DNA of 64,000 nt from Theobroma cacao. Taxonomy: Eukaryota; Streptophyta; Magnoliopsida; Malvales; Malvaceae. Under the pieces are notes generated by a model, which ran no database searches, was not told the DNA's origin, and saw only the letters and a list, made by a program, of their open reading frames with translations. A program made the position numbers and the translations under genes. The DNA is taken from assembly GCF_000208745.1 (NCBI RefSeq), contig NC_030851.1:8858112-8922111 (forward strand). Reading direction: 5' to 3'. How positions within the stretch are numbered: position 1 is the first letter of the stretch; each line of letters starts with the position of its first letter. Of the stretch, positions 1 through 64,000 are shown in pieces.

Positions 1-608
1 GTTCTAGGGTTTGCCAGTAGCTCTAGCAATCGTGTGATGTAATACTCGTCTGAAGTCTGAAAATGCCTAGTTTTGTGGTTACTATGAATATGGTTTGCTA
101 TACACATTCTGTTACAATAGCAAGCAATTGCCAGTCTGTCGAAAGATAACATTAATTATTCTATTAGGCCGTTGTCCAAAGATGGCTTTGGTCCAGTCCC
201 ACGCAAATGTTGGTAGTGCTGGCTCGCCTCAGTTAACATTAATTTCATTTTTGTTATCATTAATTGAAATCTGCTAAAACATGCAAGTTATGTGTTGAAT
301 TTTGAGAGACATTTTCATTATCATATTTATGATAGTTACTTCATTTTTCAAACACGTTATTACAATAATAAATTTGATTATATTAACATCAATGTCTAGA
401 ATTTACAATAAAAAACGAACTTAAAAAAAGTAATGAAATTTTTGACAAATTTTAATTTTGAGGGATTGACGAAAACCAATAGTAAATGTCAACTATTATT
501 CTTTTTGGTTGAAAGTTGACTCTCGGATTACTCAACTGATGCAGTGCTTAAACGCTCAAACTAAGACATTAAATCAGCATTAAATATATCTTAGTCAAAG
601 TAAAAATT
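1..608. other. AT-rich intergenic DNA
   Basis: No gene is supported here. Short open frames lack family resemblance and splice context. The sequence is AT-rich and non-repetitive at the scale readable by eye. Confidence 0.5.
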
Positions 609-1059
609 AGGCATAATACTTTAAAAAAACTTTTGAATTGTTCCAAAAAAATTTTAAAATTATTTTATTTTATTATTGCGTTCAATTAAGTCTCTCTATT
701 TTTATTTTAAATCAAGTAAGATCTTATGGTTAATGGATAATTAACTGGATTTAATTAAAATATCATTTATCATTTTTTTATGTCATGTGACATTGACTTA
801 AAAGGTGAAAATATCATATGATCATATCATCATGTTATATTAACATACCATGTCATCATTTAATATGACGTATCACATCAATCCAATATGATATAAAGTG
901 ATAAATGGTACTTTAACTAACAATATTTAGTCAACCATTAATCTTAAAAACCTATTTAACTTAAACATAAAAGTATAAGAGTTTAATTAGATATAATAAA
1001 AAAATAAAGACTTATTTAAATTTTTTTAATAATTTAATATTGTTTTAAGTATTATGCCT
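609..1059. repeat. Long inverted-repeat (MITE-like) element
   Basis: The left edge reads AGGCATAATACTTTAAAA and the right edge read on the minus strand gives AGGCATAATACTTAAAAC. The inverted similarity continues inward for more than 100 bp with gaps, including TTAATTAAGTCT-like and loosely matching ACCATTTATCACTTTA segments, leaving a short centre around 800-880. This fold-back form fits a non-autonomous DNA element. No open frame and no clean target duplication were found, so the superfamily is undecided. Confidence 0.5.
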
Positions 1060-1924
1060 AAAAGTATAAGAGTTTAATGCTCCTTTTCATTTTTCTAAAG
1101 TTGAAGTTTCCAATTTAATTGGAAAATATTTCTTTATCCAAATATCAAAGGGAAAAAAAGTTTAGTTTAATATAAGACTATAATTCTGAATTTTCCATAA
1201 GGTAACGACCTGTGGAAAATTTAATTAAGAATAAGAAAAAGATAAGATGGAGAACAACTAAGTATAATATAAAATAAATAAATTGGAAATTAATGGGGTA
1301 CCATTACCTCATTTACCTTATTACCACCAAAAGGAAGAAAGACAATACAAAGGAAGCAAAGAGTCGTGAGATGTCCCACATCGTCCTCCTCACGTCTCCT
1401 AAACGACTCAATCTCTTTCGCTTTCCTCTCTTTCCTCGCCCGACAAACGAGAAACATTCGGATGAACAAAGTTCCCAACAGAAAAGAAAAACGTAAATAA
1501 TAATAATAATAAAAAAAACCAAGAATTGGGTTCGTTTTCAAAGGCTTAATCGTCTTTTTCGTTTTTTTTGGTGTATTGGTTCTGCGAAAGTTGCATAGAT
1601 ATATTGCATCAAACACGTAACGCATGGTGTCCTTTTCTTTTTCTTGGTAATTAAGATTAAGAGACATTGAACATATTGTTGTGTTGTGTCATTGCAAAAT
1701 TGATTAATGCAATTGTGCAAAGCAAAAGTTTACAAGGTAAAAGTAAGTTTTTTGGGGTTGTGGCATTTTTCTTGAAGGCTAAGGAAAAAGGAAAAGATTG
1801 TTTTCTTTTTTGGGCGTTTCCTATTGCTTTCTGTTCTTTTCGAATTGAAAGTTTTTTTTTTTTTTTTGTATATTCGATGAAATGAGAAGAAAAACACGTG
1901 AATGGCGTAATGATTTGAGGAGCA
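1060..1924 (+). promoter_or_regulatory. Upstream region and probable 5' leader of the formin gene
   Basis: This lies directly upstream of the formin start codon. It holds a pyrimidine-rich stretch around 1386-1442, a T-run around 1853-1867, and no other gene. Pyrimidine-rich leaders are common in plant 5' UTRs. No convincing TATA box at a fixed distance could be chosen, so promoter position is inferred only from location. Confidence 0.35.
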
Positions 1925-4900
1925 ATGGAAATGAGAAGGGCTTGTTATGCCATTTTTGTCGTCATATTGCTTTGCGCTTTGGCCATGGGGAGCTCAGACG
2001 GTAAGAGGAGGATGCCTGAAACATTTCTTGCCGATCAAGGCTGGACAACAACATCCCTGAAGATAAATGAAGAAATGGTATGATGATTTTTCTATCACCT
2101 GCTCTAATTTCCTGAATTCTTGGAGCTGAAATGTTGTTAATGGTTATCATTAGTAGCAAAATGTGTTTTCATTTCTTTTACCAAGGCTTTGAATGAATGC
2201 ATTTGAAGATTCCAGTCTGAGTTGGTACTTTAGCGTATTTAGCATTCTGATGAAGGGAATTGAACAAATATGCTTTGAAAATAAGAAGAAAGAATAACTT
2301 TAAATCCTTGGCAATTCTGTTAAATTCTTGTTATGGGGAACAAATCAGTTTGACTTCTGAGGTGGTTCAGCCGTTGAAATAGTTATGCAGGCTTCTAAGC
2401 TATGTCAAAAGGTGTCCTTATTCTCTGATTTATAACATTAGTTATTTCCCTTTCTAGGGGTTTAGAGGCAGATTATAGCAAAGATTCACGTATGAAGAAG
2501 GTTTAGCCTGAGTATCTTTGATGCTTGATGCAAACAAATGCAAAATGAAAAGTTGATCTGAGGTACATGTGACAGCAATTACTAATCTACGAAGTTGTTT
2601 GAAGATGAAAAAACAAGATTTACTTGTTATAGTTTTCAATTTTGTTTGACATTGCAAGTTATGTATGTCAAATTCTTTCATATTGTATAGTTCCATGTTT
2701 AGTTTCTTTTGCCGTTGCCTCCTCTGCCTCTCCTTACCACTCCCAGCCTTGATGCTGGTAAAATATGGATATTTAAAATTTCCACCTTCTTCTAAATCTA
2801 GTCAAATTTGAGGTTCGGGATTGAAAATATGACCTGATAAAAGCTTGATGAAAATTTCTAATTGCAGGCAGAGGAGGCATGGATTCATTGCACGAAAGAG
2901 ATGGCAGAAAAAAGAGATGCTATTAAAGATTTTGACCTGTATATGCCACAAACAACCAATGACTTGATATCAGCATTGTTGGCGAAAGGAAACATAGAAA
3001 AAGCTATTGATATTTTGCCTCCTCAAGTGAGAGAAACACTTTTTGATTGCTTAAGTAAGAAAGGACTAATCTTTCATGCTTCCAATCCAGAGGTTACCTT
3101 TAAGCACTGGTTTCGAAAGTGTCTTGAGTTTATTTTTAAATTGCCACATGCCCCTAGAAGATATCTGGTTAGTGTATCAAATCAACACATAACCTCAGGC
3201 CCTTCTCCAGCTCTAGTTCCTAAGAGAACACCAGCACCAGCACCAATATCTGCAGCGGTACCTGCAGCATTTAGTTATGGTCCTGCACCAACACCATTTA
3301 GTTATGTGCCAGCACCATCCAATCAAGCTCATGCACGCTATCTAAGGTCACATCCGCCTGGTGGTGCTTTAGCTAATTCACTTCTCATATCAAACAAGAT
3401 TTTCACTTCTTCACCACCACCAGATCTCAAACATTCTCGTACTAACCCATCACTAGCAACACATAAAGATTTATCACCTGGTGCCCATGATAGGACTCAG
3501 CATTCACCAGAAGAAAAGGACGTCATGAAGGAAACTGTTATTGCTGTTATTGTGACTGCAGCCACAACATTTGCTCTTGTTGCATTGGTCTTCTTTTGTT
3601 GTCTGAAGGGAACTAGCCGAAAAAAAGATGAAAAGCCTCTTCTTTGCTTGAGTGATTACTTAAGTGATTTCTCTTGTGGTATGTGCTTGTTGTGTTTGTT
3701 TGTCATTGAGTTGTTATCATCTTCATTTTCTTGTTAATGTTTCCACAAGCATTTTAACTTTACGATCTTTCAGATTCTTCACAGAAGTCTATTAGTTTAG
3801 GCAGTTCCAGTGACAAAGAATATCGTACTAGCAGCCGAAAGAACCCTTCTTTGGCTGGTAGTTCGTCCATGAAGCAAGATAATCATGATGCCTCACTTGC
3901 AAAAGCACCACCATCAGAAGCAACTGAAGGTGCACCATTTCCTCCCCTGAAACCTCCTCCTGGGAGATCAGCTCCTCCACCTCCTGCAGCACCACCACCT
4001 CCCCCTGTTCGTCCTAATCCCCCACCTCCACCTAAAGTTGCTCGTCCTCCACCTATGCCACCAAAATCAAAACATTCACCCCTTGGACCACATCGTCGAG
4101 GACATAGTGCTTCTGGTAGTGGAGATGAGACTGATGGTGAATCTGGAGCTCCAAAAGCCAAGTTAAAACCATTTTTCTGGGACAAGGTTATGGCTAATTC
4201 CGATCAGACGATGGTTTGGCATGAGATCAGTGCTGGATCATTCCAGTAAGACAATAATTCAAACTTTTATCAATTTAGATTTTCTCACTAACAATGTTTT
4301 GTCAAAATTTTCTTTGATTCTAAATCGTGTTAGTAACCTTTACAGGTTCAATGAAGAGATGATGGAGAGTTTATTTGGTTATAATTATGGGACTAATAAA
4401 AAGAATGATCAAAAGAAAGATTCACTATCAGAACCTTCAATCCAGTACATTCAGATTATTGACACCAGAAAAGCACAAAATTTGTCTATTCTTCTACGCG
4501 CACTAAATGTCACAACAGAGGAAGTTGTTGATGCTCTTCGAGAAGGTTTCTCTCTATCTCTTAAAGAAATGCTGGCAGAAGTACTCAATCATGCTAGTAA
4601 CCAGAATTTACTTTTCTGGTTTGACAGACAATTAGAATGCACAAAATTTGATTGAAGAAAGAGAATTAATTGGTAAAATTGATAATTTCATCTTTGTTTC
4701 GATGCAAATATTTTCTACCACTCAATGATTCCAAACAACTCTTACCTGTTGATGTTTTACTTTTGGGGTGAATAGAATTTCTAATGCCAAATGTTTAAAT
4801 TTCCCTTGTAATTTAGATTTTAGACACATAAGGAAACTACTTCACTATTTAGAGAATAATTTGGTGTTGAATGTAATAGGAATTCAAGTAATTATTTGTG

Positions 4901-6776
4901 CTTATTGGGCTAATTTGGTAAGTTACTACTTTCTGTTGTTTTATTTGTTCATTGCTGCATAGAGTTTGAGTTATTAATCTTTTCTGACGGTTCATAACCC
5001 TGTTATTAGAGGAGAATAAGTGATGAAGGATTCTCTCAGATCAATTGTCTGGCTATTGAAGTCTCCTGGACTGTTGAATAAGATATAGTCCTAAATATTA
5101 GCTTCCAAATATTTTTCAATAATTTTAAGCTCGACTGAAATAGAATTGTTTTGGTTTTTCTAATATCTTACTGGCAAAAAAATCAAAGCAGTCACACACT
5201 TTCTCGTTACTTAAGTGAGAAAAGCATGTCAAAGACAGACAGTAATTGAGATGTTTGGTGCATATACATTGGTTGCAAAGGCAGAAAGATTTAAATTCTT
5301 ATTCATCTATGCTGGTGGGTGTTTCAGATACACCTTCTTCACTCTTAAATACATCTGACAGCTAACTCTTCAAAATTAAAATGACCCAGGTAACGAGCTT
5401 CCAGCAGAGCTCCTTCAAACATTGCAGAAGATGGCACCAACAACAGAAGAGGAACTAAAGCTTAGATTATTCACTGGAGATGTTTCTCAACTGGGTCCTC
5501 CAGAGAGGTTCCTTAAAATCTTGGTTGAAATACCTTTTGCCTTCAAACGAATTGAGTCATTGATTTTCATGAGTACTCTCCGTGAGGAAGTCACTGGCAT
5601 TAAAGAATCCTTTGCAACTCTTGAGGTGAGATACTAGATATAAGAATTGAATGCCAGAGAGGCCTTCAGGTTCCCCTAGAGGCTAGAAGGAAATGAAAAC
5701 AAGAGTATATCTCATAAGCTGTGTACTAACTTTTTGGTCGATGGAATCTTCTGATTCTCACTAATCAGGACCACAGAATCTAATGATGTTCTTAAAACAC
5801 ATGTCCTGGGAACTTATGTTCATGAATGTAGTTCCTACATCAAAGAATTTTTATTAAATAAAGATAAGAATTTTTATTGTCTTAATGGCAGGTAGCTTGC
5901 TCCAAGCTCAAAAGTAGCAGACTATTCCTAAAACTTCTAGAAGCAGTGCTTAAAACTGGAAATCGCATGAATGATGGTACCTACCGAGGTGGTGCACAGG
6001 CATTCAAGCTTGACACACTCTTGAAACTGTCTGATGTCAAAGGAACAGATGGTAAGACCACACTCCTCCACTTTGTAGTTCAGGAGATCATACGTTCTGA
6101 GGGCATAAGAGCTGTTCGTGCACAACTATCAAGCCGGAGCCTTTCGAGTTTCAATTCAGAGGACTTCGCTGAAGATCACAACCAAGACAAGGAGGAACAT
6201 TACCGCAGTCTTGGTCTTCAAGTGGTTTCAGGTGTAAGCAGTGAACTTGAAGATGTTAAGAAGGCTGCAGTAATTGATGCTGATGCCCTGACAGCTACCG
6301 TGTCAAAACTTAATCATTCTTTGACAAAAACTAGGGAGTTTTTGAATTCTGAGTTGAAGAGTACAGATGAGGACAGTGAATTTTTTCGTTCATTGTCTAG
6401 TTTTGTGGACCGTGCAGATGCCGATATTAGATGGCTTTCAGAGGAAGAAAAAAGGATAATGGACCTGGTCAAGAGCACAGCAGATTACTTTCATGGACAG
6501 GCAGGGAAAAATGAAGGCTTGCGTTTGTTTGCAATTGTGCGTGATTTCTTGATAATGTTAGATAAGGCATGTAAAGAAGTTAGGGACACAAGAGCAAAGC
6601 CACTCAGGAATTCCAGAAAAGAGTGTGCATCAGTGTCATCTTCTCTAGAGAACCAGCAGCCTTCTTCTTTGGAAAACCAGCAACCATCCTCAGATATTCG
6701 TAAACGACTATTTCCAGCAATTTCTGACCGGCGGATGGACAGTTCCAGTTCAGATGATGAAAGCTCCTCTCAATAG
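1925..6776 (+). CDS. Group I formin (FH5-like), six exons
   Basis: Actin nucleator anchored in a membrane. In-frame exons are 1925-2077, 2868-3678, 3774-4245, 4346-4545, 5390-5625 and 5892-6776, with GT-AG borders and phases 0,1,2,1,0, giving 918 residues, close to the length of Arabidopsis FH5. In order: a hydrophobic signal peptide (about residues 1-21), an extracellular part with a proline/alanine-rich stretch (about 150-190), one transmembrane helix (about 275-297, VIAVIVTAATTFALVALVFF), a cytoplasmic polyproline FH1 block (about 370-410), then FH2 from KLKPFFWDKV (about 451) with the GNRMNDG signature in exon 6. FH1 binds profilin-actin and FH2 nucleates and caps filaments in known formins. 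No stop, frameshift or missing core motif was seen. The start gives the signal peptide expected of group I plant formins. FH5 is the best family match, but paralogue identity would need a tree. Confidence 0.93.
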
Positions 6777-7047
6777 CTGTAAATTTAGAAAGGTATAAGA
6801 TATTTTCAATTGGACGCATATACTCCATTCCTTTTGTTTCCCTTACACTTGATTTTTGATATATTACCTTGCATGAACTTGTGTACAAGATAGTGATTCT
6901 AGATGAAGCTAATTTGGTTACCATAGATATCAAACTTTGGTGAAGGACTTCCAAGTTATGTCAGTCTGTTTTATGACAAGTGAAACATTCTAAGCAACGA
7001 GAGGGATTTCTTTTCCCCAACACCTCTCCGCACCCTGATTGTAACCA

Positions 7048-7053
7048 AATAAA
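7048..7053 (+). terminator. Candidate polyadenylation signal of the formin gene
   Basis: AATAAA lies about 270 bp past the formin stop, followed by an A-rich tract and a T-run. A 3' UTR of this size is ordinary for plants, but plant poly(A) signals are loose and other sites are possible. Confidence 0.35.
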
Positions 7054-7230
7054 GAAAAAAAAAAGAAACTGGTTTTTTTTGATCTTGGTACTTTCTATTG
7101 CTAAATTTGATCCATCACTATAGAACAACATGAAGCTTATATAGGAATTGATCATGAGATTTATGAACTATTGAGTGTTCTTATTCACTGCTGCATAGAG
7201 GTTTAATAACCATTCATATTTCATGGTTCT

Positions 7231-7571
7231 TTTGTTTTGATAAGCCACGAATTATTTCATTGATTCCATGATTCAATGGGGTTACATATATTTGCAACCT
7301 TACATAGGAAAAACAGAGTTTGACTGATATAAACCGGCCACCCTATACAACCACTGCCTGATACCTCCCTTACAAAATGAAAGCCCACCCTGTACAATTC
7401 CAATCTATACCAGAAACATTTCACCAAAAACATTTTCATATCCAAAAAGAGTTCTTAAGTCATCAACAGCTCATTTCACTATGATAAAGTATATCTCAGC
7501 AAAACCACACAAAACATTTACCATGACTCAGACTTTGTTCCGCAACCCAGAAACATGATTCCGGAAACATA
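7231..7571 (-). mobile_element. Short retroposed insertion with 13-bp target duplication
   Basis: The 341-bp segment is flanked by identical direct repeats ATTTCATGGTTCT at 7218-7230 and 7572-7584. Its left edge is TTGTTTTGATAAGCC, so on the minus strand it ends in GGCTTATCAAAACAA, like an A-rich retroposon tail. No protein domain was recognised inside. A 5'-truncated LINE or another reverse-transcribed RNA fits best. The interior read on the minus strand resembles the 3' end of an L1-type element, but that assignment is from pattern only. Confidence 0.7.
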
Positions 7572-7584
7572 ATTTCATGGTTCT

Positions 7585-8128
7585 AATTATTATCTCTGCT
7601 CTGTGTTGCTCATTCAGGTGGTTTAAAACAGTAGATATTAGTGGAAATATGATCCGATAGACATTGCAGAGGCGGGGCATCTCTCAAGTTGCATTTTAGG
7701 AACAGACTGCAAAGCTTCAAGTTTCATTATCTTGTAGGATACAATGATGAAAAATACAATAGCAAGGAGAATGGATAAGAGCCAAAGAGGGAAAGAACAT
7801 CAAGGAATCAGGATTTTCTGAAGAACAGATTCCATTTGTACAGTAAACTGTATCAATATCCATGCAAATACTTCAATATAGTTATTGCCTTTTTTTTAAG
7901 ATGAGAAACTGCATCTCTAATTTTTCATGAGTCCAATCCCAGTATTCCTTTTATGAGGGCTGAGTTGTTGGTGATTAGGTAGGGTAATATGTCTTGATAT
8001 TATGGAAATGCACCCGTCCTCTTGAGCACTCCATATGCTGGTAAGGACAAGATTCAACCGCAGTTGGGCGTACACTCCATTTCGGTCTTGTCGTTCAACC
8101 ATGGGATCTTCTCCATTACTACATAAGA
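7585..8128. other. Intergenic DNA without recognisable gene
   Basis: Unique-looking sequence of moderate AT content. No domain, splice pattern or repeat was recognised; the short minus-strand open frame at 7917-8102 has no support. Confidence 0.4.
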
Positions 8129-8144
8129 GTGTGTGTGTATATAT

Positions 8145-8183
<39 letters not shown>
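8129..8183. repeat. (GT)n/(TA)n microsatellite
   Basis: A short GT run passes into a nearly pure TA run of about 45 bp. It is a simple sequence repeat likely to be length-polymorphic. Confidence 0.95.
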
Positions 8184-9490
8184 TTCTTCATCCCTTTAAA
8201 TTTCTCTTTCTTTTTGGGTAAAATTAAAATATCCTTTTGAAATTTACCTTCCTATTGTCTGAAAAATACTCTCTTTGTTAATTACTTACTTCTCTATTTT
8301 AGTACAAAATAGCTCTTCTCCTTGAAAAAGTAATGGTGTTAATTACTAAAGTTAACTTTAAATGAAAAGACAAATATATGCTTTATTAATTACTTATTTC
8401 TTTTTTTATTATTTTTTTGCACAAGACTTTTTCAACTATAGAATTATGAAATTTAGTTAGTTGTGAGATTTAATTAGTTTTAAGATCATCTTTATTTGGT
8501 ATCAAATTAAATTTTAATTAATTTATATTCTAATTCAATTACATGTTACATATTTTTAATTTAATTATATATCAACTTTGAGATGAATGTATTAAATTAT
8601 TTTTACTTAAAATAAATTAATTACCATTAGTTTGATAAAAAAGTTTAGTGATAAAAAAATTGTTTATAAAAATACAAGGAAAAAAACAAAGGAAAGAAAC
8701 AATACGACGGTATTTTTAAATAAATATTAATTTGACTAATGGGCATTCTCACAGAAAATACTTTTTCAAAAGAGATCAAAGATTGTTTTCCAAAGTAATA
8801 GAATTGGCGTTGTCTGTTTTTTCCTTCAATTATTATTCTCATGAGAGTTGGAGATGAAGCATCAAATGGTCAAGTTGTTTTGTATTTTATTTTTATCTAA
8901 AAATTGTTTCTCTTTTGTGTGTGGAACTTGGGAGCTCTAGGTTTTCTTCTGTAAGAAGTTTTTGCATGATTATTATTTGGATAAATATTATTATTGTTTT
9001 TAAATATTTATTATTTTAATATTTTGAAATTTGCCTATTTGAGTTATCACGATTTCTAATTTGCTTTAAAAGGATATATGATGAAAAAAATAATGAACAT
9101 GTATTTTAAATTTTTATTGAAGGTAAGATTTTTCTGTAATGTGTGAATTTAGAAATTACTCTGAAGTCTAAAGTTGGTTCATTTTAAAAATTAGAGGTAG
9201 ACTGGTGCAAGTTTCACGAATCTCGCATTTAAAATTTTAAATAAGAGTTTTTTTAATTAATAAAAAATATTTTTCAAGTAATTTGAAACCAAAGTGTAAC
9301 AATCTCCTCTAATTTAACCATTTTTCCTTCAAAATTTTCAACTTACAAATTGTGATATCCAATGAAATGGACAAAATTTATTTTTTCATTTTAAAGGCAA
9401 TGGTTTAAGGTGCTTTAAGAAAAAGAAAAAGAAATTATTATTCTGCATGTAGCTATTTTTGAAAAAATGAAAGAAAGAAAGCTGACATTG
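8184..9490. other. AT-rich intergenic DNA
   Basis: More than 1.3 kb of A/T-rich sequence without coding frames, recognised motifs or obvious terminal repeats. Confidence 0.5.
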
Positions 9491-9497
9491 TTGGTTT

Positions 9498-10790
9498 TGT
9501 TGGAATGCTAGAGGAGGGGTGAATAGCATTAAAAATTTTAAAGATCAATCCTTTTCGAGTGATAGAACTTTTAACCAATTAGAGGGAGATGGATGTAAAA
9601 CTTGTGATAGCTAAAAAACACCAAGTAAGGAAGGGGAGAAAGAAGTGGACAATGCAATACTATTTATAGTGGTTTGATCCCTTTAACCTACATCTACTAC
9701 ATTGATCTCACAATCAAAGATTTTTAATCCAACTTTACTATACCAGTGGAATTAACAGCGTCCATTAAGTTTTTACAAGGTGAGCTTCTAAACCAAGCTC
9801 TATTCCTTTACAATAAGCTTTAGAGTGCTTCCCACACTCTAATTTTCCAAGAGAAAGAAGAAAAAGAAGTACAATTAGAACTCTTCAGAATTTCGAAAGA
9901 TTTACAATCAAGCTTAAACACCTATTTTTTTTAATTAGAATGAAAGGACAAGTGTTTTTAGTGAAGGATATTTGGCTTTTTGCTCAAAACGGCTCTCTTC
10001 TCATTCAATCACCTTTTTTCACTATTGGAGTTTCCTTTTATACTTAAGGAGTCAGATTTTTATGTGGGAGACAGTTTCTAGTCGTTGGGGACAACTCTGA
10101 TGCCATTCTAGCCGTTATTTTGTCCCATAGTGCTTAAATTCAAAAGAGTAAACAGAGTTTGGCTAACTGGTTACAAGCAGCTTTAATCAATTATAGCTTT
10201 TCTATCTTGCACTGTCTTGTTGCTAAGTACTCTACATCAATCAATTGTAGGAGACTTTAACCGATTAAGAGATCTCTATATTTAAGCTTATCTATTTCAA
10301 CTGACTTCTTCTAACTAGTTAACTCTCTCCTTAACTGATTGGAGCTTTACTTCCTTTAGCCTTAACCGATTAACATAAGTTTTAATTAATTAAAAATTAT
10401 TTGAATTTGCACTTCTTCATTCGGTTCCATTCAATGGTCATCTTCACTTTAAAGTTAAATTTTGACACTTTGAAGATTCTTCGAGTCTTGTGTTCTAACC
10501 GATTAACCTTATGCCTTAACCAATTAGTACATTTCTATTTTCCTTTATCCAACACCTTCTTAATCAATTAAGCCTAGTGCTAACTAATTAAGATTTTTCT
10601 GTTTCGCTTAAACTTGTAGCCCAACCATTCCATACATGATTAAAGCCTTTTGATAATCAATTGCAAAAGCCTTGTCTTCACTAACTCTTTCCATCTTTCT
10701 CACTTTAACTGATTAATCTATCTATTATATGATCTTACTTTTAATCATTCATTTCATTGAGGGAATTTATTTTATCTTGCACACTTAAAT
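9498..10790. repeat. LTR-like relic with recurring AACCGATTAA motif
   Basis: The left side reads TGTTGGAATGCTAGAGGAGG followed by GGTGAATAGC, a form I associate with long terminal repeats of certain plant retrotransposons. Inside, variants of TTAACCGATTAA recur (about 10258, 10370, 10494, 10514, 10560, 10580 and 10700), often in T/C-rich surroundings. A TATA-like TTTTATACTTAAGG lies near 10035. No coding region accompanies it, so this would be a solo or degraded LTR. The right boundary is approximate and no target duplication was found. Confidence 0.4.
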
Positions 10791-10888
10791 AATGAAGTTA
10801 TACATTAATGAATAAGGAATGTTAAAAAACATATGGAATCAACAAGCATATACTTTGTGGTTAGAAGTCAAAACCTTACTAATCAGAG

Positions 10889-10897
10889 TATATATAA
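10889..10897 (+). promoter_or_regulatory. TATA box candidate of the GeBP-like pseudogene
   Basis: TATATATAA lies about 90 bp upstream of the ATG at 10984, followed by a TTCTCTTCTC-type leader. Spacing suits a plant core promoter with a short 5' UTR. It now precedes a broken reading frame. Confidence 0.5.
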
Positions 10898-10983
10898 CCT
10901 TATAAACCTTCATCACCTTTTCTCTTCTCAATTGTTTACTTTTCTTTCTTTCTATCACTCTCTGAAAACTGAAAAGAATTACA

Positions 10984-12108
10984 ATGGCTGGCAAGCAGCC
11001 CATTGAAAACCTACGTCCTGCTTTTTCCTCTGAAAATGAAAATGATAATAATGAAGAAGAAGAATCCTCTTAAGAAAACAACTCTACTGAAGACAATGAT
11101 GAATCCAAAAATGACACCTTAAAAGATGAAAAAGACGAGGAGAAGAAGGTAGAGAAAACTTGTGAAAAAACAAAAGACTATTTTTGACAAAGATGGCTCA
11201 GACTCCAAGTCTGACTCAAACAAGTCCTTCCCATCTCTTAACATGTCCGACTTCACCATTAAGCCCATCCTTACATTGCCTTAGAAATCCACCCTGAAGT
11301 CCACTCCTAAGCCCAAGCTTATTGCCTCCATCGAATCAAGCTTAAAACGAAAGAAGCCACCTTTATCAGGATCTAACGGTGATGCTGGTAATGTGAAGAT
11401 ACTGAAGACCCCGCAGCTTTGGAGTGCTGCCGATGAGATCGCTCTTTTGAAAGGTATAATGGAGTACAAGTTAAAGAAAGGATCTAATCCCTATGAGGAT
11501 TCGAGCGAGTTTATGATTTCATCAAACAATCGATCCAAGCTAATGTGTCCAAGAATCAATTGATGGAGAAAATCAGGAGACTCAAGAAGCAGTATGAAAA
11601 CAATGTTGAAAAAAGGAAAAATGGGAATAATTCTTTTTTCTCAAAGCCCCATGATTATAAATCTTTCAAGTTGTCAAAAAAGATTTGGGGTAATGAAACT
11701 AATGAAAAGATTAATAAAAGTCAGACAAAAATGAAGACTTTGGGCAGTGAAGATTAAGGCAAGGTTGAAGTTAATGGTGTAATAACTTTGGGATTGCCTT
11801 GTTTTAAAAAAGATAAGGAAGTCAAGGTTGAGGTTTCTACTCAAGTTAGTTATGGTAGTGAAGAAGATAAGGTAGATTTTTGGAAGGATTATCCATGCTT
11901 GGAAGAGTCTTTTGAGCTGGAACAATGGGCGCATGTGGGGGTTTTCATGAAAAAGCTGACGGAGGAAATGGTTAGCGTGATTAAAAGAGAGAAGTTGAGG
12001 GACATGGAGAAGAAGTTCAAGAATCCAAGAATTATGGAATTGGAGTTGTTTTTGAATAGGGTTGTGTTGATTCAGGAACAGGCTCAAGCGGCATCCAAAT
12101 GTTCTTAA
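10984..12108 (+). pseudogene. GeBP/storekeeper-like (DUF573) transcription factor pseudogene
   Basis: A single-exon relic of a plant GeBP-family DNA-binding protein. The acidic N-terminal part is followed by LWSAADEIALLKGI (about 11410), matching the start of the DUF573 domain, and by NQLMEKIRRLKKQYENN (about 11551), its second half. A C-terminal segment with FELEQWAHVGVFMKK (about 11911) is also kept. Lesions are: TAA at 11071-11073, a stop and frame change near 11185, TAG at 11282-11284, a one-base frame change near 11511 inside the domain, and TAA at 11755-11757. Family members bind DNA in trichome and leaf-development regulation; this copy cannot encode a full protein. The lack of introns agrees with the family and does not prove retroposition. 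A TATA-like box is kept, so it may be a recently lost gene. Confidence 0.8.
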
Positions 12109-12686
12109 GGGGTTTGAGATTTAGGTATAGTTTTTCATTTTTGATTTAAAGTGATGAATTATGGGAATTTTTGTGGTAATTGTTTATGCTTTGTTTATAA
12201 TCTGTGATGTATGATTTTAATTATTTCTTCATGCAAACACTTGAAAACAAGTTGTATAGTTGACTTTAGGATATGGTTTAAGAGTTAATTTGTAGCTAAT
12301 TTTCTATTCTAAAAGCAGTGAGGTTTTGAATCATATTCAAAAGGTTATGTGTTAGCAATATCTTAGGGCAGATCATTATCAGGACAAGAATTCAACCTTT
12401 GTTGTATATTGAAAAGACATGCTTCAAACAAGGAACTTAAAATCAACATAGAGAAGTTATCTTTATAAATTATATCTGTTACAGAAGCATTGAAATAAAC
12501 ATGTGATTTAAAAATATGATAGAGAATAGACTTGTTTTAGAGGAGTTTAACCATAAATTTGGTCCATTGTTTTATAGGCATGTTTGGTACATGTTTAGAA
12601 GATCTTTAGAAATTGTTCTATCCCTAATAAGCCGTAGACTATTACTTCTTGCCTAGAATATGTGGCTTTCCTTATGAGTGAACTTA
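12109..12686. other. 3' flank of the GeBP-like relic; intergenic
   Basis: AT-rich sequence with no coding signal. Its last about 90 bp resemble 13615-13708, see the duplicated segment entry. Confidence 0.4.
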
Positions 12687-12694
12687 CTAGAGAC
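12687..12694. repeat. 8-bp target site duplication, left copy
   Basis: CTAGAGAC abuts the left terminal inverted repeat of the hAT element. The right copy is CCAAAGAC at 13509-13516. The uninserted paralogous site at 13709-13716 reads CCAGAGAC, one change from each copy. Confidence 0.75.
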
Positions 12695-13508
12695 TAGACT
12701 TGTCAAAATGGGCCTAGCCCATTGGGTCAGTCTATTTTTATTAAATATGGGGTGAGTTGGGCTTGAAAATTTAAGCCCATATTAGAACTAGGCCTAAATG
12801 GGCCAGTCCATCAGATCAGTGGGTTGGGGTGGGCTAGGGCGGGCCAACCTTATGGGCAAAAAAAAAAAATTAATAATTTTATATATTTAACTATATAAAA
12901 TTGATAATTTAGTTACCAATGGTATTGCTTATTTTATATATTTTAATGTCTTTAATCTTTACTTGTCAAATTAATAATTTTAATTTAAATTAAAACTTAT
13001 TATCTCTTTTTCTTTTATGGCAATGAATATTAGATGATAAATTGATAATGATTTAGACTTGAGCCATTCTTATCTAAACAAGATTTAAAAGTTTTGCTTG
13101 AGGATGATGATTAAGGAGGATATAAATGAGTCTTGAAGTTTTTATTATTTGGTTATATACTTATGTTTGTGGGATGATAGTTTGTGTTAAAGATTTAAAA
13201 TTTATTTATGTAATTTATTTGTTTATTTATATTTGATGTAATTTATTTGTTTGTAATATGTTTTTATTATTCAATTTATGGATTAAATCAAAGAACAATT
13301 TTATTGATAGAAAATTTGTTAGGTAAAATTATAAAAATGATTTTTTTTTTAAAATAAATGGGCTAGCCCAACCTGATCCATGGGCTAGCAAGGGGTGGGT
13401 TAGGTTGAGATTTTGATGGCCCATGTAAAAAATGGGCTGGCTTGGCCTAACCCATATTTTCTCAACCCACAAGGGCTTGGGCCGGGCTAGCCCATATTGA
13501 CACCTCTA
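12695..13508. mobile_element. Non-autonomous hAT-type element, 814 bp
   Basis: The ends are imperfect inverted repeats: TAGACTTGTCAAAATGGGC on the left and, on the minus strand, TAGAGGTGTCAATATGGGC on the right. TAG-GGTGTCAA-type ends and an 8-bp target duplication are standard for hAT elements. Subterminal GGGCTAGCCCA-type palindromes are dense at both ends and the middle is AT-rich without an open frame. It therefore lacks a transposase and depended on another element to move. A duplicated copy of the host segment nearby preserves the uninserted site, which fixes the boundaries. Confidence 0.82.
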
Positions 13509-13850
13509 CCAAAGACCAAGCAAGTAGATCCATCACTCTCACTTGTAACCTTTTTTATTCTTCTTCATCTTTTCCAATCTTATTTATTTGTTTCATGCTA
13601 TCATGGGAAGATGTTTTAAGATTATTAAGATCTATTCTATAAGGCTACATAAGTTTTAGAAGATTGATTCTTACATAGAATAGGTGGTTTCCCCTATTAG
13701 TGAACTTACCAGAGACCAACCAAGTAGACACATCACTAGTCTAATGTTATCTTTTAATTACATGTTGTCATCGGAATGTGTTTGTAGATTATTGAGATCT
13801 TTTATCGAGTTGCATAAGTGATGCTGCCTTTTTAGTGTTCTAAAATATTA
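13509..13850. repeat. Degenerate tandem duplication of host sequence
   Basis: The string around 13612-13720 (GATTATTAAGATCT, then ATAGAATAGGTGG, then GAACTTACCAGAGACC, then AAGTAGACACATCAC) recurs in diverged form around 12600-12694 plus 13509-13540, and part recurs again at 13740-13840 (GATTATTGAGATCT, GTTGCATAAGTG). The unit is roughly 200-250 bp. No function was recognised. Confidence 0.6.
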
Positions 13851-15593
13851 GCAAGTTAAACATTGCTATTGATGCAAGATGACATCACTTGCAGTTCCAT
13901 TGTAAAATTATCCTTAAAGCCATTATACTCTAAGATTAGAAGAGGGAAGGTGAAGGAATAAGGAGGAAGTTGCTATTGGCTTACTTTACCTGAAGAGAGT
14001 TTAAGTTGGGATTAGGCTAAAGTGGCCTTCATTGAAATGGTCCAAATTTAGGGGTTTTGTATTGGTTTTGTATTGGGATGTTGATATTCTTCATGTTGCA
14101 TTTTGAGCTTAAAATTTTGTAGTGCTATATAGTTTATGTCCCTGATTAATTATTTGTCTTGATGTAACAAAGATGCTTTATCAAAACCACTCTAAGTTTT
14201 TCATAGTTGTCTTCAGATACTCAAAGAATCTTGTATGTAAAAACTACGTTGTTAGATAAGTAATAAGGTGCAGTTTATCTTTCTGTAAAGCCAACAACAA
14301 CTATAAATGTCAATCAATAAATAAACATTATATATTAATAGAGAAACAAAATACCGTTTGTCGCTTTATTATCTTGTCGAAGGTGGTGACGCAACGACAT
14401 CGTGTTAAATAGTTTTCATGCTACATAAATTCTAAAATTACAGGCTCTCCATTCTTGTAAGTAAAATTTTGAAAAACAAAGAAAGTATTACTAGTGTAGT
14501 TGGTCTTAGGAGTAAGGCCATGGCCACCAGAATAACGCCTCAATAAGACAATAATCATAGAAAATGAACATGATATTTTGAGACAGACCCAATTCCAAAC
14601 CCATTCATACCATAAATAATATGTATGAATTGTAATTCACAAGTCACAACCTTCAACTTCTGTGCATCATGACTCTAATTTCCCTATTTAGTACATACAC
14701 ACCCATATGAAATTTCAACATACCAAGCCATCAAATCAAATTTCAATTGGACCCATCCAAGGAAAATTGTACTTGTATGAATTTTCTAAAAGCCTAAATG
14801 TGGGGTGCTGAATACAACGGCTTCAAAATCCTCAAACTTCATCCGTGACTTCATTTCAACTATGACCAGTGGATGTCTCTTACTATCAAATTAAATGTCT
14901 ATTTCAACTTTAGAAAAAGTCATAACTCGAAAGCAAATTTTCCTAGCCTTGACTATATGGACCCTTGAAGGAAAATTTACCCAAATTGATTCAAAATTAT
15001 CAAATGTGAATTATCGGTATTTATAACCACGAGAAAAACTTTCCCAATATTTTCTTTACAGATTATATATGTTTAGTATTTTTTTTTGAAAATTCAAAAT
15101 ATATTTATTATAGAAGGAACAATTATGCTTATCTAGAAAAAAACAAGATGATTTTGCCCTATTTTCCTTTAATTCGATAATAACATGTCAAAATCCTTTC
15201 TTAAGAAATGATCTTACTTTCTATAAAAAAACAGCTCCCAACTATAAAAAAAGATCTCAAACCTAGAAAATCAATATGAACAGAACCTAGACAATAGCCC
15301 TAATAAGAACAAGATACTTTAAAAACCCCCAGTCTGTATACATTAATGTTCTCTGATTTTTGACTTTTGACACAAACTATACAAAAGACATTGTAATAAA
15401 CAATCACATTTAAACACCATGTTAGCCGAACCAACAACCTTAACAGCCACACCCAGGATAAAGACAGTCCACAAACAACATCCATATTAAGTCAACCATC
15501 TTAAAATCAGGTTGTCATCCATATATGTTCAGTATTAGAAGTCAGTACTCACCATAAAGTCAAATTCAATCAAACTTAGCTAAGAAAGCCAAT
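13851..15593. other. Intergenic DNA upstream of the first CYP81 copy
   Basis: About 1.7 kb without recognisable coding sequence, RNA gene or terminal repeats. The last 100 bp would be the former promoter and leader of the P450 relic. Confidence 0.4.
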
Positions 15594-17289
15594 ATGGAAG
15601 ATACCACAGTTGTTTACTCAACTCTTTCAACCATCATTTTGCTACTTTGTTTCAAGCTCTTGCTCAAACCAAGAGCTAGCAGCAAAAACCTCCCTCCAAG
15701 CCCACATTCCCTTCTAATTCTTGGCCACCTCCATCTTATAAAACCTCAAATCCACCGTTCCTTCCTAAACATTTCAAAAATATATGTTTGAATAATCTCC
15801 CTTAGGTTTGGCTCTCACCTTGTGGTTTTGGTTTCATCACCATTAAGTGTCGATGAATGCTTCACCATAAACGACATTAATCTAGCCAACAATCCCAAGT
15901 TCCTTGTAGACAAGCACTTGGAGTACAACTACACAATCATGACTGTCTCACCCTATGGTGATCTATTGGTGGAACCTTTGTCGCATCAGTGCCACGGAGA
16001 TTTTATCATCAAACCACCTTAGCATGTTCCTAAGCATTAGGAAAGATGAAATTAGGCGATTTCTTCTAAAATTATGGCGTGATTCACATCAAGGCTTTGC
16101 AAAAGTAAAACTTAGATTGAGACTTATGAATTTGGCATTTAACAATATCACGAGAATGGTAGCTGGAAAGCAATATTATAAAGATGATGTAGCTAATGAG
16201 GGAGAGGCAAGGTAGTTTAACGAGCTTATAATAGAGGTTTTTGAATGTGTTGGATCTGCCAATCTAGGCGATTTTGTGCCCATTTTGAATTAGATCGATG
16301 GATACGAGAAAAGACTGCAAAGGTTTGGTGTTACTTTAAATGGATTTTTGCAAGGATTGATTGATGAACATTGAAGAAAACATATGGGAAACATTATGAT
16401 TGATCATCTACTCTCTTTACAAGAATCACAACCTAACTATTATACTGATCAGATCATCGAAGGACTTATACTGGTTAGTTGAATTCATTCTTCTAATTAT
16501 TTGTTTGAATTCTCCTAGTTTATTTTGATATGCTTGTTGCATCATTATTGAGTCTTAAAAAAGTTGAAATACGTACGTCCTTGTCAGCTTGTTTTTGCTC
16601 ATTCAACTTAATTATTAAGAGGTTACATCTACCCAGCTTTTCCCTAGAGCTATATGAAATGACCATTTTGAAGAAACAAAGTACTTTGATTAACTTAACG
16701 AAATCAATTTGTGCTGCAGACTATGGTGTTTGGAGGAACTGACTTATTTGCAATTACATTAGAATGAGCATTGTCTGCTTTGCTTAATCATCCCGATGTG
16801 CTGAAAAGGCTAGAGCTGAATTGGATGCTAAAGTTAGCTAAGAAAACTTGATTAATGAACTACACATTTCTCAGCTACCTTATCTTCAAAATATCATATC
16901 TGAGACCCTTTGACTGTTTCCTACTACTCCTCTTCTGGTTTCACTTTTGGCATCTGAGGACTGTACTATTAATGGATACCATGTACCACATCGTAATGGT
17001 CAATGCATGGGCTAGACACAGGGATCCAAAGTTCTGGAATGACCCATTAAATTTTAAGCTTAAAAGGTTTGAGAATGTAGAAACAGAAAGTTACAAGTAC
17101 AAGTTATTGCCTTTTAGAGTTGGAAAGAGGTCTTGTCTTGGGAAAAATCTATTTCGATGTATGGTGAGCTTGACCTTGGGGTCATTGATCCAGTGCTTTG
17201 AGTGGAAGCAAGTTAGTGAAGAAGTAATTGACATGGCTGAAGGAGATGGACTCATCATGCCAAAGGTTAAGCCATTAGTGGTCAAGTGA
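15594..17289 (+). pseudogene. CYP81-type cytochrome P450 pseudogene, copy 1
   Basis: Relic of a two-exon plant P450. CYP81 members are endoplasmic-reticulum monooxygenases of specialised metabolism. Exon 1 runs from ATG 15594 (membrane anchor, then NLPPSPHSLLILGHLHLIK) to 16473; the intron is 16474-16719; exon 2 is 16720-17289. Kept pieces include [28 protein letters not shown] and the haem loop PFRVGKRSCLG with its cysteine. Lesions: frame change near 15785, broken frames around 15960-16020, stops at about 16213 and 16290, TGA at 16765-16767 in place of the tryptophan after TLE, a frame change through the K-helix region near 16900, and an early stop at 17287 where family proteins continue. 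The PERF motif has become LKRF. Copy 2 at 21701 is a close paralogue. Confidence 0.85.
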
Positions 17290-17380
17290 AAAGCTCACCT
17301 TATCATGAACATAATTTTCAATGAAGATACTTAAAATGCCCATTGCCACTGTATTTATGATGTTTTAGATACTAATAGTA

Positions 17381-17387
17381 ATTATTA

Positions 17388-17419
<32 letters not shown>
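17381..17419. repeat. (ATT)n microsatellite
   Basis: About 13 ATT units with one interruption, just 3' of the P450 relic. Confidence 0.9.
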
Positions 17420-17539
17420 TTGAAAGGTACTAGTAGTAATAATTGTAATGCATTTTATATGTTTTGTTATAAGATTGAATTTTCATTATATTTGTCTAAT
17501 GTTTGATACAAGAATATATATATATGAAGGATTGGGTAT

Positions 17540-19110
17540 CTTTTCACTTTGTCACAAGAATTTGGCTCTCCTAGGTAATTGGTGATGGTGATATGGTAAT
17601 AAAGAAAATGCTCTCTAGTGCAAATTAATATTAGAGAAGTATGGCCCAAGCTTAACTTCATGGTTGCCTTCGACATCTAACCCCAGTAGAATGTCCATGA
17701 TGTGGCGTAACATTGCCAAACTCCCTTCTTGTAGTGGCTTACAGAACTTGGTTGGCTTTGATGCTTGTAGATGGTTTATTAGTAATGGTGCCATTGTATA
17801 TTTTTGGATGGACACATGGCTTCTTGACAATGTGCCATTATGCTAATAGCATTTGTGTCTTTTCTCTTTAGCTGTGGATAAAGAGGTAAGAGTTCTTGAC
17901 ATAATTAACAATGGCATTTGGACAATTCCATTTAGACGAGCACTTTATTCTTAGGAGAGAAACATTTAATGAACTCCTCCAAATGTTGGCAAGGATTATG
18001 TTAGTCTCGAATAAAATGGACAAACTCATATGGAGACATGATCCTCAAGAGACCTTCACAGTGAAATCTTTTTGTTCACACCTTGATTCGAGTGACAATG
18101 ACCAAAATGTATGGTTCTCATCTTTGTGGCAAATTTTTATCCCCTTAAGGTGTAATGCTTCCTTTGGTTAGTAGTTCTTGATTCCATTCCCACAAAATGC
18201 TTTCTACATTCAAGAGGCTTCAATTTCAATAGTGATTAGATACGATGTGTGTGGTGTGGGTTAAAGGAGGAGTCATGTACTCATATTCTTCTACTTGCAA
18301 GTTCAGTTGGATTGTATGGTGCTTTGTACTTTAATGGTGAAAGCTTTCATGGGTCAACCCTTGTTCGATACCTTCTTTTTTACAATCTTGGGCTAATAAT
18401 GCTTTCTCAAGGATCTTACGCCCAAGGTGGATGATTGTCTGTGGAGCAACCTTATGGTCGTTATGGCTTGCATGCAATGAGTCCATTTTCAACAATAAGG
18501 TATGGAATGGTACTTAAATATTTTTTTCTTATTAAGACTTGCTCTATGTTTTGGATCTCATCCTTGTGAGGGTAAGTCCTCAATTGATGATATTGGATGG
18601 TACATGGATCCATGGTGTTCTAACACAAGAAGAATACCATTGCATAACAGATTTGGTATTCCATGGCAGCCCCGAGGTGAAGGGGAGTTCAAATTTAATA
18701 TTGATGGTTCTGCTAAAGGTAAACCTGGGCAAGCAAGATGTGGTGGAGTGCTTCGAAACTCTGATGGATATGTTGTTGGGGTATTTTGTGGGCCTTTAGG
18801 CATCCAAGATTCGAACTATGTAGAGATTATGGAAATTTTGCATGCTCTTAGATTTTTTTGATCCTTTCTTTTTGTAGAAGCTAATTTAATTGTTGAATAT
18901 AACTCTATGGTGGCTTTATCTTAAGTGAACAATATTGATCAAAACCCATGGGATAAATGGTCCATTTTCACTGAGATTGATGTCTTAAAGTAGATGATTG
19001 TTATGGTCACATTTATGCATACCTTGAGAGAGGCCAACTTCGCATATCTTTTAGCAAAATTGAGTATGGATAAGGCATTTACATTTTCAGCTTGGTGGTG
19101 ATACGTATGC
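17540..19110 (+). mobile_element. 5'-truncated LINE relic (C-terminal ORF2)
   Basis: Only the end of a plant L1-type ORF2 remains, broken by stops and frame changes. In order: the region after the reverse transcriptase (GAIVYFWMDTWL, about 17790), the zf-RVT region (DPQETFTVKSFCSHL, about 18040, with a CVWCGLKEES zinc-finger-like motif about 18245), and a plant-type RNase H domain (FKFNIDGSAKGKPGQARCGG, about 18690, ending with LAKLSMDKAFTFSAWW about 19055-19100). The catalytic reverse transcriptase domain is missing. A 3' UTR-like stretch runs to the TA repeat at 19317. No target duplication could be defined. It separates the two CYP81 copies. Confidence 0.8.
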
Positions 19111-19316
19111 ACTGTTTTGCTTGAGTATTTGTGCTATGATGTATGGTAGTCCTTTTCTGTGGTGATCCTATGTATGCTTATGTGTAGGGGTTTGTAAGCT
19201 AAAATGATATGGCTCTCTAGGTGATTTTGGAGGCATTTTCTACTCATAGGACCCCATGAGTTTCCCATGTACTGTCTTTAAATGTTATTAATAAAATTCT
19301 TATGATTGGCTGAGCA

Positions 19317-19337
19317 ATATATATATATATATATATT
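19317..19337. repeat. (TA)n tract at the 3' end of the LINE relic
   Basis: About ten TA units follow TGATTGGCTGAGCAA. This may be the LINE's own tail or an independent microsatellite. Confidence 0.75.
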
Positions 19338-20329
19338 ACATCAGGGTAGAATTTTGTAACTCTTTTGATTCTAACTATATAGAAATTTGAAAAATTAGAA
19401 TTGCATCTAATAAGGAGAGGTGAGTTTAGTTGGTATAGCAGGCTAAAACCACCTCACATGTGATCAAAAGGATTTCTATGTTTTCTGAGGGAACTGATGA
19501 TTTTGCTTCGTCAATTGCGATTTTAAATTTTTTTCCTTTTTCCTTTTTTTTATAATATCTTTTTTTTTAGTTTGAAAAAAAATATATTCGAATACTATTC
19601 TTTTCAAATAAGGATATCTTTAAGTATAAGATTTTATAGACAATACTCCAACATTTCTTTTAGTACAAGATGACAGCCGAGGGCCTTTTCAAACAGAATG
19701 GACATATTGTTGGGCCTAGCTCAATCCTTGTACTGAACTAGTTGGGTTGAGTGGCCAATCGGACCGATGCCCACATGTTATGAAGTTTTGAAAGCGATGC
19801 TGACAAGTGAAAATAGACCCATGGCACTAGGCCGTTGTAGGTTTATGCAATCTATTCGAAGCAAGTGTGTGCATGTTGGGTAAACGAAAATAGAGAATAC
19901 TAAGCGCCCTTTCATTAATTTGTTTAAATTCCAGACCTACTGGTTTTGGATCTTAAAAGGAAAAACGACTGATGGTTTTGGAAGGATACAAGTATAAAAC
20001 AGTTAGGCTCTAACATAGTTTTTTAACAAAGAATAGTATGCGTGCTTCATCAACTCTATTAGTATTAGTTGAACAATCCTCTTTGAATTGACAGGTAGCC
20101 TCCAAAGCTATTGCATTCCCAACAACATGAATTTCGTCGATGCTGATTATCTTTCTTCTTCCTAGCTGTTCTTCTTACAAAGAAACAAAGTGTACATTTG
20201 TTTTTTTTCTTTTCAGTGATGCATGTGCTGACGCAAAACACCTTTAATGAGACATTGCATCATGCAACACCTCACTATATCCATTACCAAAGGTCAATAA
20301 TTAATAACGCGGTGTGTGTGCGCTTATAG
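19338..20329. other. Intergenic DNA
   Basis: No gene or element was recognised. A GC-richer block (19665-19860) with GGGCCTAGCTCAATCC-like strings may belong to an old transposon but has no defined ends. Confidence 0.4.
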
Positions 20330-21412
20330 CATGTTTGGTTGGAGCTATTCCCCCTTTATTCCCAAGGAATTTTGGTTCCTTTATTTGGTTGAGAAATAGT
20401 CCAAGGAATAGCCATTCCATAGGAATGACTATTATCCAAAATCCTCCAAAACTAAGGAATAGCTAATACCACCCTCCTCTATGGTATTAGCTATTCCATG
20501 GTTAAGGAATAAATTCAAAAAATAATAAAGACTAAAAAACCTTTTACAAGTTTGAAAAATTACAACTTTATTTGTCTAAAATATTATTTTTCTCTCTCAT
20601 TCTCTTCTCTTTTGATTCCAATTTTTAATAAAAATTAATATTTAAATTATCAATTATTAATAAAATAAATTATAATTTTTACTTTTAATAAACAAATAAA
20701 TTAAAAATAAATAAGCATAATATCATTTAAATTATATAAAAATATTAATAATTAAATAATCAATTATTAATATTTTAAATCAATTACNNNNNNNNNNNNN
20801 NNNNNNNNNNNNNNNNNNNNNNNNNNNNNNNNNNNNNNNNNNNNNNNNNNNNNNNNNNNNNNNNNNNNNNNNNNNNNNNNTATTATTAATATTTTAAATA
20901 AATAATCAATTATTAATTTTTAAAAATAAAATAAAATAAAATAATTGATCACAATAATATTTAAATTAAATTAAATATTAATATTTTAAAATATAAATAA
21001 TTAAATTATAAATAAAATAATAATATTTAAAATATCAATTATTAACATTTTAAATAAATTATCAATTATTAATATTTTAAAAAATAAGATAAATATTAAT
21101 CATAATAATATTTAAATTAAATAAAATATTAATATTTAAATTATTAATTATTAATATTTTAATTAAATTCTAGATTATAAATATTTAAAAAATCTAATAA
21201 AAATAAATAGTTATATAAATAATAAATGGTGTTTTTGTCTTTTTATTTTTTATTTTTAAATTATTATTACCAACCAAACACTACAATAAATCATAATAAT
21301 TATTCTTATTTTATTTCTTTTATTGTACCAAGCTAAATAATAATTATTTTATTTTATTTTTGCATAATAACTATTATATTTTATTTTTATTTATTCCGCC
21401 AACTAAACGTAT
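20330..21412. mobile_element. AT-rich MITE-like element (Tourist/Harbinger-like ends)
   Basis: The left end AGCATGTTTGGTTGGAGC is mirrored by CCAACTAAACGTATCC on the right, whose complement reads GGATACGTTTAGTTGG. GCATGTTTGGTTGG-type ends are typical of Tourist-like elements. A second CCAACCAAACACTAC near 21272 suggests nesting. The interior is nearly pure A/T with repeated ATTATTAATATTTTAAAT words. No open frame exists. The expected 3-bp TTA/TAA duplication could not be confirmed. Confidence 0.55.
20788..20880. other. Assembly gap (93 N)
   Basis: A run of N lies in the near-repetitive ATTAATATTTTAAAT core of the MITE-like element. True gap length is unknown; repeat collapse is the likely cause. 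Confidence 0.99.
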
Positions 21413-21632
21413 CCTCAAGATTTAAAACAAAGCTGCGATTTTACCTTTTCTCTTGGTGCATGTCAATGTTCAAACAAAATAATTTCGTGGAGAATAAAAT
21501 ATAATTTTCCTGGAGAAGAATTTGGCCAATGATAACTAATGTCAAAACGAGGCAATCAGCCATTAAAACCACGAAACTAGAATCTGCTACTCATTAGCTT
21601 CTTGCCCAATACGTCCAGCAAAACCTGACGCC

Positions 21633-21645
21633 TATATATATATAT
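21633..21645 (+). promoter_or_regulatory. TATA box candidate of CYP81 copy 2
   Basis: TATATATATATAT lies about 60 bp upstream of the ATG at 21701, a normal position for a plant P450 gene. Its downstream reading frame is broken. Confidence 0.45.
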
Positions 21646-21700
21646 CATACATGCAAAACCGAAACATGACAAGTCACCACGAAATTGAACTTCGTCAGCT

Positions 21701-24055
21701 ATGGAAGACGTAACAGTCCTGTACTCAGCTCTGTCAGCCATTCTATTACTCGTTTCTTTCAACTTTTTGTTCAAGTCAAAAGCAGGCAACAAAAACCTCC
21801 CCCTACCCCCAACTTCTATTCCTATTCTTGGCCACCTCCATCTCATAAAACTGCCTGTTCATCTCGCGTTCCTCGACCTTTCTAAAAAACACGGTCCAAT
21901 AATGTCCCTCAAGTTGGATCTCGCCTAGTGGTCATTTTTTCATCGCCATCAGCTGTTGAAGAATTCTTCACCAAGAATGACATTGTTCTGGCTAACCGTC
22001 TACAGTTACTGATGGGCAAGCACTTGGGCTACAACCACACAAACATTGTGGCCTCACCCTACGATGACCATTGGCGCATCCTTCGTTGCATCAGCGCCAT
22101 TGAAATCTTCTCGTTAACCCGCCTTAATATGTTCACCAATGTTAGAAAAGATGAAATCAGGCAGTTGTTGGAAAAACTATCTCGCAATTCGCTTCAAGAC
22201 TTTGCCAAAGTAGAGCTTAAGTCAGCACTTTGAGATTTGACGTTTAACAATATCATAAGAATGGTAGCAGGGAAGCGGTATTATGGGGAGGATGTGGCTG
22301 ATGAGGAAGAGGCAAGGCAAGTTATGGAGCTTATAGCAGAGGTTTTTGAGTATAGTGGAGCAACCAATGCAGGGGATTTTGTGCCCATATTCAATTGGAT
22401 TAATGGGAATTACGAAAAGAAAGTGAAAGGGCTTGCTAAGACGATGGATGGGCTTTTGCAAAGAGTGATTGATGATAGTCGAAGCAAGCAAGAAGGAAAC
22501 ACTATGATTGATCATCTACTTCCTTTGCAAAAATCACAACCTCAATACTACACTGATCAGATAATCAAAGGGCTTATACTGGTTAGATCAATTCATTCGT
22601 CTTTGGCTATCTTTATTTATTACTAATTATATCCTCTTTTCTCTTTCGATATAAACGTGCGCATGTCCCCATCATATTACTTGTGAAAAAGAAGTACAAG
22701 TACTCCCGATTAATAATCATGAGGTCAAACTTGAAATAGACGTAAAACAAACGAAAAAAATAACTCTACTTCGAAGAAAAGCAAGCATATATATATATAT
22801 ATATATGTATAGTTAAATCAAGGTAGGCTTGAAAATGGACAGAGTCAGCAATTTTATACAGTGATTATCAACCTAAAACCAATATCTAAATATTGTAACC
22901 CAGAAAAATATGTACATTTCATTAATTGATGAATATATTTGCACTAGATCATTGAAAAACGTATATATAAATTAATTATTTAACAGAGATTAAAGCTTAA
23001 TAGGAATATAAGACAGAGAAAAAGATAGGAATGCTTTATTTCTTCTTTTGAAAGGAAAAAGTTGGTTTAGTCTAAGTTTATTTCTTTCTTTATTTCCATT
23101 ATGCATTTAATTTAATAATGTTTTTTAGTTTTCAGTTTTTCGAAATAAAAGTCTATAGTTACTATATATAACTTTTTTATTTTGGCTCCAGCGATTCACC
23201 AAAAGAAAGGGGGCAATCGAATATTCTTTTTCATTGCATTTAATATGTTGCAAATTTAAAATAAAAAAATCATAATGTCAAATGAATTAATGAACATAAA
23301 ATTTTTCGGAGTCATAAGATCCTGTCCATATCCCCTTGAACCCCACACCATTGCAAATTATTACTACATTAATTGATATAAGTTGCCTTCACGTATCCAT
23401 ATTGCTTATATTTCTAGTGTATATGAATTTGGCCATGGTGCAGGTTTTAGTGCGTGCAGGAACTGACACAACTGCAGCACATTAGAATGAGCATTGTCTG
23501 CTTTGCTTAATCACCCTGGTGTGTTAAAGAAGGCTAGAGATGAATTGGATGCTAAAGTTGGTGAAGAAATCTTGATTGATGAACAACACATCTCTAACTT
23601 ACCTTACCTTCAAAATATCATATCCGAGACTTCCCGATTATATCCAGCTGCTCCACTGTTAGTTCTGCACATGGCATCTCATGACTGAACCATTGCTGAA
23701 TACGATGTGCCCCGTAATACAATTGTATTAATAAATGCATGGGCCATAGGGATCCAAACTCGTGGGATGAGCTACTCATTTTTAAACCTGAAAGGTTTGA
23801 GAATGGGGAAACAAAGAGCCACAAGTTCATGCCGTTTGGGTTGGGAAGGAGGGGTGTCCAGGGGCAAGTCATGCCCAGTGTGTGCTGGGCTTGGCCTTGG
23901 GTTCTTTGATTCAGTGCTTTGACTGGAAGAGAGTCGGTAATGAAGAAATTGACATGACTGAAGGACATGAGTTGACAACGCCCAAAGCTCAACCATTAGT
24001 GGCCATGTGCAGAGCTCACCCAATCATGAACAAGGTTCTAGCTGATGCTATTTAA
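21701..24055 (+). pseudogene. CYP81-type cytochrome P450 pseudogene, copy 2
   Basis: Better preserved than copy 1. Exon 1 is 21701-22581 (anchor, GHLHLIKLPVH, KHLGYNHTN, FNNIIRMVAGKRYY), the intron is 22582-23443 and holds a TA repeat near 22790, and exon 2 is 23444-24055 (AGTDTTA oxygen-binding helix, [11 protein letters not shown]-helix motif). Read across frames, the C-terminus reaches PIMNKVLADAI and TAA at 24053, the usual family length. Lesions: one-base frame change near 21920, TGA at 22231-22233, a frame change plus TGA at 23488-23490 replacing the tryptophan after TLE, TGA at 23686-23688, and frame changes near 23745 and 23850, the last removing the haem-loop cysteine from frame. The stop after TLE is identical in copy 1, so inactivation at that site came before or was shared during the duplication. 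Confidence 0.87.
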
Positions 24056-24458
24056 AATGTTTTCTTGTACAAATGTCTTCTTCTTGATTTATTTTAGTGA
24101 CATTTTGTGTCAATACTTCAAAATTTAGGTATATATTGTGTTCAATAGATTATCATTTTATAATCATAATTTTAATAAAGTTTAGTTACTTCTTTTGGGC
24201 AAGATTCGACTGTAGGAATAAATAATCTCACTGAGCCTACTTTAGGCCTGATTTTACAATTGTTACACTGAATTTTTTTATTTAAAAATAGGATTCAAAA
24301 CATTCAAAATTTTTATCAACACAGATGTATGTATATTATTTTTTTAATTTAAAAACTAAATTCAAATCTTCGCTTTTCTCTAATTTTTTTTTAAATTATT
24401 GCATTAAATTTAGCATTAATATCTCTTCAGGCACATGATAAAGGAAATACACTAGAAT
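24056..24458. other. Intergenic AT-rich DNA
   Basis: Nothing recognisable between the P450 relic and the start of the LINE; the element's true 5' end probably lies in the last part. Confidence 0.4.
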
Positions 24459-26160
24459 ATGTTGTTATACGAAAAACCCTACCTCCATCCCTCCATGAAG
24501 GCTGATTTGGCAGGCGATTCTCCTTCGCTAGCCAGTATTCATGACTCCTTATCAAATGAGAAAGCAAGATTTAAACGAGTACGATTGAGCATGGGAGAAA
24601 CCTCTGAACAATCTGGCCAAAATGCAGAGGCTGGGCAAAATCCACATATTGAATTAGAAGAAAACGTGAAACCTTCATATCGTAATATGCTTGTTAGTGG
24701 AGGTCATGTCCTTGGCATGGAGAACAATTATGTTGAGGAGGCTGAAGAGTTTATTTGTGAATTTGATTCTGATGATGAAGCTATGGATCTGGCATCAAAG
24801 GGATGCTTTATTTACTTGACCAATGAGGAAAAGAAACGTATCTGATAGCCCTGGAATCATACATTGATTATGAAGCTGCTAGGTCATGATATTAGTTATA
24901 CCTATCTGTGTAACAGAGTCAGGCAATTATGGTAATTGCAGGGAGAGTTTCCAGCAGTAGACTTGGACAAGGGCTATTACTACTTCCGGTTCAGCAATAA
25001 GTCTAATTATTTTCATGTTTTAACTGATGGGCCATGGATCATTGTAGGGCATTACCTCACCATTAAACTGTGGTCTCCAAGATTTAGGTTAAAAGAAGGA
25101 ACAGTATACTTAGTTGCGGCTTGGATCCGTTTGCTAGGAATGCCATTGGAGTTTTACGATCGCGTTGTACTAGCAAGGATCAGAAATGCTGTAGGCCGAA
25201 CATTGAAGATAGATCGCACAACATCTGAACCTTCCAGAGGTAAGTTTGCATGGTTATGTTTAAAGGTGGACCTTAGAAAACCATTGGTACCAAAAGTGTT
25301 TATAGGTGGACGTTGGCAGAGACTTGAGTATGAAGGTCTTCGGATTGTGTGTTTTCAATGTGGGTGATTAAGTCACAATACCAAAGTCTACCCTGCTAAG
25401 AGAATGGATAAGGAAAATGAGAGTGAAGATAAAGAATTAAACATGGTGGAGCAAAACAAAACTTGGGAGGAGTATGAAAACTTGAAATTTGGGCCGTGGA
25501 TGATTGCCAGAAAGAATTATCGAAAGGCAACTAGTTCAAGAGTTATAATAGTGGATCAGGAAGAGACTCTAAAAAAGGTGCATAATTCTAGTTCATGATT
25601 TACAATCCTTGAAGAAAATACCTTTAATGCAGACAATGAAGAAGTGGTACCTGAAACACTAGAGCATATATCAACTGAAAATAATATGACAAAAACATGG
25701 CAGAAGGTAGTGAGGGGTAAGAATAAATAAGCTTTGAAAAAGAGTTTACAGAGTGCGGTGTAGGTGTCGAATAGAAATATAGCTTCATCTAGTGCTAAGA
25801 GCAAAGGAAAGGTGTTAGGTGCAGTTCATGAAGTTTATTCGGAGCCTTTAATTAGACAAAAGGATGGAGCAGTCACAGGTAAAACTATAAAGAAAACGAA
25901 TTTGGCAATGGAGATTCACAATGTGGGGTCAGATGATCGAAATGTTAGGATCCACCAACCATTCCAACAAGATGATTTGGTTAACAGCACTGTAATAAAC
26001 AATCAAGATTGGCAAATGGATCAAATGGGAGTAGGTGTAAATGGGGTGGCATGAGAGAAAGGCACAACTAGTATGAAAGAAGATTTTTCTTTTGGAATGG
26101 ACACTGTTCATGTCAATGATGACAGAGAGCAGGAAGTTGAAGTGACAAAAATTGTGCAGA
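24459..26160 (+). pseudogene. LINE ORF1 relic (DUF4283 with CCHC knuckle)
   Basis: Nucleic-acid-binding ORF1 of a plant L1-type LINE. The N-terminal frame includes MKADLAGDSPSLASIHDS (about 24495). After stops near 24843 comes the DUF4283 region with YYYFRFSNKSNYFHVLTDGP and WSPRFRLKEGTVYLVAAWIR (24970-25130). A zinc knuckle follows (RIVCFQCG, then a TGA at 25366-25368, then SHNTKVCPAKR). Stops and frame changes near 25366, 25597, 25728 and 26052 rule out a working protein. ORF2 follows about 60 bp downstream in the order normal for these elements. Confidence 0.85.
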
Positions 26161-26211
26161 TGTAACTCTGCGAGTATTGATATTCATATCCAGACTATCA
26201 ATTTAATAATT

Positions 26212-26660
26212 ATGCTGAAAATATTAAGTTGGAATGTGAGAAGAGCTTCCTTTCGTAAATGTGTCAGGAATGTTAAAAGCTTAATCCGATTCCATATATT
26301 GAACATTGTAATCATTTTGGAACCTAGAATTGTAGGGGAAAAGGCAGATTTAACTTGCAAACGTATTAGGTTACCAAAGTTCTTTCGACTGGAGGCGGAG
26401 GTTTTTCAGGAGGTATATGGGTATTATGGGATTCGGCAGCTGTGGAGATAAACATTTTGGCATATTCATCTCAGCTAGCATATGACAGTTAAGTAAGATA
26501 ATGATGAATGGTTATTAATAGCAATTTATGGCAGTCCGAAGGTAGAAGAACATAAATGGTGGTGGCATTCATTAAAACTAGCTAGTGAGCTGCATGATCT
26601 AGCATGGATGGTTGTGGGTGACTTTAACCAAGTACTTTCACCAGATGAGAAGACTGGCAA
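26212..26660 (+). pseudogene. LINE ORF2 relic, endonuclease domain fragment
   Basis: MLKILSWNVRRASFRK begins the apurinic-like endonuclease, and MVVGDFNQVLSPDEKTG (about 26606-26657) is its later GDFN motif. In between the frame is broken near 26448 and 26490. Homology stops at about 26660, where a C/T-rich segment begins. The rest of the endonuclease and the N-terminal half of the reverse transcriptase are missing. Confidence 0.82.
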
Positions 26661-28269
26661 GAACACTTTCTTCCCTCGCTTTCTCTCTCAGGTAGTTCCT
26701 TTCCTTTCTCTCTACTCCTCTTTCTTTTCTTTTTTTTCTCTTTCTCTCCTTTGGTCAGTGTCTCTTCTCTCTCTCTTTCTTTCCGCACTGGCGTCGTTCT
26801 TCTTCTTCTTTTCTCCCTCTCTTTTTCTTTTCCTTCCTTCTCTCTCTTCCCCCACCGGCGCCGCACCTTTCTTCTCTTGTTCTTTTTCCTTTCTTCTCCC
26901 TCTTCCTTGCCAGCACTGACTTTCCTTCCTCTCTTCTCCCTCTCTCTCACCTCCAGCCACCGATCCACGCCCCCTCTCTCTCTCTCTCAAACTCCCAAAA
27001 GCGTGACCTCCAACTCTCCTTCCCTACCACTAACTCCTATGACAAAATTTCCACTAACTCCTATGACAAAATTTCGATCTGGCTCTTCCATTTTTTTAGT
27101 TTTTTTTGTTGTAATTTTTTATTTTGTTTTATTTTGGCTAAGGTAATCTGCTGGTAGAAAATTAGGATATTTTGGTTTTTTGATTTTTTTGGTTTTGAAA
27201 GATCTGATTTTTTTTATTTTGTTTGAATTTGGTTTTTTTGATTCCTGACAGGTCAGTTTTTTGAAATGTTTTTTTTTTATTTTTTCTCTTTTTGTTAATT
27301 TTATTAAATTATTTTATTTATTTATTTAAATTAATTTTTATTATATATATTTTTATTTGGGGAATAGGTGCCTACAAGGGCCACTTTGGTGTTGTGCTAT
27401 GTTTAGCTGTTGGAGATACAAAGTTATATTATGGTTATGTGGATCACACTATAAGAGTGAGCTGATTTGCTAAAACTTGGTGCTTTTTAATAGCAAACAA
27501 ATTATCATCCTTTTGGAACTAAATGACTCATTGCCCAGCTCCATGGGCTATGCAATTCGAACAATTTATAAATAATTTTGCTTTTTCTGTTTTATTATAT
27601 GCTATTCTTTATTCTCTTGATTAGGTTTGGGATACAGACACATTACAGTGCATTAAGAGTTTGAATGGACATGAGGATGCTGTGATGTCTCTTCTTCACT
27701 ATAATAGGTGTTTGTTTTCATGCTCACTGGACTGCAATATAAAAGTTTGGTTTGCTACAGAAGGAGAAAATTGGGAAGTGATCTATTCTCATAAGGAAGA
27801 AAATGTATGCTCTTTTGTCACACTTCCTTCTTGTATTTGGATGTGTAATCTAATTGTGTTTAATACTTGGACTTTTATTTGTGTATTTATAATCATTGTC
27901 AATGTGTTTATTACTTGAGTTTGATACCTGTACTTATAATCATGGTTAGTAATGGATGAAGAGCGTAAGTTATGTCCACTGATTTGTAGAAAATTGGAGA
28001 AGAAGATTCCTCTTTTAATGAAGCTTTCTGATCTCTAGATGCCATCTTTACGATTAATTTTCTCTCATTTCCTAAATAATTTCGTTAGAAATTTTCAATG
28101 AAATTCTTTCTGCAGTGTTTTTCAACGGAAAGTATTATTGACGAGGCTTTTACCGACGGAGTTTTCAACGGATTTTTCGTTGAAAATTCATCAGAAATAG
28201 ACATTTTCAACGGAAATCAGCCTATTTCTAATAGAAAATTCCATTGGAAATAGGCAATTTTTTTGTAGT
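26661..28269. mobile_element. CACTA-ended segment inserted in the LINE, with captured gene fragment
   Basis: The right edge, read on the minus strand, is CACTACAAAAAAATTGCC, a classic CACTA (En/Spm) terminus. Just inside are repeated TTTCAACGGA-type motifs (about 28120-28220), the subterminal repeats expected of that superfamily. No matching CACTA terminus was found on the left, where LINE homology stops at a C/T-rich block (26661-26990). A 24-bp direct repeat occupies 27027-27074. The segment carries a two-exon WD40 fragment. LINE coding sequence resumes immediately after the terminus, but about 400 residues of ORF2 are absent, so a deletion accompanied or followed insertion. Confidence 0.7.
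27368..27804 (+). pseudogene. WD40 gene fragment (ZFWD-like), two exons with intron
   Basis: Two exon pieces keep splice sites: 27368-27456 and 27625-27804. They encode YKGHFGVVLCLAVGDTKLYY..VDHTIR and VWDTDTLQCIKSLNGHEDAV, then CSLDCNIKVWFATEGENWE. The GH...D-IKVW pattern gives about two WD40 blades, and the wording resembles plant ZFWD proteins (CCCH zinc finger plus WD40). Neither exon has a stop. The zinc finger and other blades are absent, and the fragment lies inside a CACTA-ended segment. A captured gene piece is the best explanation; retention of the intron argues against an mRNA-derived copy. Confidence 0.75.
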
Positions 28270-30537
28270 GAACTGAAACTTTTAATCCTACGAGAGGAAT
28301 AAGACAAGGAGATCATCTATCACTTTATCTTTTCATCTTGTGCTTGGAAAAACTTTGACAATTGATCAATGAAGAAGTAAGACTTGAAAGTTGAAAGCAA
28401 TTAGCAATGACAACCCATGGTCTTCACTTTTCGCACGTTTGTTTTGTGGATGGTTTAATGCTATTTGGGGTAGCTTCGATGAAGCAAGTTCAAGTTATAA
28501 GGAGAGTCCTTGATAAGTTTAACTTAGCTTTAGGTCAAAAAGTCAATTTAGAAAAATCTAGAATGCAGGTGTCTTCGAATGTTACCTTGTTAAAAGCAAG
28601 CGTTTTGAGCAGCAATGTGAAAATTTCATTGACTAAGGATTTTGGAAAATACCTTGGATCCCCAATTTTTCACGATAGAGTATCAAGGAACACTTATGCT
28701 GAAATTATCACTAAAGTAAAGGCTAAACTTGAACATTGGAGTAATAAAGAGCTATCAATGGCAGGTCGAGTGGTGTTAGTACAGTTTGTAACAAGTTCAG
28801 TGGTTGCATATTTGATCCAAACCTTGTTTTTACCAAAAGACATGACACAATAGATTGAAAGGATGACTAAAAATTTTGTATGGGGACATTTTGGTGGTAA
28901 CAAAAAGAGCCATGGTGTAAGTTAGGAAAAACTTTGTTCATTTAAAGAGGAAAAAGGATTATAACTTAGAAACTTAAGATTCTTTAACTTAACATTACTG
29001 GTGAAACTTGGGTGGAGGCTGTTAATGGACAAAGATCATCTTTGGGTGGACATCTTAAAGAAGAAATACCTAAGAGATGATAACTTCATGACAGTGTGTG
29101 CTAAATTGTCGAATTTTTATGCAAGGAGAAGTATGTTGAAAGGGAGAATTATCTTAGGTAAAGGCTTGGGAAACATTATCAATAATGGTTTACAATGAGA
29201 TTCTGGGTTGATTCTTGGCTTGATTTTGGACCTTTGATTAATCATGCTAGTAGGGACATATCAAATATGGAAGCTGGCCTACCAGTTGTAAGCTTTTGTG
29301 ATGAAAGTGAACAATGGGATCTAGAGTACCTTAACCAACTTTTGCCCATCCACATTGTCCTTAGCATTGCAGTAGTGCTCATCGACCCCAATAGTGCCAA
29401 GGATGATGCTACTATATGGACACTCACAAGCAATAGGGTTTTCATAGTCAACTCAGCTTATAAATGCCAACAAGCATTGGTATTAATTTTTATTTTTGGA
29501 AAAATGTTTGGAAATTGCCTTGTACTAGGAAAGCACGTCTATTCATATGGAAGGTCTTGCATAATTCTTTGCCAACTGGGTCTTGGCTTTCAAGAAGAAA
29601 TATGAGTTCTACAAGTATGTGTCCGAGATGTGATCTCCATGAGGAAACTATTTTACATGCGGTTAGAGACTGCAGATGTGTAAAGAGCTTGTGGAATCGC
29701 ACAAAGCCTTTATCCATTCGATCGGATTTTTCCAAATGGAGTTGAAACAGAGGGTGATGTCTAATGCATTGAATACTGTAGAGGTTGAAGGTATACCATG
29801 GAACATCATTTTCATATATGGAGTATGGCTTTTATGGTACTAGCGAAATTTGCATTTGTTCAATAAATCTTTTGTTTGGCCAAATGATGATTGGTAACAA
29901 ATTTGGACAAAAGCAAAAAAAGCATGGGACATCTTGGGGAAACAAGGAGACCAAATCAGGCATGAAGTGTTGTTAAATTGGGCAAAGGCAAATCCATCTT
30001 TTGTTAAACTCAATGTGGACGGTAGTGCTCGAGGATAACCATGTTTAACGGCTACAGGTGGTATTGTTAAAGATGAAAATGGCTTGCTAGGTTTACATAT
30101 AAAATAGGGATCTTTTTTTCACTAATAGCAAAATTATGGGCTTTCTACCAAGGATTAGAATTATGTTGGAACAGAGGTTATAGAAAGGTTTTAGTAGAAA
30201 CTGATTCTCTACAGGTGATTTAGAAAATTTCAAAAGAGATCTCAAATTTGGATCCCTATGCTAATATACTGAGAAGGATCAAAGACATGCTACAGAGAAG
30301 CTAGGATTGTTTTGTGACTTACGTACATTGTGAAGGTAATCAGTGTGTAGATTGGATGGCAACGCATCATGATAATCTATCATTGGGCTTACATGAATTT
30401 GGTAGCCCCCCACCTAGCATTTCTACTCTTTTATTTAGAGATATGTTTGGTATTATTTGACCAAGGATGATGTAATTATTTTAAGTTAATCTACTTCCCT
30501 CTTATGAAAAAACGTTCTTTGCTTTTCTTTAAAAAAA
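28270..30537 (+). pseudogene. LINE ORF2 relic, reverse transcriptase end, zf-RVT and RNase H
   Basis: Homology resumes with FNPTRGIRQGDHLSLYLF (about 28288), the reverse transcriptase QGD region. The catalytic FADD box has decayed to FVDG (about 28443). Next are YLGSPIFHDR (about 28651), a thumb and maturase-like stretch, a zf-RVT region with MCPRCDLHEETILHAVRDC (about 29620-29675), and an RNase H start FVKLNVDGSARG (about 30000). Multiple stops occur. An A-rich run at about 30529-30537 marks the probable 3' end. It is collinear with the relic at 24459-26660 and probably the same element. Confidence 0.82.
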
Positions 30538-30699
30538 ATCAATTAACTTGATTGATTTAAATATCTCTAATAATTTATCACATTAATAATTTTATTATTA
30601 TTAAAATATTTATTTTTTATTAATTATATATTCTTTAAGAGTTGCAAGATCTTATTGAAATAACAATTACTATCATCCGTATCCCAAAAAGAAATAATT

Positions 30700-31810
30700 A
30701 CTTACGCTACGAAAAGAAATTGATTTTTGTTTTTTTACCAAATTCATTTCGTTGGAGATGATAACCCTTTATCGACAGATTTTCGATTCCAACCAAATCA
30801 ATTATTATTTTTCTCACCCAATTAGTGATGGATTTTCAACGAAACATTTCAACAAATTAATTTCTTTTTGTTGGATTTACGTTTGCTATCAAATGAAATA
30901 AAATTGCATCAAAGTTTTTGATGAATTTTTCATCGAAAAAGACGTTTACCAATCAAATGTCAGAATTTTGTAGGAAAAAATATAATATTTTCTATTTTTT
31001 ATTCAATTAATCATTTTCCGTTGGAATTTCTGTTTTGTTTAAACATAAAAAAATCATGTTTTCGGGATTTAGGCAGTCCATTTTGAAAAATCCCTAACCT
31101 CTGCCGCTCTCCTCCATCTTCCATCAATTTCCATCAGACAACAACCTTCCTCCCAGTCCACCTAGCCTTGTCGACGCCGACGACTCCACCAAACCCTCTT
31201 GCTGTCGTCACTCCCCTCCCTCGCTTTCCTCTTTTTCTTTCCTTTTTCTATGCATGTGTTTGGTCCACCCTTTGCCATTTATTTTACCTAACTTGTTTAG
31301 ATTCTGTCTAGGAAGTACTGAATATAACTTTGTTGCTTCTCTGATCTAGGAAAAGCAAAATAGATATAAAATTCACAGCACTTCATTAAGTTAATAGAAA
31401 CTGAAATGGTGGAGTAAGGGTAGAACTTATATTCTTTGAGATAGAATGCGTATTTTAAATACTATAGATGGTTGATCTTGATTATTCCTTATTCTTTCTT
31501 TAGAGTTGTATTAAGCGTAATGTTGTTCATAAATCAATATAGTGCGTGGCAATTTTGCTTGGATTCAGTTGTTCATTGGTTAGGAGAGATTCCTTATCCT
31601 TTTCTTGTATTTGGGCTTCAATTGATGATATTCTCTTCATAAGCTCTGCATTTTTTTCTCTCCCTCTTTGCAACTCAGCTGCAATCTTAGCAATGACATT
31701 TAATACTCTCTCCCTTCACCTCTTGCTCTATTGTACACAGTGCAGAAGCACTGACCAAGCTGGCGCTGGATTGAAGTTCCTCCATTGGAACTGAGGAGCT
31801 ACTCCCAAAA
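30700..31810 (-). mobile_element. Possible CACTA-derived fragment
   Basis: 30720-31000 repeats ATTTTCAACGAAA- and TTTTTCATCGAAAA-like motifs resembling CACTA subterminal repeats. On the minus strand around 31790-31550 a broken frame reads like a charged coiled coil (RVLNVIAKIAAELQR), as found at the end of plant En/Spm-type transposases. Neither terminal CACTA sequence was found, so this stays tentative. Confidence 0.3.
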
Positions 31811-32710
31811 TGAATAAAACCAAATATCACAAGAAAAGTAGAAAATATTTTGTTAGTAAACAGTGCAACCAAAGTATGCAACTTGAAGGGAAACTACAAA
31901 AGATTAGAAGTAGTCTGAGAATGTGTAAAGCTCCCTACTTTATTAGATTATCATTTGTTTGTTCTATAGTGGTAAGGCTGTGCCCATTTTTAAGCATCCG
32001 AGGCAAGGCACTGGTTAAGTGACGTAACTTTGTACAGAACAAACAAAAACAAAGAAATGTAATTATACAGCTAGAATGGATAAATAAGAATTTTACCTAC
32101 TTCCAAATAGGACACAGATCAAAATGTAGTGGGAGAATGTCAATGGGCAATGGCTACTCTTTTACTTGACCCACTACTCTTGGAAATGATCAGATCTGCA
32201 ACTTTTGTTCTTGGTTTATGGATATAAAAAATCAAACCATATATCACCTGTCTTCCATTGTGATGACCCAATTTCTATGCCATTAGATCGATAAAAATGT
32301 TTTTCATAAAAAAAATCATCTTTCAATCAAAAAAGTTCATCTCATGCATGAAAAGATTTTGATTTCATATTTCAATTAAAAAAACTTTTTCATGTAGGGG
32401 GCAACAAGTTGTGCTCTTCGCTGTGCTATTCTTTTTCAAAAAAAAAAAAAACTACATTCTTTTTAAAAGGGAGCAAAAATTGAGAAACAAAAAATAGATG
32501 AAATGAAATTTCAAGTAGTAAAATAGTACCACACACAAAATAATAATTAATCTCAACTATTTATAGACACAGAAAATCAAGATTTTTTTTATGAAAAATA
32601 TTAACTTTCCTTGTACAATTAATTTACTTTTTAAATCTTGAAAATCCTTTTTTTATTTTATGCATAAAAAATATATTATTATGCTACAAATCAATTATTA
32701 CACAAGACAA
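31811..32710. other. Intergenic DNA
   Basis: No gene or element was recognised. Short A-runs occur near 32440. Confidence 0.4.
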
Positions 32711-32938
32711 TAGCATGTCATTGCCTAAGGTTTTACTGTTTAAGGTTTTGTTGTTTAAGGTTTTGTTGTTTAACGCATTATTCTCTAAGGTGTTATTACC
32801 TAAGAAGTTACTGTCTAAGACATTATTACCTAAAGCGTTACTGTCTAAGGTGTTATTGCCTAAGGTATTATGGCTTAAGGTGTTACAGTGCAAACTGTTA
32901 CAAAACAAAGTGTTACAACATAAGATGTTATAGCACAA
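32711..32938. repeat. 15-bp minisatellite with pentapeptide periodicity
   Basis: About 15 diverged copies of a 15-bp unit, CTAAGGTGTTATTGC in typical form, stand head to tail. Because 15 is divisible by three, the frames stay open. Plus reads KVLLP/KVLLF-type pentads; minus (32938-32684) reads NTLGN-NTLDS-NALGN pentads within an 84-residue frame. The minus pattern superficially resembles A(D/N)LXX pentapeptide-repeat proteins. There is no promoter, splice or conservation evidence, so it is annotated as a repeat. Confidence 0.8.
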
Positions 32939-33089
32939 AATAAAACTTTTCTCTAAATCAATACATAAGAATTATTTTTAAGTATGAATTCTTATGCAAG
33001 GCGTAAAATTTAAATAGTTGATTTTGATTACTACTTATTCTTTTTTAGGGTTGTACTAAGCGTAATGTTTTACAGAGAATAATGAAAAC

Positions 33090-33240
33090 AATTAGAACAA
33101 GTGAAGAACTACTTCATACCAGAACAACTAGAGCAAGTGAAGCATTACTTCATGCAGAACAACTAAGCAAGTGGAGCACCACTTTATGCAAAACAACTAA
33201 TACTAGTGAACAACTACTTTGCACGGAATAACCACTTCAC
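33090..33240. repeat. About 35-bp degenerate tandem repeat, four units
   Basis: Units are built around GAGCAAGTGAAGCA, ACTTCATGCAG and AACAACTA, repeated four times with small length changes. Confidence 0.65.
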
Positions 33241-33399
33241 ACGAATAACAGTGAAAACACCTTGGAATAAGTGGTAGGATTCACTAGTTACTTTCATCTT
33301 GGAATGTTATGAAAAGTTTGACTTGATGGCTCAAATGTGAAAGTAATTAAAAAGTCTTCTTCTTAACCTTTTCTTGAAGTACAAGTGTTTTTCCTCTTA

Positions 33400-33520
33400 C
33401 CTTGTTCTTGTGTACTGGTTCACATACACCTTCTCTAACACTTATTCACGTACAGCTTCTTCTCTTGTACCTATTCACGTACAGCTTTTTCTTTTGTGCC
33501 TTTTTACATATACCTCTTAT
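33400..33520. repeat. About 30-bp degenerate tandem repeat
   Basis: Three to four units around CTTGTACCTATTCACGTACAGCTT. With the arrays at 32711 and 33090 it makes a minisatellite-rich kilobase. A strong TATA-like AGTATATATAAAG at 33701-33713 lies downstream, so this could be part of an unrecognised LTR. Confidence 0.6.
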
Positions 33521-34053
33521 TTGTTACCTTCTACTCGAAACAAGTCTTATTACACTTAATTACTTCAATACTCACATAATAGATTTGTAACCATTACTCG
33601 ACATTAACTCCCATTAACAATTACCTAATATTAAAACTGTTCTTAATAATGTCATTCATTACATGCATTAAAGCCTTTTCTTGTAACTACAATTTTTGAC
33701 AGTATATATAAAGTCTTTACAATTCATTCATGATCTTCTCTTCCTCCTACAGCTTCTCTCTCTAATTCTTTTCTTATTATCTTTACCTACCATAACACTT
33801 AGTACTTCAAAAACTGTTCTGATCTTCCTCTCCACTACCTTTAGTGCATCCTTTTACTTACTTGCAATGCTTCCTTTTCCTATCACAAGAAATCCCTTTA
33901 CAAATACAGATACACTTGAGATGAATTAGGGTGACGTCCCTAAAAATGTAGGATAATTTATCCTGAAAGACTCCAAGCTGATAAGGACAAGCAAAGATGA
34001 ATTTCTTTACTTAGTTAATTACTACCGTGCTTTGTGTTCTTCTAGGTCTTAGT

Positions 34054-34490
34054 TCGAGTCTTCCATTCATGCACCAGGTTCAGCCACAATTCCAATGTTC
34101 GGGAAACTCTTTTAGCTTGATGACCAACCTCACAAGAACTTTGCCAAGCTTGCCAAATGCCAAGATTCATAGCCCCATAATCACTTTGAAACTCCGCCAC
34201 ACAACTATTATAGTTTTTCCCTCAGCAACCATGCCCAAAGAAGTCTTCCACGAGCAAACTGATGCCATTCGAGCCATTTAACACCACGAAGCTGGAATGC
34301 CTTGGATGCCCGTTTCAACGTCATGGAGAAATTAGGAAATATCTGCTAGTTTGCACAATTTGCCTAGTTGGTCTAAATGGCCGACATAGCATAATCATGC
34401 TGACTTATGGCAACTGCACCATGACAATTCTCAACCGGCAGGCCCCTCATCACGTTGCTATTTCAGAACTAAAAATAATCTCATCTGCTC
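34054..34490 (+). pseudogene. CYP76-type cytochrome P450 fragment
   Basis: A short N-terminal P450 fragment with broken frames. It begins near the proline-rich hinge (HAPGSATIPMFGKLF, about 34070), followed by QPHKNFAKLAK (about 34123), IHSPIITLKLRHTTI (about 34167) and ATMPKEVFHEQTDAIRA (about 34230). These match the CYP76 order of hinge, HKSLAKLA and substrate-region motifs. Frame changes near 34160, 34255 and 34330 and a stop near 34500 disable it. The second half, including oxygen-binding and haem regions, is absent. CYP76 enzymes often oxidise monoterpenoids, and a terpene synthase fragment follows within 250 bp. Confidence 0.7.
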
Positions 34491-34629
34491 TCTAAAAACA
34501 ATAAAAAATAAATAAAATTTTAAATTATCTCATTTTTGTCAACCAATAAGCCAAACCAAGAGATCAAAAGTGCATTTCGCACTCAGAATAATAAAACCAA
34601 AACACTTACAACATAAGATGATATAGTAA

Positions 34630-34926
34630 TTAAAAATTGACAGTGTATACTTTTCTTTTTGACGAATTTGTGTACGAATGGAAATCGTGTTTGCTCTAAA
34701 ATGCTTCTAAATAAGCCAAATCAACGCATCAATGAAACAACTGCTAGTTACTTCTCCCTCCACTCTTCCTTGTTCTGCTGTAATTGACTGCCCCAGAAAC
34801 TTGTTTTCACCATGGATTACAACAGGGAGAAAGCTAGGCCGATCAAGATTACTTCACTCTTTCACAATCAATTCAAAGCCCTTTTGCATAGAAGCCAAGC
34901 AACGGCAATCAGCTACTTTTGTTTGA
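34630..34926 (+). pseudogene. Terpene synthase exon-1 fragment
   Basis: This duplicates the upstream region and start of exon 1 of the intact terpene synthase at 51812. The frame from ATG 34732 encodes a transit-peptide-like stretch including STLPCSAVIDC and TTGRKLGRS, ending at KQRQSAT where the intact gene has KQRRSAN. Similarity stops at about 34915, before the tryptophan of the RRx8W motif. No later exon follows. A duplication with a break inside exon 1 explains it. It shows that the ATG equivalent to 51848 is shared by both copies. Confidence 0.85.
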
Positions 34927-35430
34927 ACTTTAAACCAACTTCAATAATTTTTTTTTTAGTCAAGCTATTCCCAAAACCAAATCAAATAGGTATCAACTCT
35001 TCGTCTCCCAATAAATCATTATTCATCATTTCATCGAATGATATTTTAAAAAAAGTTTTTAATATTTTTTGTAAAGTGAAAATATATAAACAATGACATA
35101 AACAATAAAATAGCCCCTGTATTATGGCTACCAATGAATAATATTGTAAAATAAGCAAAAGACAGTCCACATTTATTATTCGTTTTCCTTCATCATTTAA
35201 CCATAGAAGCGGCTGAGTCAAAAATGAAAGTCGGGAGGAGGCTTCAAGAATAAAGATTCTCTACCTTGGATTCTTGGGTGTAGGTGTCACTAACTAATAC
35301 TAGTACCAAGCCATGTCTTAGCTTTGCAGATAAAAAACGGGAAGAAAGTAACTTATGATAAGAAATAGATATATCTTGTTAATGTTTAATTATACTAAAA
35401 TTATCAAAAAAAAGACTACGACTATAGATA
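34927..35430. other. Intergenic DNA
   Basis: No recognised gene or repeat; AT-rich sequence following the terpene synthase fragment. Confidence 0.4.
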
Positions 35431-35640
35431 AAAGATAAAACAGTTAAATTATATAAATAATTTTTATATTTTATAAAAAAATATAAATTTAATCTATATA
35501 CAATAACTTGTGTAAATTAAATCCTTATACTTTTGTTAATTTCAATCCCTAACTCTAACGCCATTAAATATTACCATTAAATATATTGATATGATATTTT
35601 GATCAAATTGACGTTGCATTGACTATGTGCTGACGTGATA
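35431..35640 (+). repeat. Dispersed repeat, copy A (inverted copy at 42515-42680)
   Basis: A stretch with TTAAATTATATAAATAATTT, ACTTGTGTAAATTAAATCC and CCCTAACTCTAACGCCATTA has a clear counterpart on the opposite strand at 42515-42680 (GTTAGGGACTAAAATTAAC, TTACACAAATTATTATAC). The two copies face each other around the gypsy element. They resemble common plant MITE-derived repeats; no coding content. Confidence 0.6.
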
Positions 35641-36548
35641 TAATGTTGGCTTAACAATTGCTAATGTGGCAAACTTTTTTAACCCAAAAAGGAAAATCGA
35701 GAGCAACCTTAAAAGTTACAACCACTATTTTACATTGAAACATCGTTTTTTTTTCCTTTTAAACTTGACATGGTAAAATAAGCCTATAAAAATATTGACA
35801 TGCAGGAATCAAGGTGATGATAATTAGCCTAAGGACCAAACTTAGTAAATTAAATAATGACTATATATATATATATATATATATTTGGTCAGTAAACAAT
35901 GACTATATTTGTACTTATTGCTCTTTGTATTCGAGATGTTCAAACTTCTTACATGATACCAAGTAGTTTTACCCGTCAATAACAAAATCAAAGACAGTGC
36001 ACAAGAGCATAATTAAATTTAAGAAACAAGAGGACCACAATGCATTTTAGAGGCCATTAAAACAAAACTAAGGAAATCGCCATTAGCTACATCTATGTAC
36101 TACCAAAAAATCAAATATCTATAATTTTCAATTTTGAATTGTTGAAAATTAAAAAACGCAACAGTATTAATGTACTTGGTAATAACATTCTCACAGTCAA
36201 AATTTTTCTTTCCCTTTTTGGGTTCTAGTTGCAACACTTTCTTATTTTGAGATTTGTGCAGATATCACATTTGCTTCCTTATGATTTCTATCAATGTTTT
36301 TCTTTCTTTGTGCCTGAGAACAAAAATGGTCATGCTATGTGAGATTCAAAATTGTAATTAAGATATAATAGAAGTAAGCAAAAACAATCCTAATTACCAG
36401 CAATCATATAGTAACGTTCGAGTGTTCTAACAAAAAGGTTTAATGTTGGTGTGATTCATGGTCCTTCCTCATTAAAGAATTAAAAAAAAAACCAAAAGAC
36501 TTTAATATTCATTCCTATACACACAACAAAATATAAATACTATCCTCT
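35641..36548. other. Intergenic DNA with (TA)n at about 35862-35884
   Basis: No gene was recognised. It contains one TA microsatellite and AT-rich sequence up to the gypsy insertion site. Confidence 0.4.
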
Positions 36549-36553
36549 TATTT
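36549..36553. repeat. 5-bp target site duplication TATTT, left
   Basis: TATTT here is repeated exactly at 42069-42073, immediately outside the two LTRs. Confidence 0.9.
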
Positions 36554-37023
36554 TGACACAGCGAGTTAGTGTGGAAATAAAGGCTAGCACCTGACTATGC
36601 CTTTAAGGTTAATAACCAAGTTTTAAATATTGAAACTTTAAACTCAAGTTTTGAGAAGAGAACTTAGAATATTATTCGATGATTCAAAAACTAAGCCTAA
36701 GGGTCTTATTTATAGTATTGTAGGCCCAAGTCCTAACAAAATTCTACCTCTAGCTGTCTAGTACAACTAGAATAATTAACAAGAGATTTAAATAAAATAA
36801 ATATTTTATTTCTAATTAGAACATGACTATCCTAAAGTCCTAATACAAGTAAATTAAATAAAAAAGAAATTCTATTATACCTATAATTCCTATGTAAGAC
36901 TCCTAATTAAATAAAGAAAATATTAAAATTATAAATATGCCCATTTATGACTTTTAGGTTTTTCATTTTGGCTTTTGACGTTTAGCCTGCTCCAAGAAAG
37001 TATCTGCTAGATGTTCTACGTCA
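36554..37023 (-). repeat. 3' LTR of the gypsy element
   Basis: Direct repeat of 41599-42068, starting TGACACAGCGAGTTAG and ending TTCTACGTCA on the plus strand. In element orientation this is the 3' LTR because the polypurine tract adjoins it at 37024. Confidence 0.95.
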
Positions 37024-40000
37024 GTCCCCTCCTTTTGAGAAAAACTCGACCTCGAGTTAACTTTTATATCTGGATACAAGGGTTCATCTGATGAATGAAA
37101 TGGGTAAATATTCGCCACGTTGAATGTTTTGGAAATTCCCATTATGTCTAGTAGATCCACAACATAAGCATTATCATTGATCTTCTTCAAAATTTGGTAT
37201 GGTCCGTACTTCTTAGGCTATAACTTACTATAAGTCCTTACTGGAAACCTTTCTTTTCGCAGAAACACCATAACTTGATCTCCCATTTCAAAAATCTGTT
37301 TCCTACGGTGTAAATCTGTGACTTTTTTGTACTTGGTATTAGCTTGTTCTAATTTCTGTTTCACCTCTGCGTGAACATCTTGCAACTGATTAGCCATATT
37401 TTCCGTAGCTACATTAAATCCAAAAACTTTAGGCAACTTAACCAAGTCAAGAGCATGCCATGGTGACTTTGTGTACACAATAGAAAATGGAGATTTTCCT
37501 GTGGCACTATGAACAACATTATTATAAGCAAACTCTACTTGTGCCAATGCGAAGTACCATTGCTTCGGTCTATCACCACAAATATTGCAAATTAGATTAC
37601 TAAGGGTTTTGTTCACCAATTTAGTTTAGCCATTGGTTTGTGGATGAGCTATGCTACTGTAATTCAAGGATGAATCAAACATCTTCCACAAAGTCCTCCA
37701 AAAATGACCAAGAAACTTACTGTCTCGATCTGAAGTGATGGTTTTAGGCACACCATGTAAACGAACAACCTCCTTGAAAAACAATTTGGCTATTCCATTT
37801 GCATCTAAAGTCTTCTTGCAAGGGATAAAGTGGGCCATTTTAGAAAATTTATCCACAATAACAAAAACAAAATCCATACCCCTTTGTGTTCGAGGTAATC
37901 CAAGCACAAAATCCATAAATAAATCCTCCCAAATATTTTCTAGAACAAGTTAAGGCATATACAAACCAGTATTTTGGGACTGCCCTTTTGCAGTTTGGCA
38001 TATGTAACATCGCTGTACAAATCTTGTTACATCCCTTTTTAGATGTGGCCAATAATATCTCTCTTAAACAGTAACAATCGTTTTATCATGGTCTAAATGA
38101 CTAGTAAGACCTCCACTATGCAAGTCTCTAATCAACTTTTCTCTCAGTGAAGATCTAGGAATGAAAAGTTGGTTGCCTCTCATTAAAAAACTATCATGAA
38201 CGTAAAAATCCCCAACAGGTTGCTTTGTGATACATTTTTCCCATGTATCATGAAAATCCTCATCTACATGATATAATTCCTTAACTTTATCAAAACCCAT
38301 AACTTTTTGTCTCATTGTCACCAACAGATCTGCACGTCTACTCAATGCATCTGCTACTTTATTCTGTACTCTAGCCTTGTGCTTTAGCTTGAAAGGAAAC
38401 TTCTGCAAAAACTGAAACCACCTGGCATGTATGTCTTCACTGATCCGTTTCTGACTATTCAAGTACTTTAATGCCTCATGATCTATATACAAAACAAATT
38501 CTTGCCCAACCAAGTAATGCTTCCAATTCTTCAAAGCATACACAATAGAATATAATTCTTTGTCATACGTGGTCCACTTGCGCCTTGCATCACTGAGCTT
38601 TTCACTGAAATAAGCTACTGGTTTCTTCTTTTGTGAAAGGACAACTCCTATTCCCACACCACTAGCATCACATTCAACTTCAAATAATGTATCAAAATCT
38701 GGTAATGCTAAAACAAGAGCGATACATAGCTTTTTCTTTAGCACAGCAAAACTAGTTGGAGCTTCTTCTCTCTACTAAAACTTCCCTTTCTTCAGGCATT
38801 TTGTAATAGGTGCTGCAATACTACTAAAATTTTTGATAAAACACCTATAGAATATTGCTAACCCATGAAAACTTCTAACTTCTCTTATTGTCTTTGGGGT
38901 AGGCCATTCTTTAATAGCTTGAATCTTCTCTTTTTCCACTTGAATTCCATCTACACTAATTACATAGCCCGGGAATAATAACTTATTTGTGATTAAGTTG
39001 CACTTTTTCAAGTTCACATACAACTTATTTTTTTGTAAGACCATTAATACTTCGTGTAAGTGCAAAAGGTGCTCCTCTTCTGATCCACTATAAATCAGGA
39101 TATCATCAAAATAAACCACCACGAATTTTCCAATAAACCACCATGAATTTTCCAATAAAAGGTTTCAGTACTTGATTCATCAATCGCAAAAGGGTACTAG
39201 GTGCATTGGTCAACCCGAACGGCATCACGAGCCACTCATACAACCCCATCTTTGTTTTAAAAGCTGTTTTCCACTCATCCCCAGGTCTAATTCAAATATA
39301 GTGATATGTATAACGAAGATCAATTTTTGTGAACACTTTAGCCCCATGTAACCTATCAAGTATGTCATCTAGCCTAAGAATTGGGAACTTGTATCCAATA
39401 GTAATTCTGTTGATGGCTTGGCTATCCACACACATCCTCCAACTCTCATCTTTTTTTTTTTAGGTTAATAAGGCGGGAACTGCACATGGACTCATACTTT
39501 CTTAGATATATCCTTTACGCAATAATTCCTCAACTTTTTCTTTGAGAATCTCACTCTCCTTTGGGCTCATCCTATAATGAGGCAAGTTTGGCAAATTAGC
39601 ACCAGGAATCAAGTCAATATGGTGCTGAATATCTCTTATGGGTGGTAAAGCATCCGGTAAATCTTTTGGCATCACCTCACTGAATTCTGCTAATAATGGT
39701 TTGACTACTTTTGGATGCTCTACTATTTTATGATCCTCTTCAATTGACAATACACATTTCACAATGAGAGCGTGAACATCTTTTGACTCCTTCAAAGTAG
39801 TTTTATCTCATTCTTTAAATAAGCAAGGGTAAAGAAAGTACGCCCTTCCACTTTAGAAACTTTGGTTTTGGCACTTCCTTTCATTGGTAATAAAGTAAAC
39901 TTTATGCCATCTTTTTTCAATTTATAGGTGTTTTCCCTTCCATCATGCTACGCTGCAACATCAAATTGCCAAGGTCTACCAAGTAATAAGTGACAAGCAT

Positions 40001-41546
40001 CCATATCTACAATATCAAAATATACCTCGTCCCTGTATTTACCAATGGAAAAAGGCACCTTACACCGTTTTGTTACATAAATCTTTTCTGCTATCTTAAT
40101 CCAGCCAATAGTGCATGGATTAAGGTGTTTCTTTGCATTAAATCCCAAACTTTCCACAGCATCTTTACCAATAATATTTTCGCAACTACCACTATCAATG
40201 ATCACGTCAAATAAATGATTGGTGATGGTGCACCTGGTTCGAAATAATTAATGTCGATGAGTATTATCCTTTTGTTTTGGAGACAGCATCATTTTTCTCA
40301 CCACATAGTTTTGGCCATCTTCATCATCCTCATACTCGTCATTATCCCCATTTGGACCACAACAAATCTCATCATCTTTTTTTTCTCGTTCCACCATATG
40401 GACTGCTTTCTTGAGAGGAAAGTCACTAGATCTATGACCAGGTTGATTGCATTTGAAACACTTCCTTGCATTTGGTTTAGCATAGAGATTTGTAGGTTTG
40501 TGCCCTTCTTTCGCATCTGTCACTTTCTGCTTTCCAACTGTCTTCTCTTCCTTGTACCAATCATTGCGCGCAGGACTATCATGAACTGATTTATTTTTGT
40601 CTTTGGATACTCTATAATTATCCCTGCTGTAACTTTTGCGAGAATAATCAAGTCTGTTCTTTTCCTGTAACTTCAATTCAACCTTTAAGGCAATGTTTCA
40701 TGCTTCAAATAAATTTCGTAATACCTACACCCTTATCTTGTATTTGATAACTGGCTTTAACCCTTCTAGATACTTGGCAACCTATTGTTTTTCAGTCTCT
40801 CTCAGATCATTCTGCTCTGCTAATCTCATAAATTCTGCAGTATATTCATGTACAGTTTTTTGACCTTGATGGCACCTTTGGTATTGCTGGACTAAAATCT
40901 GCTCATAATCAGGAGGAAGAAAATCTTTCTGTAACAATTACTTCATCCTATACCAAGTTCTAACTAGTGCTTTCCCTTCACAATTCCTTTTAGATTGCAA
41001 CCTTTCTCACCATGCAGAAGCCCCACATTTCAATCTACAAGCAACAAGTTTTACCCTTTTTCTTTCTGAAATTTCCATATATTCAAAAAATCTTTCTATT
41101 TTCGTAATCCAATCTAAAAAATCTTCAATATTCAGACTCCCATTAAAGTAAGAAATATCTACCTTTAATCTGACATCGCGAGCATCTCTGTCACCATAAT
41201 CATTCCTTCCATATCTAGCATATCTTTCTGCAACATAATCATCTTCCTCTTCTGAATCTTCCATGTAGACTTGTTGTTTACGTATGTTTACAGGAACAGG
41301 TCTGCCGACAGGTTGTCCGAGAGCTACATCATTTTTGGTATATGGCCTCTCATCATTCCAATTTTTGTTGGCATCTATGCCCAAAGCATCAAGTCGATCT
41401 ATAATTTCTTCAAAGCGTCGTTCTAAATGCTAGAATCTGAAATCCATTCATTGCTTCAAAGCCCTCAACGCCACCCCTTAATCTTGCATTGTAGATCGTA
41501 GGGTCTCAGCTCCTTGATTTTCGCCATGAGAACCGCCGCTTGCCAT
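36963..41546 (-). pseudogene. Ty3/gypsy gag-pol polyprotein, disabled
   Basis: The probable start is ATG at 41546 (MASGGSHGENQ). Reading down the minus strand: gag capsid ([18 protein letters not shown], about 41150), CCHC knuckle CFKCNQPGHRSSD (about 40455), aspartic protease with IIDSGSCENIIG (about 40200), reverse transcriptase with [14 protein letters not shown] (about 39110, YFDD box), RNase H with [11 protein letters not shown] (about 38690), integrase HHCC-like region and core ([18 protein letters not shown], about 37910; TSDRDSKF, about 37725), then a C-terminal segment [11 protein letters not shown] running into the LTR. Stops and frame changes occur near 41480, 40980, 40680, 40246, 39800, 39490, 38765, 38060, 37625 and 37215. 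It cannot make a full polyprotein. It is described only; no function remains. Confidence 0.92.
37024..37036 (-). other. Polypurine tract of the gypsy element
   Basis: On the minus strand the sequence touching the 3' LTR is AAAAGGAGGGGAC, the standard plus-strand primer position. Confidence 0.85.
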
Positions 41547-41584
41547 AACTGGTCACTTGCCATTAGATTGGATGAGTTTTTCCT

Positions 41585-41596
41585 GTTCTAATACCA
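41585..41596 (-). other. Primer-binding site of the gypsy element
   Basis: The minus strand reads TGGTATTAGAAC two bases inside the 5' LTR. This is close to TGGTATCAGAGC, complementary to the 3' end of initiator methionine tRNA, the usual primer of plant LTR elements. Confidence 0.85.
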
Positions 41597-41598
41597 AC

Positions 41599-42068
41599 TG
41601 ACATAGCAAGTTAGCATGGAAATAAAGGCTAGCACTTGATTATGCCTTTAAGGTTAATAACCAAGTTTTAAATATTGAAACTTTAAACTTAAGTTTTGAT
41701 AAGAGAACTCAGAATATTATTCGATGATTCAAAAAATAAGTCTAAGGGTCCTATTTATAGTATTATAGGCCCAAGTCCCAAGTCCTAACAAAATTCTACC
41801 TCTAGTTATCTAGTACAACTAGAATAATTAACAAGAGATTTAAATAAAATAAATGCTTTATTCCTAATTAGAACATGACTATCCTCAAGTCCTAATACAA
41901 GTAAATTAAATAAAAAAAAATTCTACCTATAATTCCTATGTAAGATTCTAATTAAATAAGGAAAGTATTAAAATCATAAATATGCCCATTTATGACTTTT
42001 AAGCTTTTCGTTTTGGCTTTTGACGTTCAGCTTGCTCCAAGAAAGTATCTACTGGACATTCTACGTCA
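41599..42068 (-). repeat. 5' LTR of the gypsy element
   Basis: 470 bp, same length as the other LTR, starting TGACATAGCAAGTTAG and ending TTCTACGTCA. It adjoins the primer-binding site, so it is the 5' LTR in element orientation. Confidence 0.95.
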
Positions 42069-42073
42069 TATTT
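42069..42073. repeat. 5-bp target site duplication TATTT, right
   Basis: Exact match to 36549-36553. Confidence 0.9.
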
Positions 42074-42514
42074 CTTCATCTCAAATACTTAACTTACTTT
42101 TCTAACCTTAACACAAAGGTCAAAACCTAATGTAGAAGCTTCCAATAAGGTAGGAATTAGGATGGTGTTTGCAAAAAGAGAGCACAAAATCTTCAAAACC
42201 ATTCTACCCTTCAAAAATAAAGCAAAAAATCTTTTTACTTTTCAATTGAATTTTCATAGGACAAATGTTACTTTAAAACCAAACTTAATTCATTGAAAAC
42301 AAATTGAATATTCAAAAAGAGAGCGAGTTAACTCTTCAAAGTATTCTTTCACTCTTAACTTTTTTGTTCGTATGTGTTAAATGTATTCTTTTTGTCTTAA
42401 GATTAGGGTGTTTTAGGGATTAAAATTCAGGGTTTGTCCATCAACAATGCTATATTAGCATTTTGCCATGCCAGCAAGAAATACCACGTCAACTTAATCA
42501 AAATGTCACATCAG

Positions 42515-42680
42515 CATAATTAATCGTGAAATTTAACGATATTAAAGTTAGGGACTAAAATTAACAAATTGACAAAGTATAAAAACCCAATTTACACAAA
42601 TTATTATACAGAAACTAAATTCATATCTTTTATAAGGTATAAAGACTAATTGTATAATTTAACCAGAAAAACCAACATGC
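42515..42680 (-). repeat. Dispersed repeat, copy B (inverted relative to 35431-35640)
   Basis: Opposite-strand counterpart of copy A, with the shared TTTGTGTAAATT and TTAGTCCCTAACTTTAA-type core. Both copies lie outside the gypsy element and its target duplication. Confidence 0.6.
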
Positions 42681-43200
42681 AACCTACAATTATCATGTAT
42701 AAACATGTATAATACAATTATCAATTATATTACATGAGCCTACTAGTCACATTATAATTAATCTTTCCACCAGCCACCAGTCACCAATCAATTTAATTGA
42801 TCTTGACTAATAATGAAATTAAGATTAATATTTGATGCACTAACAATGAATAGATTCTATACATTGTTAGTTTACCACATGCTAACATCTCATTAATTAA
42901 ATAAACCTAAAAATCTTAAGGACTTAAATTTAAATAGTAAAAAGTTTTTAATAAGTAGTTAAATTAAAAACAAAAAAAAATTCTTTTTTTCTCTCTTTAT
43001 CTGCCTCACAACGTTTTTTGATTATTCTCTTTTTTTTTTATCTTTCTCTAACTCCTTTATATTCTTCTCCCTTTCTTCTTCTTCATTAAAATTAAGTTTG
43101 ATAAAATTGGCAAACTTGTTCAACTTCAAGAGATTGTTAGGACAATGGTCACATTTTCAATCTCTTAACCCATGTCAGTCAAACTTTACAAAAGATAAAA
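42681..43200. other. Intergenic DNA
   Basis: AT-rich with a T/C-rich patch (42975-43085). No gene recognised. Confidence 0.4.
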
Positions 43201-43599
43201 GGGGAAATTTTTTTTTAGACCTTAAAAATAACGTGTTTTTGTAAATAAGCCTTCAGATAATTTTAATTGTTTTTAGCCAAAAGAATAGATTTTTCGACAA
43301 AAATGCCCTTAATGAGCCATTTTCTTTGAGCCATCTTCTGAATTATCGTTCAACTGTAAACACAGATAATTATTTTCTTTAAAAATATCCATTTTTTTTC
43401 GCGAAGCTTGTACAAAACAAAATAATGTTGTATGAAATGATTTTTCAGAGATTTTGGACATGACATTCAAATAATAGGAAAAGAATGATATTAAACTGAA
43501 CGAGGAACCGATCATGATGAATCGAAAGCTTGGAGAATGATGTGAAACCAGAAATTCGTGATACGGTGGTGAATCGAAAGGAGAAAGATGTGAATCCAA

Positions 43600-44095
43600 G
43601 GCACAAAATGGTTATGCTACAGCAGGCCATATGTGAGACGGCTGTGGCAGGGCAAGGTTTAGCGTTTGTGAAACGGCATGTTGAGAATATGACACATAAC
43701 ATGGTGGGAATGTGTGGCAGGGCTGTGACACGGTAGGGTTTAAAATTTGTGACACGACATGGTTGGAATGTGTGACACGGTTGTGACACGGCAGGGTTTA
43801 GAGTTTGTGACACGCCATGGTGGGAATGTGTGACACAGTTGTGACACGTCAGCGTTCAAAGTTGGTGACATGCCATGGAGGGAATTTGTGACACGCTAGA
43901 GTTTAGAGTTGGTGACACACCATGGAGGGAATCTGTGACCCGTCAACGTTCAAAGTTGGTGACACGCCACGGAGGGAATCTGTGAAATGCCAGCGTTCAG
44001 AGTCGTGACACGCCATGGAGGAAATTTGTGACACGTCAGTGTTCAGAGTTTTTCAGACTCCATGGAGATCCATGACATGGCAGGGTTTAGAGTGT
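43600..44095. repeat. Left subterminal GTGACACG array of the MULE
   Basis: About ten diverged units of 45-60 bp, built around GTGACACGCCATGGAGGGAA and GTCAGCGTTCAAAGTTG. Related GTGACACG words recur in inverted form at 51009-51190 near the other end. Confidence 0.75.
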
Positions 44096-44100
44096 GTGAC

Positions 44101-44286
44101 ACGTTATATGCATGACGTGTTAACACAGTTTGCGTTATATGTATGGCGTGTTACCACAGTTTACGTTATATGCATGGTGTGTTACCATAGTTTACGTTAT
44201 ATGCATGGCGTGTTACCACATTTTACGTTATATGCATGGCGTGTTACCACATTTTACATTATATGCATGGCGTGTTGCCACATTAT
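44101..44286 (+). repeat. 31-bp tandem array, six copies (left)
   Basis: Unit starts fall at 44101, 44132, 44163, 44194, 44225 and 44256, an exact 31-bp period. The core is ACGTTATATGCATGGCGTG followed by TTACCACATTTT. The same unit, inverted and also six times, stands at the other end of the MULE. Confidence 0.9.
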
Positions 44287-44324
44287 GGGTTAACTCACTC
44301 GTGCATGTGTGCCATATTTTGTCG

Positions 44325-46738
44325 ATGCAGTCCAGACAGTATGAGGATCTTGACAGTTTGATTATTGTGCTGAGGGAAAAGAGGGCGTTCAATGTCGCTA
44401 TTAACACCCACTGTAAGTGGTCCCAACTTCATTAAATCAATAAGACCCTACAAGAGAAAGGGGAGTATGATGTAGTGAAGCGTATGTGTTTCGGGTTGCT
44501 GCTGAACTTATATTGGCAAGGCTACTTCTCCGCTGGTCTCCTACACAACATCATGATCCGTCGAATCACTGTGACAGATTCAATGGAGCATGAGTTATGA
44601 TTTGCGATATCAAAGCAGGAGTTCTGCCTTATCACCGGACTAAAGTTTGGTCGAATGCCTGATGTGTTCACACAACCGTAGGAGGTTATTGCAGACGAAA
44701 TTCATGCTCGATACTAGAATGGGCAATAAAACGTTAAGCTGTAGGCCTTGCTTGATATGTTCCGCGGAGGCAACTTTCAACAATTGGGAGACACGACCAA
44801 AATGGCACTCATCTTGATCGCGAATAACATTTTGTTTAGTCAAGACTATCGTAGAAAGGTGATGCCTTGGCTCTTCACGTTGGTGGAGGATATCGACGCT
44901 TGGAATGTCTTCCCATGGGGTCATTACATTTGGAGGCTAACTTTGGACTACCTTTTGAAGGGGTTCGAAATGCCTTCCTCGAACGTGCAGAAGGCTCGTT
45001 TACAGTACAATATTTATGGATTCGCGTGGGTGATACAGGTATTGCCATGTAACATTTTTTATTTTTCTTTTGACATAATAATTTATGGTTGCAATCGTTT
45101 ATCATTTACGGTCTGGTAATGGTTACATTTGACTTGAAGTTCTGGGCAATGAAGGTAATTTCGGCCTTACGAAAGATAGTTGCCCCTTCTGTTCCAAAGG
45201 ATGTCTACCCATGCATGTGCAGATGGCAATGCAACCAGAAGCCAAAAGACTTCTATAAGGCAGTTGAGATGTTGGAGTCATCTCAGCAGGTGAGTGAACA
45301 GCTACTAATTTCTGCTATGAATTTGTATAATAATTTTTCCTAAAATTTAATCACAATCCCTATTTTGCAGTTGTGGGCAGTGCAGACCTTGGAGCCCACC
45401 TCGGATGAGGCCAATCGGGATTATTTTGTGGACATTGATGTCCCGTTATCTTAGGGCCACCAATACGTGCCAATAGGGCACATGGAGGATCTGGCGAATT
45501 AGGGCTTAAGTGCGAGGGAAAATAGGAGAAACTTGAAGCACAAAAGAGCTACTGGTTCCATGAAGTGGAGACGCATCGCCTCTGCTATCGTCGATGAGCT
45601 TTCGGTCCCTGAGTTGATGGAGGAAGGTGACGACCATGGAAATGGCAGTGAAGAGCCGATAAGAACGATTTTAAAGGTTTATGTTCAATAATTCCATATG
45701 TGATTATCGAATAATATATCTGTGTTTGCAGTTGGACCATGCGACGATAACTCCACAACCACCGATAGATCCTCCTCAAACTCACAGTACTAGTGAGGAA
45801 CCGGTAAGGATGGTTATAACGGTTTGTGTTAAAAAATTTCATATGTGATTATCCAATAACATATTTGTGTTTGCAATTGGACGATGCGATGATAGCTCCT
45901 CGACCACCAATCGGTCCTGCTCAACCGCAAAGTGGTAATGAGCCGCTGGTAAGGATATTAAAGTTCTAACGAGTAATGTTCAACAATTTCATATATAATT
46001 ATTGAATAACACAGTAATATATGTTATTACAATTGACGTAGTCGACAAGAGTCAATGACGGAGTAGTCACAAAGCGTCAGCTGCGACGGATCATGCACCG
46101 ATATGAAAAGACATGTCAGAGCTGAAGGCTTCAATTCAGTCGTTGACTCTGGTGATGCAAATGTTTGAGGACCGTGTCGTTGCTCGAATTCTAAACGGCT
46201 TCAAATCACAAGTACGTTATTCTATCTTCGCTCATATATTGGTCGTTACGTTTAGTAGGTGTAGTTCTATTTTTTATTCTCGGTTTATGGTTTGTGGTAT
46301 TATATGAGGTAACGAATTTTTTCATTTGTCTCGTTATGTAGGGCGGTCCTTCATCTGGCGGTGCTGGTGAGGGCCACGATGATGCTGATGATGGGCACGA
46401 TGATGAACCTGGTGTGCACATTCATGATGACGTTGCTAGTGTTGAGGGAGACTTTGTTCCTGAGGTTGATCCGGTTATCGATGCATATGTAGGAGGGGAG
46501 GAGGACTTTCACTCAGTCGTGGCGAAAGAAGAGGATATTCCTCAAGTCGATGCATTAGTGGAGCCAGCAACAAGAGGGGACCATATTCCTTAGAGCACTC
46601 TTGAAGCCAGTGGCTCCCGGTTGTCGTCACTAGAGTCATCTGATGTCCATCATCATGCAGTAGAAATTTCAAACCCAACTGAGTAGGCTCAGGTGAAAAT
46701 GGCGAGAAAATACAAACCAAGCCCATACGTCAACCCCT
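44325..46738 (+). pseudogene. DUF1985 protein gene relic (MULE cargo)
   Basis: From ATG 44325 a broken frame carries the DUF1985 pattern: CFGLLLNLYWQGYFSAGLLH (about 44490-44550), KQEFCLITGLKFGRMPDVF (about 44615), then WNVFPWGHYIWRLTLDYLLKG (about 44900). Further exons look like 45140-45291, 45371-45670, 45732-45803, 45877-45948, about 46080-46210 and 46342-46738, the last acidic (DEPGVHIHDD) and ending RKYKPSPYVNPS. In related genes that ending precedes a Ulp1-type cysteine protease, which is missing here. Stops at about 44433, 44597, 44680, 44716, 45454, 45502 and 46591 disable it. Exon borders beyond the clear GT/AG sites are approximate. Function of DUF1985 is unknown. Confidence 0.78.
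45732..45948 (+). repeat. Tandemly repeated exon-plus-intron module
   Basis: Two 72-bp exons, 45732-45803 and 45877-45948, encode similar peptides LDHATITPQPPIDPPQ and LDDAMIAPRPPIGPAQ. Each is followed by a similar intron starting GTAAGGAT and containing TTCATAT(G/A)T(G/A)ATTAT. The period is 145 bp. The acceptor before the second exon reads TTGCAA in place of TTGCAG. More modules are at 63449-64000. Confidence 0.75.
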
Positions 46739-46774
46739 CAGTGAGCCGTCGGGATGTAAAAAGCACAACGGTTG

Positions 46775-47225
46775 AAGCGTGTCACCACAAGATGGGGCGT
46801 GTCGTGTCACCGTAAAATACAGCAAGAAGTCAACGTGTCACCACAAGAATCTGCATGCACTCAGCGTGTAACGCTAAGTATCTGATTCCATTCAGCGTGT
46901 CACCATAAGATGGGGCGTGACGTGTCACCCAGAATATAGAAAGAAGTCAGCGTGTCACCACAGAAATCTGCATGCACTCAATGTGTCACGCCAAGTATCT
47001 GGTTCAACTCAGTGTGTCACCACAAGATGGGGCGTGCTGTGTCACCCCACAATACTATAAGAAGTCAACGTGTCACCATAGAAATCTGCATGCCCTCAGC
47101 GTGTCACGTCAACAATCTGGTTCCATTCAGCGTGTCATCATAAGATTGGGCGTGCCGTGTCACCCAACAATACTGCAAGAAGTTAGTGTGTCACCACAAA
47201 AATCTGCATGCACTCAGAGTGTTAG
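46775..47225. repeat. 118-bp tandem array between the convergent MULE genes
   Basis: GATGGGGCGTG or its variant occurs at 46791, 46909, 47026 and 47144, a 117-118-bp period over almost four units. Each unit contains several GTGTCACC words and ATCTGCATGCACTCA. It lies immediately after the last DUF1985 codons. Confidence 0.88.
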
Positions 47226-47709
47226 CTTAGCAAAATATATTTTTAGGAATTTTTGTCCTTATATTTCAATTTTATTTTTTAAATGTTTTAATTTAATAAA
47301 AATTAATTATTATGATTCATAGATCAAATTTGATTGGATGATTTGTTTGGTCAAGTCATGTGTTTTAATCTTAAATTTCATATCATATGTTTTTAATGAG
47401 TCCAAAATTTTCTCTTTCTAGACTTGCATCCTTTAAAGTAAACTCCTTGGTACAATATTATTATTATTATTTTGTTAATTGATTGGCTTAAAGTTTTATA
47501 TGGAGGTAACAATATAAGGACTTCGTAAGTCTATTAAGTGTTCAAAACTATGGACAAAATGAAATATATAATCAAATAATATATCGACAAAATTAATGAA
47601 AAAAATAAAGACTCATCTACAATAGGAAACTAACAAACACAAAATCCAAATATGAATGAATGTAAGATATTGCAAGAGCAAATTGTGACAAAGGTATTGC
47701 ACATGAGTT

Positions 47710-50640
47710 ACACATTTAGTTAGGCCGACAAGCTGTCTTCATCCACAAGACACCCTACATTTTCAGACATTGTCCTTCGTATTGGACATTTGTTGTGTGT
47801 GTGACCAGTTTGTCTGCAACTTGAACATGCTTTCTGTTGGCGCACTCGTGGAGGCGCCGATTGACTTAGAGATGGTGCCGGATTTGTGGATGGAATTGCA
47901 AATGGTGATGGGTAATTCTGTCTGTTATGGTCATACCTCTTGCATTGAGAACATCTCAGTGCTCGACTGCCTTCACCGGCCGATGGAATCTTTTTCCTCC
48001 TAGGTCTTCCCGCTTAGCCTCACCAAGGTGGTGGCAAGACGGTAATTTGTTTCACATGAGGGGGGATGTCCCACTCACTAGGATGGCTTATCGGGCGAAT
48101 GGACCCCATATAACCCTCCACCAAAACGGTTGTCTTGTAGTAGTCAGCGCAGATTTCAATGGCTTCACGTTTGCATTTATTGAAAAATACAATGAACTCA
48201 ATCTTCAAGCACAATGTAAATACTATGTCAATTAGGGTTCAAATAAGAAATAAAGATATTCTTACCTTATTGCTGCAATGGCATGGCTGGATGGTAGTAA
48301 ATTTGTTTGGAACTCACAACATGAACACGTCTTCGTGGACAGGTTTACAAGTCTGTCCATCTTCCCGTCTTTAACTTCGAACTCCACTCGATTGATAGGT
48401 TTAACCACAAAGCGATGTGCATCATTGAACTGTTTGCTCAACTGCCTCGCAACCCAAGGGTTGAAGGGCGTGGTCACCTTGACAGCCTCCTCGTACAGGT
48501 CATGGAACCAACGCTCGAACATGTCTCTGATGAACTCGATCAAAATAGTGATTAGCATTTATCTTGCGTGCTTCAAGCATGAGTTAACACATTCCGCAAT
48601 GTTGGATGTCATCATTTGGTATCGCCTTGTCGGTGAATAGGCACGTGCCCATCTCTCAGGGCCTATTCTCATAAGGTTAGTGTGGGCTCCCGCGTGAATC
48701 TACTTAAGCTGGTTCATATGTCTGTTGAAATCAGAAACCTTATAGCAATCTTGAGCATGGGTGAAAATCATAGAAACGTCGTCATGCTTGAACTTGTTTT
48801 TAAAGTTTTTCTTCAAGTGGTACCCGCATAAACCATGGTGCGCTTTAGGGTATGCATTTTGAATTGTTTTCGTAATGTCGAGATGCTGATCAGAAATGAA
48901 CATAGTGTTTTCAAGACAACCTACCGCATCACACAGCTTGCTAAGAAACCACATCCACGAGTCTTCGTGCTCAACATGGCTGATGCCAAATGCAACTAGA
49001 TATACGCACTCGATCGCATATTTGCATACAATGACAAACAGAACACCCTTAAACCTGCCTTTCAGATGTGTCGCATCAATTGCAACCGTATGACGCATTA
49101 CATCCCTAAACCCCCAAATACAAGCCTCGTATGCCCAGAAATAATATTTGAATCTTTCTGCCTCATCAGTAGCCATGTAGTGACTGTGCCGGGATTTTCT
49201 TGTTCCAACATATAAAAATATAAAAGTAGTAGTTGAAATGACTCCTCTAGGGGACCGAAAGCAAGCCTCTCCGCATATTCCTTCGCTTGCTAGGCCTTAC
49301 CATACAAGCACTCCAATCCCCACTAAACCCTTATTTCACCAATTATATCTTTAGGTCTCAATGCTACTCCATTAGCCTGAAACTTGTGTGACATAAGTTC
49401 ACCAATTATCTTCGCACTCGCGGTTACAAATTGCCCTTGCAAACCATCGACAATACATGTGTGTATTTTGTGGAACGTCCGAACTTGCCAATATTCTCCT
49501 CATTCGGGTAACTTTCTTGCACGCACATTGAACTTGCATGCCTTATCCTTGCAACCAACCTCATAACGAGCTTTACATGACTTTTTTACTCTTATCCCAA
49601 ACTGCTCTTTTAGAGTTTAAAGCCAACATGTTCAAAGCTCGTTTCAACTCGACCTTCGAGGAAAATATTCTTCCTTTATATAAGCAATCATCGACATATG
49701 TCGACTCTTCAATTGTAATTGTTTGGAAGGAGAACCTTTCTGCACTTGGAATTACCCATGTACGAGATATCCCTGCATTTCTCCTTTCTTGAAAACTGTC
49801 ATGGAGCAATGTACCAGGGGAACGAATCCCGTTCTCATCAGCGATGGGGTTATTGTATATGGGGTCATCACACTGAACATCTCCTACATCAACACCTCCA
49901 ACAAGTTCCGTTTCGCCTTCAACATTATTGCAAATTGGAATGTCATTGTCATAAAGCTAGTCCTCGCCTACACTCTCACCATGCCATTCATCAGGCCCAT
50001 CATCCGAATTGTCATCAAATCTATCTTCACCGGCAAGGAACAAATCCTCATTTCCCTAATCACATGCAGTATTATCCTCGAGCGTCGCAGTGTCACCCTC
50101 CAACGTCACAGTGTTGTACTCAAGTGTCGCATTCTCATTTGAAAATGCCATTACACCTTGTACAGTTTTACCCAATTATTGCATTTGTTAGATAGCAGTA
50201 ACTAATTGGTTCGATGCACATCCTGATCAGAATTGTGCAGCCAACTATTCTGTGAATGTCGTGTGTCTACCGGGCTACACAAACTCTTGTGCATACGTCA
50301 ATTGCCATTGCTGTGGGTTATAGACCGAATGTTGTGGTATATGTGAAGCATTGTATATCTCATTTTGATTAAGCTGATTACCATGTTGTTCAGCTTCTTC
50401 ATGTGACATAACATTTGTTTGGCGTCCCTTAATGCTAACATACACAACCAGAACATTCCTTTGTTCTAGCAGAATTAATGCAACATCCTCATCGTCTTTG
50501 ATAATTGGCCATGATAGCTCTCCAGGTGTACTGATCAATACATGTAACTCAATCTCGTCAATTTCTGAATTTACCCCAACAACATCTTCAACCAGCTTCA
50601 TCAATCCTGCAAACGACAAATCACTCATAACCCCTCGCAT
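47710..50640 (-). pseudogene. MuDR-type MULE transposase relic
   Basis: Cut-and-paste transposase of the MULE, broken by stops. Reading down the minus strand: N-terminal region MRGVMSDLSFAGLMKL (50640), a MuDR N-terminal domain near GRIFSSKVELKRALNM (about 49660), the catalytic MULE domain with HTVAIDATHLKGRFKGVLF (about 49090) and FISDQHLDI (about 48880), a SWIM zinc finger CSCCEFQTNLLPSSH (about 48300), an intron-like break near 48235, then GYMGSIRPISHPSEWDIPP (about 48110) and the C-terminal GRPRRKRIPS with knuckles CSQCKRYDHNR and CSSCRQTGHTHNKC (about 48000-47760). Stops occur near 50275, 49572, 49380, 49200 and 48699. It is almost full length in layout, so loss of activity looks recent relative to the LINE relics. 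Confidence 0.85.
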
Positions 50641-50821
50641 TCGTTACTCACCACCCTTGTAAATGCCATCCACCCACAGACCATCGTGTCTTATCACAAG
50701 TCGCACAATTGAAACCCCATTGAAATTTTGAAAACAACAATAATTTGTCAATCATTTAACACATTACATGACATGCCGTGTTCTAGAATTTGTCAGTCAT
50801 GTTATAACACACCATGCTATA

Positions 50822-51008
50822 ACACAGAATGTGGTAACACGCTATGCATATAACGTAGAATGTGGTAACATGCTATGCATATAACGTAAAATGTGGTAAC
50901 ACGCCATGCATGTAATGTAAAATGTGATAATACGCCATGCATGTAATGTAAAATGTGGTAACACGCCATGCATATAACGTAAAATGTGGTAACACGCCAT
51001 GCATATAA
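50822..51008 (-). repeat. 31-bp tandem array, six copies (right, inverted)
   Basis: GTGGTAACACGC or its variant occurs at 50831, 50862, 50893, 50924, 50955 and 50986, an exact 31-bp period. The core TGGTAACACGCCATGCATAT is the complement of the left array's unit. Confidence 0.9.
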
Positions 51009-51190
51009 TGCCAACGCTGACACGCTAATGACTATAATTACTGTGTCCTTACACGAACTGGCATAAAATACCCATGGCATGTGACACGCCAATCAGTGTA
51101 ATTATTGACTCGTTACACAAACTGTCCTAAAATAACCAATGTCGTGACACGCTAAAATAACGCTAACACATGTTATAGATGCATGGCGTG
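51009..51190. repeat. Right subterminal GTGACACG repeat region of the MULE
   Basis: Diverged units of about 70 bp hold GACACGCTAATGACTATAATTA- and GACACGCCAATCAGTGTAATTA-like sequence. This is the counterpart of the left array at 43600-44095. Confidence 0.65.
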
Positions 51191-51811
51191 TAACAACTCT
51201 GGGCAATGTTTCTAATCCATGTTCTAATTTACACCAAATGTTTCAAAAATTTAAGTGTTGCATCAATAAACCCAATAACATACCTTGATGTCATCTCTGC
51301 TATAGGGTCTGTTAATCTACGACAATATGGCCACATGCCGAGAGATAGACCACAGCCCGATGACGATGGTGCTCAACAGAGAGTTGACAGAGCTCATACA
51401 GTTCAGAGAGCTGATGACGATGGTGCTCAATAGAGAGTTGGCAGAGTTGAGACAGTTTAGAGAGTTGAGAGAGAAAGATGACTGAGCTCAAACAGTTGAG
51501 CATTTATTTTTTTCTATTTTCTCTCTGGTGAGAGGGAGATATCGAGACCCTAATTTGAAAAGATGTTTTTAAGGGCATTTTGGTCTACTCATGCTTTGTT
51601 TTTTTGCTAAAAATAGATAACTTTATATGGGTGATTATTTCTGAAATCACTTTATCACGATGTCTATTTTTCACAATTTTTTTCTTTTCTTTTGAAATAT
51701 GAGTAATAAAAAATTGCAGTCCACCGCGATGAGGTGGTAGGTACATTTCTCTCTAGTAGTAAGTAATTAAGAGCACCAAAAGTTGACCGTGTATAACTTT
51801 TTATTTAAGGA

Positions 51812-54173
51812 ATGGACATCCTGTTTCCTCTAAAACGTTTACGAATAATGAAAAAACTGATAGCTGCCCCTCCCTCCACTCTTCCTTGTTCTGCTGTAAT
51901 TGACTGCCACAGAAACTTGTTTTCACTATGGCTTACAACAGGGAGAAAGCTAGGCCGATCAGGATTACTTCACTCTTTCACAATCAGTTCAAAGCCCTGT
52001 TGCGTAGAAGCAAAGCAACGGCGATCAGCTAATTACCACCCTAGCATTTGGGACCCAAAAGTCATTGAATCCTTGACCACTCCATATTCGGCAAGTAAAC
52101 TTTTTCATCATGGATTTGCTTTGCTTTAGAGCCTTTTTTTCTTTGATCTGAATTTTGTACTAGCATGTGTTGCAGTATGAGTTTCATGGTACTAAATTAA
52201 AGGAGTTGAAGAAAGAGGTTACAAGTTTGCTGGCATTTGCCCCAGACCCTTGGGCTACATGGAAGCTAATCGACCTAATGCAGCGTTTAGGTGTGGCCTA
52301 CCATTTTGGCAAAGAGATTGATGAGGCTCTAAACAATGTCCTTAAAGAAACTGTAATCGGAGATCTTTATACAACTTCACTGCTGTTCCGGATTCTACGT
52401 GAACATGCTTTTCCAATAAGCACAGGTGATAGCAGAGTTGTAACCGTTAAATATAATTGTATAAAGCCAGATATGGCCTAATTTTATTCCCGAATTTAAT
52501 CGACCCATTCACTTTCTGATGATCGCGGTGGAAACAGACGTGTTCAACAAATTCAGAGGTAGAGATGGGAAATTCGTGGACAGTTTACGAGGAGACATGG
52601 CAGGGCTTTTGAGTTTGTATGAAGCTTCACACCTTGGAATGCATGGAGAAGATGTTATGGACGAGGCCCAGAAATTCAGTGCAGAGCATCTCAAGTCCTC
52701 ATTGGGGAAGATAGGTAGTAATTTAGCTTTCCAAGTGCAACAGTCCCTACAAGTTCCTTTACATTGGAAGATGCCCCGGATTGAGGCAAGGACTTTCATA
52801 GATGTCTACCAAAAGGATGACTCGAAGAACTCAATTTTGATTGAGCTAGCCAAGCTAGATTTCAATCTTGTGCAAGCAGTTCACCAGCAAGAACTCAAAG
52901 AGTTGGCGACGTAAGAATAATTGCATTAGTAAACTATTTTAATCAATATAGTACTAATCCAAAGGCATCTTTTGTTTCAACAGGTGGTGGAGAGACTTAG
53001 GGTTTAAAGAGAAGATGAGTTTTTCACGGGATCGATTGATGGAAAATTATATCTGGGCAATGCGAATCATCTTCGAGCCTCAATTCTCCAAATGCAGGAT
53101 TTACCTCACCAGATTCGTATGCATTTTAACCGCGATTGATGACATGTATGATGTATATGGAATGCTGGATGAACTTGAACTCTTTACCAGAGCAGTAAAT
53201 CAGTACGACAAAGATTCTTCTACTTCTTTTCCTCTTGGGGATTAAAATAGGAAATGATCTAACAAATTCCTCCATTTCTTTTTCTTTTATTGATTTTGGC
53301 AATTCAGATGGGATATTGGGGCCATGAAGGACCTTCCTGAATATATGAAGCCATGCTACTTAGCCTTGTTCAACTTTGTTAACGAATTGGGACATGATAT
53401 CCTAATAGATCATGGATTGGATATCACCCACTACATTAGGCAAGAGGTATGGAAGCTAGTGCCTATAAGAAAAAATTCTCATAAAAATGGCAAATTTTGT
53501 AGCAATGCCGCAGTTAATTTATCTGAAATTCTATGTTTACTGCAGTGGAAAAAACTTTGTGCATCATATTTAACTGAAGCGAGATGGTTTTACAACGGGC
53601 ACACACCAGTCCTGGAGGAGTATTTAGAAAACGCATGGATCTCAGTGGGTGGCCCTGCAGCCATAGTTCATGCTTATATTTTACAAGCAGGCTCAATGAC
53701 AGAAAAATCTCTTGATTATTGCTTCAAGCATGGGGTTGAGCTAATATATTGGTCGTCCCTAATCACCCGACTTGCCGATGATTTGGGTACTTCCAAGGTA
53801 TGTACTACTCAAATGTGTAATTAATAAATATATATAGTACAGTGCATCAAATTAACCCTTTTTTGCTTTTTCTGCTAAGGCCGAGAGTGCTAGAGGAGAC
53901 GTGGCAAAATCAACAGAGTGCTACATGATTGAAACAGGAGCGTCCAAAGAAGAAGCAAGAGATCACATTAAGGAATTGATGGCTCATTCATGGAAAAAGT
54001 TAAATGAGGAAAGCTACAAAAATTTACTACCAAGATCCATGATAAACATGTGCTTAAACATGGCACGCACTGCTCAGTGCATCTTCCAGCACGGAGATGG
54101 AATTGGAACATCAACCGGAGTGACAAAGGATCTTTTGATGTCACTCATTGCCGAACCTATCACAGCTGAATAG
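51812..54173 (+). CDS. Terpene synthase (TPS-b, plastid monoterpene synthase-like), seven exons
   Basis: Class I terpene cyclase expected to ionise geranyl diphosphate in the plastid. Exons: 51812-52090, 52176-52425, 52538-52910, 52984-53202, 53308-53446, 53546-53797, 53880-54173; phases 0,1,2,2,0,0. The seven-exon form fits TPS-b. From the first ATG it gives 601 residues; the in-frame ATG at 51848 gives 589 and is the one shared with the exon-1 copy at 34732. Motifs: serine-rich transit-like N-terminus, RR(x8)W at 70-80, RDR at 316-318, DDMYD at 353-357 and DDLGTSKAE (NSE/DTE) at 498-506, the two magnesium-binding sites. No stops or frameshifts were found. Intron 1 must use the donor TCG|GCAAGT (GC-AG); the nearby GTAAAC would create a stop. 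The acceptor of intron 2 lacks a strong pyrimidine tract. The product cannot be told from sequence. Confidence 0.9.
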
Positions 54174-54198
54174 GTCCCTCGTCTTTTGAACAGAGACG

Positions 54199-54204
54199 AA
54201 TAAA
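54199..54204 (+). terminator. Candidate polyadenylation signal of the terpene synthase
   Basis: AATAAA lies 26 bp past the stop codon and is followed by TTTG/TTCTTG-rich sequence. Close spacing is acceptable for plants; later sites are possible. Confidence 0.4.
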
Positions 54205-55812
54205 ATTTGTTTCTTGAGGTTCTATTATTCTTAAGTTAATATTGTTCATTCTTCTTGTTCTTTTATCTTTTCCTCTTTCTTCAAGTTCAAAAGCACTCTA
54301 AACCTCTAATAAAATTAAATTGTTATCATGTTCATGGGTTGTTATGTATGACATGTTGTATCCCATCTTGTTTTCATTTCTTTTCCATTTTACTATCTAC
54401 ACCCTTTTTTCTCTCACAAGATATCCAGACACAAAATCCAAAAACCACTACAACAATTTAAAGAGATGGGTCCTCTACAAAGCATATCCATCACCGTCCA
54501 CAAAATCCAAGACTAAACAAATATCATCATCTTTACAAGTTTGTAAATCCCAAACCAATAATCATTGTACCCACATTCATACCCATTTCCAAAATAATTG
54601 AGTGTCTGAAAACTTGCATTTACATAAAATTGATCAAGAGTTTTTAGTAGTAGTTTTTGAAATAAACAAGACCAAGCTTTAGAGGGAAAGGCTTGGTTAA
54701 GGGATGAACGAGAAGTGACCAAAAAAAAAAATGAATGGAGGGTAGGTGCACGATTAAAATTTTAAGTTCCAATCCCTAGTTTTGGAATTTTTTTTTCTTT
54801 TTTTACCTATTATCTTATAATTTTTTTTCAATTAACACTACATTGATATATATATTTTTAATTAACATTTTGTAAACAATTTCTTTTCTCACAAAAGATT
54901 AAGCTGTTAACAGTGAAATTATCAAAATACTTTTAAATATATATAAACAAATAAACTAACTTTTAATTAATAGTATTTTGAAAATTTTACTAAACAAAAT
55001 TAACTGTTTAATCTTATTTCAATTCATCATTTAAATTGAATTATATTAAAATATAAAAAAACAGCTTTATATTACTTTTTATATTTTAAGTATAGTTTAT
55101 AAAAAATAATTTTATTAATAAAAATAATATATCATTTAAAAATTATGTTCAAAATTCAAATCAAGCTTGACGAGCAATTCGGCAATCTTTGTAAATATTT
55201 GCCGATACACACGTGAATTTGCAGAGATTCTAATCAAGTTGTTGGTAGAAATGTTCCACCGACGTATCCATTTATTAAAAGATGGTCATGTTTGATTTGA
55301 TACTTCACAGCTGCATGTTTTGGCATTTTCCCATAATCGAAAAAATTATGTTGATAATGGTCTAACTTTTGTCGACAAAAAATTTGGTCCAAAATGATGA
55401 AAATTTCTATCAATAATGATCCAACCATTACCAATGAGAAAATTTTCTTTGATAATGATGAATTTTTTATCAAAAGTTAATTAAATTTTACTCTTATTTT
55501 AAATTATTAATGTTATTAAATTCATCAAAAATTCGATGAAACAAAATTAAAAATTTGTTGAAAATACTTTTGAATTTCGTAATAAAAAATTAAATATTCA
55601 TTGAAAAAAGTTAGAAATTTGTTGAAAATTCAACAAAAAAAAGTAAAAAATTCATTGAAAATGCTTTGAATTCCATCTAAAAAGATCACCTATCTGTCAA
55701 AAATGGAATTTTTTCAAAAAATTTTGTATTTTAGCAACGAAATTCTGTTGATAATATGTTATAATTCTAACTTGATACACTAATTTTGTAACAATCGATG
55801 AACAATAATGTT
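54205..55812. other. Intergenic DNA with CACTA-like subterminal motifs
   Basis: No gene. Around 55300-55760 words such as TTGTTGAAAAT, TTCATTGAAAA and TTTTTATCAA repeat many times in both orientations, as in CACTA subterminal regions, but no CACTA terminus was seen. Confidence 0.35.
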
Positions 55813-55831
55813 AAATTCTAACGATATGTCT
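55813..55831. repeat. 19-bp SINE target site duplication, left
   Basis: AAATTCTAACGATATGTCT is identical to 55993-56011. Confidence 0.92.
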
Positions 55832-55992
55832 TCTTCTTTTTTTGTAGGGCTTTACCCCAAAGGGAGCCCTTCTAGAAATTCTCAAAGGCTAGGGTCGAAC
55901 CCAGGCCTATGAGGGGGTTTGAAAATAGTTTTCAATCAGCAACAGACGCACCTCGGTTAGAACCTCACTAGCTACATCATTGCCCCAAGCGC
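55832..55992 (-). mobile_element. SINE retrotransposon, 161 bp
   Basis: Flanked by a perfect 19-bp target duplication. On the minus strand it starts GCGCTTGGGGCAATGATG and has a tRNA-like internal promoter: a TAGCTAGTGAGG A-box candidate and GGTTCGACCC, a good B box, about 65 bp later. It ends in an A/AG-rich tail (plus-strand TCTTCTTTTTTT at 55832). These are the hallmarks of a plant tRNA-derived SINE copied by LINE machinery. Identical duplications suggest recent insertion. Confidence 0.9.
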
Positions 55993-56011
55993 AAATTCTA
56001 ACGATATGTCT
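55993..56011. repeat. 19-bp SINE target site duplication, right
   Basis: Identical to 55813-55831. Confidence 0.92.
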
Positions 56012-56442
56012 AATAAATCACAATTAAGAAAATTATTATGCCTAAACAAAAAAAATATTGAAATTGAAATCGATCCAATTAATGAAAAATTACAAGCACA
56101 CAATTTATGAAATATTTAGAACCTTGAGTCAAAGAATCTAAATCTTAATATAACATCCAAATAAAACACGAAAATCTCCAAATATTGCAACTGCATGAAA
56201 ACAAAGAAAAGGAACTCAAGGTCCAAAGCATACCCTACCAAGTCATCAAGTTTGTTATGCGTCGTTGTCATCCTTTAAACTGTAACCTCGTCCACATCAA
56301 CTCCAGTAAAGGAACTTCTTGATTGTTGTGGTGGAAGAACCACGTTATCTCCAATCATTTGCATGATTCTTTCCATGAAATTATTCATATTCTCATTTTC
56401 TCATTTGATTGCTCTCAAATCTCAAGCACATTATGTTTTAGA
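56012..56442. other. Intergenic DNA
   Basis: No gene or repeat recognised between the SINE and the copia LTR. Confidence 0.4.
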
Positions 56443-56896
56443 TGTTAGAATTTTTTATTATGTGAACTATTATTAATTGGTAATTTTGATTTAATAAAAT
56501 AAACTGATAATTTAGTCCTGTTATGAAATAGCATGAGAGTCCAATGAATATCAAAGTGATCTGTTGATGATGGGTTTTGCACATTTTATTGGGTCAGTGT
56601 TGTTTAGCAATTGTGTAGGCATTGGCTCAACAAGCCTCTAATGGGAGGCTTCTACTAAGGTTTATTATTTATATATTCGGCTAGATCCCCTGTTCACTTT
56701 TAACGAACAATCTCCACCTATTGTGAACCATCAAAAAAAAAAAAAACGAAGATAAGGATCTAGCCTCTACCAGTACTTCTTTGGTATTTCCAAACAAAGA
56801 ATGGCTACCCTAACGTATCAAACAAGTATGCAATTATAATTATATGACTCTTAGTATTCTAATCTTCAACCATGGATCTAGGAATTAAAACTTACA
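56443..56896 (+). repeat. 5' LTR of a copia-type element
   Basis: Starts TGTTAGAATTTTTTATT and ends AAACTTACA, giving TG...CA ends and 454 bp, directly before a primer-binding site. No second copy lies in the window, so the boundaries rest on the ends and the primer site. Confidence 0.6.
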
Positions 56897-56898
56897 TT

Positions 56899-56909
56899 TG
56901 GTATCAGAA
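56899..56909 (+). other. Primer-binding site of the copia element
   Basis: TGGTATCAGAA, two bases after the LTR end, matches the initiator methionine tRNA primer class. Confidence 0.7.
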
Positions 56910-58129
56910 TCTCTTGTGTGAAATTAGTGCCCAAACAAATTAGGGCTTTTGTTTCTCACAATGAATACATCATTTTGGTATAAACCTATTCTCTTAACTC
57001 TTACCATAGAGATAAAGATTGGATAATGATGTTTAGGATTTGAACATAGAACCCAAAAAATCTAGTTTATGACGATTGGTCTTGGTTTTGTAGTTTTTTG
57101 GAGTGTTTTGATGCATGAGTTTGTAAAATTAAGTTTTGATAATTTTGACTACATTAAAATGAGCTTAAAAATCATAAAATTGAGAAAAATTAGAAACAAA
57201 CCCGAACAGGTCAAATCTTGCTTTAGTCGGGTCACATTAACCCGTCAGAAGGTAAGAGAAAACTTAGTTCAATCCTTGGACAAAGCCCATGCATATAGGG
57301 TGGCGCGTGTGATGCATGTGGGGCTAGGAAAGTTATGGTTTTAGCCTCCTTTTTTGGTAACCTTAGAGAATTTTAATTTTGATTTATTGGGTATTTTTTA
57401 GAATTTTATATAGCTTTAAAATAATTATTATTTAATATTTATGCATTTTTATGCATGTTTATATATTTTCTCTCATTTATATGCATGCATTCTACGAATT
57501 TATTTTATTATACAATATTTTGGAATGTTGAGAGGTTGTTGGTAGTATGTATTCTCCTTGGATTAGTCTCTAAATTTATGCATCCTAGGTTGTAATTATA
57601 TGCATAATTTTAAAGAATTATTTAAGTTCAAGACACTAAGTTTTAATGCAACATATACTATTTGGAACCAAATTTGATACACCCAGCCTTAGTATCTCAA
57701 CTAGAATGGTCCATTGCCTACATTTGATTGAGTATGCAAATTAAGGATTTTGGGCAAATTTTAAATTTTCGATTTGAGAAAAATTTTTTTTTTCTGATTA
57801 ATGTAAATGCTTGGTTGACAAAGTGGCTTTATACAATCGCTTGCCCAAAGGGGTTATTGCGTGGAGCAATTTAGAGTGGGACATAAAGCATCATGTTTGA
57901 GGGTATACAGGTCTAAAAGGTCTACTTGCCTAAAGGGGATAGGCTTTTAGAAAACTAGGATATTCTCATATAAGCTTTATGTGGAGGGTGCCTATCAGCA
58001 TGTCATATTCTTTACCCAAAAAGGAGTCTGTGATGATGCACTTGAACTCTTTGGTTATTTTTTAACGCATCATGGACAGTTGGTAATTATTTTCCCATTA
58101 ACTAATAGTTGCATTTCTGGTCTTGAACA

Positions 58130-60430
58130 GTGACCTTTACTATGAACAACAATCAACCTATTGTTGAGATTCTTAATAGGTCCAACTATAAGAAATGGAA
58201 TAAAGATTTGTATATTGCCTTAGTCATGAGTGAAATAGACATAGCATTACATGTTGATATGTCTACTGCCCTTACTAATGAAAGCACCATTGAACAGAAA
58301 AAGTTCTTTGCTAAGTGGGATAGAGTGAATTGCATGTGTTTGCATGCCATTAAAAGAACTGTCTCTAAGCATTTGTTGAGTGGGTTGCAACAGACTGAAA
58401 TTGCTAACAAACTTTATGAAGCTATGGGTGAAAGATACAAAAAATCTAGCAAGTTTAGGGTAAGGAATCTTATAAGTGAGCTTATGAGTATGAAGTATGA
58501 TAGTGTTGGACGGGTTAGGGATTTTGTCATGAAAATGGTCCACATTCAAATCAAATTGGCTTCCCATGAGATCATTCTTCTTAACAAATTCATTTTCCAT
58601 CATGCCTTTAATTCCTTATCCATTGAGTTTACCCAAATTAAAACTACCTATAACGTTATAAATATGGTTTAGAGTATCAATGACCTTATCTTTAATTGTG
58701 TCTTTGAGGAAAAAAATCTCAAGAAAGAAAATAGTGAAAGTGCCTTGCTTACCACCAATTCCAAACCTTACTACTTGAAGAATTTTAAGAAACCTAGGCA
58801 GTTTGTGTTGAATGCATCTAAGTAGGTTCAGACAATAAAGTGCAGTGTAATGGTCAGACTAAAAGGGTAAAAGGTCCTAAATCTATCATAAAGAAAGATG
58901 TTAGGTGCTTTTCTTGCAAAAAGAAAGGTCACATGAAAAATAAGTGCCTCAAATATAAGTCTTGGTTAGAGAAAAAAGAATAAATGAAAAAGTAAGTCAT
59001 TAGCTTTAGTTTGTTTTGAATCCTATTTTATTAGTGCACCACCAAATTCGTGGTGCCTTGATAGTGGTGCAACTGTTCATGTTGTTATTACTGTATAGGG
59101 GTTTAAAAGCAAATGGAAGCCAAGTGAGAAAAAAACCAAGCTTAGAGTTGGAAACAATGCCAAAGTAGATGTCAATCATGTAAGAACCATTGGCTTAAAT
59201 TTAGAGTATGGTTTTGAACTTGTTTTGGAAAATGTTTTTCATGTATCGACATTTAGAAGAAATTTGATTTCAGTTTCTATTATAGATAAACTTGTTATTA
59301 TTTTTCCATTGGTAATGGAAAAGTTGACTTGTTTTTAAATTTTAAAGTCATTGGAGAATTTAAGCTAGTTGATAATCTGTATAGGTTATGCTTGGTCCCT
59401 AATAATGAATATAGTTGCATGAATGTTGAAACCATTGTGTCCAAAAGATATTTTATTAAAGAAAACTCTTCTTTGATGTTGCATAAAAGATTGGGTCTCA
59501 TTTCTAATGAAATAGTTAAATGATTAATAAAAGATGACATTTTAGCTTATCTTGATTTTGAAGTTAAACACATGTGTAGATTGCATAAGGGGTAAAATGA
59601 CTAAAGACGAAGAAAAATGAAGTAACTCGTGGTAAAGACCATTTTGGAAATTGTGCACACCGACATTAATGGACCTTTTACACCCACTTGGTGTGGTAAC
59701 AAGTACTTTGTTACCTTCATTAATGACTTTTCTCTTTTTGGTTATCTTTACTTGATTAATTAAAAATCTTATGCTTATGAAAAATTCAAAATTTTCAAAA
59801 CTAAGGTAGAGAAACAATTAGAGAAAGTTATCAAAATTGTTAAGTCTGACCGAGGAAGTGAGTACTATGGCAAACATGGTGCAATTGGACAGCACATGGG
59901 ACCGTTTGTCAAATACTTACAAAAGTGTGGAATTGTTGCCTAATATTCCCTGCCTAATAGCCCTAAACAAAATGGTGTGGCCAAAAGATGCGAAGCATGA
60001 TGAGCAGAACTAACTTTTCAAAGTCTTTTTAGGGTGAAGCCATTAAAACTACTTTGTACATTCTTTATAGAGTGCCCAGTAAATCCGTTCGTAAAACACC
60101 TTTTGAATTATGGACTGGTAGGAAACCCAATTTGAACCACTTTCGTGTTTAGAGATGTCCTGCAAAAGTTAAAATTTATAATTCTTTCAAAGAAAGATTG
60201 AACCCATAATTACTCGTTGTTATTTTATAGGTTACCCAAACCATTTTAAAGCATATAGGTTTTTTTGCCCTACATATGGAACTAAAGTTGTAGAATTACA
60301 AGTAGCAAAATTTTTGATATTAGATGTTGTTGATGGCAATATGATTGACGTAGTAGATGGTAATGAGCCTATTAAATGTGTAATCATTGTTTTGCCAGCT
60401 TCACATATTAGTGTACAAAGGCATAGGGAA
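58130..60430 (+). pseudogene. Ty1/copia gag-pol relic, truncated
   Basis: Gag of the UBN2 class starts MTFTMNNNQPIVEILNRSNY with KKWNKDLYIALV, and ends in a CCHC knuckle CFSCKKKGHMKNKC (about 58910). A protease piece CLDSGATVHVV (about 59050), a pre-integrase motif MLHKRLGLIS (about 59480) and the integrase core follow (HTDINGPFTPTWCGNKYF, about 59660; KSDRGSEYYGKHG, about 59842). Protease before integrase is the copia order. Homology ends near 60430, before the reverse transcriptase, and no 3' LTR is present. Stops near 58670, 58822, 59095, 59520, 59760, 59941 and 59998 show it is dead. An unusually long leader (about 1.2 kb) separates primer site and gag. Confidence 0.83.
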
Positions 60431-61242
60431 AAGGGTGGCAGTCGCCACCCCTTAGTTTTTAATTTTTTTTTTGTTATTATATGTATAAAATTCAAAATAT
60501 ATAACTTCACCACCCCTAAATAAATCAAATGAATTGGTTTGGAGTAATGGTAAAGAACCTAAGCTAAATTTTAAAGGCTTGAGTTCAATCCTTTCTCCTA
60601 TCCAAACCAAATAACTATACTAAACCCTTTAACTGACCAAATTTTGAAATCCTTAACATTTAAAATGAATCTATCATAATTCACAGGTAATGTTTCTTGA
60701 ATTCCCGAGTCCCAATTCAATTTTACTTTTTACATTTGCTTTGTCTTGGTAATAATTGAATTTATAAAGGATATTGTAAATCAATTATTGTTATGTATTT
60801 TTAATTTAATAGGCATACTTTTATTTTCTTATAGGTGAAGGTGACTGATCAAAAAGCTCACAATATAATCTCAAAATTAGGTTCTATTATCAAGTGAGTT
60901 TTTTCAACTATTAACATGCATTGTTCATTATTGGTCACAATTTGGAGGTTTTGCTTTAGTATGTATTTTCCTAGATACTGGATTAACCTAAGTATGAACA
61001 CTTGGCATAAATTTATTAGAATATTTTGTATTATTGTACATAATATGTTATATTCCTACGAAGTAAAAGATGCAATTTTTAACTGCCTAAAGACTCTAAT
61101 TTTGTATGTAATATGTCATACGTTAACATGAAAAACTAAATAATAATGTGATTAAAATATTTAGAAATTTTCAATAATCTTATCTTAATTTTTCAAATTA
61201 AATTGGTACAAAATGAGCTTGCCATGATTAATTCAAAAATTG
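60431..61242. other. Junction region between copia and hAT relics
   Basis: Begins with a small palindrome GGGTGGCAGTCGCCACCCC (60434-60452), then AT-rich sequence without recognised coding. The palindrome may mark the start of the hAT-derived segment. Confidence 0.4.
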
Positions 61243-63105
61243 ATTCTTACTTTAAGAAAAGATCTCGACAAACAGTGTTGACCTTTCGTTCCTAACATGT
61301 TAACTGTGAATGTCCATCATCCTCATCCAACAGTTTCCAATCCTTTAGAACATGAATGTCCTTATCTAGAATCTCACCTTGTTAAGTTTGCCAATACCAA
61401 ACCTAAAAAGTTTAATGATATTTCTTTAAAGCGTGATCTAGGATTACGTAAGCCAATAAGTGATTACCTAGTAGACCAAAGGGATGCAATATGCAAAACT
61501 TATCTTAAGCTTGTTCCATATATAAAGGGATTCCATGAAATGGTGTTTATCCAGCAAACTAAAAGAATGGTCGGTGGTTTGTTTATGCTTGGTTTAAGCT
61601 ATATCCTAATTGGTTGGAATATTCTCCAACAAAAGATATAGCATATTGTCTTCCCTACTTTTTATTTGCTAAACCATCTGGTCATTTTGGATTAGCTACT
61701 TTTACGATTGAGATTTTTCGACATTGGAGGAAAGTCAACATAGAAAATGATTATCCTTTCCTAAACCATGAAGAAAAAGATCCAAATTCTGCAAATAAGA
61801 AAGCTAAGGAATGTTGTCATGATTTAATGAATTCAGCTTAGAATGTTCAGAAGGTTATTGACAAACAAAAGTCCAAAAAAGTTTTGAAAACTCGATTGTG
61901 ACTTGAAGTTTCAATTGATGCTGCTAAGTTATGTACATTTCAAGGTATTACCTTTAGAACTCACAATAAACGTAAGGATTCAATTAATCGTAGCCATTGT
62001 ATTGAAATCATAAAATAGATTACTTTTTACAGTGAGGAAGTAGCTTCGGTTATCTTGGATAATGCCCCTTAAAATGCTTCTTGCATATTTCTTATGATTC
62101 AAAAAGAGATTTTGGCTCTTTATGCAAGCCAAATCCAAAGTTTCATTCAAGAAGAAATTGGTGATTCAAAATTTTGTATTCTTGTAGATGAATCACGAAA
62201 TGATGCAAAAAGAGAGCAAATGGCCATTGTCTTAAGCTTTGTACTTTTGTAGATAAAAAAGGCTAAATTCAAGAAAGGTTTTTTGATTTGGCTTATGTGG
62301 AGACAACTAATGCTTCTACTCTAAGGGAGAAAATTTGTAATGTGCTTGTTTTCATAGCTTAACATCCAAAATATTCGAGGGCAACGATATGCTAGAGCTA
62401 GTAATATGCAAGGTGAATGGAACTGATTGTGAGCATTATTTTTTAAATAGTGCCTATTTGCTTATTACATTCATTGTTTTGCTCATCGACTATAATTAAT
62501 ATTGGAAGCAACATGCAAAAATGTCATTTCTGTTGAGCATTTTTTCCCCTATTTGGCTCTCATTATTAATGTTGTTGATTCCTCTGAAAAAAAAAAAGAT
62601 CTTTTGAAAATTGCTCACGCAATTGAGATAGTAAAGTTGGTTTCTATTAATGAGCTCGAAACTGGAAAAGGAAAAAATCAAGTTGGCTCATTAAAAAAGG
62701 CAAGTGATACATGATGGGGCACTTATATGAGGTTTCTAAGTTTACTTAATTTATGGAATCTGACTCTCAAAGTTTTAAGTGAGATAATTAATGAATGTGG
62801 CACCTCATCCCAAAGGGCCTCAGCTGATGAAGCTTGTGATTTGATGACCATATTTGAATTTGTTTTTATTTTACATCTTATGATAGAAATTTTGGAAAGA
62901 GCAGGTAATTTATGCAGACTTCTTCAGTGTAAATCACAAGACATTGTTAATGCAATGAATTTAGTAGCTACAACAAAGAAAATTATTCACAACTTTAGAG
63001 TTAATGGGTGGGATGTTTTGTTTCAAGAAGTCAAGTCTTTTTGTGAGAAACATGAGATAGAAATTCTTGATATGAATTGTGCTTATCAATCAGGTAGAGG
63101 CTGAG
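61243..63105 (+). pseudogene. hAT-family transposase-like gene relic (TTF zinc finger, DUF4371)
   Basis: A diverged relic of the plant TTF-type zinc-finger/DUF4371 hAT transposase family. It starts near DSYFKKRSRQ (61246), then LKRDLGLRKPISDY and VDQRDAICKTYLKL (61430-61510), YSPTKDIAYCLPYFLFAKPSG (61620-61680, the TTF region with CLPC changed to CLPY), KFCILVDESRNDAKREQMAI (62170-62230, DUF4371) and LLKIAHAIEIVKLVSINELETGKG (about 62600-62670). Stops and frame changes lie near 61290, 61640, 61840, 61900, 62016, 62070, 62250, 62360 and 62714. The C-terminal dimerisation domain is absent because the relic ends where MULE-like sequence begins. Such genes normally lack introns, as here. Confidence 0.75.
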
Positions 63106-63159
63106 TACTAAAAGGTGAGCAAATTCTGATCATGCATCATTATCAGATTGATTTATTCA

Positions 63160-64000
63160 TTGGAGTTGTGGGCAGTGGAGACCTTGGAGCCCACCCTGGA
63201 TGAGGCCAATCAGGATTATTTTGTGGACATTGATGTCCCGTTATCTGAGGGCCATCAATACGTGCCAATAAGGCACATGGAGGATCTGGCGATTTGGGGC
63301 TTAGGTGAGAGGGAAAATAGGAGAAACTTGAAAGAGATATGAGCCACTGCTGGCATGAAGCGGAGACACACTGCCGTTGCTTTAGTTGATGAGCTGTAAG
63401 GCCCTGAATTGATGGAAGAAGGGGACGACCATGGTCCATGCAACGAATAGCTGGTAAGGATTATTCTAATGGTTTGTGTTCAACAATTCCTTATGTGATT
63501 ATTGAATAACATATCTGTGTTTGCAATTGAACCAGGCGACAGCAGCTCTACAACCACCGAGAGGTCCTCTTTAAATGCACAATGGTAACGAGCTGTTGGT
63601 AAGATCGGTTCTAACGATTTGTTTTCAACATTTTCACATGTTTATCGATTAACATAGTAATTTTTATTATTATAGTTAATAGAGGTGACAATAGGTCCTC
63701 AATGACTGATCGATTCGGCTCAACCGCAAGTGCTAATGAACTACCGATAAGGATATTAAAATTCTAATGGTTAATGTTCAATAATTTCATATATGATTAT
63801 TGAATAACATAGTAATATATGTTATCACAGTTGACCCATTCTACAAGAGTTGATGAGTTGTAAGGCCCTGAGTTGATGGAAGAAGAGGAAGACCATGGTC
63901 CATGCAGCGAATAGCTGGTAAGGATTATTCTAATGGTTTGTGTTCAACAATTCCTTATGTGATTATTGAATAACATATCTGTGTTTGCAGTTGAACCAGG
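63160..64000 (+). pseudogene. Partial copy of the MULE DUF1985 cargo gene, with repeated modules
   Basis: 63165-63450 closely matches 45371-45660 (LWAVETLEPTLDEANQDYFV, DIDVPLSEGHQYVP, GHMEDLA-like). After it stand exon-plus-intron modules like those at 45732-45948: 63537-63598 (62 bp, ALQPPRGPL), about 63677-63748, then a repeat of 63385-63545 at 63849-64000, a 464-bp offset. Stops at 63342, 63398 and 63448 disable it. The region stops at the window edge inside a module, so the array may continue. It is joined directly to the hAT relic, suggesting another MULE copy or a rearranged piece. Confidence 0.75.

Follow-up and report, generated by a model that had tools for sequence, protein, structure and literature searches.

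A word shared by unlike tandem arrays in a decayed two-gene MULE of cacao: putative targets of the element's own DUF1985 protein

Two arrays of a 31-bp unit, six copies each and in opposite orientation, face one another across a MULE in the 64-kb window (the whole stretch of DNA that was analysed), and raise the question of what such a mirrored pair of minisatellites could be for. We consider it fairly likely, from the sequence comparisons presented here, that the element is a decayed two-gene MULE of VANC/KIU-like type and that its arrays are putative targets of its own DUF1985 protein; they were probably docking sites of a protein once made to escape silencing by the plant. Arabidopsis VANDAL MULEs encode an anti-silencing protein, VANC, which has the domains DUF1985 and DUF287 and binds short motifs that occur at high density and in tandem in the non-coding DNA of its own family (PMC5735166), and in KIU (Kaonashi) MULEs the VANC genes carry a Ulp1 domain (PMC13317346).

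A broken element with two convergent genes

The limits of the element plausibly lie near 43.2 and 51.7 kb, where a TIR-like stretch at the left (43,228 to 43,312, plus strand) matches an inverted stretch at the right (51,569 to 51,655, minus strand) at 71% over 87 columns, with a score of 41; none of 500 shuffles did as well, the best of them scoring 31. A search for an 8-11 bp target-site duplication at these ends gave nothing convincing, the sole perfect 9-bp match being the low-complexity AATTTTTTT in a T-rich context. The two genes between the ends are convergent, and both are broken by stops and frame changes. The MuDR-type transposase gene (47,718 to 50,730, minus strand), delineated by Pfam MULE and Transposase_mut and by 17 relatives, matches PF10551 (MULE) at E = 3.6e-17, in agreement with the identification of the element as a MULE in an earlier note on this DNA, and PF00872 at E = 1.2e-9; its SWIM match is under the cut-off, and a zinc knuckle was recognised by eye. 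The top two matches, at 67% and 59% identity, come from cacao transposases, and the gene start was extrapolated from P0035, P0037 and P0038, with residue 4 at 50,721.

The other gene, a VANC/KIU-like DUF1985 gene with introns (44,325 to 46,776, plus strand), was delineated by Pfam, relatives and tblastn. Its first exon contains six stops; when read through with X at stops, it matches Pfam DUF1985 at 49.3 bits (E = 6.5e-13, cut-off 35.1), and the stop-free piece alone reaches 30.4 bits, under that cut-off. An AlphaFold2 model of the DUF1985 relative P0002 (24 sequences) had a mean pLDDT of 46 and was not used. DUF287 was not matched in the tested pieces of the window copy, was absent from 10/10 relatives scanned (E 1), and is annotated in none of the 33 DUF1985-gene relatives. 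Ulp1 is annotated in nine of these 33, and both Ulp1 and DUF1985 in four, two of them from Dipteronia; the consecutive cacao locus tags TCM_043606 (transposase) and TCM_043607 (DUF1985-Ulp1) belong to contigs of equal length and are therefore probably on one contig. In having DUF1985 and/or Ulp1 the relatives resemble KIU genes, whereas in the cacao copy no Ulp1 part was detected when 12 relatives were compared with the element (E 10), and homology in tblastn mostly stops at the start of the middle array described below, where relatives run on into their Ulp1 part. The only match from a Ulp1 part (P0005, E 4.3) falls in that array. Within the DUF1985 gene an exon with its intron, 145 bp, is duplicated in tandem (45,647 to 45,956, plus strand; TRF and exon matches), a likeness to VANDAL21 and VANDAL6 and an echo of the habit of VANDAL arrays, whose evolution proceeds through the formation of tandem repeats, among other places within introns of VANC and ahead of VANA (PMC5735166).

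The inner 31-bp arrays

The left inner array (44,101 to 44,286, plus strand) consists of six 31-bp units directly upstream of the DUF1985 gene, at a distance of ~40 bp (5.9 copies, 91% matches and indel-free in TRF), and the right inner array (50,826 to 51,011, minus strand) of six units ~95 bp upstream of the transposase gene; relative to its own gene, each has the same orientation. TRF and a listing of the units bear out the earlier description of six units at the left and six inverted units at the right, and the 19-bp core of the unit, at <=3 mismatches, occurs 12 times in these two arrays (12/12) and in none of 100 shuffles. Equality of copy number, also claimed earlier, holds for the full units; at the right, however, TRF counts 6.6 copies starting at 50,805, and a decayed seventh unit, aligned with a 1-bp gap, begins at about the same position, so that 'six and six' hinges on where counting stops.

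The arms pair as a 189-bp inverted repeat that is 88% complementary. The proposal that they were kept in step by conversion, or arose by simple arm duplication, finds no support in the units, which are out of register: mean mismatch is 4.0 when units are paired outer-to-outer versus 3.86 over all pairs, and 642 of 720 possible pairings equal or beat the outer-to-outer register. Unit distances within the arms (3.6 and 3.5) and between them (3.86) are alike, which points to one unit pool common to both arms, and there may have been exchange between the two arms at some time.

This placement before both gene starts, in the same gene-relative orientation, would also suit promoter repeats, that is, arrays that serve as sites for a host factor, or are simply the promoters of both genes, and were copied from end to end. 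MuDR of maize likewise has a pair of convergent genes whose 5' ends match each other in sequence and which are transcribed from TIR promoters (PMC3310237), although the matching sequence there is the long TIR. Such a role is compatible with the explanation that we favour, yet we think it unlikely as the explanation, given that it leaves unexplained both the motifs of the middle array, which lies between the 3' ends of the two genes, and an array within the gene of a relative. To our knowledge, the partner gene mudrB of MuDR is unrelated to DUF1985.

One word in arrays of unlike period

Despite their unlike periods, the inner units and the left outer, middle and right outer arrays have the 8-bp word CGTGTYAC in common, so the earlier note located the two inner arrays correctly but drew the feature too narrowly. 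The left outer arrays (43,699 to 44,103, minus strand; periods of 58 and 47 bp in TRF) contain 11 exact motifs, mostly 23 or 24 bp from one to the next and reading GTGACACG on the plus strand. The middle array (46,776 to 47,222, plus strand; 118-bp period in TRF) contains nine, spaced 25+31+31+31, and the right outer array (51,018 to 51,194, minus strand; 64-bp period in TRF) two. Only seven of the 12 inner units contain the exact word: three of six at the left, where the remaining units are one mismatch away, and four of six at the right. The window has 29 exact copies in total, every one of them in a non-coding part of the element; its coding DNA, about 4.8 kb by hand-drawn limits, has none, nor does the DNA beyond the element, and shuffled windows contained 0.67 on average and three at most. 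With <=1 mismatch allowed, 17 further sites occur outside the element. A shared 8-mer, CGTGTCAC, gave 44 counts, or 22 sites with both strands counted, against at most 12 in shuffles counted likewise.

The distribution of the word bears on the earlier suggestion of a transposase-binding ladder, in which repeated sites near both ends would assemble transposase for excision. The inner arrays are symmetric by inversion, MURA binds a site of ~32 bp in Mutator TIRs (PMC3310237), and in Aedes short subterminal tandem repeats occur in 10 of the 12 MULE families with long TIRs (PMC5225508). These mosquito elements, together with VANDALs (PMC5735166), also provide parallels for inner minisatellites, which had been thought unusual. 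Muta1 and Muta5, foldback-type MULEs of Aedes aegypti, have matching tandem repeats in both arms, but these are 9-15 bp long and lie inside the TIR (PMC5225508), whereas the cacao arrays lie further in, beside the genes and in the middle, the first exact motif being ~500 bp in from each end and outside the 87-column match. A terminal or subterminal ladder does not agree with arrays that adjoin gene starts and fill the middle, nor with the absence of any exact motif from the outer ~520 bp on either side. What survives is the resemblance to a protein-binding ladder; the transposase is a rather improbable ligand, considering the nine exact motifs of the middle array, the 11 of opposite orientation in the left outer arrays, and the gene model of one relative, in which an array sits within the DUF1985 gene, at the site of an intron of the window copy.

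Translated arrays were found in 5 of 50 fetched related proteins, all five of them cacao gene models. In P0003, P0014 and P0021 an array of the left outer type is translated at the N-terminus, upstream of the DUF1985 gene; in P0013 the array lies within the DUF1985 gene and repeats every 31 residues exactly (25/31 identical), and P0015 has a translated array of the 118-bp type. None of the 17 transposase relatives has a translated array, and the right-hand array has thus so far been seen in the window copy only. A search of gene models for further array translations (E 10, 980 candidates) returned none and is a weak test, since it also missed the array-bearing P0013.

Transposable elements often carry minisatellites, and the arrays could be neutral, having expanded by slippage and been copied between arms without function. 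The window copy is dead, register between the arms has been lost, and 45 of 50 relatives' gene models are arrayless, although most gene models would omit non-coding DNA. Neutrality nevertheless appears very improbable to us, because arrays of unlike period keep one word that is missing in exact form from coding DNA and flanks, and because three relatives have arrays ahead of their DUF1985 gene.

The word also appears to have decayed at its CpG. Of 17 one-mismatch copies (26 in the element, minus two coding copies and seven overlapping an opposite-strand copy), eight have C-to-T or G-to-A at the CpG, a class that makes up 2 of the 23 changes possible (p = 4e-5, in a test that treats non-independent tandem copies as independent and ignores general transition bias). 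These changes suggest past methylation of the motif.

A putative anti-silencing system and its meaning

In the explanation that we favour, the two genes would have specified a transposase and a DUF1985 protein akin to the VANC/KIU anti-silencing proteins, and the 31-bp arrays and those of other periods would be clustered putative binding sites with CGTGTYAC in common. The DUF1985 protein of the element would bind these clusters and, once bound, would strip silencing marks, presumably through loss of methylation, from its own family alone. A cluster directly before each convergent gene would allow both promoters to be opened together, and the layout would look mirrored because one cluster stands before each of two convergent genes. 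The motif may have spread by tandem duplication and exchange.

As in VANDAL21 and VANDAL6, a MULE with a transposase and a DUF1985 protein carries a short motif in tandem in non-coding DNA, also before genes (PMC5735166). The motif there is YAGTATTAY or AGTTGTCC/AGTTGTAC, and the motifs of VANC21 and VANC6 lack a CpG (PMC5735166), whereas CGTGTYAC contains one; its likeness to those motifs (6/8 at best) is equalled by 11% of random motifs and was rejected. VANDALs are classed among the MULEs that have no TIR (PMC13317346); the cacao element differs in its degenerate TIR, its mirrored inner arrays and the lack of any DUF287 found, and the function of its arrays is predicted from sequence. That a TIR-bearing MULE lineage in a cacao-like plant has a VANC-like anti-silencing system with a CpG-containing target word is a bolder proposition, to which we give a small but real chance.

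If CpG methylation blocks binding to CGTGTYAC, the ladders before both genes would act as a heritable on/off switch: bound, both genes would stay open, and methylated, both would stay shut. Such CpG-dependent targeting, if true, would mean that targets are chosen in a new way, the VANC21 and VANC6 motifs being free of CpG. Our analysis offers a concrete motif and a simple explanation of the mirrored inner arrays, namely the same docking platform on each gene, and the search for one word across unlike minisatellites of MULE non-coding DNA provides a route to such systems from sequence alone. Our findings suggest that anti-silencing through DUF1985 proteins and motif arrays, shown in Arabidopsis, extends to a cacao-like plant, in which the word is another one.

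Two broken genes and their mirrored inner arrays

The element carries two convergent genes: a broken DUF1985 gene on the forward strand (44325-46776; Pfam DUF1985, E = 6.5e-13) and, on the reverse strand, a MULE transposase gene (approximately 47718-50730; Pfam MULE, E = 3.6e-17) disrupted by stops and frame changes. When read through with X at stops, the DUF1985 gene cleared the curated cut-off of 35.1 with a score of 49.3 bits, while a stop-free piece alone reached 30.4 and fell short of it; TRF also identified a 145-bp exon-intron duplication within this gene. An inverted match of 87 columns (71%) lies near the element ends and was equalled in none of 500 shuffles; no convincing target-site duplication was found there.

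The mirrored arrays of six 31-bp units described in an earlier note were borne out by TRF and a listing of units, with the left inner array at 44101-44286 (forward) and the right at 50826-51011 (inverted relative to the left). Their equal copy number holds for the six units on each side, the right array having in addition a decayed seventh (TRF, alignment). Together they pair as an inverted repeat of 189 bp (88% complementary), and all 12 sites in the window matching the 19-bp core of the unit at ≤3 mismatches fall inside them (none in 100 shuffles). Given that the DUF1985 gene has its first Met (44325) approximately 40 bp past the left inner array, and that the right one ends approximately 95 bp ahead of the transposase start (extrapolated from the related proteins P0035, P0037, and P0038), an inner array precedes each gene in identical orientation relative to it.

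Mean distances between units were 3.6 within the left array, 3.5 within the right, and 3.86 between arms, and matching the arms in register was no better than random (642 of 720 pairings were as good or better). The units of both arms thus form one pool, which makes a common origin of the two arrays likely; the idea that the arms are kept strictly in step was not supported.

A word common to the arrays

The 8-mer CGTGTCAC recurs in all three blocks (left, middle, right) and nowhere else in the window. Together with its T variant (CGTGTYAC), it occurs 29 times in exact form: 11 in the left outer array (43699-44103, reverse strand), 3 in the left inner (forward), 9 in the middle array (46776-47222, forward), 4 in the right inner (reverse), and 2 in the right outer (51018-51194, reverse). 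Strand is therefore uniform per array and mixed over the element. Copies of the word mostly follow one another at 11 and 23/24 bp in the left outer array, at 31 bp in both inner arrays, and at 25+31+31+31 bp in the middle array; only 7 of the 12 inner units contain the exact word. It was found neither in approximately 4.8 kb of coding DNA of the element (limits set by hand), nor in its outer ~520 bp at either side, nor in the 55.5 kb of window beyond it. Shuffling the window gave a mean of 0.67 (maximum 3), and shuffling the main non-coding blocks of the element a mean of 0.3 (maximum 4). At ≤1 mismatch, 55 sites lie in the element (2 coding) and 17 elsewhere in the window.

The right terminal region also contains a two-copy 54-bp tandem repeat (51359-51473) without exact CGTGTYAC. 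The element (43200-51700) is richer in CpG than its 10-kb flanks (observed/expected 0.78 versus 0.44-0.46). Among 17 copies of the motif within the element that have one mismatch, 8 show a transition at its CpG.

Relatives of the element

Theobroma cacao was named in 22 of 33 matches to the DUF1985 gene and 12 of 17 to the transposase. Cacao locus tags TCM_043606 (transposase) and TCM_043607 (DUF1985-Ulp1) are consecutive and belong to contigs of one length, which suggests that the same two-gene unit exists elsewhere in cacao. Ulp1 (PF02902) is annotated in 9 of the 33 DUF1985-gene relatives, in 4 together with DUF1985, and was undetectable in the window copy when 12 relatives were compared with the element (E 10). 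In 7 of the 12, homology stops where the middle array begins (46776); in 2 it stops at 46857, and 3 have no match there. Four further matches between 46.7 and 47.7 kb had E 0.5 to 6.

Translated arrays were matched by stretches in 5 of 50 fetched proteins (matches at E 1e-3 with 60% or more of their length within an array), these being gene models in which non-coding repeats are read as protein. In P0003, P0014, and P0021, it is the N-terminus, ahead of the DUF1985 part, that matches the left outer array; P0015 contains the 118-bp array type. P0013 has two 31-residue repeats (25/31 identical), a period of 93 bp or three 31-bp units, between residues that flank an intron in the window copy, where TRF found no such array. 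P0008 and P0018, whose matches only extend into the left array, were left out of the count. By this rule the other 45 proteins, all 17 transposases included, bear no array; a dedicated search for array translations yielded none further and also missed P0013. The right-hand array was not found in any other copy (17 transposase relatives, gene models). As indirect evidence, these models show arrays in other copies both at positions where the window copy has them and at others.

A second, partial copy of the DUF1985 gene at 63160-64000 shares 79% identity over 700 bp, its homology beginning abruptly at the stretch matching 45365. It contains a repeated block of exon and intron and lacks exact CGTGTYAC. 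Approximately 1.3 kb right of the element lies a terpene synthase coding sequence (52985-53824; Pfam Terpene_synth_C at 53294-53821, E = 4.5e-34) matched by the cacao model P0016, named gamma-terpinene synthase-like, whose end matches the DUF1985 gene. ORFs at 2862-6776 appear formin-like by eye (proline-rich, then FH2-like).

Proposed role of the arrays

According to PMC5735166 and PMC10398659, Arabidopsis VANC proteins, the anti-silencing proteins of VANDAL MULEs, contain DUF1985 plus DUF287 and bind short motifs densely packed in the non-coding sequence of the VANDAL family to which they belong, where they bring about loss of DNA methylation; tandem repeat formation varies their targets, and VANC genes contain tandem duplications of their own. 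VANC genes with an Ulp1 domain form the KIU group, said to act alike (review, PMC13317346). Similarly, the cacao element has a DUF1985 gene containing a 145-bp duplication, several unlike arrays that share one word, and arrays upstream of genes. Since it has the same parts, we read the arrays as putative docking sites for the DUF1985 protein that the element itself encoded. The transposase-binding ladder suggested in the earlier note is the less probable reading, as the sites stay away from the element ends, occur in its middle and, in a relative, lie inside a gene.

Some observations speak against this reading: the element, unlike VANDALs, has a TIR; DUF287 was found neither in the pieces of this copy that were scanned nor in any of 10 relatives scanned; CGTGTYAC shows no significant resemblance to the VANC motifs already described; and the right-hand array was seen in this copy alone. 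By strict membership the element is not a VANDAL. No paper among the literature matches listed mentions such arrays in cacao in its title or abstract opening. By analogy, the element would work like a VANDAL, with its own DUF1985 protein docking on the arrays; a promoter role of the arrays is compatible with this, and the two may be one and the same thing.
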